From positions 1 to 64,000 of the forward strand of contig JAJJLU010000350.1 of NCBI GenBank assembly GCA_023807065.1: DNA of 64,000 bases. Direction: 5' to 3'. A model generated the notes under the pieces. The model was not told the DNA's origin. It searched no databases and worked only from the letters and a program-made list of their open reading frames with translations. Origin of the DNA: Isotricha intestinalis. Lineage: Eukaryota > Ciliophora > Litostomatea > Vestibuliferida > Isotrichidae. The translations under genes and the position numbers were made by a program. Shown piece by piece: positions 1 to 64,000 of this stretch. The first letter of the stretch is position 1. Each line of letters begins with the position of its first letter.

Positions 1-26
1 AAAAATTCAAATGCGGAAAAAAATAA

Positions 27-176
27 ATAAATAAATATACTTTTATTTATAATAATAAAGATAATAATGAAATAAAAAGAAAAAATTTAGGGAAAAAATC
101 AACTTCAATAATTAACAAAAGTAACATAGATTATGGTATATTAGAAAATAAACATAAACATATTTTTAAAAAATAA
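27..176 (+). CDS. 3' end of a gene entering from the left edge (uncertain)
   Basis: An open frame follows a TAA at 24-26 and runs to a TAA at 174-176. It encodes about 49 residues with a mixed composition (for example STSIINKSNIDYGILENKHK) that looks more like protein than the surrounding A/T-only sequence. There is no start codon. The stop at 24-26 means the upstream part would have to be joined by splicing; an AG at 59-60 is a possible acceptor. No family is recognisable. It could equally be a chance frame. Confidence 0.3.
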   Translation: MNKYTFIYNNKDNNEIKRKNLGKKSTSIINKSNIDYGILENKHKHIFKK

Positions 177-543
177 ATAGTAAATAAAAATTATTTATTA
201 GTTAAACTCTATTATTAATTTTATGATTTTAATAATATATTTTATAATTATTCATTTTCTTCTATGAACCATATCATTGAAATAATTAAAATATTTCCCT
301 TTTATTCTTTGATATTTTGATTAAAAATAATTTAATTTTTTTTGCATTTTTTCTTTTTTAATTGATATTTTATTTATTGGAATTGATATTAAAAAAAAAT
401 GGAAAAAATTTGATATTAATTTATTAATATTAAATACATATTTCTCAATAAAATAATCAATATAATTACCAAATTATTTATTAATTATATTCAAATCTAT
501 TTACATATATCATAATAATATTTGTAAAATCAAAAATTTTTTA
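177..543. other. Intergenic, no gene seen
   Basis: A/T-rich sequence between a rightward partial gene and the 3' end of the leftward cyclin gene, so it is a convergent 3' flank. I see no ORF with coding character and no RNA gene. Confidence 0.6.
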
Positions 544-2250
544 TTAAAAATTACTTTCAGTAGAGGATTCTATTTTATTATTTGTTCTTGCTAAAACTTT
601 AATTAGATAATTTTTTTCAACTTGACTCATTTTTTTTGAAGTATTAATGTTACTATTATTTCTATTATAAGTTTTATTATTTGAAAAAGAATTATTGTTT
701 AAAGAAGATTTATTTAAAGAATTATTTAAAAAACTTATAGATGTATTTTTAGTCTCTTTTAAAAAAGTTTTTTTTGCTTTTGATATAGTAGAATTTAAAG
801 AATTTAAAATAGTATAATTAACTAAATTTGATTTTTTTTTAATTGGATTATAAAACACTTTTCCTTTAATATTATCTTCATTTACTTTTTTTTTATTATT
901 TTCATTTTCTAAATTTTTTTTATTATTTCTTGAACTATTAGGTAATTCATTTTTTAATTGTTGAAAATAATTATTAAAACTTTGATTCACTTTAATTTCT
1001 TCTATTAAACTATTATTGTTTAATTTTTGATATGAACTACTATTTTTTGGATTTATGAAATTCTTTTTTATATTAACTTGAGTATTTTGAATTAATGATT
1101 CTTTTAATTCTTTATTATTTTCTTCTTTACCTTTAAATAAAAAATCTAATTGTTCAAAATTTATATTTAAAAACTTTGTTTTATTAATATAATAATGTCT
1201 TAAAGATTTTATATCAATTTGATTTTTCATTGAATCTACTTTTTTTTCAGATTTTATATTATTTTTATTCAAATTATTTTTTTCTTTTAATATATTTATC
1301 ATATTATTATTTTTTTCTTCACTATTAATTCTATCTTTTTCAATATTTTCAAAATTAATTTTTCTTTTTAAACTATCTTCTTTCGATTTTTTCTTTTCAC
1401 GAGATTCTATATATAAATCAAAGAGAAATTGATAAACTTCTTCAAATTCAGAAAAAGTAATATTAAATACTTTAACAAAAGGACTCCATTTATCTAAATG
1501 AAATAATTCTCTTGCCATTGCAATGCAAGTAAAAGCAATATATAAAGGATGAAATTGTAAATAATCAGTATTTATAGATATAATTTCATAATATATTTCA
1601 ATAGGTAAATTATATATTAAACCACCTATTTTCATTTTATTTTTTCCAATATCAGTATTAAATACTATTCCATTCATTAATATTAAACTAATAAAATTAA
1701 TTGGTTGTGGAATTGAAATTTTATAATTTAATTTTTTTAAACATTCAATTTCTAATAATAATAATTCTTTAATACTTATTTTTTGATTATTTTTCAGAAT
1801 TTCTAAAAAATTATTTATGGGAGGAATATCAGTATCAATATTAATAAATTTAACTGAAATAAATAAACAAGCAATTGCAACTTCATTAATATTTAACTTT
1901 ATTTTTTTTGCTAATAATTTATCCATTAAATAAATTGAATGAAATAAACATAATTCATTTAATCTGTATTTACGTAAAAAAATCCTCATTTGAGAAATAA
2001 GCTCTTTTCTTAAATTTTTTTGATTATAGTTTAAATCTACTTTTTTTGGCATAGCAGGAAATATTATATTAACTTCTTTTATCATATTTTGATATATATC
2101 ATATATATATATGTCTTTCTGGATATTAAATTTTTGAGGCTTTAATGAACAAATATTTTCTTCTTTTTTGTTATTAATATTAGATTTATTTTTAAATTTT
2201 AATTGATTTGTAACTTCATAGTTGTTATTCAAAGTATTTGATTCCTTCAT
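544..2250 (-). CDS. Cyclin-box protein, long Asn/Lys-rich tail
   Basis: The 568-residue protein has one cyclin fold at about residues 76-185. It shows the usual helical pattern: RKELISQMRIFLRKYRLNE, then FHSIYLMDKLLA, then EVAIACLFISVKF, then LLLEIECLKKLNYKI. That is the first cyclin box, so the protein is a probable regulatory partner of a cyclin-dependent kinase. A second helical region (about 205-285) may be the C-terminal cyclin fold but is too diverged to call. Residues about 290-568 are low-complexity Asn/Lys/Ser sequence and probably disordered. The subclass (mitotic, transcriptional or PHO80-like) cannot be set from sequence. ATG at 2248-2250 is the first Met in the frame. Confidence 0.75.
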   Translation of the reverse strand: MKESNTLNNNYEVTNQLKFKNKSNINNKKEENICSLKPQKFNIQKDIYIYDIYQNMIKEVNIIFPAMPKKVDLNYNQKNLRKELISQMRIFLRKYRLNELCLFHSIYLMDKLLAKKIKLNINEVAIACLFISVKFINIDTDIPPINNFLEILKNNQKISIKELLLLEIECLKKLNYKISIPQPINFISLILMNGIVFNTDIGKNKMKIGGLIYNLPIEIYYEIISINTDYLQFHPLYIAFTCIAMARELFHLDKWSPFVKVFNITFSEFEEVYQFLFDLYIESREKKKSKEDSLKRKINFENIEKDRINSEEKNNNMINILKEKNNLNKNNIKSEKKVDSMKNQIDIKSLRHYYINKTKFLNINFEQLDFLFKGKEENNKELKESLIQNTQVNIKKNFINPKNSSSYQKLNNNSLIEEIKVNQSFNNYFQQLKNELPNSSRNNKKNLENENNKKKVNEDNIKGKVFYNPIKKKSNLVNYTILNSLNSTISKAKKTFLKETKNTSISFLNNSLNKSSLNNNSFSNNKTYNRNNSNINTSKKMSQVEKNYLIKVLARTNNKIESSTESNF

Positions 2251-2757
2251 TTTTAATAATTATTATCAATTTAAAAAAATTATATAAAAATATTATGAAT
2301 AAAAATAATAATAATAATATTTCAAATTCAAATAATATGTTAAATATTAGAACTTTTTTATCAATTATTTGAATGAAAGATTTCTGGTTGTTGAGATTGT
2401 TCTCTAATATTTTGATATTAATAATGATTATAAAACACATAAAAATCAAATTTTCATAAAAATAAATTATGATAAATGATCAGTCTACAGAGAAGAGATG
2501 TCTTATCTTGTTATTAATTCTTTTTATAAAAAGAAATGAAATTTATATTTTGTAGACAAAATGGATATATAAATTTTTTGTGCTGATTCAGAATCCACAA
2601 TTGTAATTAATTATGGTTTCATAATGGAAATTAAAAAAAAATTGATAAAATAAAAATATAATTTTGACAAATCAAAAAGAAAAAAAATTAAAATAAAATT
2701 ATTTAATAAAAAAAAATATATTAAATAATTGTTAATTCATTAAATTCATTAAAAGAT
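2251..2757. other. Divergent intergenic region between the cyclin gene and RPL28
   Basis: The 5' ends of both genes face this stretch, so it should hold two promoters. The middle (about 2470-2640) is less A/T-biased than usual for this window and contains CTACAGAGAAGAGATG and TGCTGATTCAGAATCCACAA. These could be part of a small RNA or a 5' UTR, but I could not fit them to a known RNA. The last 100 bases before RPL28 are A/T only. Confidence 0.4.
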
Positions 2758-3312
2758 ATGGGTAAGAAAACTCAACCAATGGGAAAAGCACATCCAACAA
2801 AAGAATGGAAAGATATGTTAGGAGTTCAAGTAACTGAAGATTCATTATGGGAATTAACAAAAGATTATAATAGTTACTTAAACCATAATAATGGTTTAAC
2901 AATATCAACAGATCCTTTAAATCTTTCAGGATTAAATACTAAAAGAGATAGTGGAATTGCAGCTCCAAGAGCTCTTGGAATTTCAACTGAAATAAGAGAA
3001 AAAAATGTAAAAGAAAAAAAAGCAAAAAAAAAAGCTAATGTTGTTAGAATTAATTTAAATATTAAAACTAAAAAACAAATTCCTAAAAGTAGATTAGTTG
3101 AATTGAAAGGTGTTCCTAAACATAATAATGCTGTTTATTCTAGTAGAAGAAATATTACTATAAGAGCAGCTGTTAAAGCTTTAAAAAGAGATTTAAATAA
3201 TTATAGAAGAGATCTTGTTCCTCTTGCTTTAAAAAGATTAAATGCTTATAGAGTTTATAAAAATAATAACAAGTGGGCTAATAGGAAAGAAGCTAAGAAA
3301 ATTTTGGCTTAA
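2758..3312 (+). CDS. RPL28: 60S ribosomal protein L28 (eL28)
   Basis: A 184-residue basic protein. The eL28 core starts at about residue 29 with the family pattern LWELTKDYNSYL, followed by STDPLNLSGLNTKRDSGIA and the RNA-binding basic stretch SSRRNITIRAAVKALKRDLN. It is a structural component of the large ribosomal subunit and acts in cytosolic translation. It is longer than human eL28 (137 residues) because of an N-terminal extension of about 28 residues (from GKKTQPMGKAHPTKEWKD) and extra C-terminal residues. No intron is needed. Codon use is visibly less A/T-extreme than in neighbours (more GCT, AGA, GTT), as expected for a highly expressed gene. Confidence 0.9.
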   Translation: MGKKTQPMGKAHPTKEWKDMLGVQVTEDSLWELTKDYNSYLNHNNGLTISTDPLNLSGLNTKRDSGIAAPRALGISTEIREKNVKEKKAKKKANVVRINLNIKTKKQIPKSRLVELKGVPKHNNAVYSSRRNITIRAAVKALKRDLNNYRRDLVPLALKRLNAYRVYKNNNKWANRKEAKKILA

Positions 3313-4103
3313 GGGATTTTTTGGTTGTTTGATTGAAATAAAAATATTAGATTTTTAAAAGTGATAAAAAGGAATAAAAGACTTTTTTAATTTATGCTTT
3401 TTTTTTTCTATTTAATTTATTTAATTGATTTTTAATATCTAATCATGAAAATAAGAATTTACTATTAGATTCCCTTTATTATTTAGATTTGAATTATTTT
3501 TTCTTACAAATTTAATTGTAACATTATTAGGAATATTTATTATAATATCTATATAAATTTTGATTAATAAAACATAGATAAATCAATATTTTTAAGACTA
3601 ACCATAATTTAATTAAAATTAACTTATAATAGTCATTAGTCTTATATCTATTAATAATATTATTCAATATTCAATTAAAAAATCCATTGAGAAAGATTTT
3701 TTAACATTATTCCAATTTCTTGTTATTATTTTTCTTTGAAAAACTAACTTGTCCATTTATAAAATGGTATAATTAAAATAACTTTTTTGATTTCTTTCAA
3801 ACTCCATAAGTCATACAAAATATTTTATTTTTTAAATCTATATAATTTCCTTTTCTTTTTTTAATTTTTGTTAAATTTTTAAGTTTATATAATAATATAA
3901 AAAAAATCATATATTAAATTATATATCTTTACTCTCTTTTTCATTAGTTCAAAAAATCAAAGAACATTAATTAAAAAATTCTTTCTTTTCATTTTTCCTT
4001 TTATATATCATTTATTCACCATTTGAAAAACAATCATTTTTCATTTTTGGGTAGAAAAAATTTAAAAATTTAATTATAAATTCTATTATCTTATAATTTT
4101 TAA
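3313..4103. other. Intergenic, convergent 3' flanks
   Basis: Roughly 790 bases between RPL28 and the end of the small leftward gene. They contain A/T tracts and a short imperfect inverted repeat around 3435-3475 (ATCTAAT and ATTAGAT arms). No convincing reading frame or RNA was seen. Confidence 0.5.
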
Positions 4104-4315
4104 TTATTTATTTTTTTTAAAAAGACTTGTTTGTTCTTTTATTTTATTTTTTATTTCTTGATCAGCTTCCCATTTTTCATCGAAATATTTTGTAATATCA
4201 ATTGTTTTGTTTCTATTCCAATCTATCAAAATTTATTTAAAAGTTTACTTTCTTCTTCAAAATCTAAAAATTCTTCTTTATTAAAATCTTCTTCTTTTTC
4301 ATTGTTTGAATTCAT
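4104..4315 (-). CDS. Small two-exon gene, 61-residue acidic protein
   Basis: Neither exon is long enough to be found as a simple ORF. Exon 1 (4249-4315) starts at ATG and encodes an acidic leader, with FNKEEFLDFEEE near the splice junction. Removing a 26-nt GT-AG intron (4223-4248) joins it in frame to exon 2 (4104-4222), which encodes NWNRNKTIDITKYFDEKW and then a charged helix ending FKKNK. Without splicing the frame stops right after exon 1. The product is a soluble, highly charged, probably helical protein. I recognise no family. It is divergent from the gene at 4403, with 87 bases between the two start codons. Confidence 0.6.
4223..4248 (-). other. 26-nt GT-AG intron
   Basis: On the minus strand it begins GTAAAC and ends GATAG, and it interrupts the small gene at 4104-4315 after the first base of a codon. 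Splicing restores one open frame across both exons. The size fits the very short introns known from several ciliate lineages. Confidence 0.6.
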
Positions 4316-4402
4316 TTTTTAAAGTAAAAAAATAATTTAAATTAATAATATAAATGTAATATAATTCATTAAATAAAAAAATTATAATAATTAAAGCTAA
4401 AA

Positions 4403-4882
4403 ATGAGTCAATCAGTAATAGGAAAAAAAAAAAGTCAAAATTTTAATAATAGATTGAGTTTATCTCCTTTATTAAAATTAGAAAAACATCCATCAGCTAA
4501 AAATTTATTAGATAATAAAGGAACTATTAATCCAAATGATAATTTAAATATTGAAAATGATTTTTCTGGTATTAAAATTGACACTCCAAAATCAAGTGGA
4601 AATAATGTGGATTTTTCAAATAAAATTCAATATGAAATTTTTGTTTCTGAAATTGATGATAAAATAGAAAAGCCTAAAGAAAATTTATTTATTAAAAATG
4701 AAGAAAATATTCCTTTAAAAAAAAATCATTTAAATAATAATAATAAGAAAAAAGCTAAAGTTAATATATTTGAATTTAATCATATTCAAAAAAAATTAGA
4801 TGAAGAAATTACAATGGACATTTTATGTAATAATGGATATGAGTCAATTGAAGAAAAATTGAAATTTTATTTAAAAAATTAA
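4403..4882 (+). CDS. Hypothetical protein, 159 residues
   Basis: Not recognised. The N-terminal 120 residues are hydrophilic and Asn/Lys/Ser-rich (for example NNRLSLSPLLKLEKHPSAKN). The last 35 residues look ordered: KAKVNIFEFNHIQKKLDEE, then a short helix and a tail reading GYESIEEKLKFYLKN. There is no signal peptide or membrane segment. It shares a short bidirectional upstream region with the leftward gene at 4104-4315. It may be an adaptor or short linear-motif protein; no function can be inferred. Confidence 0.65.
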   Translation: MSQSVIGKKKSQNFNNRLSLSPLLKLEKHPSAKNLLDNKGTINPNDNLNIENDFSGIKIDTPKSSGNNVDFSNKIQYEIFVSEIDDKIEKPKENLFIKNEENIPLKKNHLNNNNKKKAKVNIFEFNHIQKKLDEEITMDILCNNGYESIEEKLKFYLKN

Positions 4883-5285
4883 TGTAATATAAAATAATAA
4901 TTGTCTAAAATTTAATATATTAAATGGTATTCACATTGAAAAATATTTAAAAGTTGTGATTGAAAAGATATGTGAATAAGTAATTTATATAATCAACAAC
5001 AAATGTATAAAACTTATCTATTTATTTTAATTTTAAATGAAAATGTTTAAAGGATTTAACTCTAAAAGATAATAAATATGTATTTTATTTTCAACAGTGT
5101 ATTTTTTGTAAATAAAAGTATCAAAATAGTTTATCATCCATTAAATAGTTAAAACAAAGGATGGAATGATTTTAATATAATTTAAAATATATATATAAAA
5201 TAAATTTATTTTTCCAGATAAAACAAAATTAAAAAAATATTTAAAATATTTCAAAAAAAATACAAATAAAATATAAAATAAATAC
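4883..5285. other. Intergenic, no gene seen
   Basis: About 400 bases of A/T-rich sequence between two rightward genes. The 80 bases before the next start are almost entirely A and T, like most presumptive promoters here. Confidence 0.5.
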
Positions 5286-6425
5286 ATGGATTCATTTCAA
5301 GAAAACGAAATTAAATCATTATACGTTATTCAAAGAAATGGAATTCCAAAAGAAAGAATAGTAAATTTAGAAGAAATAAAAATAATAGAATCTCTAATAA
5401 AATGTGGAATTTGTTTAGATGTAATAAATAAACCATATGAATGTGGTATATGTGGTTCTTTATTTTGTGAAGATTGTATAAATGAGTGGTTAAAAATAAA
5501 CCCAAAATGTCCTATGAAATGTAAAGAATTTAAAATAGAAAAAGCAAGATTAAACACTAAAAAAATGTTAAATGTAATTAAATTAAGATGTATAAATTAC
5601 CCTGAATGTGATTATCAGTGTGAATATTGGAATATGTTTGAACATGAAACAAAATGTACATTTCAAAAAATTAAATGTCCTAATGATCTTTGTAATTTTT
5701 CTGGAAGTTATAAAGATTTACAAAATCATTTAATGAATTTATGTAATTATATTCATATAGAATGTGGTTTTTGTGGTTGTAGAATTCAAAGAAAAGAATT
5801 AGATACTCATTTAGATGAACATTTTAGAGATAATACTTTTAGTATTTCAAATTGTAATATTTGTAATTCTAATGAAAATTTAAGAAGATGTTTATGTAAA
5901 AAATGTTTTTGTATGAATTGTTTACAATTAGGAAAAAATGAAGAGTGTATTCAAAAATGTTATTTATTTCAAAATGGATTAAATTATACTAATCAAATAT
6001 ATAATATATCAAAATATCCTTTGCCAAAAAATTTCGAAGCTAAAATTTCTTTTTCTTCAGTTGATTGGGTTAGAACTGGAATTACTTTTAATAAAGATAT
6101 TATTTTAGAACAAGTAGATGTTAACTGTCCTAAATTTGATATTTATTGTATTTTAGAAGATTTAACTCAATTTTATACACTTAAAAAGGAATGGAAAAAT
6201 TGTTTTAAAAAAGGGGGAAGAGGATTAAAAGCAGGTGATAATATTACAATGACTTTAAAAAATGGAGAAATGAGATATGCAGTTAATGATGTTGATTTAG
6301 GTTCTTTTGTGAAAATAGATATGAATAATAAAAAAGAAATGTATCTTTTTATTCATACTAGAAATAATACTAAATCAAAAGCTCAAATTTTATATATCAC
6401 AGAAATTTTAAATAAAAAACAATAA
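5286..6425 (+). CDS. RING + TRAF-type zinc-finger protein with C-terminal SPRY-like domain
   Basis: A 379-residue predicted E3 ubiquitin ligase or TRAF-like adaptor. The RING lies at residues 40-79: CGICLDVINKP, then CGICGSLFCEDCINEWL, then CPMKC. The usual RING histidine position is not a clear CxH, so this may be a Cys-rich variant. Two TRAF-type fingers follow at about 98-185 (CINYPECDYQCE...HETKC; CPNDLCNFSG...HLMNLC, then CGFCGCRIQRKELDTHLDEH). The last 130 residues contain WVRTGITF, LKAGDNITMTLKNGEMRYAVND and YLFIHTRN, which is the strand pattern of SPRY/NHR-like beta-sandwich domains. It probably acts in the cytosol. The substrate is unknown. Confidence 0.8.
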   Translation: MDSFQENEIKSLYVIQRNGIPKERIVNLEEIKIIESLIKCGICLDVINKPYECGICGSLFCEDCINEWLKINPKCPMKCKEFKIEKARLNTKKMLNVIKLRCINYPECDYQCEYWNMFEHETKCTFQKIKCPNDLCNFSGSYKDLQNHLMNLCNYIHIECGFCGCRIQRKELDTHLDEHFRDNTFSISNCNICNSNENLRRCLCKKCFCMNCLQLGKNEECIQKCYLFQNGLNYTNQIYNISKYPLPKNFEAKISFSSVDWVRTGITFNKDIILEQVDVNCPKFDIYCILEDLTQFYTLKKEWKNCFKKGGRGLKAGDNITMTLKNGEMRYAVNDVDLGSFVKIDMNNKKEMYLFIHTRNNTKSKAQILYITEILNKKQ

Positions 6426-6555
6426 ATTCTTAATTAATTTATATAATATTCATTTTCAGAAATAATTACTTTGATTAATACTATAAAAAAAGAAAAATCC
6501 AATGCTTTTAAATTAATTAACTTTAATAAAAATGATTTAATTTAATAAGATATAA

Positions 6556-7437
6556 ATGTCATTTAAAAATAAAGCCAATGAAGTTAGAACAAAGTTATTA
6601 TTAAAAATAAATTCAGAAATTTCTTATTTTATATCATTACCTACAAAGATGAATTCGATTTCTTCAAAAAAAATATATGAATCTTTTAATGATATTGAAA
6701 TTTTTATAGAAAATCCATGTATTTTTTCTACAAATAAAAGGAAATATTCAACTTTTATTGATGATAGAATTGTAAAACATGAATTTGAATATAGTCCTCT
6801 TTTAGAACCAGGATTTAAAATAAATAAAATTCTACTTTCATTTAAAAAAAATAAAAACTTTGAAAAAGACATAGAAAAAGATGAATATCATAAATTATCT
6901 TATGATACAAATGATACATCTATTATTGATAGAAATATTTCAAGTGAATTAATTGAATCTAATAATGAAAAAAGTTTAATAAATAATTCAATTGGATTTT
7001 TAAGAAAAACTGCAAAAACATTAATAGATAGAAAAAGACAGAAAAAAAAATCAAGATCTTTTTATAAATATGTTGATTTTAAATCTCATGAAAATTTATC
7101 TAATATAGTAAGAAATAATAAAAAATATAATACAAATAATGTAAATATAAAAAATAAAAGCAGTTTTAAAAAAAACAATAATAAACAAAAAATTGAAATA
7201 AATACGATAATTGAAAATTCACCTATAATTTATTCATCAAGTCAATATACACCTTCAATTCATTCTGGAGAAAGTTTTTATAAAAAAAATAATAATGATT
7301 GTAATTGTACATTATTTTGTAAAAACCAAATTTCTAAAATTTCCTATAATTATAATGTTTATTCTCAAAGAAGTTTAATAATGAATATCCCATATGAATA
7401 TGATGGAATAAGAGATGTAAACAATTATAAAGTTTAA
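6556..7437 (+). CDS. Hypothetical protein, 293 residues
   Basis: Not recognised. The N-terminal 90 residues look ordered (LLLKINSEISYFISLPTK; HEFEYSPLLEPGFKINKI). A strongly basic patch, DRKRQKKKSRSFYKYVDFKS, lies around residues 157-176, then Asn/Lys-rich sequence. A cysteine cluster, DCNCTLFCKN, sits near residue 252. There is no signal peptide or membrane helix. The basic patch could be a nuclear signal or an RNA- or lipid-binding patch; nothing decides between them. It lies 130 bases downstream of the RING/TRAF gene in the same direction. Confidence 0.6.
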   Translation: MSFKNKANEVRTKLLLKINSEISYFISLPTKMNSISSKKIYESFNDIEIFIENPCIFSTNKRKYSTFIDDRIVKHEFEYSPLLEPGFKINKILLSFKKNKNFEKDIEKDEYHKLSYDTNDTSIIDRNISSELIESNNEKSLINNSIGFLRKTAKTLIDRKRQKKKSRSFYKYVDFKSHENLSNIVRNNKKYNTNNVNIKNKSSFKKNNNKQKIEINTIIENSPIIYSSSQYTPSIHSGESFYKKNNNDCNCTLFCKNQISKISYNYNVYSQRSLIMNIPYEYDGIRDVNNYKV

Positions 7438-8629
7438 TGTATTAAAATTCCTCTTAAACGTAAATTTTTAGTGTTTAGAAATCTTAATATTATTATATAA
7501 ATAGAGTTTTTAGTGATTGTAAATAAAATAATCGTAATTTATAAAGAATTTTTAAGGTTAAATAAGATGATAATTGATTTAATTGTGTTATATTATTCGA
7601 AAATCATTTAACTTAATTATTTATTATCTTAAATAATATATAGATAAAGCATTTTCAAATATTAAATTTAATATTTTATTAAAATGAAAGTAAAATATAT
7701 TTATATTTAAAAACCTTTGTAAATTATTTTGCATAATTTTACCTGAAACCCCCTAATTAATAATTCAACTGATTTGATAGGATCTATAATCCAATGTAGT
7801 CTTAAAACTATATTTATCATAATTCAATATATACAAAATACATTTTTATAAGAATAATATTTTATTACTACTATTAAACACTATTGTTTTATTCTTAATT
7901 TGTACTTTTTTCTTTAATTTCATTATAATGAATATGAGAAAATATAATCACAAAAATTATTGCCTCTTAAATTTTTTTGAATTCATAGGTTTGTTCTAAT
8001 ATTGAAGGATTTCATTCTGTTTCAAATTAGTTAATATTTTCTGTTTTCTTCATATCTCATAATTCCATATTCTAATTTAATATATAATATATATTATCTT
8101 CATCCTTATTAAAATCTCAAATAATATGAAATTTATATTTAATATATTTTCCATTAATAAAGTTGTTTTATTATATAATCATATTATATATAATTTTTGC
8201 ATTTTCACAATTTTTGTAAAATATAAAATTCATAAACAAATTAATAGTGAATATAATTATAAAAATTCTTAAAGTAATATGTAAAATAACTTTGATTAGA
8301 AAATATATGAATAATATTATCATTTTTATATTCTATAATTAAAGAATCTGAGACATAAAACTTTTTATTTTATCCAAGTTAAAGATTATCATTACAATTA
8401 AATTTTCAATGAATATTTATCCAAATAATAAATTATTTTTCTCCAATAGTTAGTATAGACAATGATATGAAGAATATGAAGAATAATAATAAAAAAGTAA
8501 ATAACAAAAATTAAAAGTATAACATTATATATAAATCATTAATTTATTATTTAAATAATAAAAATCAATTAAACCTTAAAAAAATTCTGAAAAAAATAAA
8601 AAATAAAATAAAAAATCCGAAATAAAAAC
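7438..8629. other. Long convergent intergenic region
   Basis: About 1.2 kb between the 3' ends of two genes. It is A/T-rich throughout, with only brief C-containing patches such as ACCTGAAACCCCCTAATTAA near 7741. I checked both strands for a spliced or decayed gene and for tRNA-like arms and saw nothing supportable. Confidence 0.5.
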
Positions 8630-9322
8630 TTATTTCTTTTTAAACATTTCAGGATGTTTAGCACAGACTCTTTGATGAACAGCTAATCTATCAGGTAAGA
8701 AAGTTCTTCCACAATATTCACATTTAACCAAAGCATCATTATTATACTGATCAAATGCTTGTTGATTCAAAGCATCCATATTATAACTACCACCAGCTTG
8801 TAATCTCGCATTATTTGCATTATAATTTGCAATTATTTTATCAGCATTTCTCCTTTGATTAGGTGGTAAATCTTTTTGCTGTCTTTCAAATTTTTCTTTA
8901 CAAGTTTTCATATGAATATTTAAACTCATTGAACCAAATTCTCTTCCACATAAAGGACAAATTAACATTCTTGGTCTTTGTCCAGGAAGTCTTTTTTCTT
9001 TAACTGGTTCTTTAGATTTTTTTAAAGTTTCTGTAAATTGCTTATTCATTTCTCTAAATTCAGCATTAGTTGCAAATGATTGGCCATATTTAACACTTTT
9101 TTCATCTAACATTCTATTAAAATTTTCCAGTTCTTCTGCATCAGGGTATACTCCACCTTTATATGCATCTAATAATATTTTATATTCATCTGGCATTATT
9201 AAATGACATTTATTTTGATGCTCATATATTACTTTACATTTGTTTACATGATTTTGTAGTTGATCTAAAGGAAAAAAGTTATCACAGACAAAACATAATA
9301 TGTCACTTCCAGTTTTATTCAT
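8630..9322 (-). CDS. Triple C2HC zinc-finger protein, ZC2HC1 type
   Basis: A 230-residue protein with three C2HC fingers of the zf-C2HC_2 type: C10-C13-H25-C29, C122-C125-H137-C141 (CPLCGREFGSMSLNIHMKTC) and C201-C204-H216-C220 (CEYCGRTFLPDRLAVHQRVC). The linkers are charged, with SKEPVKEKRLPGQRPRM before finger 2. This is the architecture of ZC2HC1A/ZNF474-type proteins, conserved in ciliated eukaryotes and poorly characterised. A ciliary or RNA-binding role is possible but not shown. Codon use is less A/T-extreme than in most neighbours, which suggests good expression. It is divergent from the uS8 gene across 147 bases. Confidence 0.8.
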   Translation of the reverse strand: MNKTGSDILCFVCDNFFPLDQLQNHVNKCKVIYEHQNKCHLIMPDEYKILLDAYKGGVYPDAEELENFNRMLDEKSVKYGQSFATNAEFREMNKQFTETLKKSKEPVKEKRLPGQRPRMLICPLCGREFGSMSLNIHMKTCKEKFERQQKDLPPNQRRNADKIIANYNANNARLQAGGSYNMDALNQQAFDQYNNDALVKCEYCGRTFLPDRLAVHQRVCAKHPEMFKKK

Positions 9323-9469
9323 TTTTTTTTATTTAATGTTTTTGGCTTTTTTGGTTTGTTTTTTTTATATTATATTTATTTTTTTTTTTTTATTTTTTTT
9401 TTCAAATTATTAAATAAAATAATTTATATCTAATAAATATATTTAATTTTTCTTCATTTATCATAAAAG
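9323..9469. promoter_or_regulatory. Bidirectional promoter region with long T tracts
   Basis: Only 147 bases separate the start codons of the ZC2HC1-type gene (minus) and uS8 (plus), so both promoters must lie here or overlap the genes. The half nearer the minus-strand gene is dominated by T runs (one of 14 around 9379-9392). The half nearer uS8 is mixed A/T with no TATAAA. The T tracts would exclude nucleosomes, as in other A/T-rich eukaryotes; that is inference. Confidence 0.4.
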
Positions 9470-9862
9470 ATGGTTCTCATTTCAGTATTAGCAGATGCTT
9501 TAAAAACTATATTAAATGCAGAAAGAGCAGGTAAAAGACAAGTTTTAATTCGTCCAAGTTCAAAAGTTATAATTAGATTTCTTAAATTAATGCAAAAAAG
9601 AAATTATATAGGAGATTTCGAAGTTGTTGATGATAGAAGAGGAGGAAAAGTTGTTATAGAATTATTAGGAAGAATTAATAAATGTGGAGTTATTTCACCA
9701 AGATTTGATATTAAAGTTAATGAATATGAAAAGTGGATTGCTAATTTACTTCCATCAAGACAATTTGGTTATCTTGTTTTAACAACAAATATTGGAATCA
9801 TTGATCAAGATAAAGCTAGAAGAAAACATGTAGGAGGAAAATTGCTTGGATTCTTTTATTAA
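9470..9862 (+). CDS. RPS15A: 40S ribosomal protein S15a (uS8)
   Basis: A complete 130-residue protein, the same length as the human one, and collinear with it throughout: [68 protein letters not shown] and the C-terminal [15 protein letters not shown]. It binds 18S rRNA in the small-subunit platform. The stop falls exactly at the family's normal end, which is one of the better local proofs that TAA means stop in this genome. No intron. Confidence 0.97.
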
Positions 9863-10715
9863 AAAGTTGGTTAGTTAAATTAATTACAATACAAATTTAA
9901 ATTTTAATATTTATATTTTTTTATATTTGTAGATTATTTATTTTTATGTTATTATTCAATTGAAAATATTTTATTATTAAAATAATAATTTATCATCATC
10001 TTAAGATTTGTTTTAATAATTGTATATTGTTTTAAATTTTTCAGAAATAAATTATTGAAATATTCTTCAAATAAAAAATGAATGAAGTTAAAATAAGTAA
10101 TTATTGAATTGAATACCAAATAACATTTATAAAAAAGTACATATTTATTTAAATTATAAATTATGAATATCTAGATTAAAAACTCATTTAATAATTCCCA
10201 TAAATATTTTTGATTAGTGCCAAACACCGTTATTATATTAAAAAATTGAATATAAATTTGGATTTAAAATTTGATATTAATTTATTTGAACTAATAATGT
10301 ATTAAATGAAATATACTTATTTCACAGGGAAAGACCAATTAATATTCCACTCATTGATAATTAAGTAAACATATTTAGATGGAAAAAATTTATAATAAAA
10401 TAATTAATTAAAAAATATAAGTTAATAATTTTATTTTTTTGTTTTGAAATTAAGAAGGAAAATACATTTATATTTTAATGTTTTATTATGTGTTTAGAAA
10501 AAATTTGAGACTTTAAATCAAATAATTAAAAAAATGATAAAAAAGAAAATTTATCTTAATGAATAATAATCATAAACTATTTATAAAAAATTCATTGGAT
10601 TTAATAATCATTTAAAGTATAGAGAAATTTATTCATAATTGAAATATTTTCTATATGTCAAATAGAAATATTCTTTAAAATTATAAACATTAAGAGAATT
10701 AAAAAAGAGTTTAAG
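9863..10715. other. Convergent intergenic region
   Basis: About 850 bases between two gene 3' ends, A/T-rich, with no coding-like frame on either strand. A few mixed patches occur (GTGCCAAACACCGTTA near 10218; CACAGGGAAAGACCAATTAA near 10324), but they do not form a recognisable RNA. Confidence 0.5.
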
Positions 10716-12122
10716 TTAACTAAATTGAAGATTATTTTCTGTATTAATTAAACAAATTAATTCTCTTAAAAAATATTCTTTATCATATACAGTTTTAGGA
10801 TAAATATACTCAATGCTTATACTCTCATAAATTTTTTCTTTACATTTATTTAATATAACAAAATTTATATTTTTCTTTAATAAGAAATTCAAATTTAAGT
10901 AATAATACCATTTCATATTTATTGAATTTTCTTTTTTAAAATTATTCATTAAATTCACTTTTCCTATTTTCGGTGAATAAAAAATATTACTTTTTGAACT
11001 TTTTAGATTTTGAAACATTTTTTTATTCATAATTTCAGTATTGCTTTTATATTGCTTTATTTTTAATCCTATAGTTGAATTATCAGGATAATCTTTCTTT
11101 GGAGTAGAGTAAAAAATATTGTTTTTTGAAAACATAATAGTGTTAACCATATCAATTTCAAATATTTTGTTAGTGATAAATTTAGTTACAACTTTAATAA
11201 TAAAATATATAATATCAATCCATACTCCAATATCTGCAAATACATCTTGAATTTTTATGTAAGTCCTGTGATATTCAATTTTTTTTAAACTCATCATAAA
11301 TCTAATTTGACCAAAATTATTAAGATTTGTTTTTTTAAAATCTATTTGCAAATTTTCAATAATTGAAAAATTATTTATTTTATGATTATTAAAAATAAGC
11401 CCATCATCTGAATTATAATTATTTTCCGATAAAAAAAAATCATATATTTTGCAAAGATCATATGAAAATTGTATATTTTCCATTCTTATTGTTTGAGTAA
11501 TTGGATTTTTATAATTATAATGATTAATTTGATTTTCAGGAATAAAGAGGAAAAAATAAGAATTTTCCAATCTATTTTTAATTTCTTCTTCTTCATAACA
11601 ATCATCTCCTTCACATGAAATAAAACTAAAACTAATAAAATTATATTCATCTTGATCACCGTATCTTCCTTTTATATTTATATTATCAAAAATTGCACAT
11701 TCACTCATTTCTTTAATTAAAGGTGAAACTTGAAATAAATCGTAATATTGATCACATAAATCAGGAGAATAATTTATATTAATTGAATCATATCCTTCAA
11801 AGTAATTTATCATAAGTTTTGCTATCTTTGGATCATTTAAAATATTATTTCCATTTATATCCATTAATAAAAACATTATTGGAAATTTAGTAAAATGAAT
11901 TGTTGAATTAAGGTCATTTTGTGAATAAGAAATAATATTAAAAGTTTTTCTGTTAAATATTTTTTTTATATGTAAAATTATGACTAATATAATGAAAAAA
12001 ATATAAATTAAACCTGATATTGTTCCAAATAATGTATTATATGTTTGATTTTTTTTGAAGAAAAGACTATGTTTACTAGCAAATATATCTGTTAAATAAC
12101 AACTACATTTTGAATTTAACAT
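10716..12122 (-). CDS. Two-TM protein with large lumenal/extracellular domain, ciliate-type
   Basis: A 468-residue protein. A short Cys-containing N-terminus leads into TM1 (about 31-52, LFGTISGLIYIFFIILVIIL). A domain of about 240 residues follows, with paired cysteines (CAIFDNINIKGRYGD; CEGDDCYEEEE). TM2 is at about 297-318 (GVWIDIIYFIIKVVTKFI), then a basic cytoplasmic tail of about 150 residues. This layout, with TM1 preceded by F/GG-type sequence and a single distal TM, resembles a large family of uncharacterised membrane proteins in Paramecium and Tetrahymena genomes. That assignment rests on layout, not on a named domain. It is probably a surface or endomembrane protein. Confidence 0.65.
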   Translation of the reverse strand: MLNSKCSCYLTDIFASKHSLFFKKNQTYNTLFGTISGLIYIFFIILVIILHIKKIFNRKTFNIISYSQNDLNSTIHFTKFPIMFLLMDINGNNILNDPKIAKLMINYFEGYDSININYSPDLCDQYYDLFQVSPLIKEMSECAIFDNINIKGRYGDQDEYNFISFSFISCEGDDCYEEEEIKNRLENSYFFLFIPENQINHYNYKNPITQTIRMENIQFSYDLCKIYDFFLSENNYNSDDGLIFNNHKINNFSIIENLQIDFKKTNLNNFGQIRFMMSLKKIEYHRTYIKIQDVFADIGVWIDIIYFIIKVVTKFITNKIFEIDMVNTIMFSKNNIFYSTPKKDYPDNSTIGLKIKQYKSNTEIMNKKMFQNLKSSKSNIFYSPKIGKVNLMNNFKKENSINMKWYYYLNLNFLLKKNINFVILNKCKEKIYESISIEYIYPKTVYDKEYFLRELICLINTENNLQFS

Positions 12123-12461
12123 TTTAAGTAAAATTATATTAAATAAATTTATAATTTTTATGATAATTTAAATCATTAAAAATTAATTATTATTAAAAAG
12201 TAAAAAGAAAGAAATACTGTCTATAGAAAAAAAAAAATTAAAAGAAAAAAAGTAACTGCAAACTAATAATAATTTATTAAACAATCTATAATTAACTTCA
12301 ATAGATTTAATATTACAATTAATAAAATTATAATACAATAAAAAAATTAAATAATCCCATATAAAAAAACAATAAATTAATTAAATAAAAAAAAATAAAA
12401 CACCTTATGAAAAAAATTTAAATGACAAAATAATAAATAAATATAAATAAAAAAAAAGTAA
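12123..12461. other. Divergent upstream region of membrane-protein and centrin genes
   Basis: 339 bases, nearly all A and T, between two start codons. The 100 bases upstream of the centrin start are A-rich with almost no G or C. No other feature seen. Confidence 0.5.
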
Positions 12462-12989
12462 ATGAATAGAGGTAAAAAAGCTCAAAAAGTAACAACAAAA
12501 CAAGAAACGTTTAATCCAAAATCTTATGTAAAAAATGGATTAACAGAAGATGAAGTAATGGAAATAAAAGAAGCATTTGATTTATTTGACACAGATCATA
12601 GTGGAGAAATAGATACAAGTGAATTAAAACAAGCTTTAAGTAATTTAGGTATAGATGCAAAAAATCAAACTTTGCAAAATATGATAAATGATATTGATAA
12701 AAATGCATCTGGTACAATTGATTTTGATGAATTTATTGAAATGATGACTGCTAAAATGTCTGATAAAGATACTAGAGAAGATCTTAAAAAAGTTTTTGAT
12801 TTATTTTTAGGAGATGATGCTGGCACAGTTGATAAAATTGAATTAAAACATCTTAAAAGAGTTGCTAAGGAATTAAATGAAAATATGAGTGATGAAGAAT
12901 TACAAGAAATGATCACTAGAGCTGATATTGATAAAGATGGTAAAGTTTCTTTTGAAGAATTTTATGCTATTATGACTAAAAAAATTTAA
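12462..12989 (+). CDS. Centrin / caltractin
   Basis: A 175-residue centrin, the normal length. It has a basic N-terminal tail, the centrin-type lead-in [18 protein letters not shown] and four EF-hands. EF1 (43-54, [12 protein letters not shown]), EF2 (79-90, [12 protein letters not shown]) and EF4 (155-166, [12 protein letters not shown]) have full calcium loops. EF3 (116-127, [12 protein letters not shown]) has Leu at position 1 instead of Asp and probably does not bind calcium. Centrins work at basal bodies and in the contractile infraciliary lattice of ciliates; which role applies here cannot be read from sequence. Good codon bias and no intron suggest strong expression. Confidence 0.92.
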
Positions 12990-13738
12990 AGTATCTTTAA
13001 ATAATTTTTGATATTTAACTTTAAATTTTTCATTTGTGAAAATCTTATTTTTAATGGTATTATTTATGATTTTTAAAGATTTTTTTGTTTTTTTTAGATT
13101 ATTTTTACATAAATAAATTTTATTTTTGAATTAGAATTAGTTTAATTTATTAAAAAAAATTTCAAATTTTGAATTTAATAAAATGTATTTTAATAAACAA
13201 GATTTAAATTTTTGTTTTACAAATTAATTTTATTATCGAATTGTAATTGCAATTGTAATATTAATATACAATAAGAATTAATTAACTCTGGTTTTATATA
13301 ATTTCCAAATAACAAAGAATTGGTTTTTTCTTTATCAACTCTTTACTGTTATTTGAATTCATTTTTTCTCAATGAAAAATAAAAAAAAAGAATAGATATA
13401 TACTAATATTCTTATATAGAATAGTTTAATTGTTTTTACCATATTTTTAAAACAATAATTTTATTTTTAGGGAGAATTTTAAAATATAGGAAATTCCAAT
13501 TCAAATGTATTCTATATTTTTCCCCTATTCATATAAATAATAAAGGTATTTATTATATTGATTATTATTTATTGTCTTAAAGGATAAAAACTTATCTTTA
13601 TAGGAAATAAAAAATGAATGAGGAGTAGGAACTTAATTTATTTTTTAAATAAATTATTTAAATAAATATATTTGATAAATATTTATAACAGTATAATTTA
13701 TTTATATTTTCATAAAAGATAATATTAAGTCTTTTTTA
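12990..13738. other. Convergent intergenic region
   Basis: About 750 bases of A/T-rich sequence between centrin and a RING membrane-protein gene. No coding frame, RNA or repeat beyond homopolymers was seen. Confidence 0.5.
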
Positions 13739-14129
13739 TCAAGGATTATTATCTAAATTGTCAAAAACTTTTGTTTCTTTTTGAATTGGTGGAGCATTAT
13801 TATTTGTATTTAAATTAAATTCCTTAATATTTAAACTTATTTCTTTATTTTCATCTTTTTCAGTAAGATTTAATGGATTTTCTAGCATTTCTATTCTTTT
13901 ATAGGTCAAATTTGATTTACTATCTATATCATAATTAATCATTTTTGGAGGTTTATAACTTGTATTTTCAATATTATCTGTTATTTTGGAATTTATTTGT
14001 TTATTATCATTCAATGAATTTCTATTTAAAAATGAACTATTATTTATGATATTGTTATTATTGCTATTATTATTATCATTTATATTATTATTATAATTAT
14101 TATCATTATTATTATTATCATTTGTATTA

Positions 14130-14172
<43 letters not shown>

Positions 14173-15502
14173 CATTATCATTATCATGTGTATTATTATT
14201 ATTGTTGTTATTATTCTTATTGTTATCTTTTGAATTATTAATAATAATATTATTATTCTTATTATTATTATTATTAATATTTAGATGTTTTGAAATTAAT
14301 GTTTTAGAATATTTCCATGAATTTGGTAAGGTTATTAATAGACAAGAATTAAGAGTATGACAAATCTCAGGATATTTTTTATAAGTATCTAATAAATCTT
14401 TTTTTTCATAAATAAAGTCCAAATTCTGAACGAAATTTTTTAATTGCTTTTCTTGAATATAACCTTTTTCATTTATATTCAATAATTGATTAGAATCATT
14501 TGGGTTGTCTTTATTATAACACAAAATACAAAAATCAATATTATAACTTCTTAAACAAAGTAAATGGAAAGAATGACCACAAGAAAAAGTTGTCAAATCA
14601 TTTATTAAATCAAAATTTTTTTTTTCCAAATTCATTTCATTATTTTCAATATTTGTCATTTCAATATATTGTTTTTTATTTTTAAAACTTTTAATAGATT
14701 TCATACAAATAAAACATAATTCATTTTCAATTTTTTGGTTTTTATTGTTTTCAATTTCTTTAAACAAATCTTCTATTTTGATTAATAAATTATTAATACT
14801 TGAAACAATATCATCATTATCAATTAAATTAATTGCAGGTTCAGGAGTATAATTTTCATTTTGTCTTCTTTTATAAAAATAAAAACAAAATATAATAACA
14901 ACAATAGGAAAAATAAATTCAAAACAAATTTTAAAAAAATCTAAATATGAATTGAAGTATCTTTTATAAGTAGTATCAGTTGTAATATTTACTCCTTTAT
15001 TTGGATTATTATTGATAGTTTTAATATAAAAATCTTCAGTGTTTAATATTCCTTTTCCTTTATTAAATCTAAAAATTGATAATTTTAAAGCTATTAAAAT
15101 ATTATCATTTCTAATTTGATATAATATTTCATCTATATATATATTTAAATTTGTTTTTTGTTTATCATCATTTTCTATTTCTTCTTCATTTATTAAAGTT
15201 AATTTTTGTCCTTTATTAAAGATAAAAACTCCATAATCATTTTTTGTTGAATTTTTTATGATATTGTTAAATAAATTTAAAGAGAATTCTAAATATTCTG
15301 TTTTATTATTTGATTCAAAAGTAATATTATCAATAAAAAATAAATGGAAATTCTCATTTGTCATATTTACACATAATTTTGAAATTTCATTTGAAACTAT
15401 TTCTTCAGAGTCAAAATATAAATTATCATTACAATATAATTTTATTCCGTTTATTGAAATAAATAAAAACAAAAATAAAAATTTTATGTTTCCATTTGAC
15501 AT
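13739..15502 (-). CDS. Signal-peptide/TM RING-finger protein with Asn-rich region
   Basis: A 587-residue type I membrane protein. It has a signal peptide (1-24, FLFLFLFISINGIKLYC), a lumenal domain of about 165 residues, then a TM at about 195-211 (FEFIFPIVVIIFCFYFYK). The cytosolic part holds a RING: CFICMKS, then CGHSFHLLC, then CILC, with a long insert between the first two Cys pairs. The lumenal part (NDYGVFIFNKGQKLTLI) faintly recalls TPM-type domains; this is weak. The region after the RING is a long Asn run encoded mainly by AAT. It is a probable membrane-anchored E3 ubiquitin ligase. The substrate is unknown. Confidence 0.75.
14040..14280 (-). repeat. (AAT)n-type microsatellite encoding poly-Asn
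   Basis: About 240 bases of imperfect ATT/ATC triplets on the plus strand (AAT/GAT on the coding strand) inside the RING gene. They give an Asn tract broken by Asp, Ile and Thr. Its imperfection suggests an old slippage array. Length is likely to vary between alleles. Confidence 0.8.
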
Positions 15503-16400
15503 TTTTCTTAAAAGTGTTATTTCAATTTAATTTATAAATTTTATAAGAAAAAAACCTTAATGTAAATTCTATAAAAATAAAAATTTAAATAATGAAAATT
15601 AAAATCGATCTTTATTAATATTACATTTATTATTTTTGTTAAATCAATATTTTTAAAACATTTTGAAAATTATCTTTGTGTTTTTAATTGACATAGTATA
15701 TAAATTGGATTTTAAATAAGTATTTCTTTTTGTTAGCAAAGGCAATTATAACAAATTAAAAAAATGTTTATTCTTCATTTTTTTAAATTTTTAATTTTTG
15801 TGAATAATTTTTTAGTTTTATTCTGAGAGGTTCCATTAAAACGTAAATTAACCAAAATAATAAAAAAATTTGAGAATAATTCAATTGGCCAAAATTCTTA
15901 AATAAAAAAAAGAATTATAAGTAAATAAATAAACTAATGAATATTTCCATCAAATAATAACAAAAGTAAAAAATTGAGAAAATAAGATTCAAAATCAATT
16001 AAAACAAACCAAAAAATTAGAGATGATAAGACCAAACTTTTCTCTTTTGATGGAATAAGTATTTGAAATTAAATAATTATTTTCTTTTATATTAGAAATA
16101 AATCTATATATTTAATATTTTAAGAAGATTTTTTTTTAATATTTTAAAAAAAACTAAAATTAAAAAATATAAAAATAATCTATAACAAATTAACAACACA
16201 ATTTATTATAAGATATTACTTTATATTTATTTTTTTCATTATCATTTTATTATAAGATAATTCGAATTTATATCTAAATAAATCTTTTATTTACACAAAG
16301 AAGAATTTAATGTCTTTTAAATTATTTTTAAGTATTAACATTTTAGGATAAATACATAAAGATGACACAACATTTATATTATAATTATTTGTTAATAAAA
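15503..16400. other. Intergenic region, no gene seen
   Basis: About 900 bases between the start of the RING gene and the 3' end of the next leftward gene. It is A/T-rich with a few mixed patches (GAGAGGTTCCATTAAAACG near 15825). No supported frame on either strand. Confidence 0.45.
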
Positions 16401-16814
16401 TTAAGAATTCATTGGGATATCATCACTTTCGCTTATACTTTTAATTTCCAAACTACTTTTTATAATATCATCAACTTTATTTTGAAAATTTTCAAAATAA
16501 TAATTTTCACTTTTACTTGTCATATATCTTATTTTATTTCTAACTTTATTTTTTGTATTACTATCAAGTTTCTGAATTTTTACAAAGTTGCTTTTACAAC
16601 TTTGACCTTTTTTATCTTTTCTATCATTTAAAATTGCATCATTTCTATATTTAATTTTAACTTGTTGCTTTAATGAAGATTCCTTTGTATTTTTAAGAGG
16701 TGATATCGATTTAATAGGAGTATTTACTTTTTCATTGGATTCTAATTTAACAGTAAATTTATTTATTCTAGGTTCACTACATATACAAAATGAAGAAAAT
16801 AATTTTGAAAACAT
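16401..16814 (-). CDS. Hypothetical protein with Cys-containing N-terminus, 137 residues
   Basis: Not recognised. It starts MFSKLFSSFCICSEPRINK: a short hydrophobic N-terminus with two cysteines, a plausible S-acylation site like those on small peripheral membrane proteins. The rest is basic and hydrophilic (IKSISPLKNTKESSLK; NKVRNKIRYMTSKSENYY) and ends in an acidic/Ser tail (IKSISESDDIPMNS). There is no membrane helix or known domain. Its composition is less repetitive than the Asn-rich neighbours, which supports it as a real gene. Confidence 0.55.
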   Translation of the reverse strand: MFSKLFSSFCICSEPRINKFTVKLESNEKVNTPIKSISPLKNTKESSLKQQVKIKYRNDAILNDRKDKKGQSCKSNFVKIQKLDSNTKNKVRNKIRYMTSKSENYYFENFQNKVDDIIKSSLEIKSISESDDIPMNS

Positions 16815-17744
16815 TTTTTTTTAATTTTTTTTGTTTTTACTTTATTTCATTACATATATCAATCAATTTTTAATTTATTAAAGAAATAAAAAAATTGCTT
16901 TTTTAATTACATAATTTTTTTTGAAACATACAATAATTAATTAATCGAATTAATTTTTTCAAAAATTTTTATTATAATTTATAAGATAAGATATTAATTC
17001 ACCAATCTTTGAATCTTAAATTCTTTTTCATCAATGTTTTTTATTTTAAATGAATATAAAATTTTATTAAAAATCATCAATAAAATGATATTTTGTAAAA
17101 AGTAACAATTAAAAAAATTAAAACAAAAATAAAAAAATTATACAATAAATATTATAATAGAAATAAAAATTGATGAAAATTCAAATTTATTGAAGAGTTC
17201 GAATTTTTCATAAGATAAGGGTTATATTAAGAAATGAAAGAATAAAAGATGATAGGGTATTTTTGAATAAAAATGTGACTTTTATATTTTACAAATAAAA
17301 ACTTCAGAATCATCATAATTAAGAAAATAAGATAATTTGTGATTTATTTTTTTTAAATCTTGAAAATTACCTCATTTTAAGAATAAGTTAGAATAAAATC
17401 AATAATAATTTTTATTAAATTATTCTTAATAATATATTTTAATTAAAAATTAATTCAAAAAATAAATTAAATAGTCTAATTAAATTTGATAGATTATAAA
17501 TTTAAATTTATATTTTTAAACAAACTTTTATATTCTGTTATAAAAAGCATCAATCTTTAAATATATTCCAGTTTTATTAAAATTACTATAAATTCCTGAA
17601 TTATAACTATATTATCTGTATTTTCTTATGAAATGAATTTAAAAAAAATTCAAATTACAATTAAAAAAACAATTATAATTTCATAATTGAATATATTTTA
17701 TTCAAAATGCATATATACTCAAACAAATTTAATAATATAATAAA
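16815..17744. other. Divergent intergenic region upstream of VWA gene
   Basis: About 930 bases between two start codons, so at least two promoters. A/T-rich throughout, with no coding-like frame. Confidence 0.45.
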
Positions 17745-19463
17745 ATGAAATCAATAGGTTCAGCACTTAATCATAGCAAACAAAATTTTAATAATTTTAA
17801 TCGAATAACATTATCATTAGGTTCAGCACTTAATCATAGCAAACAAAATTTTAATAATTTTAATCAAAAAAGAAAATCAATAGGTGCAGCACTTAATCAT
17901 ATCAAACAAAATTTTAATAATTTTAATCCTGGAATCATAAAGTCAAATGGAGATAAACATAGTCATCTAAGTTTTGAAAGAAGTGATTCTTTATCTAAAA
18001 TAGGTTCAGCGATTAATCATAGCAAACAAAATTTTAATAATTTTAATCCTGGATACAAAAAGAAATCTTCTTCTGAATTATTTTTTACAAATCTTTCAAA
18101 AATATCATATGATGGAATAATGAATGAAAATTATTTTAAAATTTTATCAAAAGAATCAAACTTACTTATGAATCTAGAATTATCCAAATTAATAATAGCA
18201 AATCCATATAAAAAAACTCAAAAAGATTATTTTATAGGATTAATGTGTAAATCAAAATATGATGGAGAAGAAATAAATGAATCAATTGATATATCAATAG
18301 CTTTAGATATATCAGGATCAATGGATTGTAATGTTGATTTTAATAAAGATACAGGAAAATCAAGAATAGATTTAGCAAAAGATGCTTTATCAAAATTAAT
18401 ATTAAATTTAAAACCAAATGATAAGTTTTGTTTAACAACTTTTAATGATAATTCAACAAAGATATTTCCTTTATCTAATAAAGAATCTTTATTAAATAAT
18501 TTAAAGTTACTTAAAGAAATTAAGGCTGGTGGAGGAACTAATATTTATAATGCTTTAAATGGTGCAATTGAAAATATTCTTGAATCTGAAAATAAAAATA
18601 AAAGAATTATTTTAATTACTGATATGATGGATAATGAACCTGATAAAAAATTAGAAGAATTATTTAAAGAATGTGTTAATAAATATAATATTTTAATTAC
18701 TATTGTTGCAATAGGAAGCGAATCAAATACTTCTTTAGCTAATCATTTATGTAAAGAAAAAGGATGTAATTATTTTTCTGCTGTTGAAGATGAAGATATA
18801 GAATATTTTTTAGTTAAAAATTTTAAATATATTACTTTTCCTTTATGTTATGATATGAAAGTTGAAATTGATGAAAATAAAGAATTTGAAGTTGAAAAAG
18901 TAATTGGAATTGAAAATGGAGAAAATAATTTTTTTAAAAATGCAGAGGCACCAAATAATATTAATGATAATAATGAAAATAATGATGCTCCTCCTATAAT
19001 AAATAATAATGATAATTTTGGTAAAATTGTTTTTGAAGAAAATTCAGTTTTTCCTTCAGAATTAACTATTCATAATGGTGATTTTTATCAAAAAGGAGGT
19101 TTAATAATTTTAAAAATTAAATTTGTAAATGAAGATATTAAACCTACAATAAATTTTAGATTAAATTATTCAGGAAGAAATGGAGAAAAATATTCCCAAA
19201 ATTATTCTATTGATTTTAATGATTCAATAAATCCTTGTGATTCATTAGAAACTGGAATTTCATTATATTATTATGGTTCTATTATGGAAGAGTTTTATAG
19301 AGAAAAAAGAAATAAAAAAGATAAAGCTTTTTATATAGAAAAAATTGATATTTGTAAAAAATTCCTTCAAGAACATTATAATACTTATGATAATAATGAT
19401 AAAATGAAAAAAGAATATTTGAATCATTTAGAACAATGTAATAATTTTTATAATAAATATTAA
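17745..19463 (+). CDS. VWA-domain protein with four N-terminal IGSALNHSKQNFNNFN repeats
   Basis: A 572-residue protein. Residues 4-101 carry four copies of a 16-residue unit (4-19, 25-40, 46-61, 86-101). The first three are spaced exactly 21 residues apart. A von Willebrand A domain follows at about 182-355 with a complete MIDAS: D188-I-S190-G-S192, T265 in GGGTN and D293 in ITDMMD, so it should bind a divalent metal and a ligand. The C-terminal 190 residues form a second beta-rich region (GGLIILKIKF; TINFRLNYSGRNGEKY) typical of intracellular VWA proteins of ciliates and slime moulds. There is no signal peptide, so it is probably cytosolic and mediates protein complexes. Ligand unknown. Confidence 0.85.
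   Translation: MKSIGSALNHSKQNFNNFNRITLSLGSALNHSKQNFNNFNQKRKSIGAALNHIKQNFNNFNPGIIKSNGDKHSHLSFERSDSLSKIGSAINHSKQNFNNFNPGYKKKSSSELFFTNLSKISYDGIMNENYFKILSKESNLLMNLELSKLIIANPYKKTQKDYFIGLMCKSKYDGEEINESIDISIALDISGSMDCNVDFNKDTGKSRIDLAKDALSKLILNLKPNDKFCLTTFNDNSTKIFPLSNKESLLNNLKLLKEIKAGGGTNIYNALNGAIENILESENKNKRIILITDMMDNEPDKKLEELFKECVNKYNILITIVAIGSESNTSLANHLCKEKGCNYFSAVEDEDIEYFLVKNFKYITFPLCYDMKVEIDENKEFEVEKVIGIENGENNFFKNAEAPNNINDNNENNDAPPIINNNDNFGKIVFEENSVFPSELTIHNGDFYQKGGLIILKIKFVNEDIKPTINFRLNYSGRNGEKYSQNYSIDFNDSINPCDSLETGISLYYYGSIMEEFYREKRNKKDKAFYIEKIDICKKFLQEHYNTYDNNDKMKKEYLNHLEQCNNFYNKY
17754..18047 (+). repeat. 63-nt coding tandem repeat (3 units plus one displaced unit)
   Basis: A block beginning GGTTCAGCACTTAATCATAG recurs at 17758, 17821 and 17884 with a strict 63-base period, and again at 18004 after a 57-base insertion. 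Units 1 and 2 are nearly identical over about 45 bases. Unit 3 differs by S to A and S to I changes, and unit 4 by L to I. The linkers between blocks differ freely, so only the 16-residue core is conserved. Confidence 0.9.
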
Positions 19464-21116
19464 AATAAATTAAATCAATAATTTACTAATAAAATTTAAA
19501 TTTATATAAAATATGCTTTTTATTCTAAATTCTTTTAAAATCAAAGTAATATTTATTTATTATAAAGAATAATTTGAAAAAAAAATATTTTAATATTAAT
19601 CAAAATAGTGTATTTCCTCTGGTTAATGTATTTTCATTTTTTTTGAAATTTCTACTAAATCCAGATAGCCAGGATCTTCTATAAAATAAATATTCACTAT
19701 TAACTAATAAATATTATATCAATTTTAATATTAAAATCAATATTTTTATTAAAATCTTTTGATATTTATTTTTTAAAACAAAATCTGGATAGCCAAGATC
19801 CGGGAAAATGGAAAAATTTTTGAAAAATAAAAAAATCCGGATAGCCAAGGAGATTACGGTATTTTATTTATTCAATTAAATTTGATTTAATTGAGTATAT
19901 AATAAAATAAATAAAAATAAATAGAATTTGGATATTTTATCTCACTTATGAAACAATAAAAAAGCATTTTTTTAGTTTTAATTTTTTTAAATTTAGTTAA
20001 TTCTTTATTAATATCATCTTTATTCATTTTTTATAAGAAATATAAATTTAAAAATAATGTTATAATTTCAAAAATATGTTATAATAAAACCTTTATATTT
20101 AATTTTTCATTCACACAATTGAATCATTGAAAAATAATATATTAAAATAAAAAACAAAATTCTTTAATAAAATTACATTTATTTTAATTAGATTAGATAT
20201 ATTTTAATAAAAATTCAATATATGTATTGATTTTTATATAATTATGCATTTAAAATAAAAACATTTTAATTAAAATATTATATTATAACTAAATATTAGA
20301 TTAATTTAAGTCATGTATATTATATTTAAATGAAACATTATAAATAGTATTATATAAAAATTAAAAATAGAACCTTCAATGGAAGAAATTAATAAATAAG
20401 AAATATTACAAAAATGAAATTTATATTTTTTGAAAGAATTTATATTAAAGTGTTATTTATATGTATGAAAAAAATACCTTATGATCATAAAAATATTCTC
20501 AAACAGTTTTGTAAAATAGAATTTATTTAAATATGTGTAAATTTATTTGAAAGACCCAAAAATAAAAATATATAAATACATATATTCCTTTTTTTATTTT
20601 GTATTATTCTTTTTAAATATTTGTTTTTAATTAATATAAATAATATAATTGTATAATATTTATATTTGATTAAAAAATATAATTTCAAGAAATTGAAAAA
20701 ATTAAAATCTTTTTTCCTTTATAATATTGATTAATAAATATAAAAAATTCATTTGAAATATGTTTGAAATACATTTGAAATATGAAACTCATTTGAAATT
20801 TTTATACAGCACCGTGTTTTTATGAGAAAGTAAATAAAATTATAATAAAAATAATTTTATATAATATAAGAAATAATAATAATTTAAGAAATTTATTTAG
20901 GTTTTTTTAACTAAAAATAAACTAAAAATCAATTTGGATTATAATTTATTAAATATTTTAATAATATTTTTATCTTTTATATATCTATTATAAGATTTTT
21001 AATATTATTTTTTTTAATTGAAAACTTAGATTACTACATACTAATTTCCCTTTACTTGATACTTTCTATATTTTACCTTTTGTACTATAATTATTTTACT
21101 TTTAATTAAAGTACAT
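19464..21116. other. Long convergent intergenic region with a repeated G/C-containing motif
   Basis: The largest gap in the window (about 1.65 kb). It holds three copies of a GATAGCCA-type motif (listed separately). It also has a small direct repeat of CATTTGAAATATG around 20748-20800. No intact coding frame was found on either strand. Confidence 0.6.
19661..19851. repeat. Three dispersed copies of a GGATAGCCA motif
   Basis: CCAGATAGCCAGGATCT (19661-19677), TCTGGATAGCCAAGATCCGG (19784-19803) and TCCGGATAGCCAAGGA (19836-19851) share a core CCRGATAGCCARGA on the same strand. The G+C of the core stands out sharply from the surrounding A/T-only sequence. Spacings are about 123 and 50 bases. The copies read in different frames, so this is not obviously a coding repeat. 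Confidence 0.7.
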
Positions 21117-23018
21117 TTAATCATCATTTCCAAATTCTTCTCCTCCAGAACTACTTTCATCACTTTCATTACTATTCTTATTGATATTCATTTGATAATC
21201 AAAATTTTGATTTATTGTTACTTCACCTCCCATATTACCGATATTATTCATATTTCCCATATTTTTCATATTATTTATATGATTATTAATATTATTATTT
21301 TGTATTTGTTGTGCAAAATTAGAAAAATTCATTTGATTTAATTGATTCATTTGATTTGTCATTTGTCTTTGATTTTGATTCATATTCAAATATTGAATCA
21401 AATTTTGATTTAAAATATTATTTTTAACATTATTCAAATTGTTAATATTATTGATATTATTCATATTATTCATATTATTCATATTATTTATGTTGTTTAT
21501 ATTATTCATATTGTTCATTCTATTGATATTATTCATATTATTCCCAGGAATTCCATAATAATTATTATAAATAATCATATTTTCATTTAAAATATTTTGA
21601 TAATCATTAAAATTAAACCCTTGAGTATTGTTATTTTGAGGATTTTGTTGTAGATTATATCTAAATCCTCTTCCAATTAAATGATTATTCATAGACAAAT
21701 TTTGTTGAATAGAAAGCATATTTTCAACTTCACTTTTAGCTAACTGACATCTATTACAAATTAATCTAAATGCAAAATTTAAATTTCTACATTTTGGACA
21801 TAACCAATCTCCTTTTCTCTCAATTAATGGTTTTTTCTTCTTTTCATCAGGATTATTATTATCATCTCTTCTATTTTTATTAATTAATTTTGGCATCATT
21901 TCAATTCCACATCTATTACATTTAACTCGTGCTAAAGTTAATTATATTAATTATATTTTACTTTCAAAATTAAAATTATTACATTTTTCACATTGCCATC
22001 CTCTTTTACCAAATTTTTCAAAAATATAATCTTCAGGATTTAATTTAGTTATTTGATTTTGTGGTTGTTGTGTCATTATAGAATTTGAATTATCTTTATT
22101 AAACATCATATTATTTTGAAAATATAATAGATTTCTATAAGAAGGATTAAATGAATTAAAAGGTATTTGTGTAAAATTAGGAAATTGATTAAATTGATTT
22201 TCATTTATTTCTATACCATTATTTATATTTTTCATTTTCATTTCATTAATATTTGGAAAATTAAAATTATTATTAAACATATTAGCCTCATAATTCATAT
22301 TTACATTATTTTTTGGTTTAAATTGATTGTTATTATTTCCAGGAATAATATTATTATTATTATTAATAACTTCAGTAAGCTCAGGACTTTTAGCATTATT
22401 ATTATTAGAAAAAAAATTAAAATCATTATAATTTGGAGTTTCATTAGGAGAATCTCCTTTAGGAGAAGTTATTGTATTAATATTATTTATCATTGAGTTT
22501 CTATTTGGAATTTCATTTTTATTAGAAGAAAATTGAAAATTTACTTTTTTTTTATTCTCTTCATCTAAATGAATATTTTTACTTAAATATTTAGAATATT
22601 CATCATAATATGAATACAAAGGACTTGGATTTGATCCAGAACTGTTTTGATTATTATAAGAAGGAGTATGCTTTAATTCTTTTTGTGGAAAATTTGTCTT
22701 AGCTCTTCCTCTTTCTCTATTTGGTTGAATTGGTAAATTTATTTTATTCATTTCTTTTAATCCATCGTCTTCTATTATATTATATATAATTGGTGTGTCT
22801 TTTTGAGAAAAATTTTTTCTTTGATGTTTTCCTTTATTTGATAATTTTTCTGGGGAATCTTGTTTATCTTTTGTATTTAAAGATAATTGTTCTATTTGAT
22901 TTTGCAATTCTTTTAATGTTCTATTTTCTTCTTTTGGTGTAAATATATTTTCTGAATTGCTCAACATTTCTGTTTGTTCTTTTTGATTGTTCGTTTCTTT
23001 TGAGTCTTCATTCTTCAT
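21117..23018 (-). CDS. Two-finger RanBP2-type zinc-finger protein, Asn/Met-rich (spliced)
   Basis: Two adjacent frames are one gene. Exon 1 (21962-23018) ends inside a zinc finger after CEKCNNFNFE. Removing a 30-nt GT-AG intron (21932-21961) continues in frame as TRVKCNRCGIEMMPK in exon 2 (21117-21931). The product is about 623 residues. Zinc finger 1 reads GWQCEKCNNFNFETRVKCNR and finger 2 reads DWLCPKCRNLNFAFRLICNR. Both match the W-x-C-x2-C-x10-C-x2-C RanBP2 pattern, with the N and F/R residues used for single-stranded RNA recognition in ZRANB2-like fingers. The rest is disordered: N-terminal Asn/Ser/Pro-rich, C-terminal NNMNNIN repeats, acidic tail. Probable RNA-binding protein of the nucleus or RNP granules. 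Confidence 0.85.
21420..21545 (-). repeat. NNMNNIN coding repeat (9-nt based)
   Basis: On the plus strand ATTATTCAT and ATTATTGAT units repeat with few interruptions, encoding alternating Asn-Asn-Met and Asn-Asn-Ile. It is a slippage-type array inside the RanBP2-finger gene. Confidence 0.75.
21932..21961 (-). other. 30-nt GT-AG intron splitting a zinc finger
   Basis: On the minus strand it begins GTAAAATATA and ends ACTTTAG. It lies after the first base of a codon, between the two Cys pairs of the first RanBP2 finger. Splicing restores both the frame and the finger; reading through gives a stop two codons into the intron. Confidence 0.8.
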
Positions 23019-23301
23019 ATTAATATATAATTTTTAATTTTTAATAAATAAGATTATTCAAAATTTAATTTTTAATTTTTTCTTTTTGAGATTTGTTATC
23101 TAAAGGTTTATTAAAAAGGTTTTGACTTTTTTAGTAATAATTAAAAATCAAATCAATATCATTAATTATAATATTTAAAAGATTAAATTAATTATATTGT
23201 TAAAATCAAAAATATAATAATTTTAATTAAATATAATTAAAATTTCTAAACACCTATATTAAATAAAAAAAATATAAATTAAAAATTAATTAAATATATT
23301 A

Positions 23302-24372
23302 ATGAAAAACTTAAAATTTCAGTTTTTCCTTTTAATATTACTAATAGCAACAATTATATGTAGTCAATTAAAAAAAATTCCAGAAAATCCAAATAAAAAA
23401 ATTTCAAAAAAGCCAGTATTTACAATAGAAGAAGAATGTGATTTAATAACAGAAGGTCCAATAACAATAGATTCAGATAGAATATTATTACCAAGTCCTT
23501 TAATAGATGGTTTATTATTTTATTATTCTTTTGATTTAAATTTACCTTTAGATCAATCAGGGAGAAATAATCATCCAATCGGAAAAGTTAAACCAGGTTT
23601 TTGTTTAGGAGGAAATGGAAATAGTGCTTTATTTGATGAAGGTAATTTTCTTCAAGTTGATACAAATAATAATAATGATTTTTCTTTTAATGATTTTACT
23701 GTAACTTTTTGGTTTTATTTATTAGATTTTAATGAAATTGAAGATAAATGTCCAATTTTTTATAAAGGAAATGATAAAGAAAGTACAATATCAATTGAAA
23801 TAAATGATAAAGATAAAAATTATATAATTAATATTGATAATAAAGAAATAATAGAATCTCGATCAAAAATAGTCTCAAAAAGATGGACACATATATCATT
23901 AATAAAAAGTGACATTGAATTATCATTATATATAAATGGAATATTAGATACAAAAAAAACACTAAACTCAGAAATTTTAAATTTAATTAAAAATCAAATT
24001 TATATAGGTAATGTTCCATGGTTAAAAGAAAAATGTATATTAGAATTTATGATAGATGAAATTAGATTATATAAAAAATCTTTAAGTGAAGATTATATTC
24101 AAGCAGAAGCTTCTCCATCATTAGGTGGAATTGAACCAAATTTCCTTTCAATTGGTTGTTTAAATTGTTCTTTAGAAGAAGCTAATTCAAAATGTAATGA
24201 AGGTTATAAGTTATGTACTAGTTTAGAATTACATACTGGAGGTTATCATATTGCAAAAAGTTTAGGTTTAATTAATAGTGAAACTTATATTTGGACACAT
24301 AATTCTCTTGATGATGAAAATAAAAATCCTTATAAAAAAGGTTTGGGCCTATGTTGTAAAATTATTAATTAA
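23302..24372 (+). CDS. Secreted LamG/concanavalin-like protein with Cys-rich C-terminus
   Basis: A 356-residue protein. A clear signal peptide (1-21, FFLLILLIATIICS) has no later membrane helix, so it is secreted or lumenal. Residues about 68-268 form a LamG-type jelly-roll: LLFYYSFD, DQSGRNNHPIG, FTVTFWFYLL, RWTHISLI, LYINGILDTKK, FMIDEIRLYKKSLSEDYI. The C-terminal 75 residues hold six cysteines with CLNCSLEEANSKC, YKLCTSLELHTGGYHIAKS and GLCC, a module seen next to LamG domains in other alveolate and oomycete secreted proteins. It probably binds carbohydrate or matrix. The ligand is unknown. Confidence 0.8.
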   Translation: MKNLKFQFFLLILLIATIICSQLKKIPENPNKKISKKPVFTIEEECDLITEGPITIDSDRILLPSPLIDGLLFYYSFDLNLPLDQSGRNNHPIGKVKPGFCLGGNGNSALFDEGNFLQVDTNNNNDFSFNDFTVTFWFYLLDFNEIEDKCPIFYKGNDKESTISIEINDKDKNYIINIDNKEIIESRSKIVSKRWTHISLIKSDIELSLYINGILDTKKTLNSEILNLIKNQIYIGNVPWLKEKCILEFMIDEIRLYKKSLSEDYIQAEASPSLGGIEPNFLSIGCLNCSLEEANSKCNEGYKLCTSLELHTGGYHIAKSLGLINSETYIWTHNSLDDENKNPYKKGLGLCCKIIN

Positions 24373-24454
24373 AATGTTATTTTTCTTCATTAATGTTATT
24401 AAAAAATTATTTTTTTTTTTTAAATCTTTAAAAATTAAATAAAAAAAATTTTAT

Positions 24455-25111
24455 TTAAGGTTCGTCATCTTCTGGTCTTCTAATAGCAATTTTATCATCT
24501 TTTTTACCTTGTGGATAAAATCTTTTAGGTTCTTCTATTACTTGCTTTGGTTTTTGACCAGTTTTCAAAATATCATTTTCTAATTGGTTATCTAAATTAT
24601 CAGAAACAGGATCTTCAAGAATAATATTATCTTCTTTTTGTAATGATTCATTTTTTAATAATAATGCAAGAAGAATTAATTCAATTAAAACTAATATAAA
24701 TTCTAATAATAAACACCAATTTCTCATTGATTTTCCAGTACTTCCTTCTAATTGATAAATTGTTCCTATATCCCAAATATAAAATAATATAAATAGTAAT
24801 TGGAAAAAAATATTTCCAAAGTTTGAATATATTAGATAATTAAAGTTAAATTTTACTTGATTATTGATTATACCAAGACACCAGAAAATATTAAGTAAAG
24901 ACCATAATTCATTTTTTCTAAAAGATAAAAATAAAATTATTGGTAAGCATATAATACATAACCAAAAAATTGCTTCAATATTTGTAAATTTATTTCCAAA
25001 AACTTCTACTTCATTTAATTCAGGTAATTTGTCTTTAATGACTTTAACAACTTCTTCAGGTGTTATAGTAGTTTTTAAATCATCTTTTTTTTGAGGGAAA
25101 TCTCCGTCCAT
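24455..25111 (-). CDS. Polytopic membrane protein, 218 residues
   Basis: Not recognised. After a charged N-terminus (about 45 residues) there are about four hydrophobic segments: IEAIFWLCIICLPIILFLSF, LWSLLNIFWCLGIINN, IFFQLLFILFYIWDIGTIY and WCLLLEFILVLIELILLALL. A charged cytosolic tail with Lys and Glu clusters (KRFYPQGKKDDKIAIRRPED) follows. There are no transporter signature motifs. The pattern fits a small tetraspan protein of the endomembrane system, but that is layout only. It overlaps nothing and is convergent with the LamG gene. Confidence 0.6.
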   Translation of the reverse strand: MDGDFPQKKDDLKTTITPEEVVKVIKDKLPELNEVEVFGNKFTNIEAIFWLCIICLPIILFLSFRKNELWSLLNIFWCLGIINNQVKFNFNYLIYSNFGNIFFQLLFILFYIWDIGTIYQLEGSTGKSMRNWCLLLEFILVLIELILLALLLKNESLQKEDNIILEDPVSDNLDNQLENDILKTGQKPKQVIEEPKRFYPQGKKDDKIAIRRPEDDEP

Positions 25112-25215
25112 TAATATTTTTTTATATTATTTAAAACATGATAATTTTATTTTCTTAAAAAAATTAATATTAAAATATATAAAATTTAAAAAAAATAAAA
25201 TATATAAAAGAATAT

Positions 25216-27771
25216 TTAATTATTATTATCATTATTATTGAAATCATTAAGTGTTCTAGGAATTTTATCTCTTTTTTCAAAAGCTTTAGCAGAATCACCA
25301 GGAATATAATTATTATCATTTTCATTTCCTTCTTGAATATCTTGTTTACTATTAATGGTTCTCATTAAGCTTTTCTTGACATTGAATAATTGATTAGTTC
25401 CATTCATAGAAGAATTAGTCATTGGAGTTGTTGGTCTTCTTAAAGGACGATTATTATCTTGTGGTCTTAAAGTAGAAGAAACACTAACAAAACTTTTATA
25501 ATTATTAGTATATGTTTCACACATTGAAGGATTACTATTCATAAATGAAATTATTTTCTCTTCTTCTATTTTATTTAAGTCATTATTTCTTATTATAAAA
25601 TCTCCTAATATTTTATAATGTTCTTCTAATGTATCATCATTTACTGATTCTGCATCTGCATTTTCATCATATATATTTTCATCTTCATCTTTTGAATTTA
25701 TATCTTCTTCGAAATTTTCATCATATTCTTCTTCTTCTGGTTTACTGTTTAATTCTTGTAAAATATATGATATTTGCTTTTGTAATTGTGGATTTGTACA
25801 ATTTGAATTTTGTAATTTTTTATCTAAGCCACATTTCATGGCTTCAATTTTAAATTTTTGTCTTTTTAAAAGTGAATATAAAGTCCCATTTATACAAGTT
25901 AAAACTTGAGGTGAATCTTTATCCATAAATTTAAGTAATATTTTTAAAGTTTGTTCAGCAACAGATTCAAATTTTTCTCTTCCTGCTTTTCTAAGAGATA
26001 AATTCATTATTAATGCTAAACCATATTCAGTAGTATAATCACTTAATGAATCTCCTTGTGTAGAAAATACATCTACTATATAATGAATAACATTTAATTC
26101 AATTAATCTATTTTGAGGTTCTGCTCTTAAAGTAAATTTTTGAATTGCACCTAAACAATTTTGACGAAGTTCGCTATCTGTTTTTTCACTTATCATACAT
26201 TGAACTATATCATCTATTAAATTTTCTTTTGATAATAAATAATTTCTTCCTTTATTTAAAGATGCTATTGAATTTAATAATTTCATTACTTCTAAATTTA
26301 ATATTATATTTGATAAAAGTTGATGAAGTAAATTTGAAGATTTGGATAAGGTTCCAAATATATCATAATAAAATGCTTCGAATAATGTTAATTGACGTAA
26401 TTTAATATCATTTCTTCTAAAAATTCTTAATCTAATTTCTCTGAAAATAAACCATAATTTATTATCATCTACTTTAATTTTATGATTTAAAGCCATTAAA
26501 AATTTTTTCATATCTAATAAATGAGATGGTTCATAATCTATTTGAATACTTTTTCCTTGTTGAATTGATTCATTTATTATATTTCTATCATTTTGATTTA
26601 TTATTTGTTCTATATTTTCTTTTTTATAATACTTTTCATTACCATTTAAACTTTGATTGATACTTTGATTTTGATTTATTAAACTATCTTCATATTTTGA
26701 ATTTCCTATTGTGTCCATATCATCATTTTGAAACATAATATTTGAATTATTTTTATTTTTTTCTAATTCTTCTGCATTTTTTTTAAGGAAATTTTGATAT
26801 TTCAATAATCTTTTATTTATTTTTTCAACTTGAGGATTTATTTCATTATTATTTTTCTTTTTATATATATCAACTAAATTAAATGACCAAGTTATTATAT
26901 TTGATGCTAAATTTGTCCAAGTTCTTTGAGAATCAACAAAAGCATTTTTACTTCTTTCTTCTTTTAATTTAATTTTCTTAATTTCTTCATTTAATTTTGC
27001 ATTTTCAATTTTTAATTCAGAATTTTCAATATCATTAGAATTATTATTATTATCTTTATTTTGTATTTGATTAACATTTTTAGAAGATGGAGTAGTATAA
27101 TTTCTTTTAATATTATTTAGTTTATTATTTTCTTCATTAGCACTCATTAAATCATATAAAACAGGATATTTGAAAGAAGGAGAAGGTAAATAATTAGTAA
27201 TACATTCTTTAATTTTGTCTTTTAATCCATTAACCCATTCTTGTTTAAATAATTGTTGATAACTAGGATGATTTCTAGGATTTGGAACATATGGTAAAGC
27301 ATAATATGCTAAAAATTCAGTTGTTTTCGATAATTCTATTTCTTTACTATCTAAATATTTTTTAAAATTTTCCATATTTTGCTTTAATTTTTGTTGAATT
27401 TGAGGGGTAATATTTTTCTTTTCTCCTAATATTGGATATATAGCAAAATAGATTTCAAGGAAAAAATCTAATCTATTAATTGCAGGTTCATTTAATTTCA
27501 TATGATTTGGAATCATTCTATTCCATTGTTGAAAAAATTCTATTTTATTTCCTGTATTAAAACTATTTATTAATATTGAGTCGTTTATTTCTTTAAAAGT
27601 CATACTATAATATTTTTCAGATTTTATTTTTTCTGATAATTCATTTTGAAAAGTATCTAAAGTTTTATTATATTCTTTTTTATATAAATATTCATGAATA
27701 AGTGATGATATCATATCAGTTTCTTTTATTATTTCATTTTGATTTAATTGTTGTTGATTTGTTTTATTCAT
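25216..27771 (-). CDS. ARMC9: ARMC9 homologue (LisH + armadillo-like, basal body)
   Basis: An 851-residue protein. The LisH motif is near the N-terminus (SLIHEYLYKKEYNKTLDTFQ). Family-specific blocks shared with animal ARMC9 follow: SKTTEFLAYYALPYVPNPRN, HPSYQQLFKQEW, QKFTLRAEPQNRLIELNVIH, SLSDYTTEYGLALIMNLSLR and INGTLYSLLKRQKFKIEA. An acidic stretch after ILQELNSKP also matches the animal protein. ARMC9 sits at basal bodies and the ciliary tip, controls ciliary stability in Tetrahymena, and is mutated in Joubert syndrome. A coiled-coil, Asn-rich spacer (about 215-400) is longer than in animals. Its presence argues for a ciliated organism. Confidence 0.9.
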   Translation of the reverse strand: MNKTNQQQLNQNEIIKETDMISSLIHEYLYKKEYNKTLDTFQNELSEKIKSEKYYSMTFKEINDSILINSFNTGNKIEFFQQWNRMIPNHMKLNEPAINRLDFFLEIYFAIYPILGEKKNITPQIQQKLKQNMENFKKYLDSKEIELSKTTEFLAYYALPYVPNPRNHPSYQQLFKQEWVNGLKDKIKECITNYLPSPSFKYPVLYDLMSANEENNKLNNIKRNYTTPSSKNVNQIQNKDNNNNSNDIENSELKIENAKLNEEIKKIKLKEERSKNAFVDSQRTWTNLASNIITWSFNLVDIYKKKNNNEINPQVEKINKRLLKYQNFLKKNAEELEKNKNNSNIMFQNDDMDTIGNSKYEDSLINQNQSINQSLNGNEKYYKKENIEQIINQNDRNIINESIQQGKSIQIDYEPSHLLDMKKFLMALNHKIKVDDNKLWFIFREIRLRIFRRNDIKLRQLTLFEAFYYDIFGTLSKSSNLLHQLLSNIILNLEVMKLLNSIASLNKGRNYLLSKENLIDDIVQCMISEKTDSELRQNCLGAIQKFTLRAEPQNRLIELNVIHYIVDVFSTQGDSLSDYTTEYGLALIMNLSLRKAGREKFESVAEQTLKILLKFMDKDSPQVLTCINGTLYSLLKRQKFKIEAMKCGLDKKLQNSNCTNPQLQKQISYILQELNSKPEEEEYDENFEEDINSKDEDENIYDENADAESVNDDTLEEHYKILGDFIIRNNDLNKIEEEKIISFMNSNPSMCETYTNNYKSFVSVSSTLRPQDNNRPLRRPTTPMTNSSMNGTNQLFNVKKSLMRTINSKQDIQEGNENDNNYIPGDSAKAFEKRDKIPRTLNDFNNNDNNN

Positions 27772-27915
27772 TTTTATGAATTAAAACTTTTTTAATTATA
27801 TATTAAAGAACTATATTATTATTAATTATGAAAAAATATTTAAATTACATTTAAAAAATTAAAATAAATTATATTTTTAAAATATATAAATTTGTTAAAA
27901 TATTAAAAATTAAAA

Positions 27916-29382
27916 TTAATATAGAGGATTATTATTAATGTAATTTCTATTTAAATTTGGATTATTCATTAAATTATCTCTTTGTAAATTATTATTATTA
28001 GAAATATTAGGAGTATTAATTGGCTCTTGGGTAATAGGATTAAATGATTGATTATTATTAATAGGAGTCTTATTTTTCAAATCAGAAAAATTTTGAATTG
28101 GTTGTAAAGTAATTGGATTAAATTTTTGGTTATTATTATTATCATTATTTGAATTTTGTCCTCTTCTATTAAAAAACCCTTTAAAATCTTCTTGAGGATT
28201 ATTTTGGTTATTATTGTTATATTCATTTCTATTCAAATTATTTTGATAATTATTTTGTTGATAATTATTATTTTGATTGAAATTATTATTATTATTAAAT
28301 TGGGGTTGGTAATTATTATTATTGTTTCTAATTTGATTAACATTATTTTGATAATTATTATTATAATTTTGGCTTATTTCATTGAAAGCATTTATTCTAT
28401 TATTGTTTCTATTATTTATATAATTTAAATATTCTTCTCCTTGACTCATATTTCTATTATTTTGATTGAAATTAATGTTTCCTTTTTCATTGTTATTAAA
28501 TGTATCATTGTTAAGGTTATTCCAATTATTCCCTTTAATTTTTTCATAATTAAAATTGTTATTTGGTTGATAATTATTGTTTAAATTAGTATTTGGTTGA
28601 TAATTATTGTTTAAATTAGTATTTGGTTGATAATTATTGTTTAAATTGTTATTTAGTTGATAATTAGTATTTGGTTGATAATTATTATTTAAATTATTAT
28701 TTAGTTGATAATTATTGTTTGGTTGATTGTTATTATTTAAGTTGTTATTTGTTAGATAATTATTATTGAAATCATTGCTCAGTTGATAATTATTATTGAA
28801 ATCATTATTTGGTTGATAATTATTATTAAAATTGTTATTTGGTTGATAATTATTATTGAAATCATTATTTAGTTGATAATTATTATTTAAAATGTTATTT
28901 GGTTGATAATTATTGTTTACATTATTATTTGTTTGATAAATTTGCCTTCTACTTAAATTATTTTGTGGATAATTATTAAAGTTATTGTTTTGTTGATAAT
29001 TATTATTAAAATTATTGTTTGGTTGATAATTATTATTTTGATTATTAAAATTCATATTTCCGTTTTGAGGATTATTATAACAATTTATATTATTATTTTG
29101 AATATTATCATATGAATTATTCCCCATTCTATTATTATTTCCAAAATTTATATTATTATTTTGAAAATTCCTATTCATCATATTATTTCTTGGTTGATTA
29201 TAAAAGTCTTGATTATTATTATTTGATTTAGGTTTTTCATCTTCTAATCCCCAACCTAAACTAAAAGTAGTTTTTCCACCAGGAGGATTAATTCTTTTTA
29301 CACTCGATCTATCATTTTCAATGTTGTCTAAATATCTTGCATTTGTATTTTGAATTTTATCAATTAATCTTCCTTTGTCCAT
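27916..29382 (-). CDS. Asn-rich protein with Jupiter/SPIRAL1-like PPGG motif
   Basis: A 488-residue protein. Only the ends look conserved. Residues about 26-46 read SSVKRINPPGGKTTFSLGWG, which matches the R-x-x-PPGG-x-x-x-(F)SLG motif of Jupiter/HN1 and resembles plant SPIRAL1, both microtubule-associated proteins. Near the C-terminus two copies of FNPITxxPI occur (KFNPITLQPIQ; SFNPITQEPIN), like the NPITG motifs of the same proteins. Everything between is Asn/Tyr/Gln repeat, largely a 10-residue NNNYQPNNNF unit. It is probably a microtubule-associated or disordered scaffold protein. The motif-based call is moderate. Confidence 0.6.
   Translation of the reverse strand: MDKGRLIDKIQNTNARYLDNIENDRSSVKRINPPGGKTTFSLGWGLEDEKPKSNNNNQDFYNQPRNNMMNRNFQNNNINFGNNNRMGNNSYDNIQNNNINCYNNPQNGNMNFNNQNNNYQPNNNFNNNYQQNNNFNNYPQNNLSRRQIYQTNNNVNNNYQPNNILNNNYQLNNDFNNNYQPNNNFNNNYQPNNDFNNNYQLSNDFNNNYLTNNNLNNNNQPNNNYQLNNNLNNNYQPNTNYQLNNNLNNNYQPNTNLNNNYQPNTNLNNNYQPNNNFNYEKIKGNNWNNLNNDTFNNNEKGNINFNQNNRNMSQGEEYLNYINNRNNNRINAFNEISQNYNNNYQNNVNQIRNNNNNYQPQFNNNNNFNQNNNYQQNNYQNNLNRNEYNNNNQNNPQEDFKGFFNRRGQNSNNDNNNNQKFNPITLQPIQNFSDLKNKTPINNNQSFNPITQEPINTPNISNNNNLQRDNLMNNPNLNRNYINNNPLY
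28555..29045 (-). repeat. 30-nt coding tandem array (NNNYQPNNxF)
   Basis: The plus strand shows TTTGGTTGATAATTATTGTT-type units with a basic 30-base period. Around 28560-28640 several successive units are nearly identical (coding YQPNTNLNNN). Further out they diverge (QLNN, QPNND, LTNN). Recent unit duplication is likely near 28570-28690. Confidence 0.85.
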
Positions 29383-30036
29383 TTTTTTTTTATGTTTAAA
29401 TAATTAATTTTTATTTATAACATGATATAATGAAAAAGAAATAAAAAAACAGAAATGTGAATAAAATTTAAGTTTTAAAAGAATTATTTATTTTTAATCA
29501 TGATGATTAAAATCATTTATTTTTTGTTTACAAATTTTATGGTGTATTAAATTAAAAAAATTCATTAGTGAGCATTGTTTGTAAAAATTTTACAATTATA
29601 ATTCTAATTCCTCAGATTCAGCCATAAAAATTTTTTTATTATTGGAACCTTATTAACAGTAAAAAACAAATTTATCAAAAAACTTTTTACTGTTTATATG
29701 TCAGTAATATGGATAAATATTTTTATTTTTTGAATGAGATAATTAATTATAAAATATATAATAAATCAAATTTATAAAACTTTATTTATTAAGCATATAT
29801 TGATAGCATTTTTTTATATCAATAAAGTAAATTTAATTATTTTACCAAAACCTAAATCAATAAAATAAATCTTTTTTATAAAAAAATATTTAATAATTAA
29901 AATGTGTATAAAACAAGAATTTTAATTTCCATTTAAAATCCATTCCCAAAAAAATATACTATTATTCAATAAAAAAATAAAAAAATTATAATTTATTATA
30001 AATAGAGATTAATAAATAAGATATATTAAAAAAGAA
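29383..30036. other. Divergent intergenic region upstream of the peptidase cluster
   Basis: About 650 bases between start codons. Apart from the conserved element at 29990-30005 it shows no coding-like frame and no trace of a further peptidase copy. Confidence 0.5.
29990..30005 (+). promoter_or_regulatory. Shared TATA-like element, peptidase copy 1
   Basis: AATTTATTATAAATAG ends 31 bases before the ATG at 30037. The identical 16-mer occurs at 34044-34059, 29 bases before the start of copy 3. It contains TTATAAATAG, a TATA-box-like core. Copy 2 has the related TTATATAAATATTTATTC at about the same distance. Confidence 0.45.
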
Positions 30037-30555
30037 ATGTCAAAAGTTCTTTACTTTTCCCTTTTAATAGTTTTATCAGCATCAGCTTCATTATCAAGAT
30101 TTGAAGATGTACTTTTAATGGCAAAAAAATCAGGTGATATGTCAAAATATTTAAAACCAACAAAAAATTGTCAAGTAAACGACAAATCTATTCAAAGTAA
30201 AGCAAAAAGTTTATCAAGTGGAAGTGAACGTGAAAAAGCAGAAAAAATATTTCATTTTGTTCAAAGACAAATTCCATATGAAAGATATTCAAATTCAAGA
30301 TATGGTGCAGTTAGAACATTAAAAAGAGGAAAAGGAAATTGTTGTGATCAAGCTCATTTATTAGTTGCTTTATTCCGTGCTGCTGGTCTTCCTGCTAGAT
30401 ACTTACATGGAAATGATCATTGGTGGACTGATGTTTATGTTGGTGGAAAATGGTATCCTTGTGATCCTACTAATCAAAGACATCAATTCGGAAAACCTGA
30501 TCATAAAGGAAAACAACCTAAAAATCCTTCTATCCATATATCCTTAGATCATTAA
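30037..30555 (+). CDS. Secreted pseudomurein-endoisopeptidase-like enzyme, copy 1
   Basis: A 172-residue protein with a signal peptide (1-18, VLYFSLLIVLSASAS), a short linker and a transglutaminase-like catalytic domain. YLKPTKNCQV (38-47) and RYGAVRTLKRGKGNCCDQAH (88-107), then FRAAGLPARYLHG, match the C-terminal domain of methanogen pseudomurein endoisopeptidases (PeiW/PeiP, MEROPS C71) and Methanobrevibacter adhesin-like proteins. Triad: C102 (GNC), H128 (NDHWWTD), D143 (CDPT). These enzymes cut the Ala-Lys isopeptide bond of pseudomurein; activity here is inferred. It lacks pseudomurein-binding repeats. C103 replaces the usual Val, and HWW replaces HVW. The most likely origin is lateral transfer from a methanogen, with a eukaryotic signal peptide added. 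Confidence 0.82.
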   Translation: MSKVLYFSLLIVLSASASLSRFEDVLLMAKKSGDMSKYLKPTKNCQVNDKSIQSKAKSLSSGSEREKAEKIFHFVQRQIPYERYSNSRYGAVRTLKRGKGNCCDQAHLLVALFRAAGLPARYLHGNDHWWTDVYVGGKWYPCDPTNQRHQFGKPDHKGKQPKNPSIHISLDH

Positions 30556-30942
30556 AATATTTTTTTTAATAGTAAAATTTTAAATTTGTAAAAAAATAAT
30601 TTTATATTCATCCTTAACAAAAAAGATATAATATTTAATATTTCATATTTCACTAATCCTTTATATATTTTATTTGAATAAGAAAAAGAGAAATTTAAGA
30701 AAGAATTAAGAGCTTAAATTTTTTAATGAAAATTATTAATATTTATCAAAATAAATAAAATTTTTATTCTTAGATTAATAGAAAATGTAAATCTTATAAA
30801 TATGTTATCAATTATCTTCTATTAATTTTTCAATACTTATTATTTATTTTTGATAATGATGTTTTAAAAATTTAATTTATTCAAATAAAAATTCATATCA
30901 ATTATATAAATATTTATTCAATTAATTAAATAAATTATAAAA
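30556..30942. other. Spacer between peptidase copies 1 and 2
   Basis: 387 bases of A/T-rich sequence with no coding frame. The last 45 bases contain TTATATAAATATTTATTC, a probable promoter element for copy 2. Confidence 0.5.
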
Positions 30943-31455
30943 ATGACAAAATTCCTTATTTTTTCTGTTGTAATAGTACTATCAACATCAGCATCATTAA
31001 ATAGTATAGAAGATGTAGTATTAATGGCAAAAAATGATATGTCAAAATATTTAAAAGCAACAAGAAATTGTGAAGTATCTCATTCTTCAATTAAAAAGAA
31101 GGAAGAGAGTTTAACAAAAGGTTCAAGAACAATTCGTCAAAAAGCAGAGAATATATATAATTTTGTAAAAAAGAATATAAAATATGAGAGATATGCAAAT
31201 TCAAAATATGGTGCAGTAAAAACATTATTAAAAGGACAAGGAAATTGTTGTGATCAAGCACATCTTCTTGTTGCTCTTTTACGTTCTGCTCAAATTCCTG
31301 CTAGATATGTTCATGGAAAAGGACATGTTTGGGCTGAAGGTTATGTTGATAATAAATGGGCTCATTTAGATCCTACAAATCAAAAACATGGATTTGATAA
31401 ACCTTATAGTCATAAAAACGATAAAACTACAAAACATGATACTTTACCTTTTTAA
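30943..31455 (+). CDS. Secreted pseudomurein-endoisopeptidase-like enzyme, copy 2
   Basis: A 170-residue tandem paralogue of copy 1, in the same direction. Signal peptide 1-18 (FLIFSVVIVLSTSAS), then an IEDVVLMAKNDMSKYLK leader nearly the same as copy 1 and ATRNCEV. The catalytic core keeps all three residues: C102 in GQGNCCDQAHLL, H128 in GKGHVWAEGY, D143 in HLDPTNQ. LRSAQIPARYVHG is the usual structural motif before the His. The HVW motif is closer to methanogen enzymes than copy 1. The C-terminus (HGFDKPYSHKNDK) has lost the NW-containing end seen in copy 3. It is predicted active and secreted or phagosomal. Substrate is inferred from family only. Confidence 0.82.
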   Translation: MTKFLIFSVVIVLSTSASLNSIEDVVLMAKNDMSKYLKATRNCEVSHSSIKKKEESLTKGSRTIRQKAENIYNFVKKNIKYERYANSKYGAVKTLLKGQGNCCDQAHLLVALLRSAQIPARYVHGKGHVWAEGYVDNKWAHLDPTNQKHGFDKPYSHKNDKTTKHDTLPF

Positions 31456-31805
31456 ATTTTTAAATGTTTTTTTATTTATTTTGAAATAAAAAGGAAATTA
31501 ATATTAAGATATTAACACTTTATTTTTTTTAAATTTTTAAAGTCACTTAAATTTATTAGATTTGGTATTATAAAAATAATAATTCTTTTTATTATTGTTA
31601 TTTTCTGGAAATTAATAATTAAATGTTAAAAAAAAAAATTATGAACCTATACATGGAATTTATAATTTTTTAAAAAAATGAAATTAATATTAAATATTAA
31701 AAAAAATTATTTAAATAAATGATTCATTGAAAAAAATTAATTGTAAAATAATATAAAATAAAATTATTTTTAATAATTTTAATTGTTTTCACTGAATATT
31801 ACAAT
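31456..31805. other. Spacer before the decayed copy
   Basis: 350 bases, A/T-rich with T and A runs. No frame of interest. Confidence 0.5.
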
Positions 31806-32220
31806 ATGGAAAAAGAGATTAATGATATATTAATTCCATGTGATGATTCTTCATATTTAAAAGAGACAAAAATTTGTGAAATATTAATTTTATTAAAAAA
31901 AAAAATCATAGGAATTAAGAAGAGGAATAATAGTAAAACGTAAAAAAGTTGAGAAAACTTTTTTTGTTAGAGAGAGATATAATTAAATTTAAAAAATAAC
32001 TAAATACAAAATTAAGTGAAATAAAAACATTAAAGAAAAAAAAGAAAATTATTGCGATCAATCAAATTTATTATTTCTCTTTTAAGAGCTGCTAAACTTC
32101 TATTACATATCAAAATTGAAAATGAACTTATGCTAATCATTTATACAAACATGTTTGATTTCTTGTGTTGATTGAAATGGGATGTTTTACCCCCTTCTTC
32201 TAAAAAAATGAATATGATAT
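31806..32220 (+). pseudogene. Decayed fourth peptidase copy
   Basis: Fragments align in order with copies 1-3 but in shifting frames. An ATG at 31806 opens a 45-codon frame containing SSYLKETKICEI (compare SKYLKATRNCEV). VEKTFFVRERYN (compare AEKIFHFVQRQ) follows from about 31949. ENYCDQSNLL at about 32047-32072 corresponds to GNCCDQAHLL. LLRAAKLLLHI lies one frame over, and WDVLPPSSKKM at about 32178-32212 corresponds to WHDLDPTSSKN of copy 3. Stops (31941, 31984, 31990) and at least two indels break it. The catalytic Cys position is Tyr. No signal peptide is recognisable. It is a non-functional relic, evidence of past expansion and loss. Confidence 0.75.
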
Positions 32221-32406
32221 AATAATAATTGAATTAGTCAAAGAAAATTAACAATTCTACAGAATCACCTTTTTAAATTATTTTAATTTTCTTTATATTT
32301 TCTCTTGATGAAAAATGAATTAATCATTTTAAAAAGTATATCTTTGATATTTTTAAAAGATTTGTTTCAATAAATTTGAAATAATAATATATGAAAGAAA
32401 ATAAAT

Positions 32407-33654
32407 TTAGAATTTTATATTATTCAAAATGTCTGCAATTTTATTTGTAATAGCAGCAATTAATATTTTTTTATTATTCATATTAAATTGATATTCCTTA
32501 TTATTATTATTCAGATCAGGAATTTCATTAATTGGATTATAAGGATCTCTAACATTTTTTCTATATTTATTACATGCACTAACACATTCAGGATCATCTT
32601 TGCATTTTTGAACTTCTTCAATAAAACTTCCACCTAAAAATCCACCTCTATAATTGACACAATAATCATCATAATTTTTAGATATAGAAACTCCTTCAAT
32701 ATAATGGAATAATATAAATCTTAAACCTACAGCTTAAGCAATTCCCATTCTTATAGAGCATTCATTTGGAACCACATTGTAATATTTGAAATGTATTTAC
32801 TTGGTGTCCTGGTTTATCTATTAATTCTACTATTCTATCTCTTGTTTCTAAATCAAATCCTCTATGTTTTAATGCATCAATTTGATATGTTTCTGTAGCA
32901 AGAATTATTGTATGATGATTTAAAAATGTTTGAAAAATTGGAAAATATTTTTCATAATATTTGGGGAATGCTTGTCTATTATAATTAGCGTATTCTTTAA
33001 ATTTTTCAAGAACTTTATTAGCATTTAAATTAAGAATTGAATGTAAATTCTGATAAAATTTAGCTATTAAAGACTTTTGAATTATTTCTAATTCAGCTAA
33101 AGTAAATCCTCTTCTTTCATATCTATGTTTATTTTTACAAATTTTAAAGAATAAAATATAATGACAATCTTCATATTGAATTACATTATATTGATAAATT
33201 ACTTTTCCACTTGTATCACCTTTAATATAAGCAAAATAAAGAAATTTTTCATCTAATCTTGTTGCAATTCCGAATACATTTTCAATTTTAGTTTTTGTTT
33301 TTTCATGATAATAATTAAAATTTTCATAACCAACATTACTATTACTATATTTAATTGATTTAAATTGCAAGATTATTTTTTCTGGGAAATTATGTGTTCT
33401 TCTTAGTGAATCTATTTCAGAAAAAAGAATTTTATCAAATATAACTGAAGTTGAACTTGTTAAATCAGTTACATATTTTTCATATTCTTTAGGATAGCCT
33501 TTAAATAAATCTTTATTAACTAATTTTTTAATCCTTTAATAAGTTTTTGTTTTGCTTCTTCTTTTGAAATAAGAAGATTCGGAATTATATGTCTTTCTGA
33601 TGATGCAAATGTTATTGATATAATAATGAGTAATAAGGAAATTAGATTTTTCAT
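32407..33654 (-). pseudogene. Disrupted gene for a secreted protein of unknown family
   Basis: An ATG at 33652-33654 opens a signal peptide (NLISLLLIIISITFASS) that runs 39 residues to a TAG. Adding one base in the run AAAGG near 33537 would restore the frame into KKLVNKDLFKGYPKEYEKYV, which continues through about 250 residues to a TGA at 32762-32764. A one-base shift near 32778 continues as VVPNECSIRMGIA, a TAA at 32734-32736, then a Cys-containing tail (DDYCVNYRGGFLGG; CKDDPECVSACNKYRKN) to a final TAA at 32407-32409. So there are two frameshifts and one nonsense codon (CAA to TAA would explain it). No known domain. It is either a pseudogene or, less likely, a stretch with clustered sequencing errors. 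Confidence 0.65.
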
Positions 33655-34088
33655 TTTTTTATAAAAATTTTTTTTTTCAATAAGCTAGATATTTCTTTTT
33701 ATTTTTTTATTTTTTTTATCAAAATAAATTAAAATAATTCTTTTTTTAATTCTTAAATATTTATAAAAGTAAAAACTATTTCTATTAATATCAAAAAATA
33801 TCAATATATTTTTATTTAATAAAACTTGTTCAAAATATTGCATTTTTTTCTTAAAAAACTTTAGGAACAAATTCTAATGAAGAATAATTATGTTTTTATT
33901 GGTTTTTAATTTTTATTTTTCTTATAAATAAAAATCATAATTTAAAATAAAAAAATTATACTTATTATTGAATTCATTGAATATAAAAAATTACAAAAAT
34001 TAAATTAAAAAATTTATATCCAAATTATAATAATAAATAAATCAATTTATTATAAATAGTAATTATTTAAAATAATCATAAAGAAAAA
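33655..34088. other. Divergent region between the disrupted gene and peptidase copy 3
   Basis: 434 bases, A/T-rich. It contains the element at 34044-34059. A 61-codon frame on the minus strand (33685-33870) is Lys/Ile/Phe-only in character and not credible as a gene. Confidence 0.5.
34044..34059 (+). promoter_or_regulatory. Shared TATA-like element, peptidase copy 3
   Basis: AATTTATTATAAATAG, identical to 29990-30005 and placed 29 bases before the ATG at 34089. It is either a conserved core promoter carried along by duplication or a common TATA-type element of this genome. Confidence 0.45.
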
Positions 34089-34622
34089 ATGAAAAATTTA
34101 ATAATCTTTGGATTTTTAATAGTATTTGCATTAAGTCAAAAAGATAAGAAAGAAGAAAACTTAGCTCAATTTTTAAAAGCAACAAAGAATTGTGAAGCCG
34201 GTGATGAAAAATTTAAAAAATTAGTATTAAACTTAACAAATGGAGTAAATGATACATATAATAAAACAAATAAGATTTTTAAATATGTAAGAGACAAAGT
34301 AAAATATAAAGTATATTCAGGTACAAAATTAGGAGCATTAGCAACATTAACTAAACTTCAAGGAAATGCAGTTGATCAAACTCATTTATTAATTGCTTTA
34401 TTAAGAACTGCTGGAATTCCAGCAAGATATAAAACTGAAATTGTTAGCTTAAGATTCGGTACTTTAGGTCATGTTTGGACTGAAGCTTATTTCAAAGGAA
34501 AAGGTGATTCTCAAGATAAATGGCATGATTTAGATCCTACTTCCTCTAAAAATACTTTGGAAAAAATTGCCAACTGGAAAAAATTAAAAAAAGGAAAAAC
34601 TTCAGCTCAATATACTCTTTAA
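34089..34622 (+). CDS. Peptidase-family copy 3 with catalytic Cys replaced by Ala
   Basis: 177 residues. Signal peptide 1-16 (NLIIFGFLIVFALS), then FLKATKNCEAGDEKFKKL. The core is the most methanogen-like of the set in its second half: LGHVWTEAYFKGK, KWHDLDPTSSKNTLEKIANW. H128 and D149 of the triad are present. The nucleophile site reads LQGNAVDQTHLL, with GCA (Ala94) where relatives have GNC. The rest of the fold (LLRTAGIPARY) is intact with no stop or frameshift, so the gene looks maintained although peptidase activity should be lost. A binding, decoy or regulatory role is possible. It is also the only copy with Val after the nucleophile site, as in the methanogen proteins. Confidence 0.8.
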   Translation: MKNLIIFGFLIVFALSQKDKKEENLAQFLKATKNCEAGDEKFKKLVLNLTNGVNDTYNKTNKIFKYVRDKVKYKVYSGTKLGALATLTKLQGNAVDQTHLLIALLRTAGIPARYKTEIVSLRFGTLGHVWTEAYFKGKGDSQDKWHDLDPTSSKNTLEKIANWKKLKKGKTSAQYTL

Positions 34623-35230
34623 ATTATTATTTATTATTAGTTTTTAAAATGGAATTTAAGGATTAATCGATGTAAATTTATTTTTATTTTTTTGATTTTT
34701 TTTCAAATGATAATTCTTGATTTATTTATTTTAATGAAATGGAATAAAATTAAGAATTTATTATAAATTCTGGTGAATGAGTTATTTTATTTCTTTCAAA
34801 ATTTTTTTATTTTTTATTAAATTAAAGATAATGGATTAATTATTCTATTCCAAATTTTCATAAAAATGTATGACATTTTTGTCTTTCTTAAAAAGATTGA
34901 TAAGTTAAAATAAAAATGACAAAATAAAGTAAAATAAATAGATTGAAGAAATAAAGATATTCAGAATGATTACAAAGAATATGATAAGAAATGTAAAAGG
35001 ATAATTAAAAATGAAAATAAAATAGGGTTTTTGATTTTTTGATTGAGATAATAATGATAATAAAAATAATTTTTATTTTTTTGATAAGATTATTTTAAAT
35101 AAATTAAATTTTGAAAAAATTTATATTTATAAAGTAAAATAAAGTAAATAATCATTATATCATAACAACTCCTAAATGAATATTAAATACAAGTTTTACA
35201 CTAATTCTCAAATAAAATATGACATTTATT
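34623..35230. other. Convergent intergenic region
   Basis: About 600 bases between copy 3 and the CDPK gene. A/T-rich; no further relic of the peptidase family found. Confidence 0.5.
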
Positions 35231-36697
35231 TTAAGTAACATTATCTTTATTAGTTTTATAAAAAATTTTTTTAAACTCTTCAAAATCGATTTTTTTTCCT
35301 TGATTATTTATATCTTTGAAAATTTTTCCTAATTCAACTTCATTAACAATAACATTATTTTGTTTTAAAGCTTCAATAACATTATCAAGAGTAAGATAAC
35401 CACAATCAGTAACATCAAAATAACTAAAAGCAGATTTTAATCTTTCTTCTTTTGCAAATTCAACAGAAGATAAAGTGGCAGCTAAAAATTCAGAATAATT
35501 AATTTTTCCATCGTTATGAAAATCTAAACTATCAAATATATTTCTTAATTCTTCTTCTGATGCTTTAATACCTAAATCCTTAAAAATTTTAGGAATTTCT
35601 TCATATTCAATTTCTCCAGAATTATCTTTATCAATTAAAGAAAAAGCTTGTTTTAATTTTCCTATTTCTGTTTCTGAAGAAATTTTAGCTAAATAATATA
35701 AAACTTCTTTTTGTAATATATTCTGAGATTGAAAATCTTTTAAAGCTTTTATTATATCTGAACTAATAATTAAATTATTATTTGAATTAGAAGCAAATAA
35801 TTTAAACCATTCATGTTGTAAAGCTTCTTCAATACTAATTCTTTGTGAAGGATCAATAATTAAAGCTTTTTTAATTAAATCTTTTAATTCATTAGAGCAT
35901 TTTTGTTTATTTAGTTTTTTCTTATTATATTTTCCTTTAGAAATTTGTTCAAATACTTCTGTTCTAGTAGGACCATTAAAAGGAAAACTTCCAGTAACCA
36001 TAATAAATAATATTACTCCAATTGACCACATATCACTTTTATAATAATATTTACCATTAATCATTTCTGGTGCCATATAATATGGAGTTCCACATCTATA
36101 TTTTTCTTTTCCTGCATTTCTTGGAATTGATAATCCAAAATCAATTAATTTTAAAGAAGAATATTTTCCTGATACAGAAAATAATATATTTTCTGGTTTT
36201 ATATCTCTATGAACTATTCCATTATGATGTAAGAATAATACTGATTTCATTAAAAATAATAATATTTCATTTATATCTTTTTCAGTAAAATGAATTGTTT
36301 TTTTATTTGAAATCATTTTAAATAAATTATCACCTGGAATATATTCCATTACTATATGTAAATATAAATCATCTTCATAAGTTTCGAAATATTTTACTAT
36401 ATTTGGATGATCTAATGAACGAAGAATTTCTATTTCTCTTATTACACTTTCTAAAGAATGAATATTTAAAAAATCCTTTTTTATTGTTTTAATTGCATAT
36501 TTCATTGATTTTATTTTTCGATCAATATATAATTTTACTTTACCAAAAGCTCCATTTCCAATTGTTGAAATATATTTATATTTCTTTTTATAATCACTTG
36601 TTTTTGAATGTCTGTCTATTGTTAATAAGGGATTTGACGTTAAATTATTATATTTTTTTATATCCATCATTGAATTTGATGAACAACACCCACACAT
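35231..36697 (-). CDS. Calcium-dependent protein kinase (CDPK)
   Basis: A 488-residue kinase with calmodulin-like domain. The N-terminus MCGCCSSNS has three cysteines, likely S-acylated for membrane attachment; there is no Gly2 for myristoylation. The kinase domain is at about 40-297: GNGAFGKV loop, K70 in AIK, HRDIKPEN with D165, DFG with D187, GTPYYMAPE. A junction helix follows at about 310-345. EF-hands: DKDNSGEIEYEE and DFHNDGKINYSE are canonical, DVTDCGYLTLDN lacks the final Glu, and the fourth (DINNQGKKIDFEE) has an extra residue and is degenerate. CDPKs occur in alveolates and plants but not fungi or animals. It links calcium signals to motility or secretion in related organisms. Confidence 0.93.
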   Translation of the reverse strand: MCGCCSSNSMMDIKKYNNLTSNPLLTIDRHSKTSDYKKKYKYISTIGNGAFGKVKLYIDRKIKSMKYAIKTIKKDFLNIHSLESVIREIEILRSLDHPNIVKYFETYEDDLYLHIVMEYIPGDNLFKMISNKKTIHFTEKDINEILLFLMKSVLFLHHNGIVHRDIKPENILFSVSGKYSSLKLIDFGLSIPRNAGKEKYRCGTPYYMAPEMINGKYYYKSDMWSIGVILFIMVTGSFPFNGPTRTEVFEQISKGKYNKKKLNKQKCSNELKDLIKKALIIDPSQRISIEEALQHEWFKLFASNSNNNLIISSDIIKALKDFQSQNILQKEVLYYLAKISSETEIGKLKQAFSLIDKDNSGEIEYEEIPKIFKDLGIKASEEELRNIFDSLDFHNDGKINYSEFLAATLSSVEFAKEERLKSAFSYFDVTDCGYLTLDNVIEALKQNNVIVNEVELGKIFKDINNQGKKIDFEEFKKIFYKTNKDNVT

Positions 36698-37600
36698 TAA
36701 AAAAATATTTTTTTAATTATTTAAAACTTTTTTATTTTCAATATATCTTAAAATAAATAATAATTTAGTTTTACAAATTTTTACACATATAAATATTCTA
36801 TTTTTTTTTCTAAATAAAAATTATTTATTCTCTTTATTCAATTTTTTTTGTACAAAACAAAAATGAGTGATTTGAAAATCAATCTTGCGAATATTTATAG
36901 AAAAAAAAATTAACCTTTTGAATCTTTAAATAAATTAAATAACTAGAGGATGAAAAAATATTTTTATCACATAAATAATATTAAATAGAATAAAATATGA
37001 TATAATTTTTAAATAAGTATCATAGAATATTTCTTTCTTACAAGTAAGATCGATCAATAAAACTGAATAATCATTAAAAAATCAGATATTTGATATAAAG
37101 CAGATGTATCCTTTTTTAAATAAAAAAAGATATTTAAGATGATACAATCAGACATTGATAAATTTATTTTTAATAAATTGGGCAAAGAAATATTTTGAAT
37201 TATTTGTTTCTCTTTTGGAAAGAAAATTATTTTCATTTATTATAAATCATTATTATATTAAAGTTAAAAAATGTTTTTTAATTAAGCAAAAATAAAATTA
37301 TATTATGGTGTTTTTATATTGTTTTTTATTTTTAGTATATTTACAAAAAATTTATTTGTAAATTAATTTTATATTTTAAAATAATTAATATAATGTTGTT
37401 TGTAAATACCAATTTCTATTAGGTTTCAAAATATTTTTAATCCTTTTTCATTAACAACATTTTTTAACCAAAATAAAAAAATGATAATAAATATTCATTT
37501 AAACTCAATATATTAAGAAATTACATCTAATTACTAGAATTATAAGAATATAAAATTAAATATGATTTTTTATTTTAATACAAATATTTGAATAAAATTT
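36698..37600. other. Intergenic region, no supported gene
   Basis: About 900 bases between the CDPK start and the 3' end of the Pumilio gene. A 60-codon minus-strand frame (37054-37236) is open from an ATG, but its Ile/Leu/Lys-rich product has no recognisable features. I do not call it. Confidence 0.45.
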
Positions 37601-39619
37601 TTAAACTTTAATTAATTTGGCAATTTTCTTTTTTTCTCTGGCAATTGAATTATTCTGAACAACAGAATAAATTTTATTTTTTAATTGAATAAATTCATCA
37701 AAATTTATTTGTTCATCATCATCACTTAAACTATTACTATTTGAATTATTATCATCTTCTTTATTAGAATTAATAAAAAAATCTTTATTCATTTTATTAA
37801 TAATTTCTAATGAATTTTCAATTACATAAGTACCAAATTTATTATTTATCAATTCATTAAAATTACTTTCATTTAAGAAAATTTTATTTAAAACATTATA
37901 AAACTTTTTAAAATTATTCCTGCTTAAATATTCAATAACAAAATCAACAACATTAGAAGAAAATTTAGATTTAGAAAATTCAATAATATGTTCAACTAAT
38001 TTATTAATAATTTTCCCACAATAACTTTCTCCATATTTTTTAATAATTTCTTGAATACCAAAATTACCAAATTGATTAAAAGTTAATTTATTAGTTTCAA
38101 CTTCAAAAATAGAAATAATTGACATAACATAAACTTCACTTACAGATTCATTAATAAATTCTTTAACAACACAAATTCCATTTGGATCTAAACATAATTC
38201 CATTAAATTACTTATAATAAAATCATTAATATATTCTCTATCTTTTTCTTTAATTGCTTTTATTACTTTTTGAATTACATGACTTGAATTTGGTGCTGTT
38301 GATAAAGATAATAAATTTTTTTCTATACATTCTTTAATAATATTTTCTTCCTCTTTTGAATTTTGAAGGAGAATTAAACATTGAAGTGAATGATTACCAC
38401 ATATATCATTTGCTATTTTTATAAAATTTGGTTTTATATATTGATATAGAAGTAATCTATGTTTAAGAGAACAATAAGGAAAAAATTTTTGTAAAAAATA
38501 ATTACCATAATAATCGCAAATTATATCTTGAATATTTAAACATATTATTAAAATTATCACTTCTATTTCTTTTAATGTTGGAGGATTATTTGATAATATT
38601 TTTTGTAAATGACGAGAACCTTTATGAGTTTTTATTATTTGAATGAATAAATTAGTTCCAATTTTTTCTAATAAATATGATAAATAAGATTGATTGGAAT
38701 TATTTAATTCATTATATTGAAATTGAGAGAAAATATTATCTATTTGTGAGTCAATTAAAGGTGGAGATTGATGATTAATACTATTATTATTTTGATTAGG
38801 AGTTTCTATTAATTCTTCTTTAGGTATTATTTTATTTTGTACTGAAATTAAAGTTGAACTTCCTCTATGTGCAAAACGACTTTTTGTTGGTTGTAATTGA
38901 GTATTCATTTGAGGTAAATTTTGAGAAGAATTACTATGATTAATAGGATATTTTCTGAATATTTGATTATTATTTATATTAGTATTAATATTTATATTAT
39001 TATTATTATTCATATTTTGCCAAAAAACATTACAATAATTCTGAGAATTACAATTATAATTATTAATATTATTATTTATATTTTGAGGATAATTATCTAA
39101 AAAATCTGGTCTTTGAGCAATAAAAGGTTTATTGGAATTAACTCTTCTAATTCCTCCTTCAAAATTATTATTATTATTGAAATAAAAATTAGAATTATTA
39201 TTAGAATTAATATTTTGAATATTTATATTATTATTAATAGGGAAATTATTCATTATTATTATTTGATTCGAAGATGAAGGATAATTATTTTTGAATTTAG
39301 GATAATTATTAACTTTCCCAATATATTCAATAAAATTATTATTTTTAAAATTATTAGCCATTTCCATAGTATTCATATTTGAACGATAAATAAATTTACT
39401 ACTTTCATAATTATTATTTACTGTATTTCGTCTATTAATTTCTTCATCATTTAATGAATCATATTTTAAATTCTTTGATGATACTGAAACTTTTGGAACT
39501 TTATAAATTTTTGAAACACCTATTTCTTCTAAAATATCACTTGGAAGTAAATCTGATATTTTTGAACGAGGAGATGAACTTGAATTAACTGATGTTGTAA
39601 TTTCATCTTTGTTTTCCAT
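37601..39619 (-). CDS. Pumilio-family RNA-binding protein (PUF)
   Basis: 672 residues. The first about 300 are Asn/Ser-rich and disordered. Residues about 310-640 form the Pumilio homology domain, with repeats recognisable by their RNA-facing helix motifs: KGSRHLQKI, YGNYFLQKF, CGNHSLQCL, NSSHVIQKV, NGICVVKEF, FGNFGIQEI, FSSNVVDFV, FGTYVIENS. That makes eight repeats, the canonical number. The S/N-x-x-Q pairs are those that read single bases; repeats 5, 7 and 8 deviate from the standard code. PUF proteins bind 3' UTRs and repress or localise mRNA in the cytoplasm. The C-terminus is a short basic tail. Confidence 0.9.
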   Translation of the reverse strand: MENKDEITTSVNSSSSPRSKISDLLPSDILEEIGVSKIYKVPKVSVSSKNLKYDSLNDEEINRRNTVNNNYESSKFIYRSNMNTMEMANNFKNNNFIEYIGKVNNYPKFKNNYPSSSNQIIIMNNFPINNNINIQNINSNNNSNFYFNNNNNFEGGIRRVNSNKPFIAQRPDFLDNYPQNINNNINNYNCNSQNYCNVFWQNMNNNNNININTNINNNQIFRKYPINHSNSSQNLPQMNTQLQPTKSRFAHRGSSTLISVQNKIIPKEELIETPNQNNNSINHQSPPLIDSQIDNIFSQFQYNELNNSNQSYLSYLLEKIGTNLFIQIIKTHKGSRHLQKILSNNPPTLKEIEVIILIICLNIQDIICDYYGNYFLQKFFPYCSLKHRLLLYQYIKPNFIKIANDICGNHSLQCLILLQNSKEEENIIKECIEKNLLSLSTAPNSSHVIQKVIKAIKEKDREYINDFIISNLMELCLDPNGICVVKEFINESVSEVYVMSIISIFEVETNKLTFNQFGNFGIQEIIKKYGESYCGKIINKLVEHIIEFSKSKFSSNVVDFVIEYLSRNNFKKFYNVLNKIFLNESNFNELINNKFGTYVIENSLEIINKMNKDFFINSNKEDDNNSNSNSLSDDDEQINFDEFIQLKNKIYSVVQNNSIAREKKKIAKLIKV

Positions 39620-39686
39620 TTAATAGATTTTTATATAAAAATTGTTATATATTCAAATAATTATTAAATATTTTTTTTTTTAGAAA

Positions 39687-40568
39687 ATGAGTGAATATTT
39701 TATTAAATTTTTAGTTTTTTCTTCAGGATTAAATTTTTCCTTATATATTGAAAATTCATTACGTAATTTAAGGAATTTATTAAAAGAAGTTAAAGATATG
39801 GAAGTCATTGATATTTTAAAAACAAATCATAAACCAAAAAAAAATCTTTTTTATCTAATCCCAATAACAATAAGTAATGGAATATATAATTCATTAAATA
39901 ATATTATATTTTCTTCACATTCAAAAACTCCTTATTTTAATTTTAATAATAAAGATAAATCAATTATAATTAATTCACCAAAATGTTCTATAATAAATCC
40001 ACATAAATTTTTACCTGAAAAATTATCTCCTTTGTTTTCTTTTATGGTTAATGGATATTATAATCTTTATGAAAAATTAAAAAAATCTTTAAAAGTTTTT
40101 AAATCAAATATTTTATTTGAACCAAGAAATAGTTATGATTTTTTTTTACCTGGAGATTCAATTATTGCTTTAGTTAAAGGAGAAAATATTATTCCTTACG
40201 AAAATGAAAATTATGTTCTTTCACCTTTAACTTTAATTAATGGAAATAAATATGTTTTTACTAATTATATTAAAAATATAATATTTAATACTGAAATTTT
40301 GAGATATTTTATAACTTTTCCATTAATTTCATTTAGTTTTTGCTGTATATGGAAAGAAATCAATAGAAAATTTTCAACAAAAATAAAAATAGTTAAAATT
40401 AATAATAATAGATTAGATTTATGTAAGAAATGTAAAAAATTTAAAAGCCAGGTAATATTTAAAGGATGTAATCATTGTGTTTTATGTTATTTATGTTTTG
40501 TTAATTATCATAGATATTGTCCAATTTGTAAAATTCCAAATCCAGATTATATAATTTTAATTGATTAA
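39687..40568 (+). CDS. RING-finger membrane protein, MUL1/MULAN-like
   Basis: 293 residues. The C-terminal RING (about 248-288) reads CKKCKKFKSQVIFKGCNHCV, then CYLCFVNYHRYCPICKIPNP. It has the MUL1/IAP-type spacing and, like MUL1, ends a few residues later. A hydrophobic segment (EILRYFITFPLISFSFCCIW, about 207-227) precedes it. The N-terminal region has the MUL1-like order: helix, then YLIPITISNGIYNSLNN, then a beta-rich stretch with YVLSPLTLINGNKYVF. MUL1 is a mitochondrial outer-membrane E3 ligase; assignment here is by layout and RING type, so location is inferred. It starts 68 bases from the Pumilio gene in the opposite direction. Confidence 0.6.
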   Translation: MSEYFIKFLVFSSGLNFSLYIENSLRNLRNLLKEVKDMEVIDILKTNHKPKKNLFYLIPITISNGIYNSLNNIIFSSHSKTPYFNFNNKDKSIIINSPKCSIINPHKFLPEKLSPLFSFMVNGYYNLYEKLKKSLKVFKSNILFEPRNSYDFFLPGDSIIALVKGENIIPYENENYVLSPLTLINGNKYVFTNYIKNIIFNTEILRYFITFPLISFSFCCIWKEINRKFSTKIKIVKINNNRLDLCKKCKKFKSQVIFKGCNHCVLCYLCFVNYHRYCPICKIPNPDYIILID

Positions 40569-40656
40569 AATTTTATAAATATATATGTTAAAAATAATTT
40601 TCTTGATTTAATTTATTTAATATAATATAATCTTTATAATAAAAAAATATTAATTA

Positions 40657-42111
40657 TTAAGAATTAAAAATTACTTGGTCCAATTCATTATCTTCTTGAT
40701 TAAAAGTTTCAGGACCAAATAAATAAGGTTTTTTATTTTCTTTTCCTTCAAAAAAATTAATCGATTTTTTCTTATTTTTATTGTTGTTATTAGTAGTATT
40801 ATTAATATTGCTTTTATTGTTATTAAAATTAATATTATTTGAAATTTTAATTTCAGTTTTTTCAGGGCCAAATAAATTTGGTTTAGCTTTAACAGGAATT
40901 AAAATTTCTTTTTGTTCTACTTCTTCATCATCATAATCATCATAATTATAATTTTGATTAATATTATTATTTTTATTTTCAGAAATTTGATTTTTTGGTT
41001 TATTATTCTTTTTACTTAATTCTTCAATTTTTTTTTGTAAACTTAATATTTCTTCATCTTTCTTTTTTAATTTATCTTTCATTAATTTTACAGTATTTTC
41101 TTTTTGTGCAATTTGATTTTGATTCCATTTAACTTCTTTTCCAAATGAATCAATATATTCTTGAAGTCCTTTTATTTTATCTTCTAATTGTTTAGTTTTA
41201 TCATTTTTTTTTGAAATAATATCATTTAATTTATTTACACTTGATTCACTTGCAGATAATTTTTTTTTTAATTCTTCATTTTCATTTAAAGCTTTATTCA
41301 TTGTTGTTTCCATTGATTTTAAAATTTTATCTTTTTCATTTAATCTATTTTGTACCATTTCATTATTAAAATTTTCTTCTGTTTTAACTTGATATTTCCT
41401 TTCATTTAATATTTTCATTAAATTTTCTTTTTCTTTATTTAATTGTTCAATTTGTTTATTTAATCCATTCATATTTGTAGAGTTCATATAATTATTTCTT
41501 TCTTTTTCAATCATAAAATTTTGTAATTGTTCATTAATTTCTTTATTTTTTTCTCCTTCTGACTTTAATAAATTATTTAATCTCATTATTTCTTTTTTAG
41601 CATTATTTAAAGCTTCATTAAGTGAATTAACAGAATTTTCTAATTGATTTTTTTCATCAATTAAATCTTTATATTCTTGATTTTTACTATCTAACATATC
41701 CATTATATTTTTTTTATTATTTTCAGCGTGATTAGCTCTAAATTCAGCATCATAACTTTTTGCCATTTCTTTTTGTAATTGGGTAGTTAATTCTCTAACT
41801 TGGTTTTTTAATTGAGAAATTATTTTTTGATTTGCTTCTTTTTCAGGATCTAAAAGTAATTCATTTCTTTCTTTTTCTAATTGAGGAACAATTGATACAT
41901 AAGGTTTATCTTCTTCTATGTTTTTTTTGGCTTCACTCCATAATCCATTTCCTGCGTATATTATATTATTTCTGTGATTTTCCATTGATGATACTGGCTT
42001 TTTTTTATTATTTATATTTTGAACTTTTTGCTTTTGGATTATTGGAGTTTGAGTATTATTTATTATATTTGAACCTGCATTTTTAACTCGTTTTCCATTT
42101 AAATTTTTCAT
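40657..42111 (-). CDS. Long coiled-coil protein with two LFGPE motifs
   Basis: 484 residues. Residues about 75-370 are continuous heptad-type coiled coil (QLKNQVRELTTQLQKEMAKS through LKKKDEEILSLQKKIEELSK). The N-terminus is basic. The acidic/Asn-rich C-terminus contains KPNLFGPEKTE and KKPYLFGPETFN, a repeated short motif that looks like a docking peptide. No named family. It is probably a cytoskeletal or centrosomal/basal-body structural protein, by analogy with coiled-coil neighbours. It is convergent with the MUL1-like gene. Confidence 0.7.
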   Translation of the reverse strand: MKNLNGKRVKNAGSNIINNTQTPIIQKQKVQNINNKKKPVSSMENHRNNIIYAGNGLWSEAKKNIEEDKPYVSIVPQLEKERNELLLDPEKEANQKIISQLKNQVRELTTQLQKEMAKSYDAEFRANHAENNKKNIMDMLDSKNQEYKDLIDEKNQLENSVNSLNEALNNAKKEIMRLNNLLKSEGEKNKEINEQLQNFMIEKERNNYMNSTNMNGLNKQIEQLNKEKENLMKILNERKYQVKTEENFNNEMVQNRLNEKDKILKSMETTMNKALNENEELKKKLSASESSVNKLNDIISKKNDKTKQLEDKIKGLQEYIDSFGKEVKWNQNQIAQKENTVKLMKDKLKKKDEEILSLQKKIEELSKKNNKPKNQISENKNNNINQNYNYDDYDDEEVEQKEILIPVKAKPNLFGPEKTEIKISNNINFNNNKSNINNTTNNNNKNKKKSINFFEGKENKKPYLFGPETFNQEDNELDQVIFNS

Positions 42112-42299
42112 TTTTTTAAATATTTTTATTTTATTTCATTTTATATGTTTTGTTATAATTGTAATTATAATTCAAAAATATATTAAATAATTCAAAATTT
42201 AAAAAGAAGATTTTTAGTTCTATATAAAACTAAAACCTATCAAAAAATAATAAATTTTTAAAAAAACGGAGAAAAACCTCCAAAAAAAACTCCCCAAAT

Positions 42300-43645
42300 T
42301 TACTGATTTAATTTTTTATAATTAATAAGTTCTTTCATAACATAAGCTAAAACAGCTTTAGGATCATCTTTATTATCAATTTTACCACTAATTCCCAAAA
42401 TATCAGAGCATTCCCTAATATAATATTCTAAATCTTCATCATTGCATTTATTAGTGACTTGAGCCAATTTAATTTTTTCACTGGCAAATTGTTCATCTAA
42501 ATCATATAATTCTAAATTAGGAACAGGGAAATCTTTTATAATAGGATCAAAAACAGCTAATTGTAAAGGAGGTAAAGGAGTTTCAAATTGAGGAGGAATA
42601 ATACTTAAAATTTCATGTTTAACATGTAATTTATCATACATTTCAATAGCTTCTGGAACTAAATTATTATCAATTTTAAATAAACTCATATCATATAAAT
42701 CATTAAAATTTCTTGGTGGTTCTTTTGCTTCTTCTAAACAACTTTTAACTTTATCACTTAATGATATTATATTTGGTATATAAGTATAATCATTAATTGA
42801 AACTTCTTTAGATGGAATTGTTAATGATGGATTTGTTATTCCTAATAACCATCTTAATAATCCATCTATTACTTTTCTATTTTCTTCTTTTTCTATATAA
42901 TTATTATCTATAAATTTAACTGAACCTAAAACACATATTTTACCTTTTCCACTTTTTGAACTTGAACAAACACATAATGGACGATTTAAAGGATATGATA
43001 TTATTCCACTATTAAATACAATTCCTACATTTTGAGCATTTGGTAATATATCTATACTTTCTCCAAATGGATATATTATTTTTAATAAGGCATCATCATC
43101 ATCTTCATTTTCTTCATTATCTAATAAATCTATTTTTCTTTTTTTATTTACATTTTTAATTGTTCTTAAAAAATCAGGATGAACTTTTAAAGTATCTATA
43201 TAACATTCTTTTGGATGAAGATATTTATAATATGAAGTTCTAACAACTGAATCACAATGTAATTGAATTCCATAATCTTTTAAGAATTCATTTAAATTTG
43301 AATTATTTTTTGAATCTCCTCCTTCTCCACATAATATTAATATACTTCCTCCTTCTTCTATATATCTTTTTAATATATCTATTTCTTCTGGTAAAAAAGC
43401 TTGTTTAGGTTCTCCTATAACAAAAATATTTGCTGTTTTTATTTTATCTAGTTTAAAATCCTTTTTTAATAATGCTGTCTAATTAAAATTTAAAAAAATT
43501 TTTTAAATGTTAAACTTACATTTGCATATTGACGAATTAAGTTATTTATAAATTTAGAAAATTTTGTTCCTGAAGATATTACTTCTTTCTTTGTTCCATT
43601 AAAAACAACTTTAAATTGCTTTTTTTCTTTTGCATTCTCTGACAT
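42300..43645 (-). CDS. IFT52: Intraflagellar transport protein IFT52 (spliced)
   Basis: Two exons: 43520-43645 (42 codons, ATG at 43643-43645) and 42300-43478, joined by a 41-nt phase-0 intron. The 434-residue product is close to animal IFT52 (437) and collinear with it: an N-terminal GIFT domain (FVIGEPKQAFLPEEIDILKR, GGSILILCGEGGDS, YYKYLHPKE, LNRPLCV), NNYIEKEENRKVIDGLLRWL, KHEILSIIPPQFETPLPPLQ, LELYDLDEQFASEKIKLAQV and a LNQ near the end. IFT52 is a core IFT-B1 subunit needed to build cilia. Most of exon 2 has no Met, which hides the gene from simple start-to-stop searches. Confidence 0.95.
43479..43519 (-). other. 41-nt GT-AG intron of IFT52
   Basis: On the minus strand it begins GTAAGTTTAACATTT and ends TTTTAATTAG. 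The 5' site is a strong consensus GTAAGT. It falls between codons for Asn42 and Thr43, and splicing gives a continuous IFT52 alignment. Confidence 0.9.
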
Positions 43646-43969
43646 TTCTGTTTTATATAAATTAAATAAAACAATTAATTTCTATATTTTTAAATATTCG
43701 TTATTTTATAAATTTTATTCAATAAAAAATTCCTATTTAATAAAAAAAATTTAATATTTAAAAAAATGAGTTCAGATTTAGAAAAAGAGTTCTAAGAATT
43801 AAAACCAAAGTTATAGAATAGTTATAGGATTATAATAAATAATATAAAGTTGAATTCTAATTAATAAAAATAGTTTTAATTTATTTAAAATATAACAGAT
43901 AAATAAAAATACACCATCTATATTTAAAAATACTAAATATAATATTCTAAAAATATAATTAAAATTCTA
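43646..43969. other. Intergenic, no gene seen
   Basis: 324 bases between the IFT52 start and the 3' end of the ABC transporter gene. A plus-strand ATG at about 43766 opens only nine codons before a stop. Confidence 0.5.
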
Positions 43970-46900
43970 TTATTGATACTTGTGACATAAATCAATAAAA
44001 GATTTTTCTAAATTAGCTTGAGACATAACAACATCTTTAACAAATTTTAATATTTCATTAACTTTTTCATTTGAACTGACTCTATTAATCATTTCCATTC
44101 CTCTCAAAATTTCATCTTTATTATCAAAAGGAATTTGAATAGTATAAAATCCAGAAGTACTAAATTTAACAATAGATTTACTAAATAAAACTTTAATATA
44201 TTCATCAACAATTTGTCTATTTTCAAAATTCATTTTTTGTAAATCAAAACTAATTTGCAATTCAAAACCAGTAGAATTAATTTTTAATATATCAGAACTA
44301 GTACCAATAAACATTAATTTTCCATTAATCATTATTCCAATTCTATCACTTAAATAATCAGCTTCTTCAATATTTTGTGTGCTTAAAATTAAAACTTTAT
44401 TTTTTTTAAATTCATTAATAATTTTCCATATTTTTTTCCTATTAACAGGATCAAGTCCAGTAGTAGGTTCATCTAAAAATAATATATATGGATCTCCTAA
44501 AGTAGCAATTAATAAACTTACTCTTCTTCTCATTCCTCCACTTAATCTATTTACTCTTTCATTTTCTTTTCCATTCAAACCAAATTCAATAATTTTATCA
44601 TATATACTATTTTGAGATACTATTCCTTTTAAAGAAGCAAAAAAAGAAATTGTTTCTAAAACTGTCATTTCTTCCCAAAATAAATCAAATTGAGAACAAA
44701 CTCCAATCATTTTTTTAATATATAAAGAATCAATAAACATTTCTGAATGAATGATAAAAGGACCAATTTTAGCATAACCTTTATTAGCTCTTAATTGGCA
44801 TGATAATAAATTTATTAAGGTTGTTTTTCCTGCTCCATTTGGTCCTAATAAACCAAATGATTCTCCTTTTAAAATATCTAAATTAATATCATTTATTGCT
44901 TCTATTATTTCTCCATTATTATTTTTAAATTTACGATATATTTGAAGAATTCTTATTCCATTTGGAGGTTGCCTTTTTCTATGTAAAATTGCTATTTTTT
45001 TCTTTTCTTCTATTACTGATATATCTGAATCATGGATTATTAAATTTGATTGCTCTGTTATTGGAATTTCTTGTAATTTTAAAAAATTTTCATAGGATTT
45101 TGATACTGAATTTTCTATTTGATTTCTGCGTTTGTTGCTTTTTTGATAATTAAAATTCGTGTCATAAAATTTTTTCAAGTAAATAAATGGATTATATTTT
45201 ACAAATATTTTAGGAAAATATATTGTTATAATATTTACTAAAATTGAATAATAATAATCAAAATAATATATTGTTGAATCATCTTCAAAATAAGAACTAC
45301 TTGAACTTTTCCTTATTAAATCTTTTTTTTTTTTCATTTTACCATAATAATCTCTAATCTCTTTGAAACAAATTGCAATTATATATCCAATAATAGCAAT
45401 ATAAAACCATAAATAAGTTTGTAAAAAAGAATCAATTTTATATTCAATTCCAATTAATAATTTACCAGAATATTCAATGAAAATATCAGAAAAAGAATAA
45501 TATCTTCCAGGCATCCATTGAAATAAATCATAATCAAAATGAGATGAAGAAATGCTAATTATATCAACAAAACATTTAGTAAAAATAAAAGGAGGATAAA
45601 AATGACTAAATAAAGATAAAAGTTTTAATAATATAAATAAAAAAAAATCATCAACTTTAGTAGCATATAAAAAATACATGATCGTATAATTTGTAAGAAC
45701 AGTTTGAATAACAATTCCAATTATAATGACTGAATAAGATATAGTTGTAGCACTATTTAAAGAAGATACATAATTACTAATCATCATTGAAAGAAACATT
45801 AAAGATAAATTAAATAAAAAAAATAAATTGAAACTTATAATAGGATTTACATTTGTAAAAATATCATATTTAAAAATACAATAACCCATAAATAAAATTT
45901 CAATGGTTAATAAAAATGAAAAAATAAAAGAAACAATACACCAAGAAGCCCAATAAGATATTAAACTCATTCCATTTAATATAGTAAAATCTTTTAATTT
46001 TGTTTCTTTTTCTTTAACAATATCAAGTAAGATTATAGAAAATAATATCATGGGTGGAAAATAGAAATAAAAACTTCCAAAACTAGAAATAACATTAGCA
46101 TTATCTAAAAATCTAGAATGAACAGAAGGATAAGGTTGAATAAAAATATTATTTATTTTTGGATTTTGTTTAAAAGTTTTATTATATTTAATAGTAAATA
46201 ATTCAATATATGAATTATCAATTATTTGTTGTAATTTTATTATTTTTTCATCTTTTGGATAAGGTGAATTATATCCACTTAAGAAAGCATTTGGAGTATT
46301 TGATATATTATAAACTATAGTATATAAATAGAAATCATCATTATTTATTTCTGGTCTACATGGTATTGATATATTTCCTATTTGAAAATTTCCATAACAA
46401 AATGATATTATATATTGATAAATAAAATCATAATATTGAGTGTTATTTTTTTTATCAAATATTTTATAAAATTCATTTTGATTTGAAAAATTCTTACTTA
46501 TTATTTTTATTTCATTTTTTGGTAATTTTGTTTTATTTGATATTGAATCTATTAAATAATCTAATTCTTCATTTTGTTTTTCATTTAATTCTCCTAAAAT
46601 ACTTATTCCTAAACTAATGCAATTAGTCATATTTAAATTTATATGACAATTTAATTCTGAATTATCAATATTTACAATTGGATAATTTAAAGTGACACTT
46701 TTATTTTTATAATTATCTGTTAAATATTGCATTGCTTGTAACATATACATAAAAAAAATAGGTGTTAAAAAAATAAATAAAAGTGATTTCGCATTGCGAG
46801 AATAAATTATAAAATGTTTTTTTAACATTAAAATAATTTCTTGTTTTGTTGTTAAATTTGAAGAATTAAAAGTAATTCTTGAATGAGTTTTTTGAGTATT

Positions 46901-46999
46901 CTTATTTGAAACTCCTAATCTTTTTGCAAAACGAGAATTAATTGAACCTTTTCTTCTTCTAAATGGTTTTAGGTCTTCTTCTGATATTTCACTACTCAT
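43970..46999 (-). CDS. Half-size ABCA-family transporter
   Basis: 1009 residues: one transmembrane domain and one ATPase domain. TM1 (about 72-92, LLFIFLTPIFFMYMLQAMQY) is followed by a large extracytoplasmic loop of about 200 residues with Cys and many N-glycosylation sites. Five or six more helices span about 310-545. The nucleotide-binding domain lies at about 690-930, with Walker A GPNGAGKTTLI, signature LSGGMRRRVS, Walker B ILFLDEPTTGLDP and a switch region STQNIEEADYLSDRIGIM, all intact. The order TMD-loop-TMD-NBD is ABCA type. Full-size ABCAs have two such halves, so this one must dimerise. Probably lipid transport; substrate unknown. Confidence 0.9.
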   Translation of the reverse strand: MSSEISEEDLKPFRRRKGSINSRFAKRLGVSNKNTQKTHSRITFNSSNLTTKQEIILMLKKHFIIYSRNAKSLLFIFLTPIFFMYMLQAMQYLTDNYKNKSVTLNYPIVNIDNSELNCHINLNMTNCISLGISILGELNEKQNEELDYLIDSISNKTKLPKNEIKIISKNFSNQNEFYKIFDKKNNTQYYDFIYQYIISFCYGNFQIGNISIPCRPEINNDDFYLYTIVYNISNTPNAFLSGYNSPYPKDEKIIKLQQIIDNSYIELFTIKYNKTFKQNPKINNIFIQPYPSVHSRFLDNANVISSFGSFYFYFPPMILFSIILLDIVKEKETKLKDFTILNGMSLISYWASWCIVSFIFSFLLTIEILFMGYCIFKYDIFTNVNPIISFNLFFLFNLSLMFLSMMISNYVSSLNSATTISYSVIIIGIVIQTVLTNYTIMYFLYATKVDDFFLFILLKLLSLFSHFYPPFIFTKCFVDIISISSSHFDYDLFQWMPGRYYSFSDIFIEYSGKLLIGIEYKIDSFLQTYLWFYIAIIGYIIAICFKEIRDYYGKMKKKKDLIRKSSSSSYFEDDSTIYYFDYYYSILVNIITIYFPKIFVKYNPFIYLKKFYDTNFNYQKSNKRRNQIENSVSKSYENFLKLQEIPITEQSNLIIHDSDISVIEEKKKIAILHRKRQPPNGIRILQIYRKFKNNNGEIIEAINDINLDILKGESFGLLGPNGAGKTTLINLLSCQLRANKGYAKIGPFIIHSEMFIDSLYIKKMIGVCSQFDLFWEEMTVLETISFFASLKGIVSQNSIYDKIIEFGLNGKENERVNRLSGGMRRRVSLLIATLGDPYILFLDEPTTGLDPVNRKKIWKIINEFKKNKVLILSTQNIEEADYLSDRIGIMINGKLMFIGTSSDILKINSTGFELQISFDLQKMNFENRQIVDEYIKVLFSKSIVKFSTSGFYTIQIPFDNKDEILRGMEMINRVSSNEKVNEILKFVKDVVMSQANLEKSFIDLCHKYQ

Positions 47000-47291
47000 T
47001 TTTAGCTTAAATAAAATAAATAATTAATATTAATTTTAAATAAAAATTTATATTTTTCAATATATAATTAGATGAAACCAGTAAACATTGATATCATATA
47101 ATTAATTAAAAGTGTTTAATGTTAAATTCCTTATAATAAACATATTTAATAATGAAACATTAATAAACAATTATTGAAAACAGAAAAATATAAAAGATTA
47201 ATTCTAAAACAATTATAAAACTTAAATATTTATTTAAAAAATAGATAGTAAAAAAGCAATATAAACCAAAATAAATATTAAAAACAAGAAA

Positions 47292-47831
47292 ATGATAGAA
47301 CAATGTCCATGCTGTGGCTCAGAAATTCGTAAATATAGAGGAACATTTATAGCAGGTCCAAATTATACAATAAGTCAAGATAATAAATCAGTAACAAAAT
47401 ACACTGGAGATGGATGGAATGCGAATGCTATAGGAAGTGAGGAAATAACTCCAGGAACAATAACAATAATAAATTTTAAAATAGAAAATACAACTTCAAA
47501 TAGTTATATAATGTTTGGAGTTGCTCCAAAATCAATAAATCAAAATTCTCTTTGCTATAATTCTTGTGGATGGTATTTTTATTCTAATTCAGGAGGACTT
47601 TATTGTCAACCTCCTCTTTCTTATAGTAATTTTAATTATAGAAATGAAAAACTTTTACCTAATGGAACTTTAATTACTGTTATTGTTGATACTGTTTCAG
47701 GGAAAATTTCTTTTAAAGTTAATGATGATAAAATCAAAACTGCATATCATTCTATTACTTTTAATGAAAGAATTGTTCCTTGCGTTAATCTATATAGTAA
47801 AGGAGATGCTGTTAGGATCATTCATGAATAA
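47292..47831 (+). CDS. Zinc-knuckle + SPRY/B30.2-like protein, 179 residues
   Basis: Starts MIEQCPCCGSEIRKYRGTF, with a small CPCC knuckle. A beta-rich domain follows with ENTTSNSYIMFGVAPKSI, CGWYFYSNSGGLY, LPNGTLITVIVDTVSGKISF and IVPCVNLYSKGDAVRI, the strand order of SPRY-like sandwiches: small-molecule or protein-binding modules that often pair with RING or B-box proteins. There is no RING here. It resembles the C-terminal half of the RING/TRAF protein at 5286-6425 in plan. Probably a cytosolic adaptor. Confidence 0.7.
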   Translation: MIEQCPCCGSEIRKYRGTFIAGPNYTISQDNKSVTKYTGDGWNANAIGSEEITPGTITIINFKIENTTSNSYIMFGVAPKSINQNSLCYNSCGWYFYSNSGGLYCQPPLSYSNFNYRNEKLLPNGTLITVIVDTVSGKISFKVNDDKIKTAYHSITFNERIVPCVNLYSKGDAVRIIHE

Positions 47832-47921
47832 AATTTGAATGATTTTTTTATTTGTTTGTTTTTAATTTCAATAATATTATTAAAATTTTTATTTATTGTT
47901 TTGATGTTTTATTCTTTTTTT

Positions 47922-49313
47922 TTAATTATTTTTAGGTTTATTAAATAATTCATTATTTATTTTTTTATTGATTTCTAAAGTATCTTTTAGGGAACTAATT
48001 AATTTTTGAATTTCTGAAAAATTATTTTTAGAATTATGATTTATATTTATATTATTATTATCATTTAAGTTTAATTTTTTATTAGGTTTAGATAAATTTC
48101 TTAAACTTTCAACAGGATTCATTAATTTTCTTTCTTCACTTAAAAAATTTGTAGCCAGTTTATTTTCTTTTTGAATTTTTTCAATTTCTAATTTAATTTC
48201 TTCCATTTTTTCTAAAGTTAATTTTTTCTTTTTTTCATTAACTTTTTTCATCCAAATCACATTTTTTTTATAAACAAAATCGGGTTTATTTATTTTATTA
48301 TTATTTAATGATAAAATATTATTTGTTTTAGGACGAAAAGAACATTCTTCATAAGTTTTTTTATCTATTGATATTAGTAAATTATTTAATGATTTATTTA
48401 TTTTTTTTTTCCATTCTATGTTTTTTTTATAAAAATCACTTTTATTTCTTGAAGAAGATTTAAATAAATTAGATTCTGATAAATTAGGTGAAAATGAACA
48501 TTCTTCCGTTTCTTTTCTATTAATTGATTGTTTTAATAATTTTAATTTTTCTCTACTTCTTTGAGAATATAATTTTCCTCTTTCATATATATTTAATTTT
48601 AATTTTTTAATATTTTTAGGAGATTGTTTTTCTATTCTTTCTAATAAAACTTTTTTTAAATCATTTTTATATTTTTCTTTTATGTTAGATTTTGATAAAT
48701 TTTTTATCTTTTTAAAATTAGGATTTTTATTTGTTTTTATAGGTGATAAATTTATTTGTTCTTTCCTATTTTTTATTATTTCAGGTTTTAAATTTTGATT
48801 TTTTTTTGGATAAAAGGAATAAACTTTATATTTTTCATTTATTCTATTAAAAATATCCCCTTCAGTAAACATTATTTGGGAATTTAAGTTTGTAGTTTTA
48901 TTTATATTATTCTCTGTCATTGAAGAATAGTTTTCTTTTGATAATTCTTCATCTTTTTCTTCTTCAATTATTTCATTATTTAATATATAATCTTTTTTAA
49001 TATTATTTTTTATATTTCCACAATTAATTTCATTTATGTTGTCTTTTTTATCATTGTGATTTATTTTATTTCTATTATTATTTTTTTGATATATAAAATT
49101 TTCTAAAGGCTTTTTCTTATATTTTAATTCCTCATTTATATTTTTTAAATTATTTGTTTTTTTATTATTCAATAAATCATCATAATATAATTTCTTTTCT
49201 TCATAAAATTTTTTTAACTCATCTTCATTAAATGTTTTACTTGTTATTTCATTATTATTATTTTCATTATTATGAATATCTTGTTTAGAATAAATATCAG
49301 AAGAAAAATACAT
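47922..49313 (-). CDS. Ciliary-type charged protein with CSFxP repeats
   Basis: 463 residues, Asn/Lys/Glu-rich. It contains two copies of a motif seen in many ciliary and basal-body proteins of protists: LNIYERGKLYSQRSREKLKL followed by EECSFSPNLSES, and later EECSFRPKTNNI. The spacing of WKKKINKS and WMKKVNEKKKK before or after each motif suggests a repeated unit of about 65 residues. Helical C-terminus. No enzyme domain. It is likely structural, perhaps axonemal or cortical; the link to cilia is inference from motif distribution. Confidence 0.6.
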   Translation of the reverse strand: MYFSSDIYSKQDIHNNENNNNEITSKTFNEDELKKFYEEKKLYYDDLLNNKKTNNLKNINEELKYKKKPLENFIYQKNNNRNKINHNDKKDNINEINCGNIKNNIKKDYILNNEIIEEEKDEELSKENYSSMTENNINKTTNLNSQIMFTEGDIFNRINEKYKVYSFYPKKNQNLKPEIIKNRKEQINLSPIKTNKNPNFKKIKNLSKSNIKEKYKNDLKKVLLERIEKQSPKNIKKLKLNIYERGKLYSQRSREKLKLLKQSINRKETEECSFSPNLSESNLFKSSSRNKSDFYKKNIEWKKKINKSLNNLLISIDKKTYEECSFRPKTNNILSLNNNKINKPDFVYKKNVIWMKKVNEKKKKLTLEKMEEIKLEIEKIQKENKLATNFLSEERKLMNPVESLRNLSKPNKKLNLNDNNNININHNSKNNFSEIQKLISSLKDTLEINKKINNELFNKPKNN

Positions 49314-49509
49314 AAAAACAAATATATTAATTTAATAATTTAAAAAAAATATAGAATATTTATAAATTATTTAAAGAAGAAAAAATGACGATAAAAAAAA
49401 CATAAGATAATTTTCTAAAGACATAATAAATAATAATAGAAAAAAATATTGTATGTAGTTTTTTTTAATTTTTTTTGGAAATAGTTAATCTATGTAAAAA
49501 TTAATAAAC

Positions 49510-51183
49510 TTATTGATTTTCCAATAAGTTTAAAGCTTCATCAATTCTCGAAGTCAAGCTATTATAATTTGTAGTAATATCATATATTTCTCTAATATCT
49601 TCAATACCAAGAATCATTCCAGTAATTCTTCCAATAGTATCAATAGTAAAGTTCTTTTTATGTGCAAGAGGATGTTGTTCAATTTTTTTAAATAAAAATT
49701 CTCCAAGATAATCTTTTTTAGCTTCTATGGTTTCAAGAGAATCTAAATATTGTGAATTAGGTTCATCTTCTTTATTAGTATTATTAACATTATTATTTGT
49801 ATTATTTTTATTATTATTAATATTATTATTATGAACATTTTGATTATTTTTTGGATTTTTATTCACTCTTTTATTATTATTTCCATTAAAATATCTTCTT
49901 TGAGAATAATTATTGTAAGGAATCATTGGTATAGGATTACCCATAATTAATGGGAATCTATTCATTGGATTAGATTGTAATTTATTCAAAAATGGTTTTC
50001 TTTCATATTTAGGCATAAATAATGATATTATTACTGGTCTTTTTGAATTTTCATATCCTGGTAAATTTTTTTCATTTAATTCTTCTATTGCTTTTGATGC
50101 ACTTTCTGGATTTGTATAACATACATATCCAAATCCTCTTGATTGTTCTATTTCTTTTAATTCATCTTTTATTTTTGTTACTAATGTAAATTTAGATATT
50201 TTTACTGATTTTATTTCTCCATATTTACTAAATATTTCTCTTAATTTTTCATCCGTTAAATCATATGGTAAATTTTTAATGTATAAATTACAATTTTTAA
50301 ATTCTTGATTTAATTTATTATTTATATCTCCAATTTTTGAAATTAATATTCTTTTTCTTTCTGATTTTTTTTGAAGTAAATCAACATATAATCCTATTTC
50401 ACTATTTGCAATTATTTTATCATTCATTTCTTCTTTTGCTTTTAAAGCACTTTCAGATTTTGAATAAACAATAATTGCAAATTTCCTTCCATTATTATCA
50501 AGAATTATTTTAGACCAAGTTATTTCACCGAATTTTTTAAATAAATCTTTCATATCATTTTCATTTATTTTATCAGGAATATTTTTAATATAAATTGAAT
50601 TATTACCTAAATTAGATTGTAATCTTTCATTTTTCTTTTGAAAATGTTCAATTTCTAAAACACTATTCCAAATTTTTTTTTTATTTAATTCTTTAATAGC
50701 ATTTTCAGCTGAATCAAGAGAATAATAATTTATATAACCATAACCTAATAAATTTCCATCTTCATCTTCGCAAATTTTAATAGAAATAATTTCACCATAT
50801 TTATTAAATAATTCAAAAACTTCTCTAGGTTTAACTTCAGGGGGAATTCCTTTTACAAATATATTTGAAGTATTATTATATCTAATACTATTATCTTTTT
50901 CATGCCACATTATATTTAATGCTTTTCCTTTTAATCTTTTCATATTTAAATTATTTCTTGCATCATTTGCTTTATCATGATCTTTAAATATTATTGTAGC
51001 TTTCGGTTTTCTTGTATTGAAAAAATCATAATTTTTAGAATTTCTTTCTATTTGAATCATTAAAATATTATCTTTATATTCAGAAAAAAAATCTTCTAAT
51101 TCAGTATCTAATATATTATCTGGAAGTTCACTTATAAATAATACTGTTTTACCAAGTTGATTTTGTGTATTTAATGTATTCAT
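49510..51183 (-). CDS. PABPC: Cytoplasmic poly(A)-binding protein
   Basis: 557 residues with the PABP layout. Four RRMs lie at about 11-92, 106-180, 196-275 and 297-390, with RNP2/RNP1 pairs such as NIFVKGI / LGYGYINY and NLYIKNL / RGFGYVCY. RRM1 is the most diverged (TVLFISEL, KATIIF). A Pro/Met/Asn-rich linker follows, then a C-terminal MLLE domain (about 485-555, DYLGEFLFKKIEQHPLA, IGRITGMILGI, NYNSLTSRIDEALNLL). The MLLE pocket motif KITGMLLE is changed to RITGMILG. It binds mRNA poly(A) tails and recruits PAM2 proteins, in translation and mRNA stability. Divergent from the BCNT gene 101 bases away. Confidence 0.9.
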   Translation of the reverse strand: MNTLNTQNQLGKTVLFISELPDNILDTELEDFFSEYKDNILMIQIERNSKNYDFFNTRKPKATIIFKDHDKANDARNNLNMKRLKGKALNIMWHEKDNSIRYNNTSNIFVKGIPPEVKPREVFELFNKYGEIISIKICEDEDGNLLGYGYINYYSLDSAENAIKELNKKKIWNSVLEIEHFQKKNERLQSNLGNNSIYIKNIPDKINENDMKDLFKKFGEITWSKIILDNNGRKFAIIVYSKSESALKAKEEMNDKIIANSEIGLYVDLLQKKSERKRILISKIGDINNKLNQEFKNCNLYIKNLPYDLTDEKLREIFSKYGEIKSVKISKFTLVTKIKDELKEIEQSRGFGYVCYTNPESASKAIEELNEKNLPGYENSKRPVIISLFMPKYERKPFLNKLQSNPMNRFPLIMGNPIPMIPYNNYSQRRYFNGNNNKRVNKNPKNNQNVHNNNINNNKNNTNNNVNNTNKEDEPNSQYLDSLETIEAKKDYLGEFLFKKIEQHPLAHKKNFTIDTIGRITGMILGIEDIREIYDITTNYNSLTSRIDEALNLLENQ

Positions 51184-51284
51184 TTTTTAGATATAAATAA
51201 ATGATATAAATTTAATTAATTGCTTATTAATTATTTTATACAAATTAATTTTTTATTTAAGTAATAAATTAATATAAGAAAAAA

Positions 51285-51956
51285 ATGAATGAACTTTTTA
51301 CTAAAGAATTTGATTCTGATTCAAATGATGATGAATATATTCCTTCTAAAAAGGAAATAGAACAATCAAATGAAGAAATGAAAAATAAAAAAAAAGAAAA
51401 TATAAAAGTAAATAAAAGTAAAGTAGATGCTATTTGGGAAAAATTAAAACAACTAAGAAATTCAAATAATGATAATATTAATTTAAAAAATGAAAATTCA
51501 AATAATAATTATAAAAAGAATACAATTAATGATATAGAAAAAGAAAAAAAATTAGAAGAAGAAATAAAAGAAGCTATTAAAAAATCAAAAGAAGTTAAAC
51601 AAAAAACAGTAAGTGAAAAATATTATTTCGCGGGACAAGAATTTGAAGAAAAAAAAGAAATTAGCGAGAAAGAAGTTGAAAAAATAAAAAAAAAAAGAAC
51701 AAATAAAGAATTAGATGCAATAATAAATGAAATAGCAAAAAAAAGAAATATTAGTACTATGGATAAATCTAAAAAAGATTGGAAAAATTATGTAGAAAAA
51801 AATAATATTGAAAAAGAATTAATGAATAATAGGAAAGATGGTTTTCTTGGTAAAAAAAAATTTATTGATGAAACAAATGAAATTGTAACTGAACAAAATA
51901 GAGTTTCTATTAAAAAAGCAAAATATGCTTATGAAAATAAAGTAAATGGTAAATAA
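51285..51956 (+). CDS. BCNT-domain protein (CFDP1/SWC5 family)
   Basis: 223 residues. The acidic N-terminus (EFDSDSNDDEYIPSKKE) matches the DEF/Y histone-binding motif of Swc5/CFDP1. A coiled-coil-like charged middle follows. The BCNT domain occupies about 150-220: MDKSKKDWKNYVEKNNIEKE, MNNRKDGFLGKKKFIDETNE. In yeast, Swc5 is a subunit of the SWR1 remodeller that loads H2A.Z; in animals CFDP1 is associated with SRCAP. A nuclear role is expected. The last residues (AKYAYENKVNGK) are ciliate-variable. Confidence 0.85.
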   Translation: MNELFTKEFDSDSNDDEYIPSKKEIEQSNEEMKNKKKENIKVNKSKVDAIWEKLKQLRNSNNDNINLKNENSNNNYKKNTINDIEKEKKLEEEIKEAIKKSKEVKQKTVSEKYYFAGQEFEEKKEISEKEVEKIKKKRTNKELDAIINEIAKKRNISTMDKSKKDWKNYVEKNNIEKELMNNRKDGFLGKKKFIDETNEIVTEQNRVSIKKAKYAYENKVNGK

Positions 51957-52506
51957 ATTTTTTATAAATTTAATGATTATATAATTTTATTTTAAGGAAT
52001 GTTATTCAAGCTTTATAAACTTTTAATAAATGATATTATCTAATTATTAAAATTTTTAATTAGTTTCAAGATAATAAAAGTGAAAACTTATTTAATGAAA
52101 AAGAAGAAGGATTTTCCAAGATTGATTAGTTTTTTTTAATTTAATTAAAAAGACTTTTATATTTAAAGGATTAGGGTTAATGCTTTCCTAAATTTAATGA
52201 AATAAATGAAAAACTTTTCAATAATATTATTTTTATATATAATAAATAATTTAATTCATATAAAAAAGAAAATATTAATTTCTTTTTGTAATTTTATTTA
52301 TATTCTAATTCATACAATTTTAAAAAATATTTTATTGAATGAATAATATATTTTACTTCAAAAATAAATAATATCATTTTTAAATATATCTTATACATAA
52401 ATACTTTTAATTATTGTTTAATTAAAAGTAAAAATATCATTTAACAATATTTACCATAAACTATATAAAATCAAACCAAACAAACTAAAAAAAATAAACA
52501 CAACAA
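51957..52506. other. Convergent intergenic region
   Basis: About 550 bases of A/T-rich sequence between two gene 3' ends; no feature seen beyond one mixed patch (AAAGGATTAGGGTTAATGCT near 52165). Confidence 0.5.
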
Positions 52507-54621
52507 TCATTCTTCTTCTCCCTTTAAATAAATCATAACAACAGTAATATCATCAATAATAACATCATTTTTTTCCCAATATTTCCTAGCTTTTTCAACT
52601 AAATGTTCAGTATTCTCTTTAATATAATTTATATCTTTATATCTATAAACAAATCTTCCTACTTTTTCATTACTCATAAATTCCCATAAACCATCACTTC
52701 CAATAACAATAAAATTATAATTATCATCATCAATAAAAAATTCTTTTATTTCAGGATCACTACAAACTCCAATTTCTTTAGCAACAGAATCACCAATAGA
52801 TCTACTCATTGCAATTCCAGGATATTTTTTTCCTTTAACCCAAACTCTCATTGGGCCAATTTCTTCATTATCTTCTATTATTTTTCTTAATTCTCCTCCA
52901 TTTTTCTCTATTCTCTCTTTTTCTTCTAAATTTTCAGGTTTTTGATCTTTTGATAATTCTATTATATTTCTTTTATCTTTTATCATTATTGCTCGAGAAT
53001 CTCCTATATTTACACTTATTATTTTATTTCCTATTATAAATAACAATATACATGTTGTTCCTGAAAATGTGCTGTCTATTTCATCACTGTCAAATAATGA
53101 TTCTTCTGATTGTTTTATTGAGTCTTTTATAAAAAAATAATTTTTTTTCTTTAATAAGGAATATATACTTTCTATTGTTTTTTTAGATTTTATTTCTTTA
53201 TTTGTTATATAATAATTTGTTAGGAAATTTACTATATATTTACTTACTAAATGACCACTTGAACCATGACCATCAAATATACCAAATATATTGAAATCTG
53301 GGAAACCATTAATTTTTTCTATTTTTAAATATGAGTCTTGATTTGTTTTTGTTGTTACATTATCTTTTTTACCTGCTCTCGAATATATATATGATGCTTT
53401 AATATAATTTCCTTCTTTTATTCTTGCTCTTAATTTTAAACTACATGTATTATTATTAATAATGTTAGTGTTATTACCGTTGATATTAATATTGCCATTC
53501 TTTTCGCTATTATTATTTATATTGTTATTATCTGTTAAAGAAGGATTTAATTTATTAATATTATTATTTGTGTCTATTATTGTTTCTGTTTTTATTGTGT
53601 TATAATTGTCATTTAATAATCTATATTTATTGTCTTTTGAAATTGGTTTTTCATTTTTGTTTTTTTCAAAGAATTCTAACTTTTTTATTAAATTTATTTC
53701 TCTTATTTCTTTTAGTTCTTGAGATTTTTTTAATATATTATTATTAGAATTTTTTTCCTTTATATCAGAGATTTTCCTTGAAGGAAAAATAATATCTTCA
53801 CTTTTTTGTAGATTTTTTCTTACTTCAAAATTATTTAATTCTTTATCTTTTGAATTGGAATATCGATTCAATGATAAATTGTTTTTATCATAAAGTTTAG
53901 AAATATTTTTATCAGTAAATAATTTATTTATAAATTTATTATTTTCCATATCATTATTTTCACTATATTTAATTTTATCAATATTTTTTTTATGATTCAT
54001 TAAAAAATCATTTTTACTATAATTTTGAATTTGAGGTTCAAATAATTGATTATTTACATAATATTCTCTTTCTACATTATAATTATTATTATTATTGTCA
54101 GAATTATTTAAAATTTCATTTTTAAATATATTATGTTTAATTGCTAAATTTTTTCTTCTTTTTTTTTCTCTTATTCGGTATTCTTCATCATAATTATTAT
54201 ATTGGTCAAGTATATGTTCATGTTTTATTAAATCAATTGTGCGACTATTAAAAAAAATTTTTGTAGGTTTATTTTTAGATTGATTCTTTGAATTTTCTTG
54301 ATTTAAAACGTTGTTTCCTATTTCACTAAAATAATTTTTTTTAGAATTAATTTTAATACTATTATCCGAAGATTTCATTTTTATGTATTTCTGACTATCT
54401 GAATAAAACAAAGGTGAATTTGAATTAGAAAAAAGATTAAATTGATATCTATTATTTGGAGTTTTTACCGATTCATTATTTCTTGATAATGAATTGGATG
54501 GATTGACAAATAAATTTTCTATATTTTGTTTTAAATATTTTTCTCGAAATATTGATGAATTTTCTTTCTTTTGTTTTTCATAATCAAAATCTTGAGAATA
54601 CACTTTTGAAATTGAATTCAT
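52507..54621 (-). CDS. PP2C-family protein phosphatase with long disordered N-terminus
   Basis: 704 residues from the ATG at 54619-54621 (MNSISKVYSQDFDYEKQKKE). The frame stays open 13 codons further upstream, but only to a TTG, so I use the ATG. Residues 1-395 are Asn/Lys/Ser-rich and disordered. The PP2C domain spans about 400-700: KTNQDSYLKIEKI, FGIFDGHGSSGHLVSKYIVN (metal-binding DGHG), SGTTCILLFI, VNIGDSRAIMI, AMSRSIGDSVAKEIGVCSDP, VIGSDGLWEFMSNE and DDITVVMIYL. All metal-coordinating Asp residues are present, so it is a predicted active Mn/Mg-dependent Ser/Thr phosphatase of the cytosol or nucleus. Confidence 0.92.
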   Translation of the reverse strand: MNSISKVYSQDFDYEKQKKENSSIFREKYLKQNIENLFVNPSNSLSRNNESVKTPNNRYQFNLFSNSNSPLFYSDSQKYIKMKSSDNSIKINSKKNYFSEIGNNVLNQENSKNQSKNKPTKIFFNSRTIDLIKHEHILDQYNNYDEEYRIREKKRRKNLAIKHNIFKNEILNNSDNNNNNYNVEREYYVNNQLFEPQIQNYSKNDFLMNHKKNIDKIKYSENNDMENNKFINKLFTDKNISKLYDKNNLSLNRYSNSKDKELNNFEVRKNLQKSEDIIFPSRKISDIKEKNSNNNILKKSQELKEIREINLIKKLEFFEKNKNEKPISKDNKYRLLNDNYNTIKTETIIDTNNNINKLNPSLTDNNNINNNSEKNGNININGNNTNIINNNTCSLKLRARIKEGNYIKASYIYSRAGKKDNVTTKTNQDSYLKIEKINGFPDFNIFGIFDGHGSSGHLVSKYIVNFLTNYYITNKEIKSKKTIESIYSLLKKKNYFFIKDSIKQSEESLFDSDEIDSTFSGTTCILLFIIGNKIISVNIGDSRAIMIKDKRNIIELSKDQKPENLEEKERIEKNGGELRKIIEDNEEIGPMRVWVKGKKYPGIAMSRSIGDSVAKEIGVCSDPEIKEFFIDDDNYNFIVIGSDGLWEFMSNEKVGRFVYRYKDINYIKENTEHLVEKARKYWEKNDVIIDDITVVMIYLKGEEE

Positions 54622-55196
54622 TTTTTTCAATAATATTTCTTTTAATCTGAAAAATAACAAATTATGATATATATAAATAAATTAATTTGTTTTAATCTTT
54701 AATTATATATTAATTTTGAATTTTATTAGAACAAATACTAATAAAAAAATTTTTATAAAAAAAACTACTTTAGTTTTATATATAATGTTATATTAAATAA
54801 TTTAAATGATTTAACAAGTATAATCTATACTTTTAAAAAATTTCTTCTTAAAGGATAAAGTCTTATAAAATGACTCAAAAGATATAAAAAAAAGAATAAT
54901 AAGATAATAGAATAATGGATAATATTTTTTTAAGATTAACTTATTAAGATAAACAATAAATATAATATAAAGCTTAGGGATATATATAAAAGAAAAAGAA
55001 AATGGAAATTATTATCTTCTTTTAAATATATATAAAAGCTAAACAATTAAATAATATTTAATAAAAATATATTTTTCCTCCATAAAAATTAATAATAAAA
55101 ATTTATAAATAGATTTATTCTTAAAAAGTTATTTCCTTTATTACACAAATTTGAATACAAAAAATTATTTATATATTAACTTGTTTTCATATTATT
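54622..55196. other. Intergenic, no gene seen
   Basis: About 575 bases between the phosphatase start and the 3' end of the carboxypeptidase gene, A/T-rich with purine runs around 54900-55030. No frame or RNA supported. Confidence 0.5.
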
Positions 55197-57965
55197 TTAA
55201 TTATTATAATCATATTTCTGTATTTTCCCACTGAAATCATTATTTTTAGTTATATTATCACTTAATTTAATAGGTCTTGAAATATTAAAAGCATTTGATA
55301 AGGATTTAAGTGTATAATTTATACTAGAATTCTTATTATAATTTTGATTATTAGTAAAATTTTTTTGTAAATTAAACAAACTATAATTTTCACCATTATT
55401 ATATTTTTCAATATAATTAGAAAACATTTCTCCATTATTCATTAATGGTGTTTTAAAACTTTTAACCCTTTTTTTATTAATACTTCCATATTTTTGAAAA
55501 ATATAATCAGTAACAGTAGTAGTTTTATTTAATATATTTGTATTAGTATTTTTTGCAGTTAAAATTTGAAAAGAACCAATAAAATAAGACCAATGCATTT
55601 TAAAAAATATATCTTCTGTTTGAGTATGAGAATCTACCATAATTTTTTCATTAGAAATTATTTTTTTTTTATTGTTTAAGTGTAAAGAATTAATACTTGA
55701 AGTTTTTATTTTAAAAGAAGGCATTTGAGAAATTTTCTTTTTAATTTGAAGATTTTCTTTTTTTATTTCTGAAAAAAATCTATTATTATTTTTCTTCCCA
55801 TCACTTGTGTTTAATTTAGGTAAAGCTAAATTTGTCGAAGTTAAATTTTTATTATTATTATTATTATTATTATCATTATTTATTTCTCTAAAAGTTGAAT
55901 TTTTTTTCATATTTGAAAATAAATTTGTTCTTTTACCATTAGATCTTTTTTTCTTTAATTTCTTTTTTTTTGGTTTTCGAGGTAATAATTTTCTTAATTC
56001 TTCCATATCTAAATTATCTCCACTTGGATCACTTTCACTATCACTTTCAGAACTTATATTTTCTTCTTCACTATTTTTCTTTTTATTTTTATCATTTTTT
56101 TTATTAATAACATTATCAATATATTCATTAAATTCACTTTCAATTTTCTGAATTTCATTTTCTCTTTTTTCTTTTAAAACATTATAATTATTTAAAATAT
56201 TAATTCCAATTTTCATTTTATTATGATAAAATAAATATAAAATTCCAATACAAATATCTCTTCCAATTTCTTTTAATTTTTCTACTGTAATATATTGATT
56301 TTTATATTTTCCGTTAACACAACCAAAATAAGAAGTTTCTAAAGTAACAACATTTTCAATATCAAATTCCCTAAATAAATTTATTCTTCCAGTTCCATTT
56401 TTAAACTTAGGCATTTTAAAAGAAGATTTTTCAAAAGAAATAATATTACTAATTTTTCCACAGATAAAAGGAAAAAACTTACAATAAGAAAAATCTTCAT
56501 TTTTATGATTAGCATAAAAGAAAGAATTAAAAGCACCAAAATGACCATGAAAATCAACAATACATTCAATATTATTTTTATGATTAAATTTCATAATTAA
56601 TTCTTTAGAATAATAAATTTCAGGATGTAAAAATTCATCAGGATGACTCCATCTTCTATTCAAATCACAACCAGCAAAAGAAGTTCTTGTATTACCACAA
56701 ATAACACCATCTACATTAATCATTGGAATAATTTTAAAAATAAATTTATCTCTTAAAAATTTTGCCTCATCACTTTCACCTAATAAAAAATCTATTGCTC
56801 CTTTCATTTTCCATGAACCAACTGTTTCACTTGGATGTTGTCTTGCTAATAATACTATTCCTTTCTTTTTTATTGAATCTTCTTTATAATTATTTAAATT
56901 TGAATTATTTATTGTTATATAATGTACTTCATTTCCTGCTAATGTTTGACATAATGTTTTTGTGTGAAAAAAAGGGTATTTGTTATTTTCATATTTTATA
57001 TAATAATTTAAATCTTTGTTTAAATCTGTATATGTATATGGAATACAATTTGCAAAATAAATTTCATCATTTTCATATTTTGATGTGTAATTAAAGGATA
57101 ATGTATAAAAATATTGTCTTGTTCCTTTTGATAATCTATATAAATGATTTTTATAATATTTTACTAATTCTTTTGTGTGATGCCAACTTACTTTTTTTTC
57201 CTCGAATAATTTTTTCGAATAAATCCATATTTTTATTCCATTTGAATATTTTGTTGATTGACGTAAAAGATTTAATATTGAAAAATTTACTGTTTTTCCT
57301 ATTTTCATATTATTTACTTTAAAAAAAAACCATTGAGTATATCCTAAAGTATTAGTATCATTATGTAAAAAAAGTTGATATTTATCTATTTTATCTATAT
57401 TATTTTCATCATCAAATTTTTCGGTTAAATATGCTAATTGTAAATTTCCACTTTCAAATTTACTTTCAAATATTAATGTATCTTCTAAGTTAAAACCATT
57501 ATTTTTTATTAAATTTTCTGGTAAATAATCTTCTTCATTTATATTATTATTATTATTTTTTTTCTTTCTTTTAATTGTACTTTCAAATTCATTTAAATTA
57601 ACAATATTACCAATAGAAACTTTTCCTTCTTCATTTGGTTTTTCTTTAGTATAAACTAATTTTTTTAACATTTTATAAGAATTAATATATAATTCAAAAA
57701 TATTTTCTTGTAATAAAGTTTTATAATTTTCTCCTTCATTTAAAGTAAATTCTTCTTCATATTCATTGTCACTTTTAAAATTAGGAAGTTCAATAATTGA
57801 TATATTTTTACCAAATTTAGGTTGTTGAATTGGAATTACTTGTCTTTCAATTAAAGGATTTGCTGGAGGAAGTGCAATTGTCTTTTTTTTATTTAAAGAA
57901 TCCAAATTTATTTTTAAATTTGGTCTAGAATAAAAATTTTGAAACACATTAGGCTTCTTTTCCAT
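55197..57965 (-). CDS. Cytosolic carboxypeptidase, M14D (tubulin deglutamylase type)
   Basis: 922 residues. The CCP-specific N-domain is at about 150-330 (FESKFESGNLQLAYL, NDTNTLGYTQWFFFKVNN). The M14 catalytic domain is at about 365-610. Zinc ligands: H377 and E380 (RQHPSE) and H473 (DFHGH). Substrate Arg and Asn are in CDLNRRW. The general base is E543 in TLETSYFG. The N-domain and motifs are those of CCP/AGBL enzymes, which trim glutamates from tubulin tails and regulate cilia length and motility. The C-terminal 300 residues are disordered with a Lys-rich segment (KPKKKKLKKKRSNGK). The exact CCP subtype needs a tree. Confidence 0.9.
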   Translation of the reverse strand: MEKKPNVFQNFYSRPNLKINLDSLNKKKTIALPPANPLIERQVIPIQQPKFGKNISIIELPNFKSDNEYEEEFTLNEGENYKTLLQENIFELYINSYKMLKKLVYTKEKPNEEGKVSIGNIVNLNEFESTIKRKKKNNNNNINEEDYLPENLIKNNGFNLEDTLIFESKFESGNLQLAYLTEKFDDENNIDKIDKYQLFLHNDTNTLGYTQWFFFKVNNMKIGKTVNFSILNLLRQSTKYSNGIKIWIYSKKLFEEKKVSWHHTKELVKYYKNHLYRLSKGTRQYFYTLSFNYTSKYENDEIYFANCIPYTYTDLNKDLNYYIKYENNKYPFFHTKTLCQTLAGNEVHYITINNSNLNNYKEDSIKKKGIVLLARQHPSETVGSWKMKGAIDFLLGESDEAKFLRDKFIFKIIPMINVDGVICGNTRTSFAGCDLNRRWSHPDEFLHPEIYYSKELIMKFNHKNNIECIVDFHGHFGAFNSFFYANHKNEDFSYCKFFPFICGKISNIISFEKSSFKMPKFKNGTGRINLFREFDIENVVTLETSYFGCVNGKYKNQYITVEKLKEIGRDICIGILYLFYHNKMKIGINILNNYNVLKEKRENEIQKIESEFNEYIDNVINKKNDKNKKKNSEEENISSESDSESDPSGDNLDMEELRKLLPRKPKKKKLKKKRSNGKRTNLFSNMKKNSTFREINNDNNNNNNNKNLTSTNLALPKLNTSDGKKNNNRFFSEIKKENLQIKKKISQMPSFKIKTSSINSLHLNNKKKIISNEKIMVDSHTQTEDIFFKMHWSYFIGSFQILTAKNTNTNILNKTTTVTDYIFQKYGSINKKRVKSFKTPLMNNGEMFSNYIEKYNNGENYSLFNLQKNFTNNQNYNKNSSINYTLKSLSNAFNISRPIKLSDNITKNNDFSGKIQKYDYNN

Positions 57966-58132
57966 ATAAAAATTATTTTTTAATTTTATATTTAATAATA
58001 TTTATTTATAAAAAATTATAACAAAATTTAAATTAAATTTATTGTGAAAAAAAAAGAAAAATTAAATAATTGATTTCCTTTTTATTTTTAGTATTCTATA
58101 TTTTTTCATTAAATTTAAAATTTGTGAAAGGA

Positions 58133-58756
58133 TTAATTTATTTTATAAATATCATAACTTTGGTTTTTTATTAAATTGTTATTTAAATTTTTAAATTGAG
58201 ATATAAATTGATTTATTTCTTGATTTTTTAACAATGTTTTCTTAAAACTATATTCATCATTATTTATTCTTTTATTTAATTCATGATTTTTTATTGATAA
58301 ATCTTTTAATTCATCTTTAATATAATTAATATTATCATTTAATTTAATTGTATTAATTTGTAATTTTTTAAATTCTTCAAAAGCTTTTGAATCTTGGTAA
58401 ACACAATATGAATTAACTTTATTTTCTAAATCTAAACAAGTTTTTTTTAATTGTATAATATCATTTGACATATTTTTTAAATCATAATAATAAGGATTAT
58501 TTTTAGTTTTTTCATTCCCATTTAAATCATATTTAAATGTTGTATTCATACTTACATTTTTTGCCCTTTTTAATATTTTTTCTTTTACTCTTTTATTTGC
58601 TACTGATTTCGCTTCTTTTCTTATTTTTTCATTTTCTTCATTATTTTTTTCAATAAATTTTTTAAATAAAAAATCCATTTTTTGCGAACTTGGATAATTG
58701 AAAACTTTAGATGATTCTTCATTTTTATTTTGACTTTTGGAATTTCTTTTTGACAT
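58133..58756 (-). CDS. Small coiled-coil protein, 207 residues
   Basis: Not recognised. A basic N-terminus (MSKRNSKSQNKNEESSK) is followed by helix-forming sequence (KKFIEKNNEENEKIRKEAKS) and coiled coil from about 90 to 195 (NDIIQLKKTCLDLENKVNSY through NDNINYIKDELKDLSIKNHE). No membrane segment. It is probably a structural or adaptor protein. It is divergent from the next gene across about 300 bases. Confidence 0.6.
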   Translation of the reverse strand: MSKRNSKSQNKNEESSKVFNYPSSQKMDFLFKKFIEKNNEENEKIRKEAKSVANKRVKEKILKRAKNVSMNTTFKYDLNGNEKTKNNPYYYDLKNMSNDIIQLKKTCLDLENKVNSYCVYQDSKAFEEFKKLQINTIKLNDNINYIKDELKDLSIKNHELNKRINNDEYSFKKTLLKNQEINQFISQFKNLNNNLIKNQSYDIYKIN

Positions 58757-59059
58757 AATTATTCAAAATTATTTATTTATTAAATTTCTTCATTAATAAT
58801 TCATATAAAAATTTCAAGAGATAATTTATTTTTTTTTAAACCAATTTTTACTTAAATAATTTTTATTTAAATTGTAATAAATTTGTAACTTTAAATATAA
58901 TATTTACTTTCTTTGATAAATTCCTTGTTTTCTTCTTATTAAAATTATTTAACTGAAATAATAATCTTTCTTATCACTAAATCTAATAAAAAAAATTAAA
59001 TAAAACATTTAATAGAAAATACATATAATGATTTTTTTAAATAACAATTTTATTATTTA
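58757..59059. other. Divergent intergenic region
   Basis: 303 A/T-rich bases between two start codons; presumably both promoters. Nothing else seen. Confidence 0.5.
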
Positions 59060-59905
59060 ATGGATGAGGAAAAAGTAGGAGATGCAGAACTTCAAAGTAA
59101 AATTATGATAACAGTAACAAAAAGACATGAACAATTAAATGAGATAAAAAAATATTATAGTATAAATAATACTGAATTATATAAAAATACAATAAATTTT
59201 GGTAAAAAAATATCATTAATAGAACAATTATATACTAAATCAGATTATAGATTTAAATGTGAAAATATATTATCATTAGCATTATCATTAGGAAGAGTCA
59301 TAGATTTAAATAATTCAATAAAAACAATATTAATATCTTTAAAAATATTTGAAGAACATCAAATTTTTTTAAAAAATTTAGGATTAACAAAAAATTACAT
59401 AACAAAAATATTTGAAAATAATGAATCAATACCTTTAACTCAAAATGAATTAATGAAAGAAAGAATAAAAGTAAATTCAGAAAATAATACTCCATCATTT
59501 AAAATGATAAGTGACTTTTATAATTCTTTAAATAATAATGAAAGCAATTTTTATAAATATTTTGAGAAATATTTATCTTTTGAAGATCAAAAACAAAGTT
59601 TAGAAGATTATACTTCAATGTTTACAAAAATAACAAGTGGAAGTTTTTCTCAAAGTTATAAATTTTATAGTAGAGTAAAACCATCTTTTGATTTTGATTA
59701 TCCAAGTATTATTGTAACTGCTTGTGATATTTATTTTATGCTTTATACTAAAATGATTGATAAAGTTTGTTCTCATCAAAATGTTTTTATATATTTAAAA
59801 AAATTAGATCAAGAAATTGTTCAGCATTTTATTAGTGTTGTTTATTATGATTTAGATATTTTATCTCAGTTTTTATTTAATAAAGAAAAGGAGAGTTTAA
59901 ATTAA
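59060..59905 (+). CDS. All-helical protein of unknown family, 281 residues
   Basis: Not recognised, but well-folded in character with little low-complexity sequence. The helical segments include CENILSLALSLGRVIDLNNS, NSIKTILISLKIFEEHQIFL, NFYKYFEKYLSFEDQKQSLE and IVTACDIYFMLYTKMIDKVC. A central TKITSGSFSQSYKFYSRVKP looks like a conserved loop. No signal peptide or TM; probably cytosolic. The lack of Asn runs makes a conserved function likely. A remote homology search would be informative. Confidence 0.7.
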   Translation: MDEEKVGDAELQSKIMITVTKRHEQLNEIKKYYSINNTELYKNTINFGKKISLIEQLYTKSDYRFKCENILSLALSLGRVIDLNNSIKTILISLKIFEEHQIFLKNLGLTKNYITKIFENNESIPLTQNELMKERIKVNSENNTPSFKMISDFYNSLNNNESNFYKYFEKYLSFEDQKQSLEDYTSMFTKITSGSFSQSYKFYSRVKPSFDFDYPSIIVTACDIYFMLYTKMIDKVCSHQNVFIYLKKLDQEIVQHFISVVYYDLDILSQFLFNKEKESLN

Positions 59906-59960
59906 AATATTTTAAAGAAATTTATACATAATATTAATTATTATTTTTTTTTTGTTTTAA

Positions 59961-62672
59961 TTATACTTTTTTGTTTTGTCTTGTTTTTTCATATTTTTTT
60001 ATAATATTTGCATCTGAGTTTAATTTTATTCTTTGAATGTTATTATAACCTTTTTCAAATTCTTTAATTCTTTCTTCCTCTTTTTTTTCAAAATCTCTTA
60101 TGACATCTTTATTTGTTATAATATTTGAATTTCCTATACTTGTTATACTATTATTATTATTATTATTATTTTTATTTTTATTTATCTTATTATTTGTATC
60201 CAATTGTAATACATTATCTTTTTTTGTATTTCCGATTAAATGAGTAAATAATTCTTCATCATCTGAATCAATAATTCCACTTTTTTCTGCATTTTTAAAT
60301 AATTCATTAACTTTCTCATTATTAAAATCATTACTATTATTTAATTCAACATTATTATTATTATCATTACTTCTTTCATTCTTTACATTTATAAAATGGT
60401 CATAATCATATTTTTTTAATTCATCCCAAGTAATATTATCTTCTTTATCTTTTTGTAATTCTTTTTTATTCTTTTGTAAATTTTTATAACTTATTTCATT
60501 TTTTTGACTTATATTTTTAGATAAAATCTTATTTTGTTCATTAAATAATTTTTGTTTTTTTTGAAATAAAATATTTTTTTCTTTTTGTTCTTTTAATTTT
60601 TTTTCTAATTCTCTTTCTTCATGCCTTCTAAATAATATTTCTTGAATTTCTTTATTATTTCTTTCTCTACTTTTACTTCTTTTATCAATATTATTATTTT
60701 GAGGAAAACGAGAAGTAAGTTTATCATGTATTCCAAAAGGAAGAATAAATCCAATCATTTTTTTTCTATATAATGATTCATCATCTATTTCTAAATATTG
60801 ATAAAATTCTTCTATTAATTCCATTTGAGTTTTATTATTTAAATTTATTAAATCTTCTTTTAATTTTAACATTTTCTCCTTTAAATCTTCTTTTGTATTT
60901 AATAAAAGAGATGTTTGTTTTTGAGGAGGAGATTTTTTTCTTAAATATAATTTTTTTTTTGGCTTTTCTTTTTTTTCTTGTTTTTTATGCTTTAATTCTT
61001 CTATTTCATTTTCTTTTTTTTCTTCATTTTCATTATTATTTTCTTCTTCTTTTTTTTCTTCACTTTCATTATTATTTTCATCTTCTTTCTTTTCTTCATT
61101 ATCTTTATTAATTTCTTCTTCTTTTTTTTCTTCATTATTTTCTAAATTAGCATTCTCATTATTTTCTTCATTATTATCATCATTATTTTCATCTTTTTTT
61201 AAATGTATTTCTTTATCTTTATAAATAAATCGATTTTTTTTCTTTTCATCTTCATTAATTTCATCTAATTTCATTTGATATAATTTTTCCCTACTTAAAA
61301 TATATTGTTTTTTTTCATCATTAACAGAAATAGCAAGTTTAGGTAAAATTAATAAGAATTCATTAAAATTCATTTGTTTAGAATTACCAGCTGTTTTTTT
61401 AAATAATTCAACTAATTTATTCATTTTAACCATAACTTTAAATTCAACACAAAATTTAGAAAATTCAGATAAATTTAAATGTTCTTCATTATGTTTCTTC
61501 GTATCAAAAGTTTTTCCAGAATTATGTTGTTTACTATAAAAATAAAAAATTTCACTTAAAGCATTTCTTCTTAATTCATCTTTTGATAATTGACTTTTAG
61601 GAATTATTTTAGAAACACTTTTTAAATTTCTATTTGTAGTTAAATTACTTGATTTTGTATTTATTTGACTTATATTTGATGTGTTTAAACTTTCAGTTAT
61701 TGTATTTAAATTTGATTTTTGAGGAGAATTTGAATTTTTCATTGAGTTTAATCTTGTATGAACTTTGTTTTTTTGATTTTTTAATTGTTTTATCATATCA
61801 AGTAAATATGTTGTATTTTCACCTGTTTGATTTTTTTCAATCACTAAATTTTCATAAAGTTGAATTTTTTGATTTATATTCATTTCTTCAAATAAAAGAT
61901 TTTTAATTTTACCATTTTGTTCTTCATTAGGATCATTTTTTTCTAAAAATGAGATTTTTTTTAATATTTCTGAATCAAATAAAGTTTTTATTTCTTCATT
62001 TAATTCTTCATTTGAAGGTATAATAACAATATTACTATTTTGTTGTAAATAATCTGCTATTATTAATGGAATTGTTTCTGAATATAAAAATTTGTCTGAA
62101 TTTAATATTTGAATATCTTCTTCTGATATTTGATATAATGGACCTTCTAATTTAAAAAGTTTATTTTGTTCATTTATTTCTTCAGTTGTTTTTATTATTT
62201 TTCCTCTTCTATTATATAAATTTAGCTTAATTGAAATTTCTTCTTCTTTATTTTTATTTTCTAATTCCTTTTTCATTTCAATTTCTTTACTCTTTTTTTC
62301 ATAAAAAACTGAATTATATTCGCTTATATGCTCTTTTATATAATTATATATATAGTTTATTATTATTTCTGTTTGTTTTTTATTTCTGTTATTTAAAAGA
62401 TCAATTGTGAATAATTCACTATATCTATTATATGGGATTATATAAAATTGAGATATTAAAGTTATACTCTTTAAAATTTGTGGAATTTTATTTATAGGTA
62501 AAACTAATAAATTTGAAAAAGGTTCTTTATTTTCTTGGTAAATTTGGTTAATTTGAGGTTTATATATTTCAAATTTTTTCTTTAAAATATATAATGAACG
62601 ATATAAAATTAACATAAGAATATTTTTTCTTTCTACATCAATTATATTTTCTTGTTCTTGACTAATAGACAT
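59961..62672 (-). CDS. Large charged protein with EF-hand-like region and Glu/Lys/Asn repeats
   Basis: 903 residues. The N-terminal 130 are helical (LMLILYRSLYILKKKFEIYK; KIPQILKSITLISQFYIIPY). A region at about 395-455 resembles a p25-alpha or EF-hand-like fold (LNLSEFSKFCVEFKVMVKMN, FKKTAGNSKQMNFNEFLLIL). Next comes a Glu/Lys/Asn repeat of about 60 residues (NEEKKEDENNNESEEKKE-type), then coiled coil with an RHEERELEKKLKEQKEK segment. The calcium-loop residues are not complete, so calcium binding is doubtful. The plan is typical of structural proteins of the ciliate cortex or axoneme, but no named family fits. Confidence 0.6.
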   Translation of the reverse strand: MSISQEQENIIDVERKNILMLILYRSLYILKKKFEIYKPQINQIYQENKEPFSNLLVLPINKIPQILKSITLISQFYIIPYNRYSELFTIDLLNNRNKKQTEIIINYIYNYIKEHISEYNSVFYEKKSKEIEMKKELENKNKEEEISIKLNLYNRRGKIIKTTEEINEQNKLFKLEGPLYQISEEDIQILNSDKFLYSETIPLIIADYLQQNSNIVIIPSNEELNEEIKTLFDSEILKKISFLEKNDPNEEQNGKIKNLLFEEMNINQKIQLYENLVIEKNQTGENTTYLLDMIKQLKNQKNKVHTRLNSMKNSNSPQKSNLNTITESLNTSNISQINTKSSNLTTNRNLKSVSKIIPKSQLSKDELRRNALSEIFYFYSKQHNSGKTFDTKKHNEEHLNLSEFSKFCVEFKVMVKMNKLVELFKKTAGNSKQMNFNEFLLILPKLAISVNDEKKQYILSREKLYQMKLDEINEDEKKKNRFIYKDKEIHLKKDENNDDNNEENNENANLENNEEKKEEEINKDNEEKKEDENNNESEEKKEEENNNENEEKKENEIEELKHKKQEKKEKPKKKLYLRKKSPPQKQTSLLLNTKEDLKEKMLKLKEDLINLNNKTQMELIEEFYQYLEIDDESLYRKKMIGFILPFGIHDKLTSRFPQNNNIDKRSKSRERNNKEIQEILFRRHEERELEKKLKEQKEKNILFQKKQKLFNEQNKILSKNISQKNEISYKNLQKNKKELQKDKEDNITWDELKKYDYDHFINVKNERSNDNNNNVELNNSNDFNNEKVNELFKNAEKSGIIDSDDEELFTHLIGNTKKDNVLQLDTNNKINKNKNNNNNNNSITSIGNSNIITNKDVIRDFEKKEEERIKEFEKGYNNIQRIKLNSDANIIKKYEKTRQNKKV
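60995..61180 (-). repeat. Glu-Glu-Lys-Lys/Asn coding repeat
   Basis: The plus strand shows recurring TTTTCTTC and ATTATTTTC units, encoding NNENEEKKE-type repeats of about 13-14 residues, four imperfect copies. It is slippage-derived and probably length-variable. Confidence 0.7.
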
Positions 62673-62809
62673 TTTTCTGTTTTAAATCAATATTTCCAAA
62701 AAATTAACTGTTGGAAAAATATAAAAATAATTATTAAAAATATATATTTAAAAAAGGCAAAAAAATTTGTTATTTTATTAAGTTAAATAAAAGAATTTAT
62801 TTTAATTCA

Positions 62810-63580
62810 TTAATAATATATGTCATTTCTCCCATAAAGTATATTTCTTTTTTTTTGATTATGACCAGAAAAATCAATCAATACTAAGAATAATTTATCG
62901 ACTGAACAAAAATGAATGAAAGAAATATAAATAATACATATAAAATAAGATATGAATAATTCAGTTAAATTACAAAAAACCCAACTTGACCAAAAAATAA
63001 TATAAATATTATGATAATGAAAAAAATGACAAATATAAGATATATAATTCATTAATTCAATATTAATTTTAGCAGTGAAAAATTCATGTGAAATATAATC
63101 TAAATGACTTATTAATGCTCCACTAAACATTACTTGAATAATTTCTTTAGAAATTTTAAAACCTGTTCTTGTTCTTACTGGAAAAATTACTCTATCTAAT
63201 ATAAAATGATATAATATATATAAAGTTATATTAGTGAAAAAAAAACAACATCTTAATTTTTTTAAATATAAAAAAACCGATCTTCTAAACTCCAATCTTA
63301 ATGTTGCATTTGAGTAAAAGATATATAATATCCAGAAAAAAAATAAAAAATTAAATAATAAAGGAAATAAAAAATTATGTATTTTCAAAAAATTGATTCC
63401 TAAAATAAAATTATTTATATCTTTTGGTTTTATATAAAATATAATTTGAAAGAAAGTTCCTAAAACAATAGTAAAACCAATTAAGATCCAATACAAAGAA
63501 TAAATCTTCAAATTTAAATTAATAGAATGAATATTAATAACTTTCTTAAATTGATTTTGATTTGATTTTCCTTTATTCAT
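62810..63580 (-). CDS. Polytopic membrane protein, 256 residues
   Basis: Not recognised. About six hydrophobic segments: YWILIGFTIVLGTFFQIIFY, FLFPLLFNFLFFFWILYIFY, FFFTNITLYILYHFILDRVI, a weaker IIQVMFSGALISHLDYIS, IYIIFWSSWVFCNLTELFI and CIIYISFIHFC. A conserved-looking loop reads PVRTRTGFKISKEI. His residues occur next to the membrane (SHLDYISHEFF; CHFFHYHN), which recalls the lipid-phosphatase-like FIT proteins, but the FIT motif itself is absent. It is probably an ER or endomembrane protein. Confidence 0.6.
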   Translation of the reverse strand: MNKGKSNQNQFKKVINIHSINLNLKIYSLYWILIGFTIVLGTFFQIIFYIKPKDINNFILGINFLKIHNFLFPLLFNFLFFFWILYIFYSNATLRLEFRRSVFLYLKKLRCCFFFTNITLYILYHFILDRVIFPVRTRTGFKISKEIIQVMFSGALISHLDYISHEFFTAKINIELMNYISYICHFFHYHNIYIIFWSSWVFCNLTELFISYFICIIYISFIHFCSVDKLFLVLIDFSGHNQKKRNILYGRNDIYY

Positions 63581-63643
63581 ATTATAAAATAATAAAAATA
63601 AAATTTTTTAAATTAAAAAAAACAATAAAGGTAAAAAAAAAGA

Positions 63644-64000
63644 ATGTTAAAAAAAAATGAAAAAAATGAATATTGTTTTCCAAATTATGAAACAGAACAA
63701 ATAAAAGAAGCATTTGATATTTTTGATATTAATAGGAATGGATATATAGGAGTAGATGAATTAAAGGAAATATTTACAATAATAAATGAAGATGTGACAG
63801 AAGAAGAATTAGATGAAATGATAGGATTAGCAGATAAAGAAGGAGATGGACAAGTTAATTGGTTAAACTTCTATGAATTTATTAGTGGAAATGGAATTAC
63901 TGATGAAATTAAAAAAATGAAAAGAATGGATGATGTTGAAGAAAATGAAAATGATGAAGATAAAGATGTTAAGAAAAGTAATCAGAAATTTAAATTAATT
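63644..64000 (+). CDS. EF-hand (calmodulin/centrin-like) protein, truncated at right edge
   Basis: Starts at ATG 63644 and stays open for 119 codons to the end of the window. EF1 (residues 28-39, DINRNGYIGVDE) is canonical. EF2 (64-75, DKEGDGQVNWLN) has Asn at position 12 instead of Glu, so weaker or no binding. ETEQIKEAFDIFD before EF1 is the standard calmodulin-superfamily helix. After EF2 comes an acidic linker (DDVEENENDEDKDVK) instead of the immediate third hand, so this is not calmodulin itself. The C-terminal part lies outside the window. Confidence 0.85.
   Translation, partial: MLKKNEKNEYCFPNYETEQIKEAFDIFDINRNGYIGVDELKEIFTIINEDVTEEELDEMIGLADKEGDGQVNWLNFYEFISGNGITDEIKKMKRMDDVEENENDEDKDVKKSNQKFKLI

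Follow-up and report, generated by a model that had tools for sequence, protein, structure and literature searches.

Putative secreted wall enzymes of probable methanogen or methanogen-virus origin in a rumen-type ciliate genome

Transglutaminase-fold genes of the locus

The analyzed window, a stretch of 64,000 nucleotides, carries on its forward strand three intact genes encoding transglutaminase-fold proteins, TG1 (30037..30555, 172 aa), TG2 (30943..31455, 170 aa) and TG3 (34089..34622, 177 aa), together with the relic of a fourth copy (31764..32260). The open reading frame listing and the Pfam and profile matches agreed on this arrangement, in line with the initial annotation. Transglut_core (PF01841) was the only Pfam family above its cut-off in the three proteins, scoring 76.5, 81.9 and 70.8 bits for TG1, TG2 and TG3, respectively (cut-off 23).

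All three products are predicted to be secreted. Export-signal-like N-termini, proposed earlier for every intact copy, were found in TG1 (30037..30090, MSKVLYFSLLIVLSASAS), TG2 (30943..30996) and TG3 (34089..34139), each composed of a short charged end followed by a hydrophobic 9-mer with a mean hydropathy of 2.8 to 3.5; the call relies on this crude hydropathy measure. The structure predicted for TG2 had a pLDDT of 88, with low confidence at residues 1-3 and 11-17.

Alignment columns located a complete Cys-His-Asp set in TG2 (Cys102, His128 and Asp143, TG2 numbering) and placed the predicted catalytic Cys102 codon of TG1 at 30340-30342. The ordered motifs described in the initial annotation were present in the intact copies, except that TG3 reads GNA where GNC had been claimed. 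Its His and Asp are kept, and an Ala codon (34368-34370) occupies the catalytic Cys column. Since the catalytic cysteine is lost, the view of the third copy as an active enzyme is not supported, and judging from its sequence TG3 is probably a pseudoenzyme.

The relic is closest to the type of P0008, an intact relative. By tblastn, its pieces across 31764-32260 matched this protein (E 7.6e-10), the reading frame changing along the way and being interrupted by stop codons; the stop-to-stop frame 31752-31940 of the relic reached 29.2 bits against the TG family profile. A broken copy of a gene unrelated to TG, detected by tblastn, occupies the reverse strand at 32410..33594. The intact copy of this 418-aa gene (L003:106-1362) lies between two TG genes on another contig of the genome, C1321.

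A gene family of the ciliate nuclear genome

The ciliate nuclear origin of the DNA, suggested previously, was corroborated by litostome (CCCCAAT)n telomeres, found at 10 of the 19 contig starts sampled, and by the eukaryotic neighbor genes. The codon use of the TG genes is that of the ciliate. The duplication of the domain also proved more extensive than first counted, with at least eight family members on five contigs of the same genome. The eight members compared are single-domain proteins of 138-182 aa, seven of them with a signal-peptide-like start, and a second inactive-looking paralogue, L006, was recognized besides TG3 in the catalytic columns.

The same genome encodes 28 additional Transglut_core domains, which could speak for an ordinary eukaryotic transglutaminase-like family of ciliates sharing only its fold with the methanogen proteins. 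The scores against the family profile argue against this: the eight TG members scored 189-284 bits and 13 of the 28 other domains only 31-55 bits. Moreover, 11 of the other domains formed a separate clade in the first tree (support 100). Archaeal contamination, the second form of this explanation, conflicts with neighbors, telomeres and codon use that are all of the ciliate kind, and it would require a chimeric assembly at five contigs. Both forms were therefore ruled out, their joint probability being in our estimate minimal.

Relation to pseudomurein endoisopeptidases and origin of the domain

The initial annotation assigned the proteins to the C71 pseudomurein endoisopeptidases, which cut pseudomurein at its Ala-epsilon-Lys bond. 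In formal terms this assignment was rejected: the PF12386 match of TG2 reached 13.9 bits, below the cut-off of 22, and TG1 and TG3 gave no match at E up to 1. A search of the genome with PF12386 returned no match, nor did any of its 14 control genomes, which leaves this negative uninformative. The fold is nevertheless that of the PeiW/PeiP catalytic domain, and TG1 and TG2 have C102, H128 and D143 in the columns of the C71 triad of PeiP, whereas TG3 has Ala for Cys. PeiP shares 20% identity with TG2, and profile comparison matched PeiP and a related viral protein weakly (63 columns, probability 71). By sequence, PeiW and PeiP are remoter cousins of the ciliate proteins. Another protein considered for comparison was the bacterial 3ISR of Cytophaga hutchinsonii (293 aa), a cysteine protease called putative in its own record.

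The GTDB scan yielded 121 relatives, 41 of which were not kept. Among the best 80 of the 121, 79 are archaeal, 77 of these named Methanobacteriales, and one is from Riflebacteria, which bears out the proposed methanogen type of the domain. The scan demanded the motif [GA]N[CA][CV]D[QK][ATS]H[LA] and its E-values are relative, so the conservation of the motif columns in the methanogen rows is partly by construction; the columns of His128, Asp143 and Cys43 lie outside the required motif. Beyond the ciliate-like set, the closest relatives are surface proteins of Methanobacteriales, with 39-53% identity to TG2 (best 80 of 121), and a methanogen-phage protein. The set itself comprises 42 proteins picked by eye among the 120 matches listed, and the label "ciliate-like" rests on likeness and place in the tree. 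The minus-strand sequences L003, L005 and L006 were compared without their first Met (A1, A2, A4, A5).

The methanogen relatives (L029-L108) are transglutaminase-type adhesin-like proteins, classed as group III ALPs of M. smithii and M. stadtmanae in PMC11532034. They share with TG2 the catalytic domain, its YLKxTKNC start and the C-H-D columns. The C-terminal LPF of TG2 occurs in 28 of 85 methanogen-type relatives, and LPF or ISF ends 55 of the 85; these 85, like the 80 domains of them that entered the column analysis and the tree pool, include one Riflebacteria protein. The smaller number arose because two relatives from one locus bore a single row name. Differences concern the remaining parts. 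The Methanobacteriales proteins are mostly 400-1388 aa long with Ig-like and pseudomurein-binding (PMBR) domains, whereas the window proteins have neither stalk, anchor nor PMBR repeats. A scan of 59 prokaryotic or phage relatives, taken from 87 ORFs (86 and the Drs3 ORF), detected pseudomurein-binding repeats (PF09373) in 44; the three window proteins gave no such match up to E = 1, consistent with the earlier idea that wall-binding repeats had been removed. The genome search with PF09373 gave no match, and its 14 control genomes were likewise silent. PMC2989375 reports four such repeats in each of PeiW and PeiP. N-terminal repeats of this kind are usual in C71, though according to PMC2989375 two M. 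smithii proteins are devoid of them.

Seven phage records matched TG2, and one relative was found among 38 pattern matches in viral_contigs. ORF_00035 of Methanobacterium virus Drs3 (300 aa), whose gene follows phage tail genes, shares the catalytic domain with 37% identity to TG2 across residues 31-170; unlike the ciliate proteins, it is extended at its N-terminus by a segment annotated as pseudomurein-binding repeats.

In a first, rapid tree, whose root was set on the long branch of own-genome domains, the ciliate rows stood beside the methanogens and did not form one clade, TG3 being placed with P0014 away from the others. More trust is given to the second tree, which had a bacterial-type outgroup and left out the 11 other own-genome domains, P0090, P0101, P0114, P0115, P0119, P0120 and rows more than 68% identical to a kept row. 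In this tree, the ciliate TG proteins shared a group with rows from methanogens, phage and Riflebacteria, to the exclusion of the eight bacterial-type outgroup rows (100/99), and the Drs3 protein adjoined the ciliate clade (88/72). The searches and both trees agreed that the catalytic domain is nearer to the transglutaminase-type wall proteins of Methanobacteriales than to other transglutaminases. Placement inside Methanobacteriales, as had been predicted, was obtained in the best tree, where the ciliate clade was nested among methanogen and phage sequences, but the bootstrap was unsettled with several weak forks, and a sister position survived the AU test (p 0.296). As this alternative stands, firm nesting is not claimed. 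Altogether, there is good support for a capture of the domain from methanogens or methanogen viruses, and the initial interpretation as a whole is partly supported.

Predicted role in the digestion of methanogens

We consider it rather likely that the TG family is a methanogen- or virus-derived, secreted pseudomurein-peptide hydrolase serving the digestion of ingested methanogens, the activity being predicted. A methanogen eaten by an ancestral ciliate, or else a methanogen virus, would have supplied the domain. Its Ig-like stalk and wall-binding repeats would have disappeared, a signal peptide of eukaryotic kind would have been added, and the gene would have been duplicated. The protein would be delivered to food vacuoles along the secretory pathway and may there use Cys102, with His128 and Asp143 activating it, to cut an (iso)peptide bond within the peptide that cross-links pseudomurein. 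Methanogens taken up as food would thereby lyse and become digestible, much as bacteria do under lysozyme. The wall-binding domain may be dispensable because the vacuole confines enzyme and prey together. Members with Cys replaced by Ala, such as TG3, might act as non-cleaving binders or regulators. The broader proposal, that rumen-type ciliates turned a wall enzyme of methanogens or their viruses into a putative secreted "archaeal lysozyme" opening pseudomurein, a fast-changing family with conserved inactive paralogues, has in our judgment an even chance of being correct.

If this is true, the family would be, to our knowledge, the first eukaryotic system found to attack archaeal cell walls, and a clear case of wall-enzyme transfer from archaea, or an archaeal virus, to a eukaryote in which domain stripping and re-targeting are visible. 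It would give ciliates a molecular means to eat or manage methane producers, offer a gene with which to test how they treat methanogens, and constitute a new source of anti-methanogen enzymes. The open-licence PMC papers surveyed gave no description of a eukaryotic pseudomurein-active enzyme or of the present family in any eukaryote. Rumen protozoa-associated methanogens are suggested in PMC10284877 to give 9-37% of rumen methanogenesis.

A parallel is offered by Entodinium caudatum, for which PMC6925433 reports GH24 and GH25 lysozyme transcripts, likewise proposed to open the walls of ingested prokaryotes; these lysozymes are glycosidases against bacterial murein and unrelated to the TG proteins. 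The many lysozyme transcripts of this strongly bacterivorous ciliate (PMC6925433) also fit a different target, namely that the methanogen- or virus-derived domain now acts, still in vacuolar digestion, on the peptides that cross-link bacterial murein or on food peptides generally. The missing pseudomurein-specific repeats point the same way, as does the Riflebacteria relative P0072, which joins the domain to PG_binding_1 and adjoins the ciliate clade in the second tree. The archaeal affiliation of nearly all kept prokaryotic loci stands against it, and so does the methanogen-like C-terminus, though this is common to the Riflebacteria protein. We regard such a target as rather unlikely.

The enzyme might instead be directed at living methanogen partners, regulating, harvesting or expelling endosymbionts rather than digesting prey. 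PMC7058926 describes an association of methanogens with rumen ciliates and the possibility that some of those inside the cells are constantly renewed by ingestion. The inactive-looking TG3 and L006 might serve for binding or modulation. Eating, replacing and keeping methanogens are hard to tell apart in ciliates, as presented in PMC7058926 and PMC6079354. This role is judged improbable, and digestion of prey remains the favored one.

Improbable as well, if a little less so, is a secreted transglutaminase that makes gamma-glutamyl-lysine bonds and cross-links surface, mucus or cyst proteins of the ciliate. Transglut_core is the only family above the cut-off, the modeled fold appeared near animal transglutaminases in the structure comparison (VIA-align second look), and a methanogen transglutaminase group is proposed as a pseudomurein cross-linker in PMC11915815. 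The TG proteins, however, consist of one small domain only, and hydrolysis by the same triad is exemplified by PeiW and PeiP (PMC4592898). Finally, the apparent dN/dS of four TG pairs was 0.74-0.94 versus 0.11-0.26 for three neighboring gene pairs, values obtained by a simple Nei-Gojobori count on very AT-rich genes with synonymous change probably underestimated, and the contrast is less in keeping with a structural function than with a trophic or conflict role.

Genomic setting and composition of the TG cluster

The window forms the beginning of contig C150 in an assembly of 57.3 Mb (2,153 contigs); its GC content is approximately 18% and its open frames are long under the standard genetic code. 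The genes near the cluster of short transglutaminase-fold (TG) genes gave eukaryotic Pfam matches: ribosomal L28e, a ribosomal S8-family protein of S15a length, an EF-hand protein, ARMC9, a Pumilio-type protein, an ABC transporter, a poly(A)-binding-like protein with four RRMs and an MLLE domain, PP2C, and a protein kinase with EF hands. CCCCAAT repeats opened 10 of the 19 contig starts examined; this is the telomere repeat reported in two litostome ciliates, Entodinium (PMC6211341) and Muniziella (PMC11316547). The repeats and the neighbouring genes agree with the ciliate-like nuclear genome proposed in the initial annotation. No telomere repeats were found at the starts, the only ends inspected, of the five TG-bearing contigs, so it is the neighbouring genes that tie the TG genes to the ciliate. 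C150 and C1321 carry ARMC9 and Pumilio, C911 a kinase-like protein that shares 35% identity with the kinase of the window, C1461 a protein resembling a RING-type protein of the window, and C282 other long frames.

TG1 (30037-30555) and TG2 (30943-31455) form a tandem pair with 61% identity over 154 residues, and TG3 (34089-34622) is 38% identical to TG2. Between TG2 and TG3 lie the relic (31764-32260) and a broken copy (32410-33594) of an unrelated 418-aa gene, which is intact among the TG genes of C1321 (L003:106-1362). A search for this gene found nine homologues, and it matched nothing in Pfam at E ≤ 0.01. An Asn-rich repetitive protein of 488 aa (27916-29382) adjoins the cluster; no C1321 counterpart was seen in the segment comparison with the low-complexity filter on.

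The TG family has at least eight members on five contigs. Outside it, the genome encodes at least 28 Transglut_core domains (36 in all), a second, larger expansion at 28 places including C150:80953-81246. The seven scanned proteins of this set are long, have the domain towards their C-terminal end and for the most part resemble DUF553 (cut-off passed by six of the seven), being distinct from the short secreted TG family; the best of 13 such domains tested scored 55 bits against the TG profile versus 189-284 bits for the eight TG members.

Methanogen-type relatives and probable direction of transfer

A profile search over 5.8 billion proteins gave 215 matches, of which 120 were listed. Short TG-type proteins ranked highest, and the majority of them begin with a signal-peptide-like segment; one, P0006, shares 99% identity with TG2. 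Next came proteins of Methanobrevibacter and Methanobacterium, for some of which pseudomurein-binding repeat (PMBR) and C71 peptidase domains were precomputed. In a separate uS8 search, a UniRef entry assigned to yak (Bos mutus grunniens; P0130, 194 aa, 65% identical by BLASTP) oddly scored above the query's own identical protein (291 vs 277 bits) and is perhaps a composite entry.

A scan of one prokaryote genome per species (84,980 species) yielded 121 relatives; the best 80 comprised 79 archaeal proteins (77 named as Methanobacteriales) and one from Riflebacteria, and many of their titles name ruminant or other gut samples. Among 59 ORFs scanned for domains (58 from the prokaryote and viral scans plus the ORF of Methanobacterium virus Drs3), all carried the transglutaminase core, 44 PMBR and 10 also C71 (E < 0.001). 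The archaeal predominance supports the methanogen-type domain suggested earlier. Most methanogen-type relatives are large proteins with a C-terminal transglutaminase domain, resembling the group III adhesin-like proteins of M. smithii and M. stadtmanae (PMC11532034). A terminal Phe was present in 84 of 85 of them (28 LPF, 27 ISF); the LPF end recurs in the ciliate TG2, L003 and L006 proteins, not in TG1 or TG3.

In a tree of 52 rows, rooted on eight bacterial-type rows, the rows from methanogens, phage, Riflebacteria and ciliates formed one group (support 100/99). Within it, 14 ciliate or ciliate-like rows made one clade (95/79), its closest neighbours being the Drs3 protein with P0092 (88/72) and then the Riflebacteria row (93/85). 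Nesting of the ciliate clade among methanogen and phage rows is favoured, not proven: the placement inside Methanobacteriales predicted in the initial annotation appeared in the best tree, but keeping the 30 other ingroup rows together, with the ciliates outside, lowered the log-likelihood by 6.65 units and was not rejected (p-AU 0.296). The methanogen-to-ciliate direction is argued by the broad occurrence of the domain in Methanobacteriales, the lack of any named eukaryote among the 120 listed of the 215 profile matches, and the wall-binding architecture of the relatives.

A duplicated segment and the age of the cluster

Part of the window (21117-51183) has a collinear duplicate on contig C1321 (L133, L127, L134). 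BLASTP identities were 92.5% for the PABP-like protein, 90.0% for ARMC9, 86.0% for Pumilio, and 75.6% and 85.2% for two more genes. The pair may reflect duplication of the genome or of a segment, or else an assembly that combines two species. Since ARMC9 and Pumilio flank the TG genes in both segments and the 418-aa gene lies within the cluster in each, the cluster probably predates their separation. The TG genes were nevertheless only 40-54% identical between segments. By Nei-Gojobori counts, dN/dS was approximately 0.74-0.94 in four TG pairs and 0.11-0.26 in three neighbour pairs. Because dS was larger in TG pairs (0.42-0.53) than in neighbour pairs (0.19-0.25), the former resemble older paralogues that survived differentially, not one-to-one duplicates.

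Proposed action of the TG proteins

The TG proteins have secretion-type N-termini and no wall-binding modules, as expected from the earlier proposal that the repeats were stripped and an export signal gained, and the triad (Cys102, His128, Asp143 in TG2) is intact in most copies. In the pseudomurein endoisopeptidases PeiW and PeiP, the same triad cuts the Ala-epsilon-Lys isopeptide bond of pseudomurein, for which reducing conditions and a divalent metal are required (PMC4592898, PMC2989375). We consider the TG family a eukaryotic, secreted, module-stripped branch of a family of methanogen wall enzymes. Its products would most likely be released into food vacuoles and could lyse swallowed methanogens there. 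Methanogen transglutaminases have, however, been proposed to build rather than cut pseudomurein cross-links (PMC2812497, PMC11915815); cutting is favoured for the TG enzymes because the ciliate possesses no pseudomurein to build. Bacterial murein is a real alternative target, since the Riflebacteria relative carries a peptidoglycan-binding domain. Our literature searches found no eukaryotic pseudomurein-active enzyme among the open-licence papers that they covered; the Entodinium caudatum transcriptome paper reports lysozymes, and "transglutaminase" is absent from its main text.

The catalytic Cys is replaced by Ala in two independent lineages, TG3 (34368-34370) and L006, with the remaining active-site residues intact, and likewise in relatives P0005, P0009 and P0014. 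A subfamily of approximately 138-142 aa (L004:1480-1896, P0029, P0030 and like proteins) has the full triad and no signal-peptide-like start, representing either a cytosolic form or proteins with a missed first exon.
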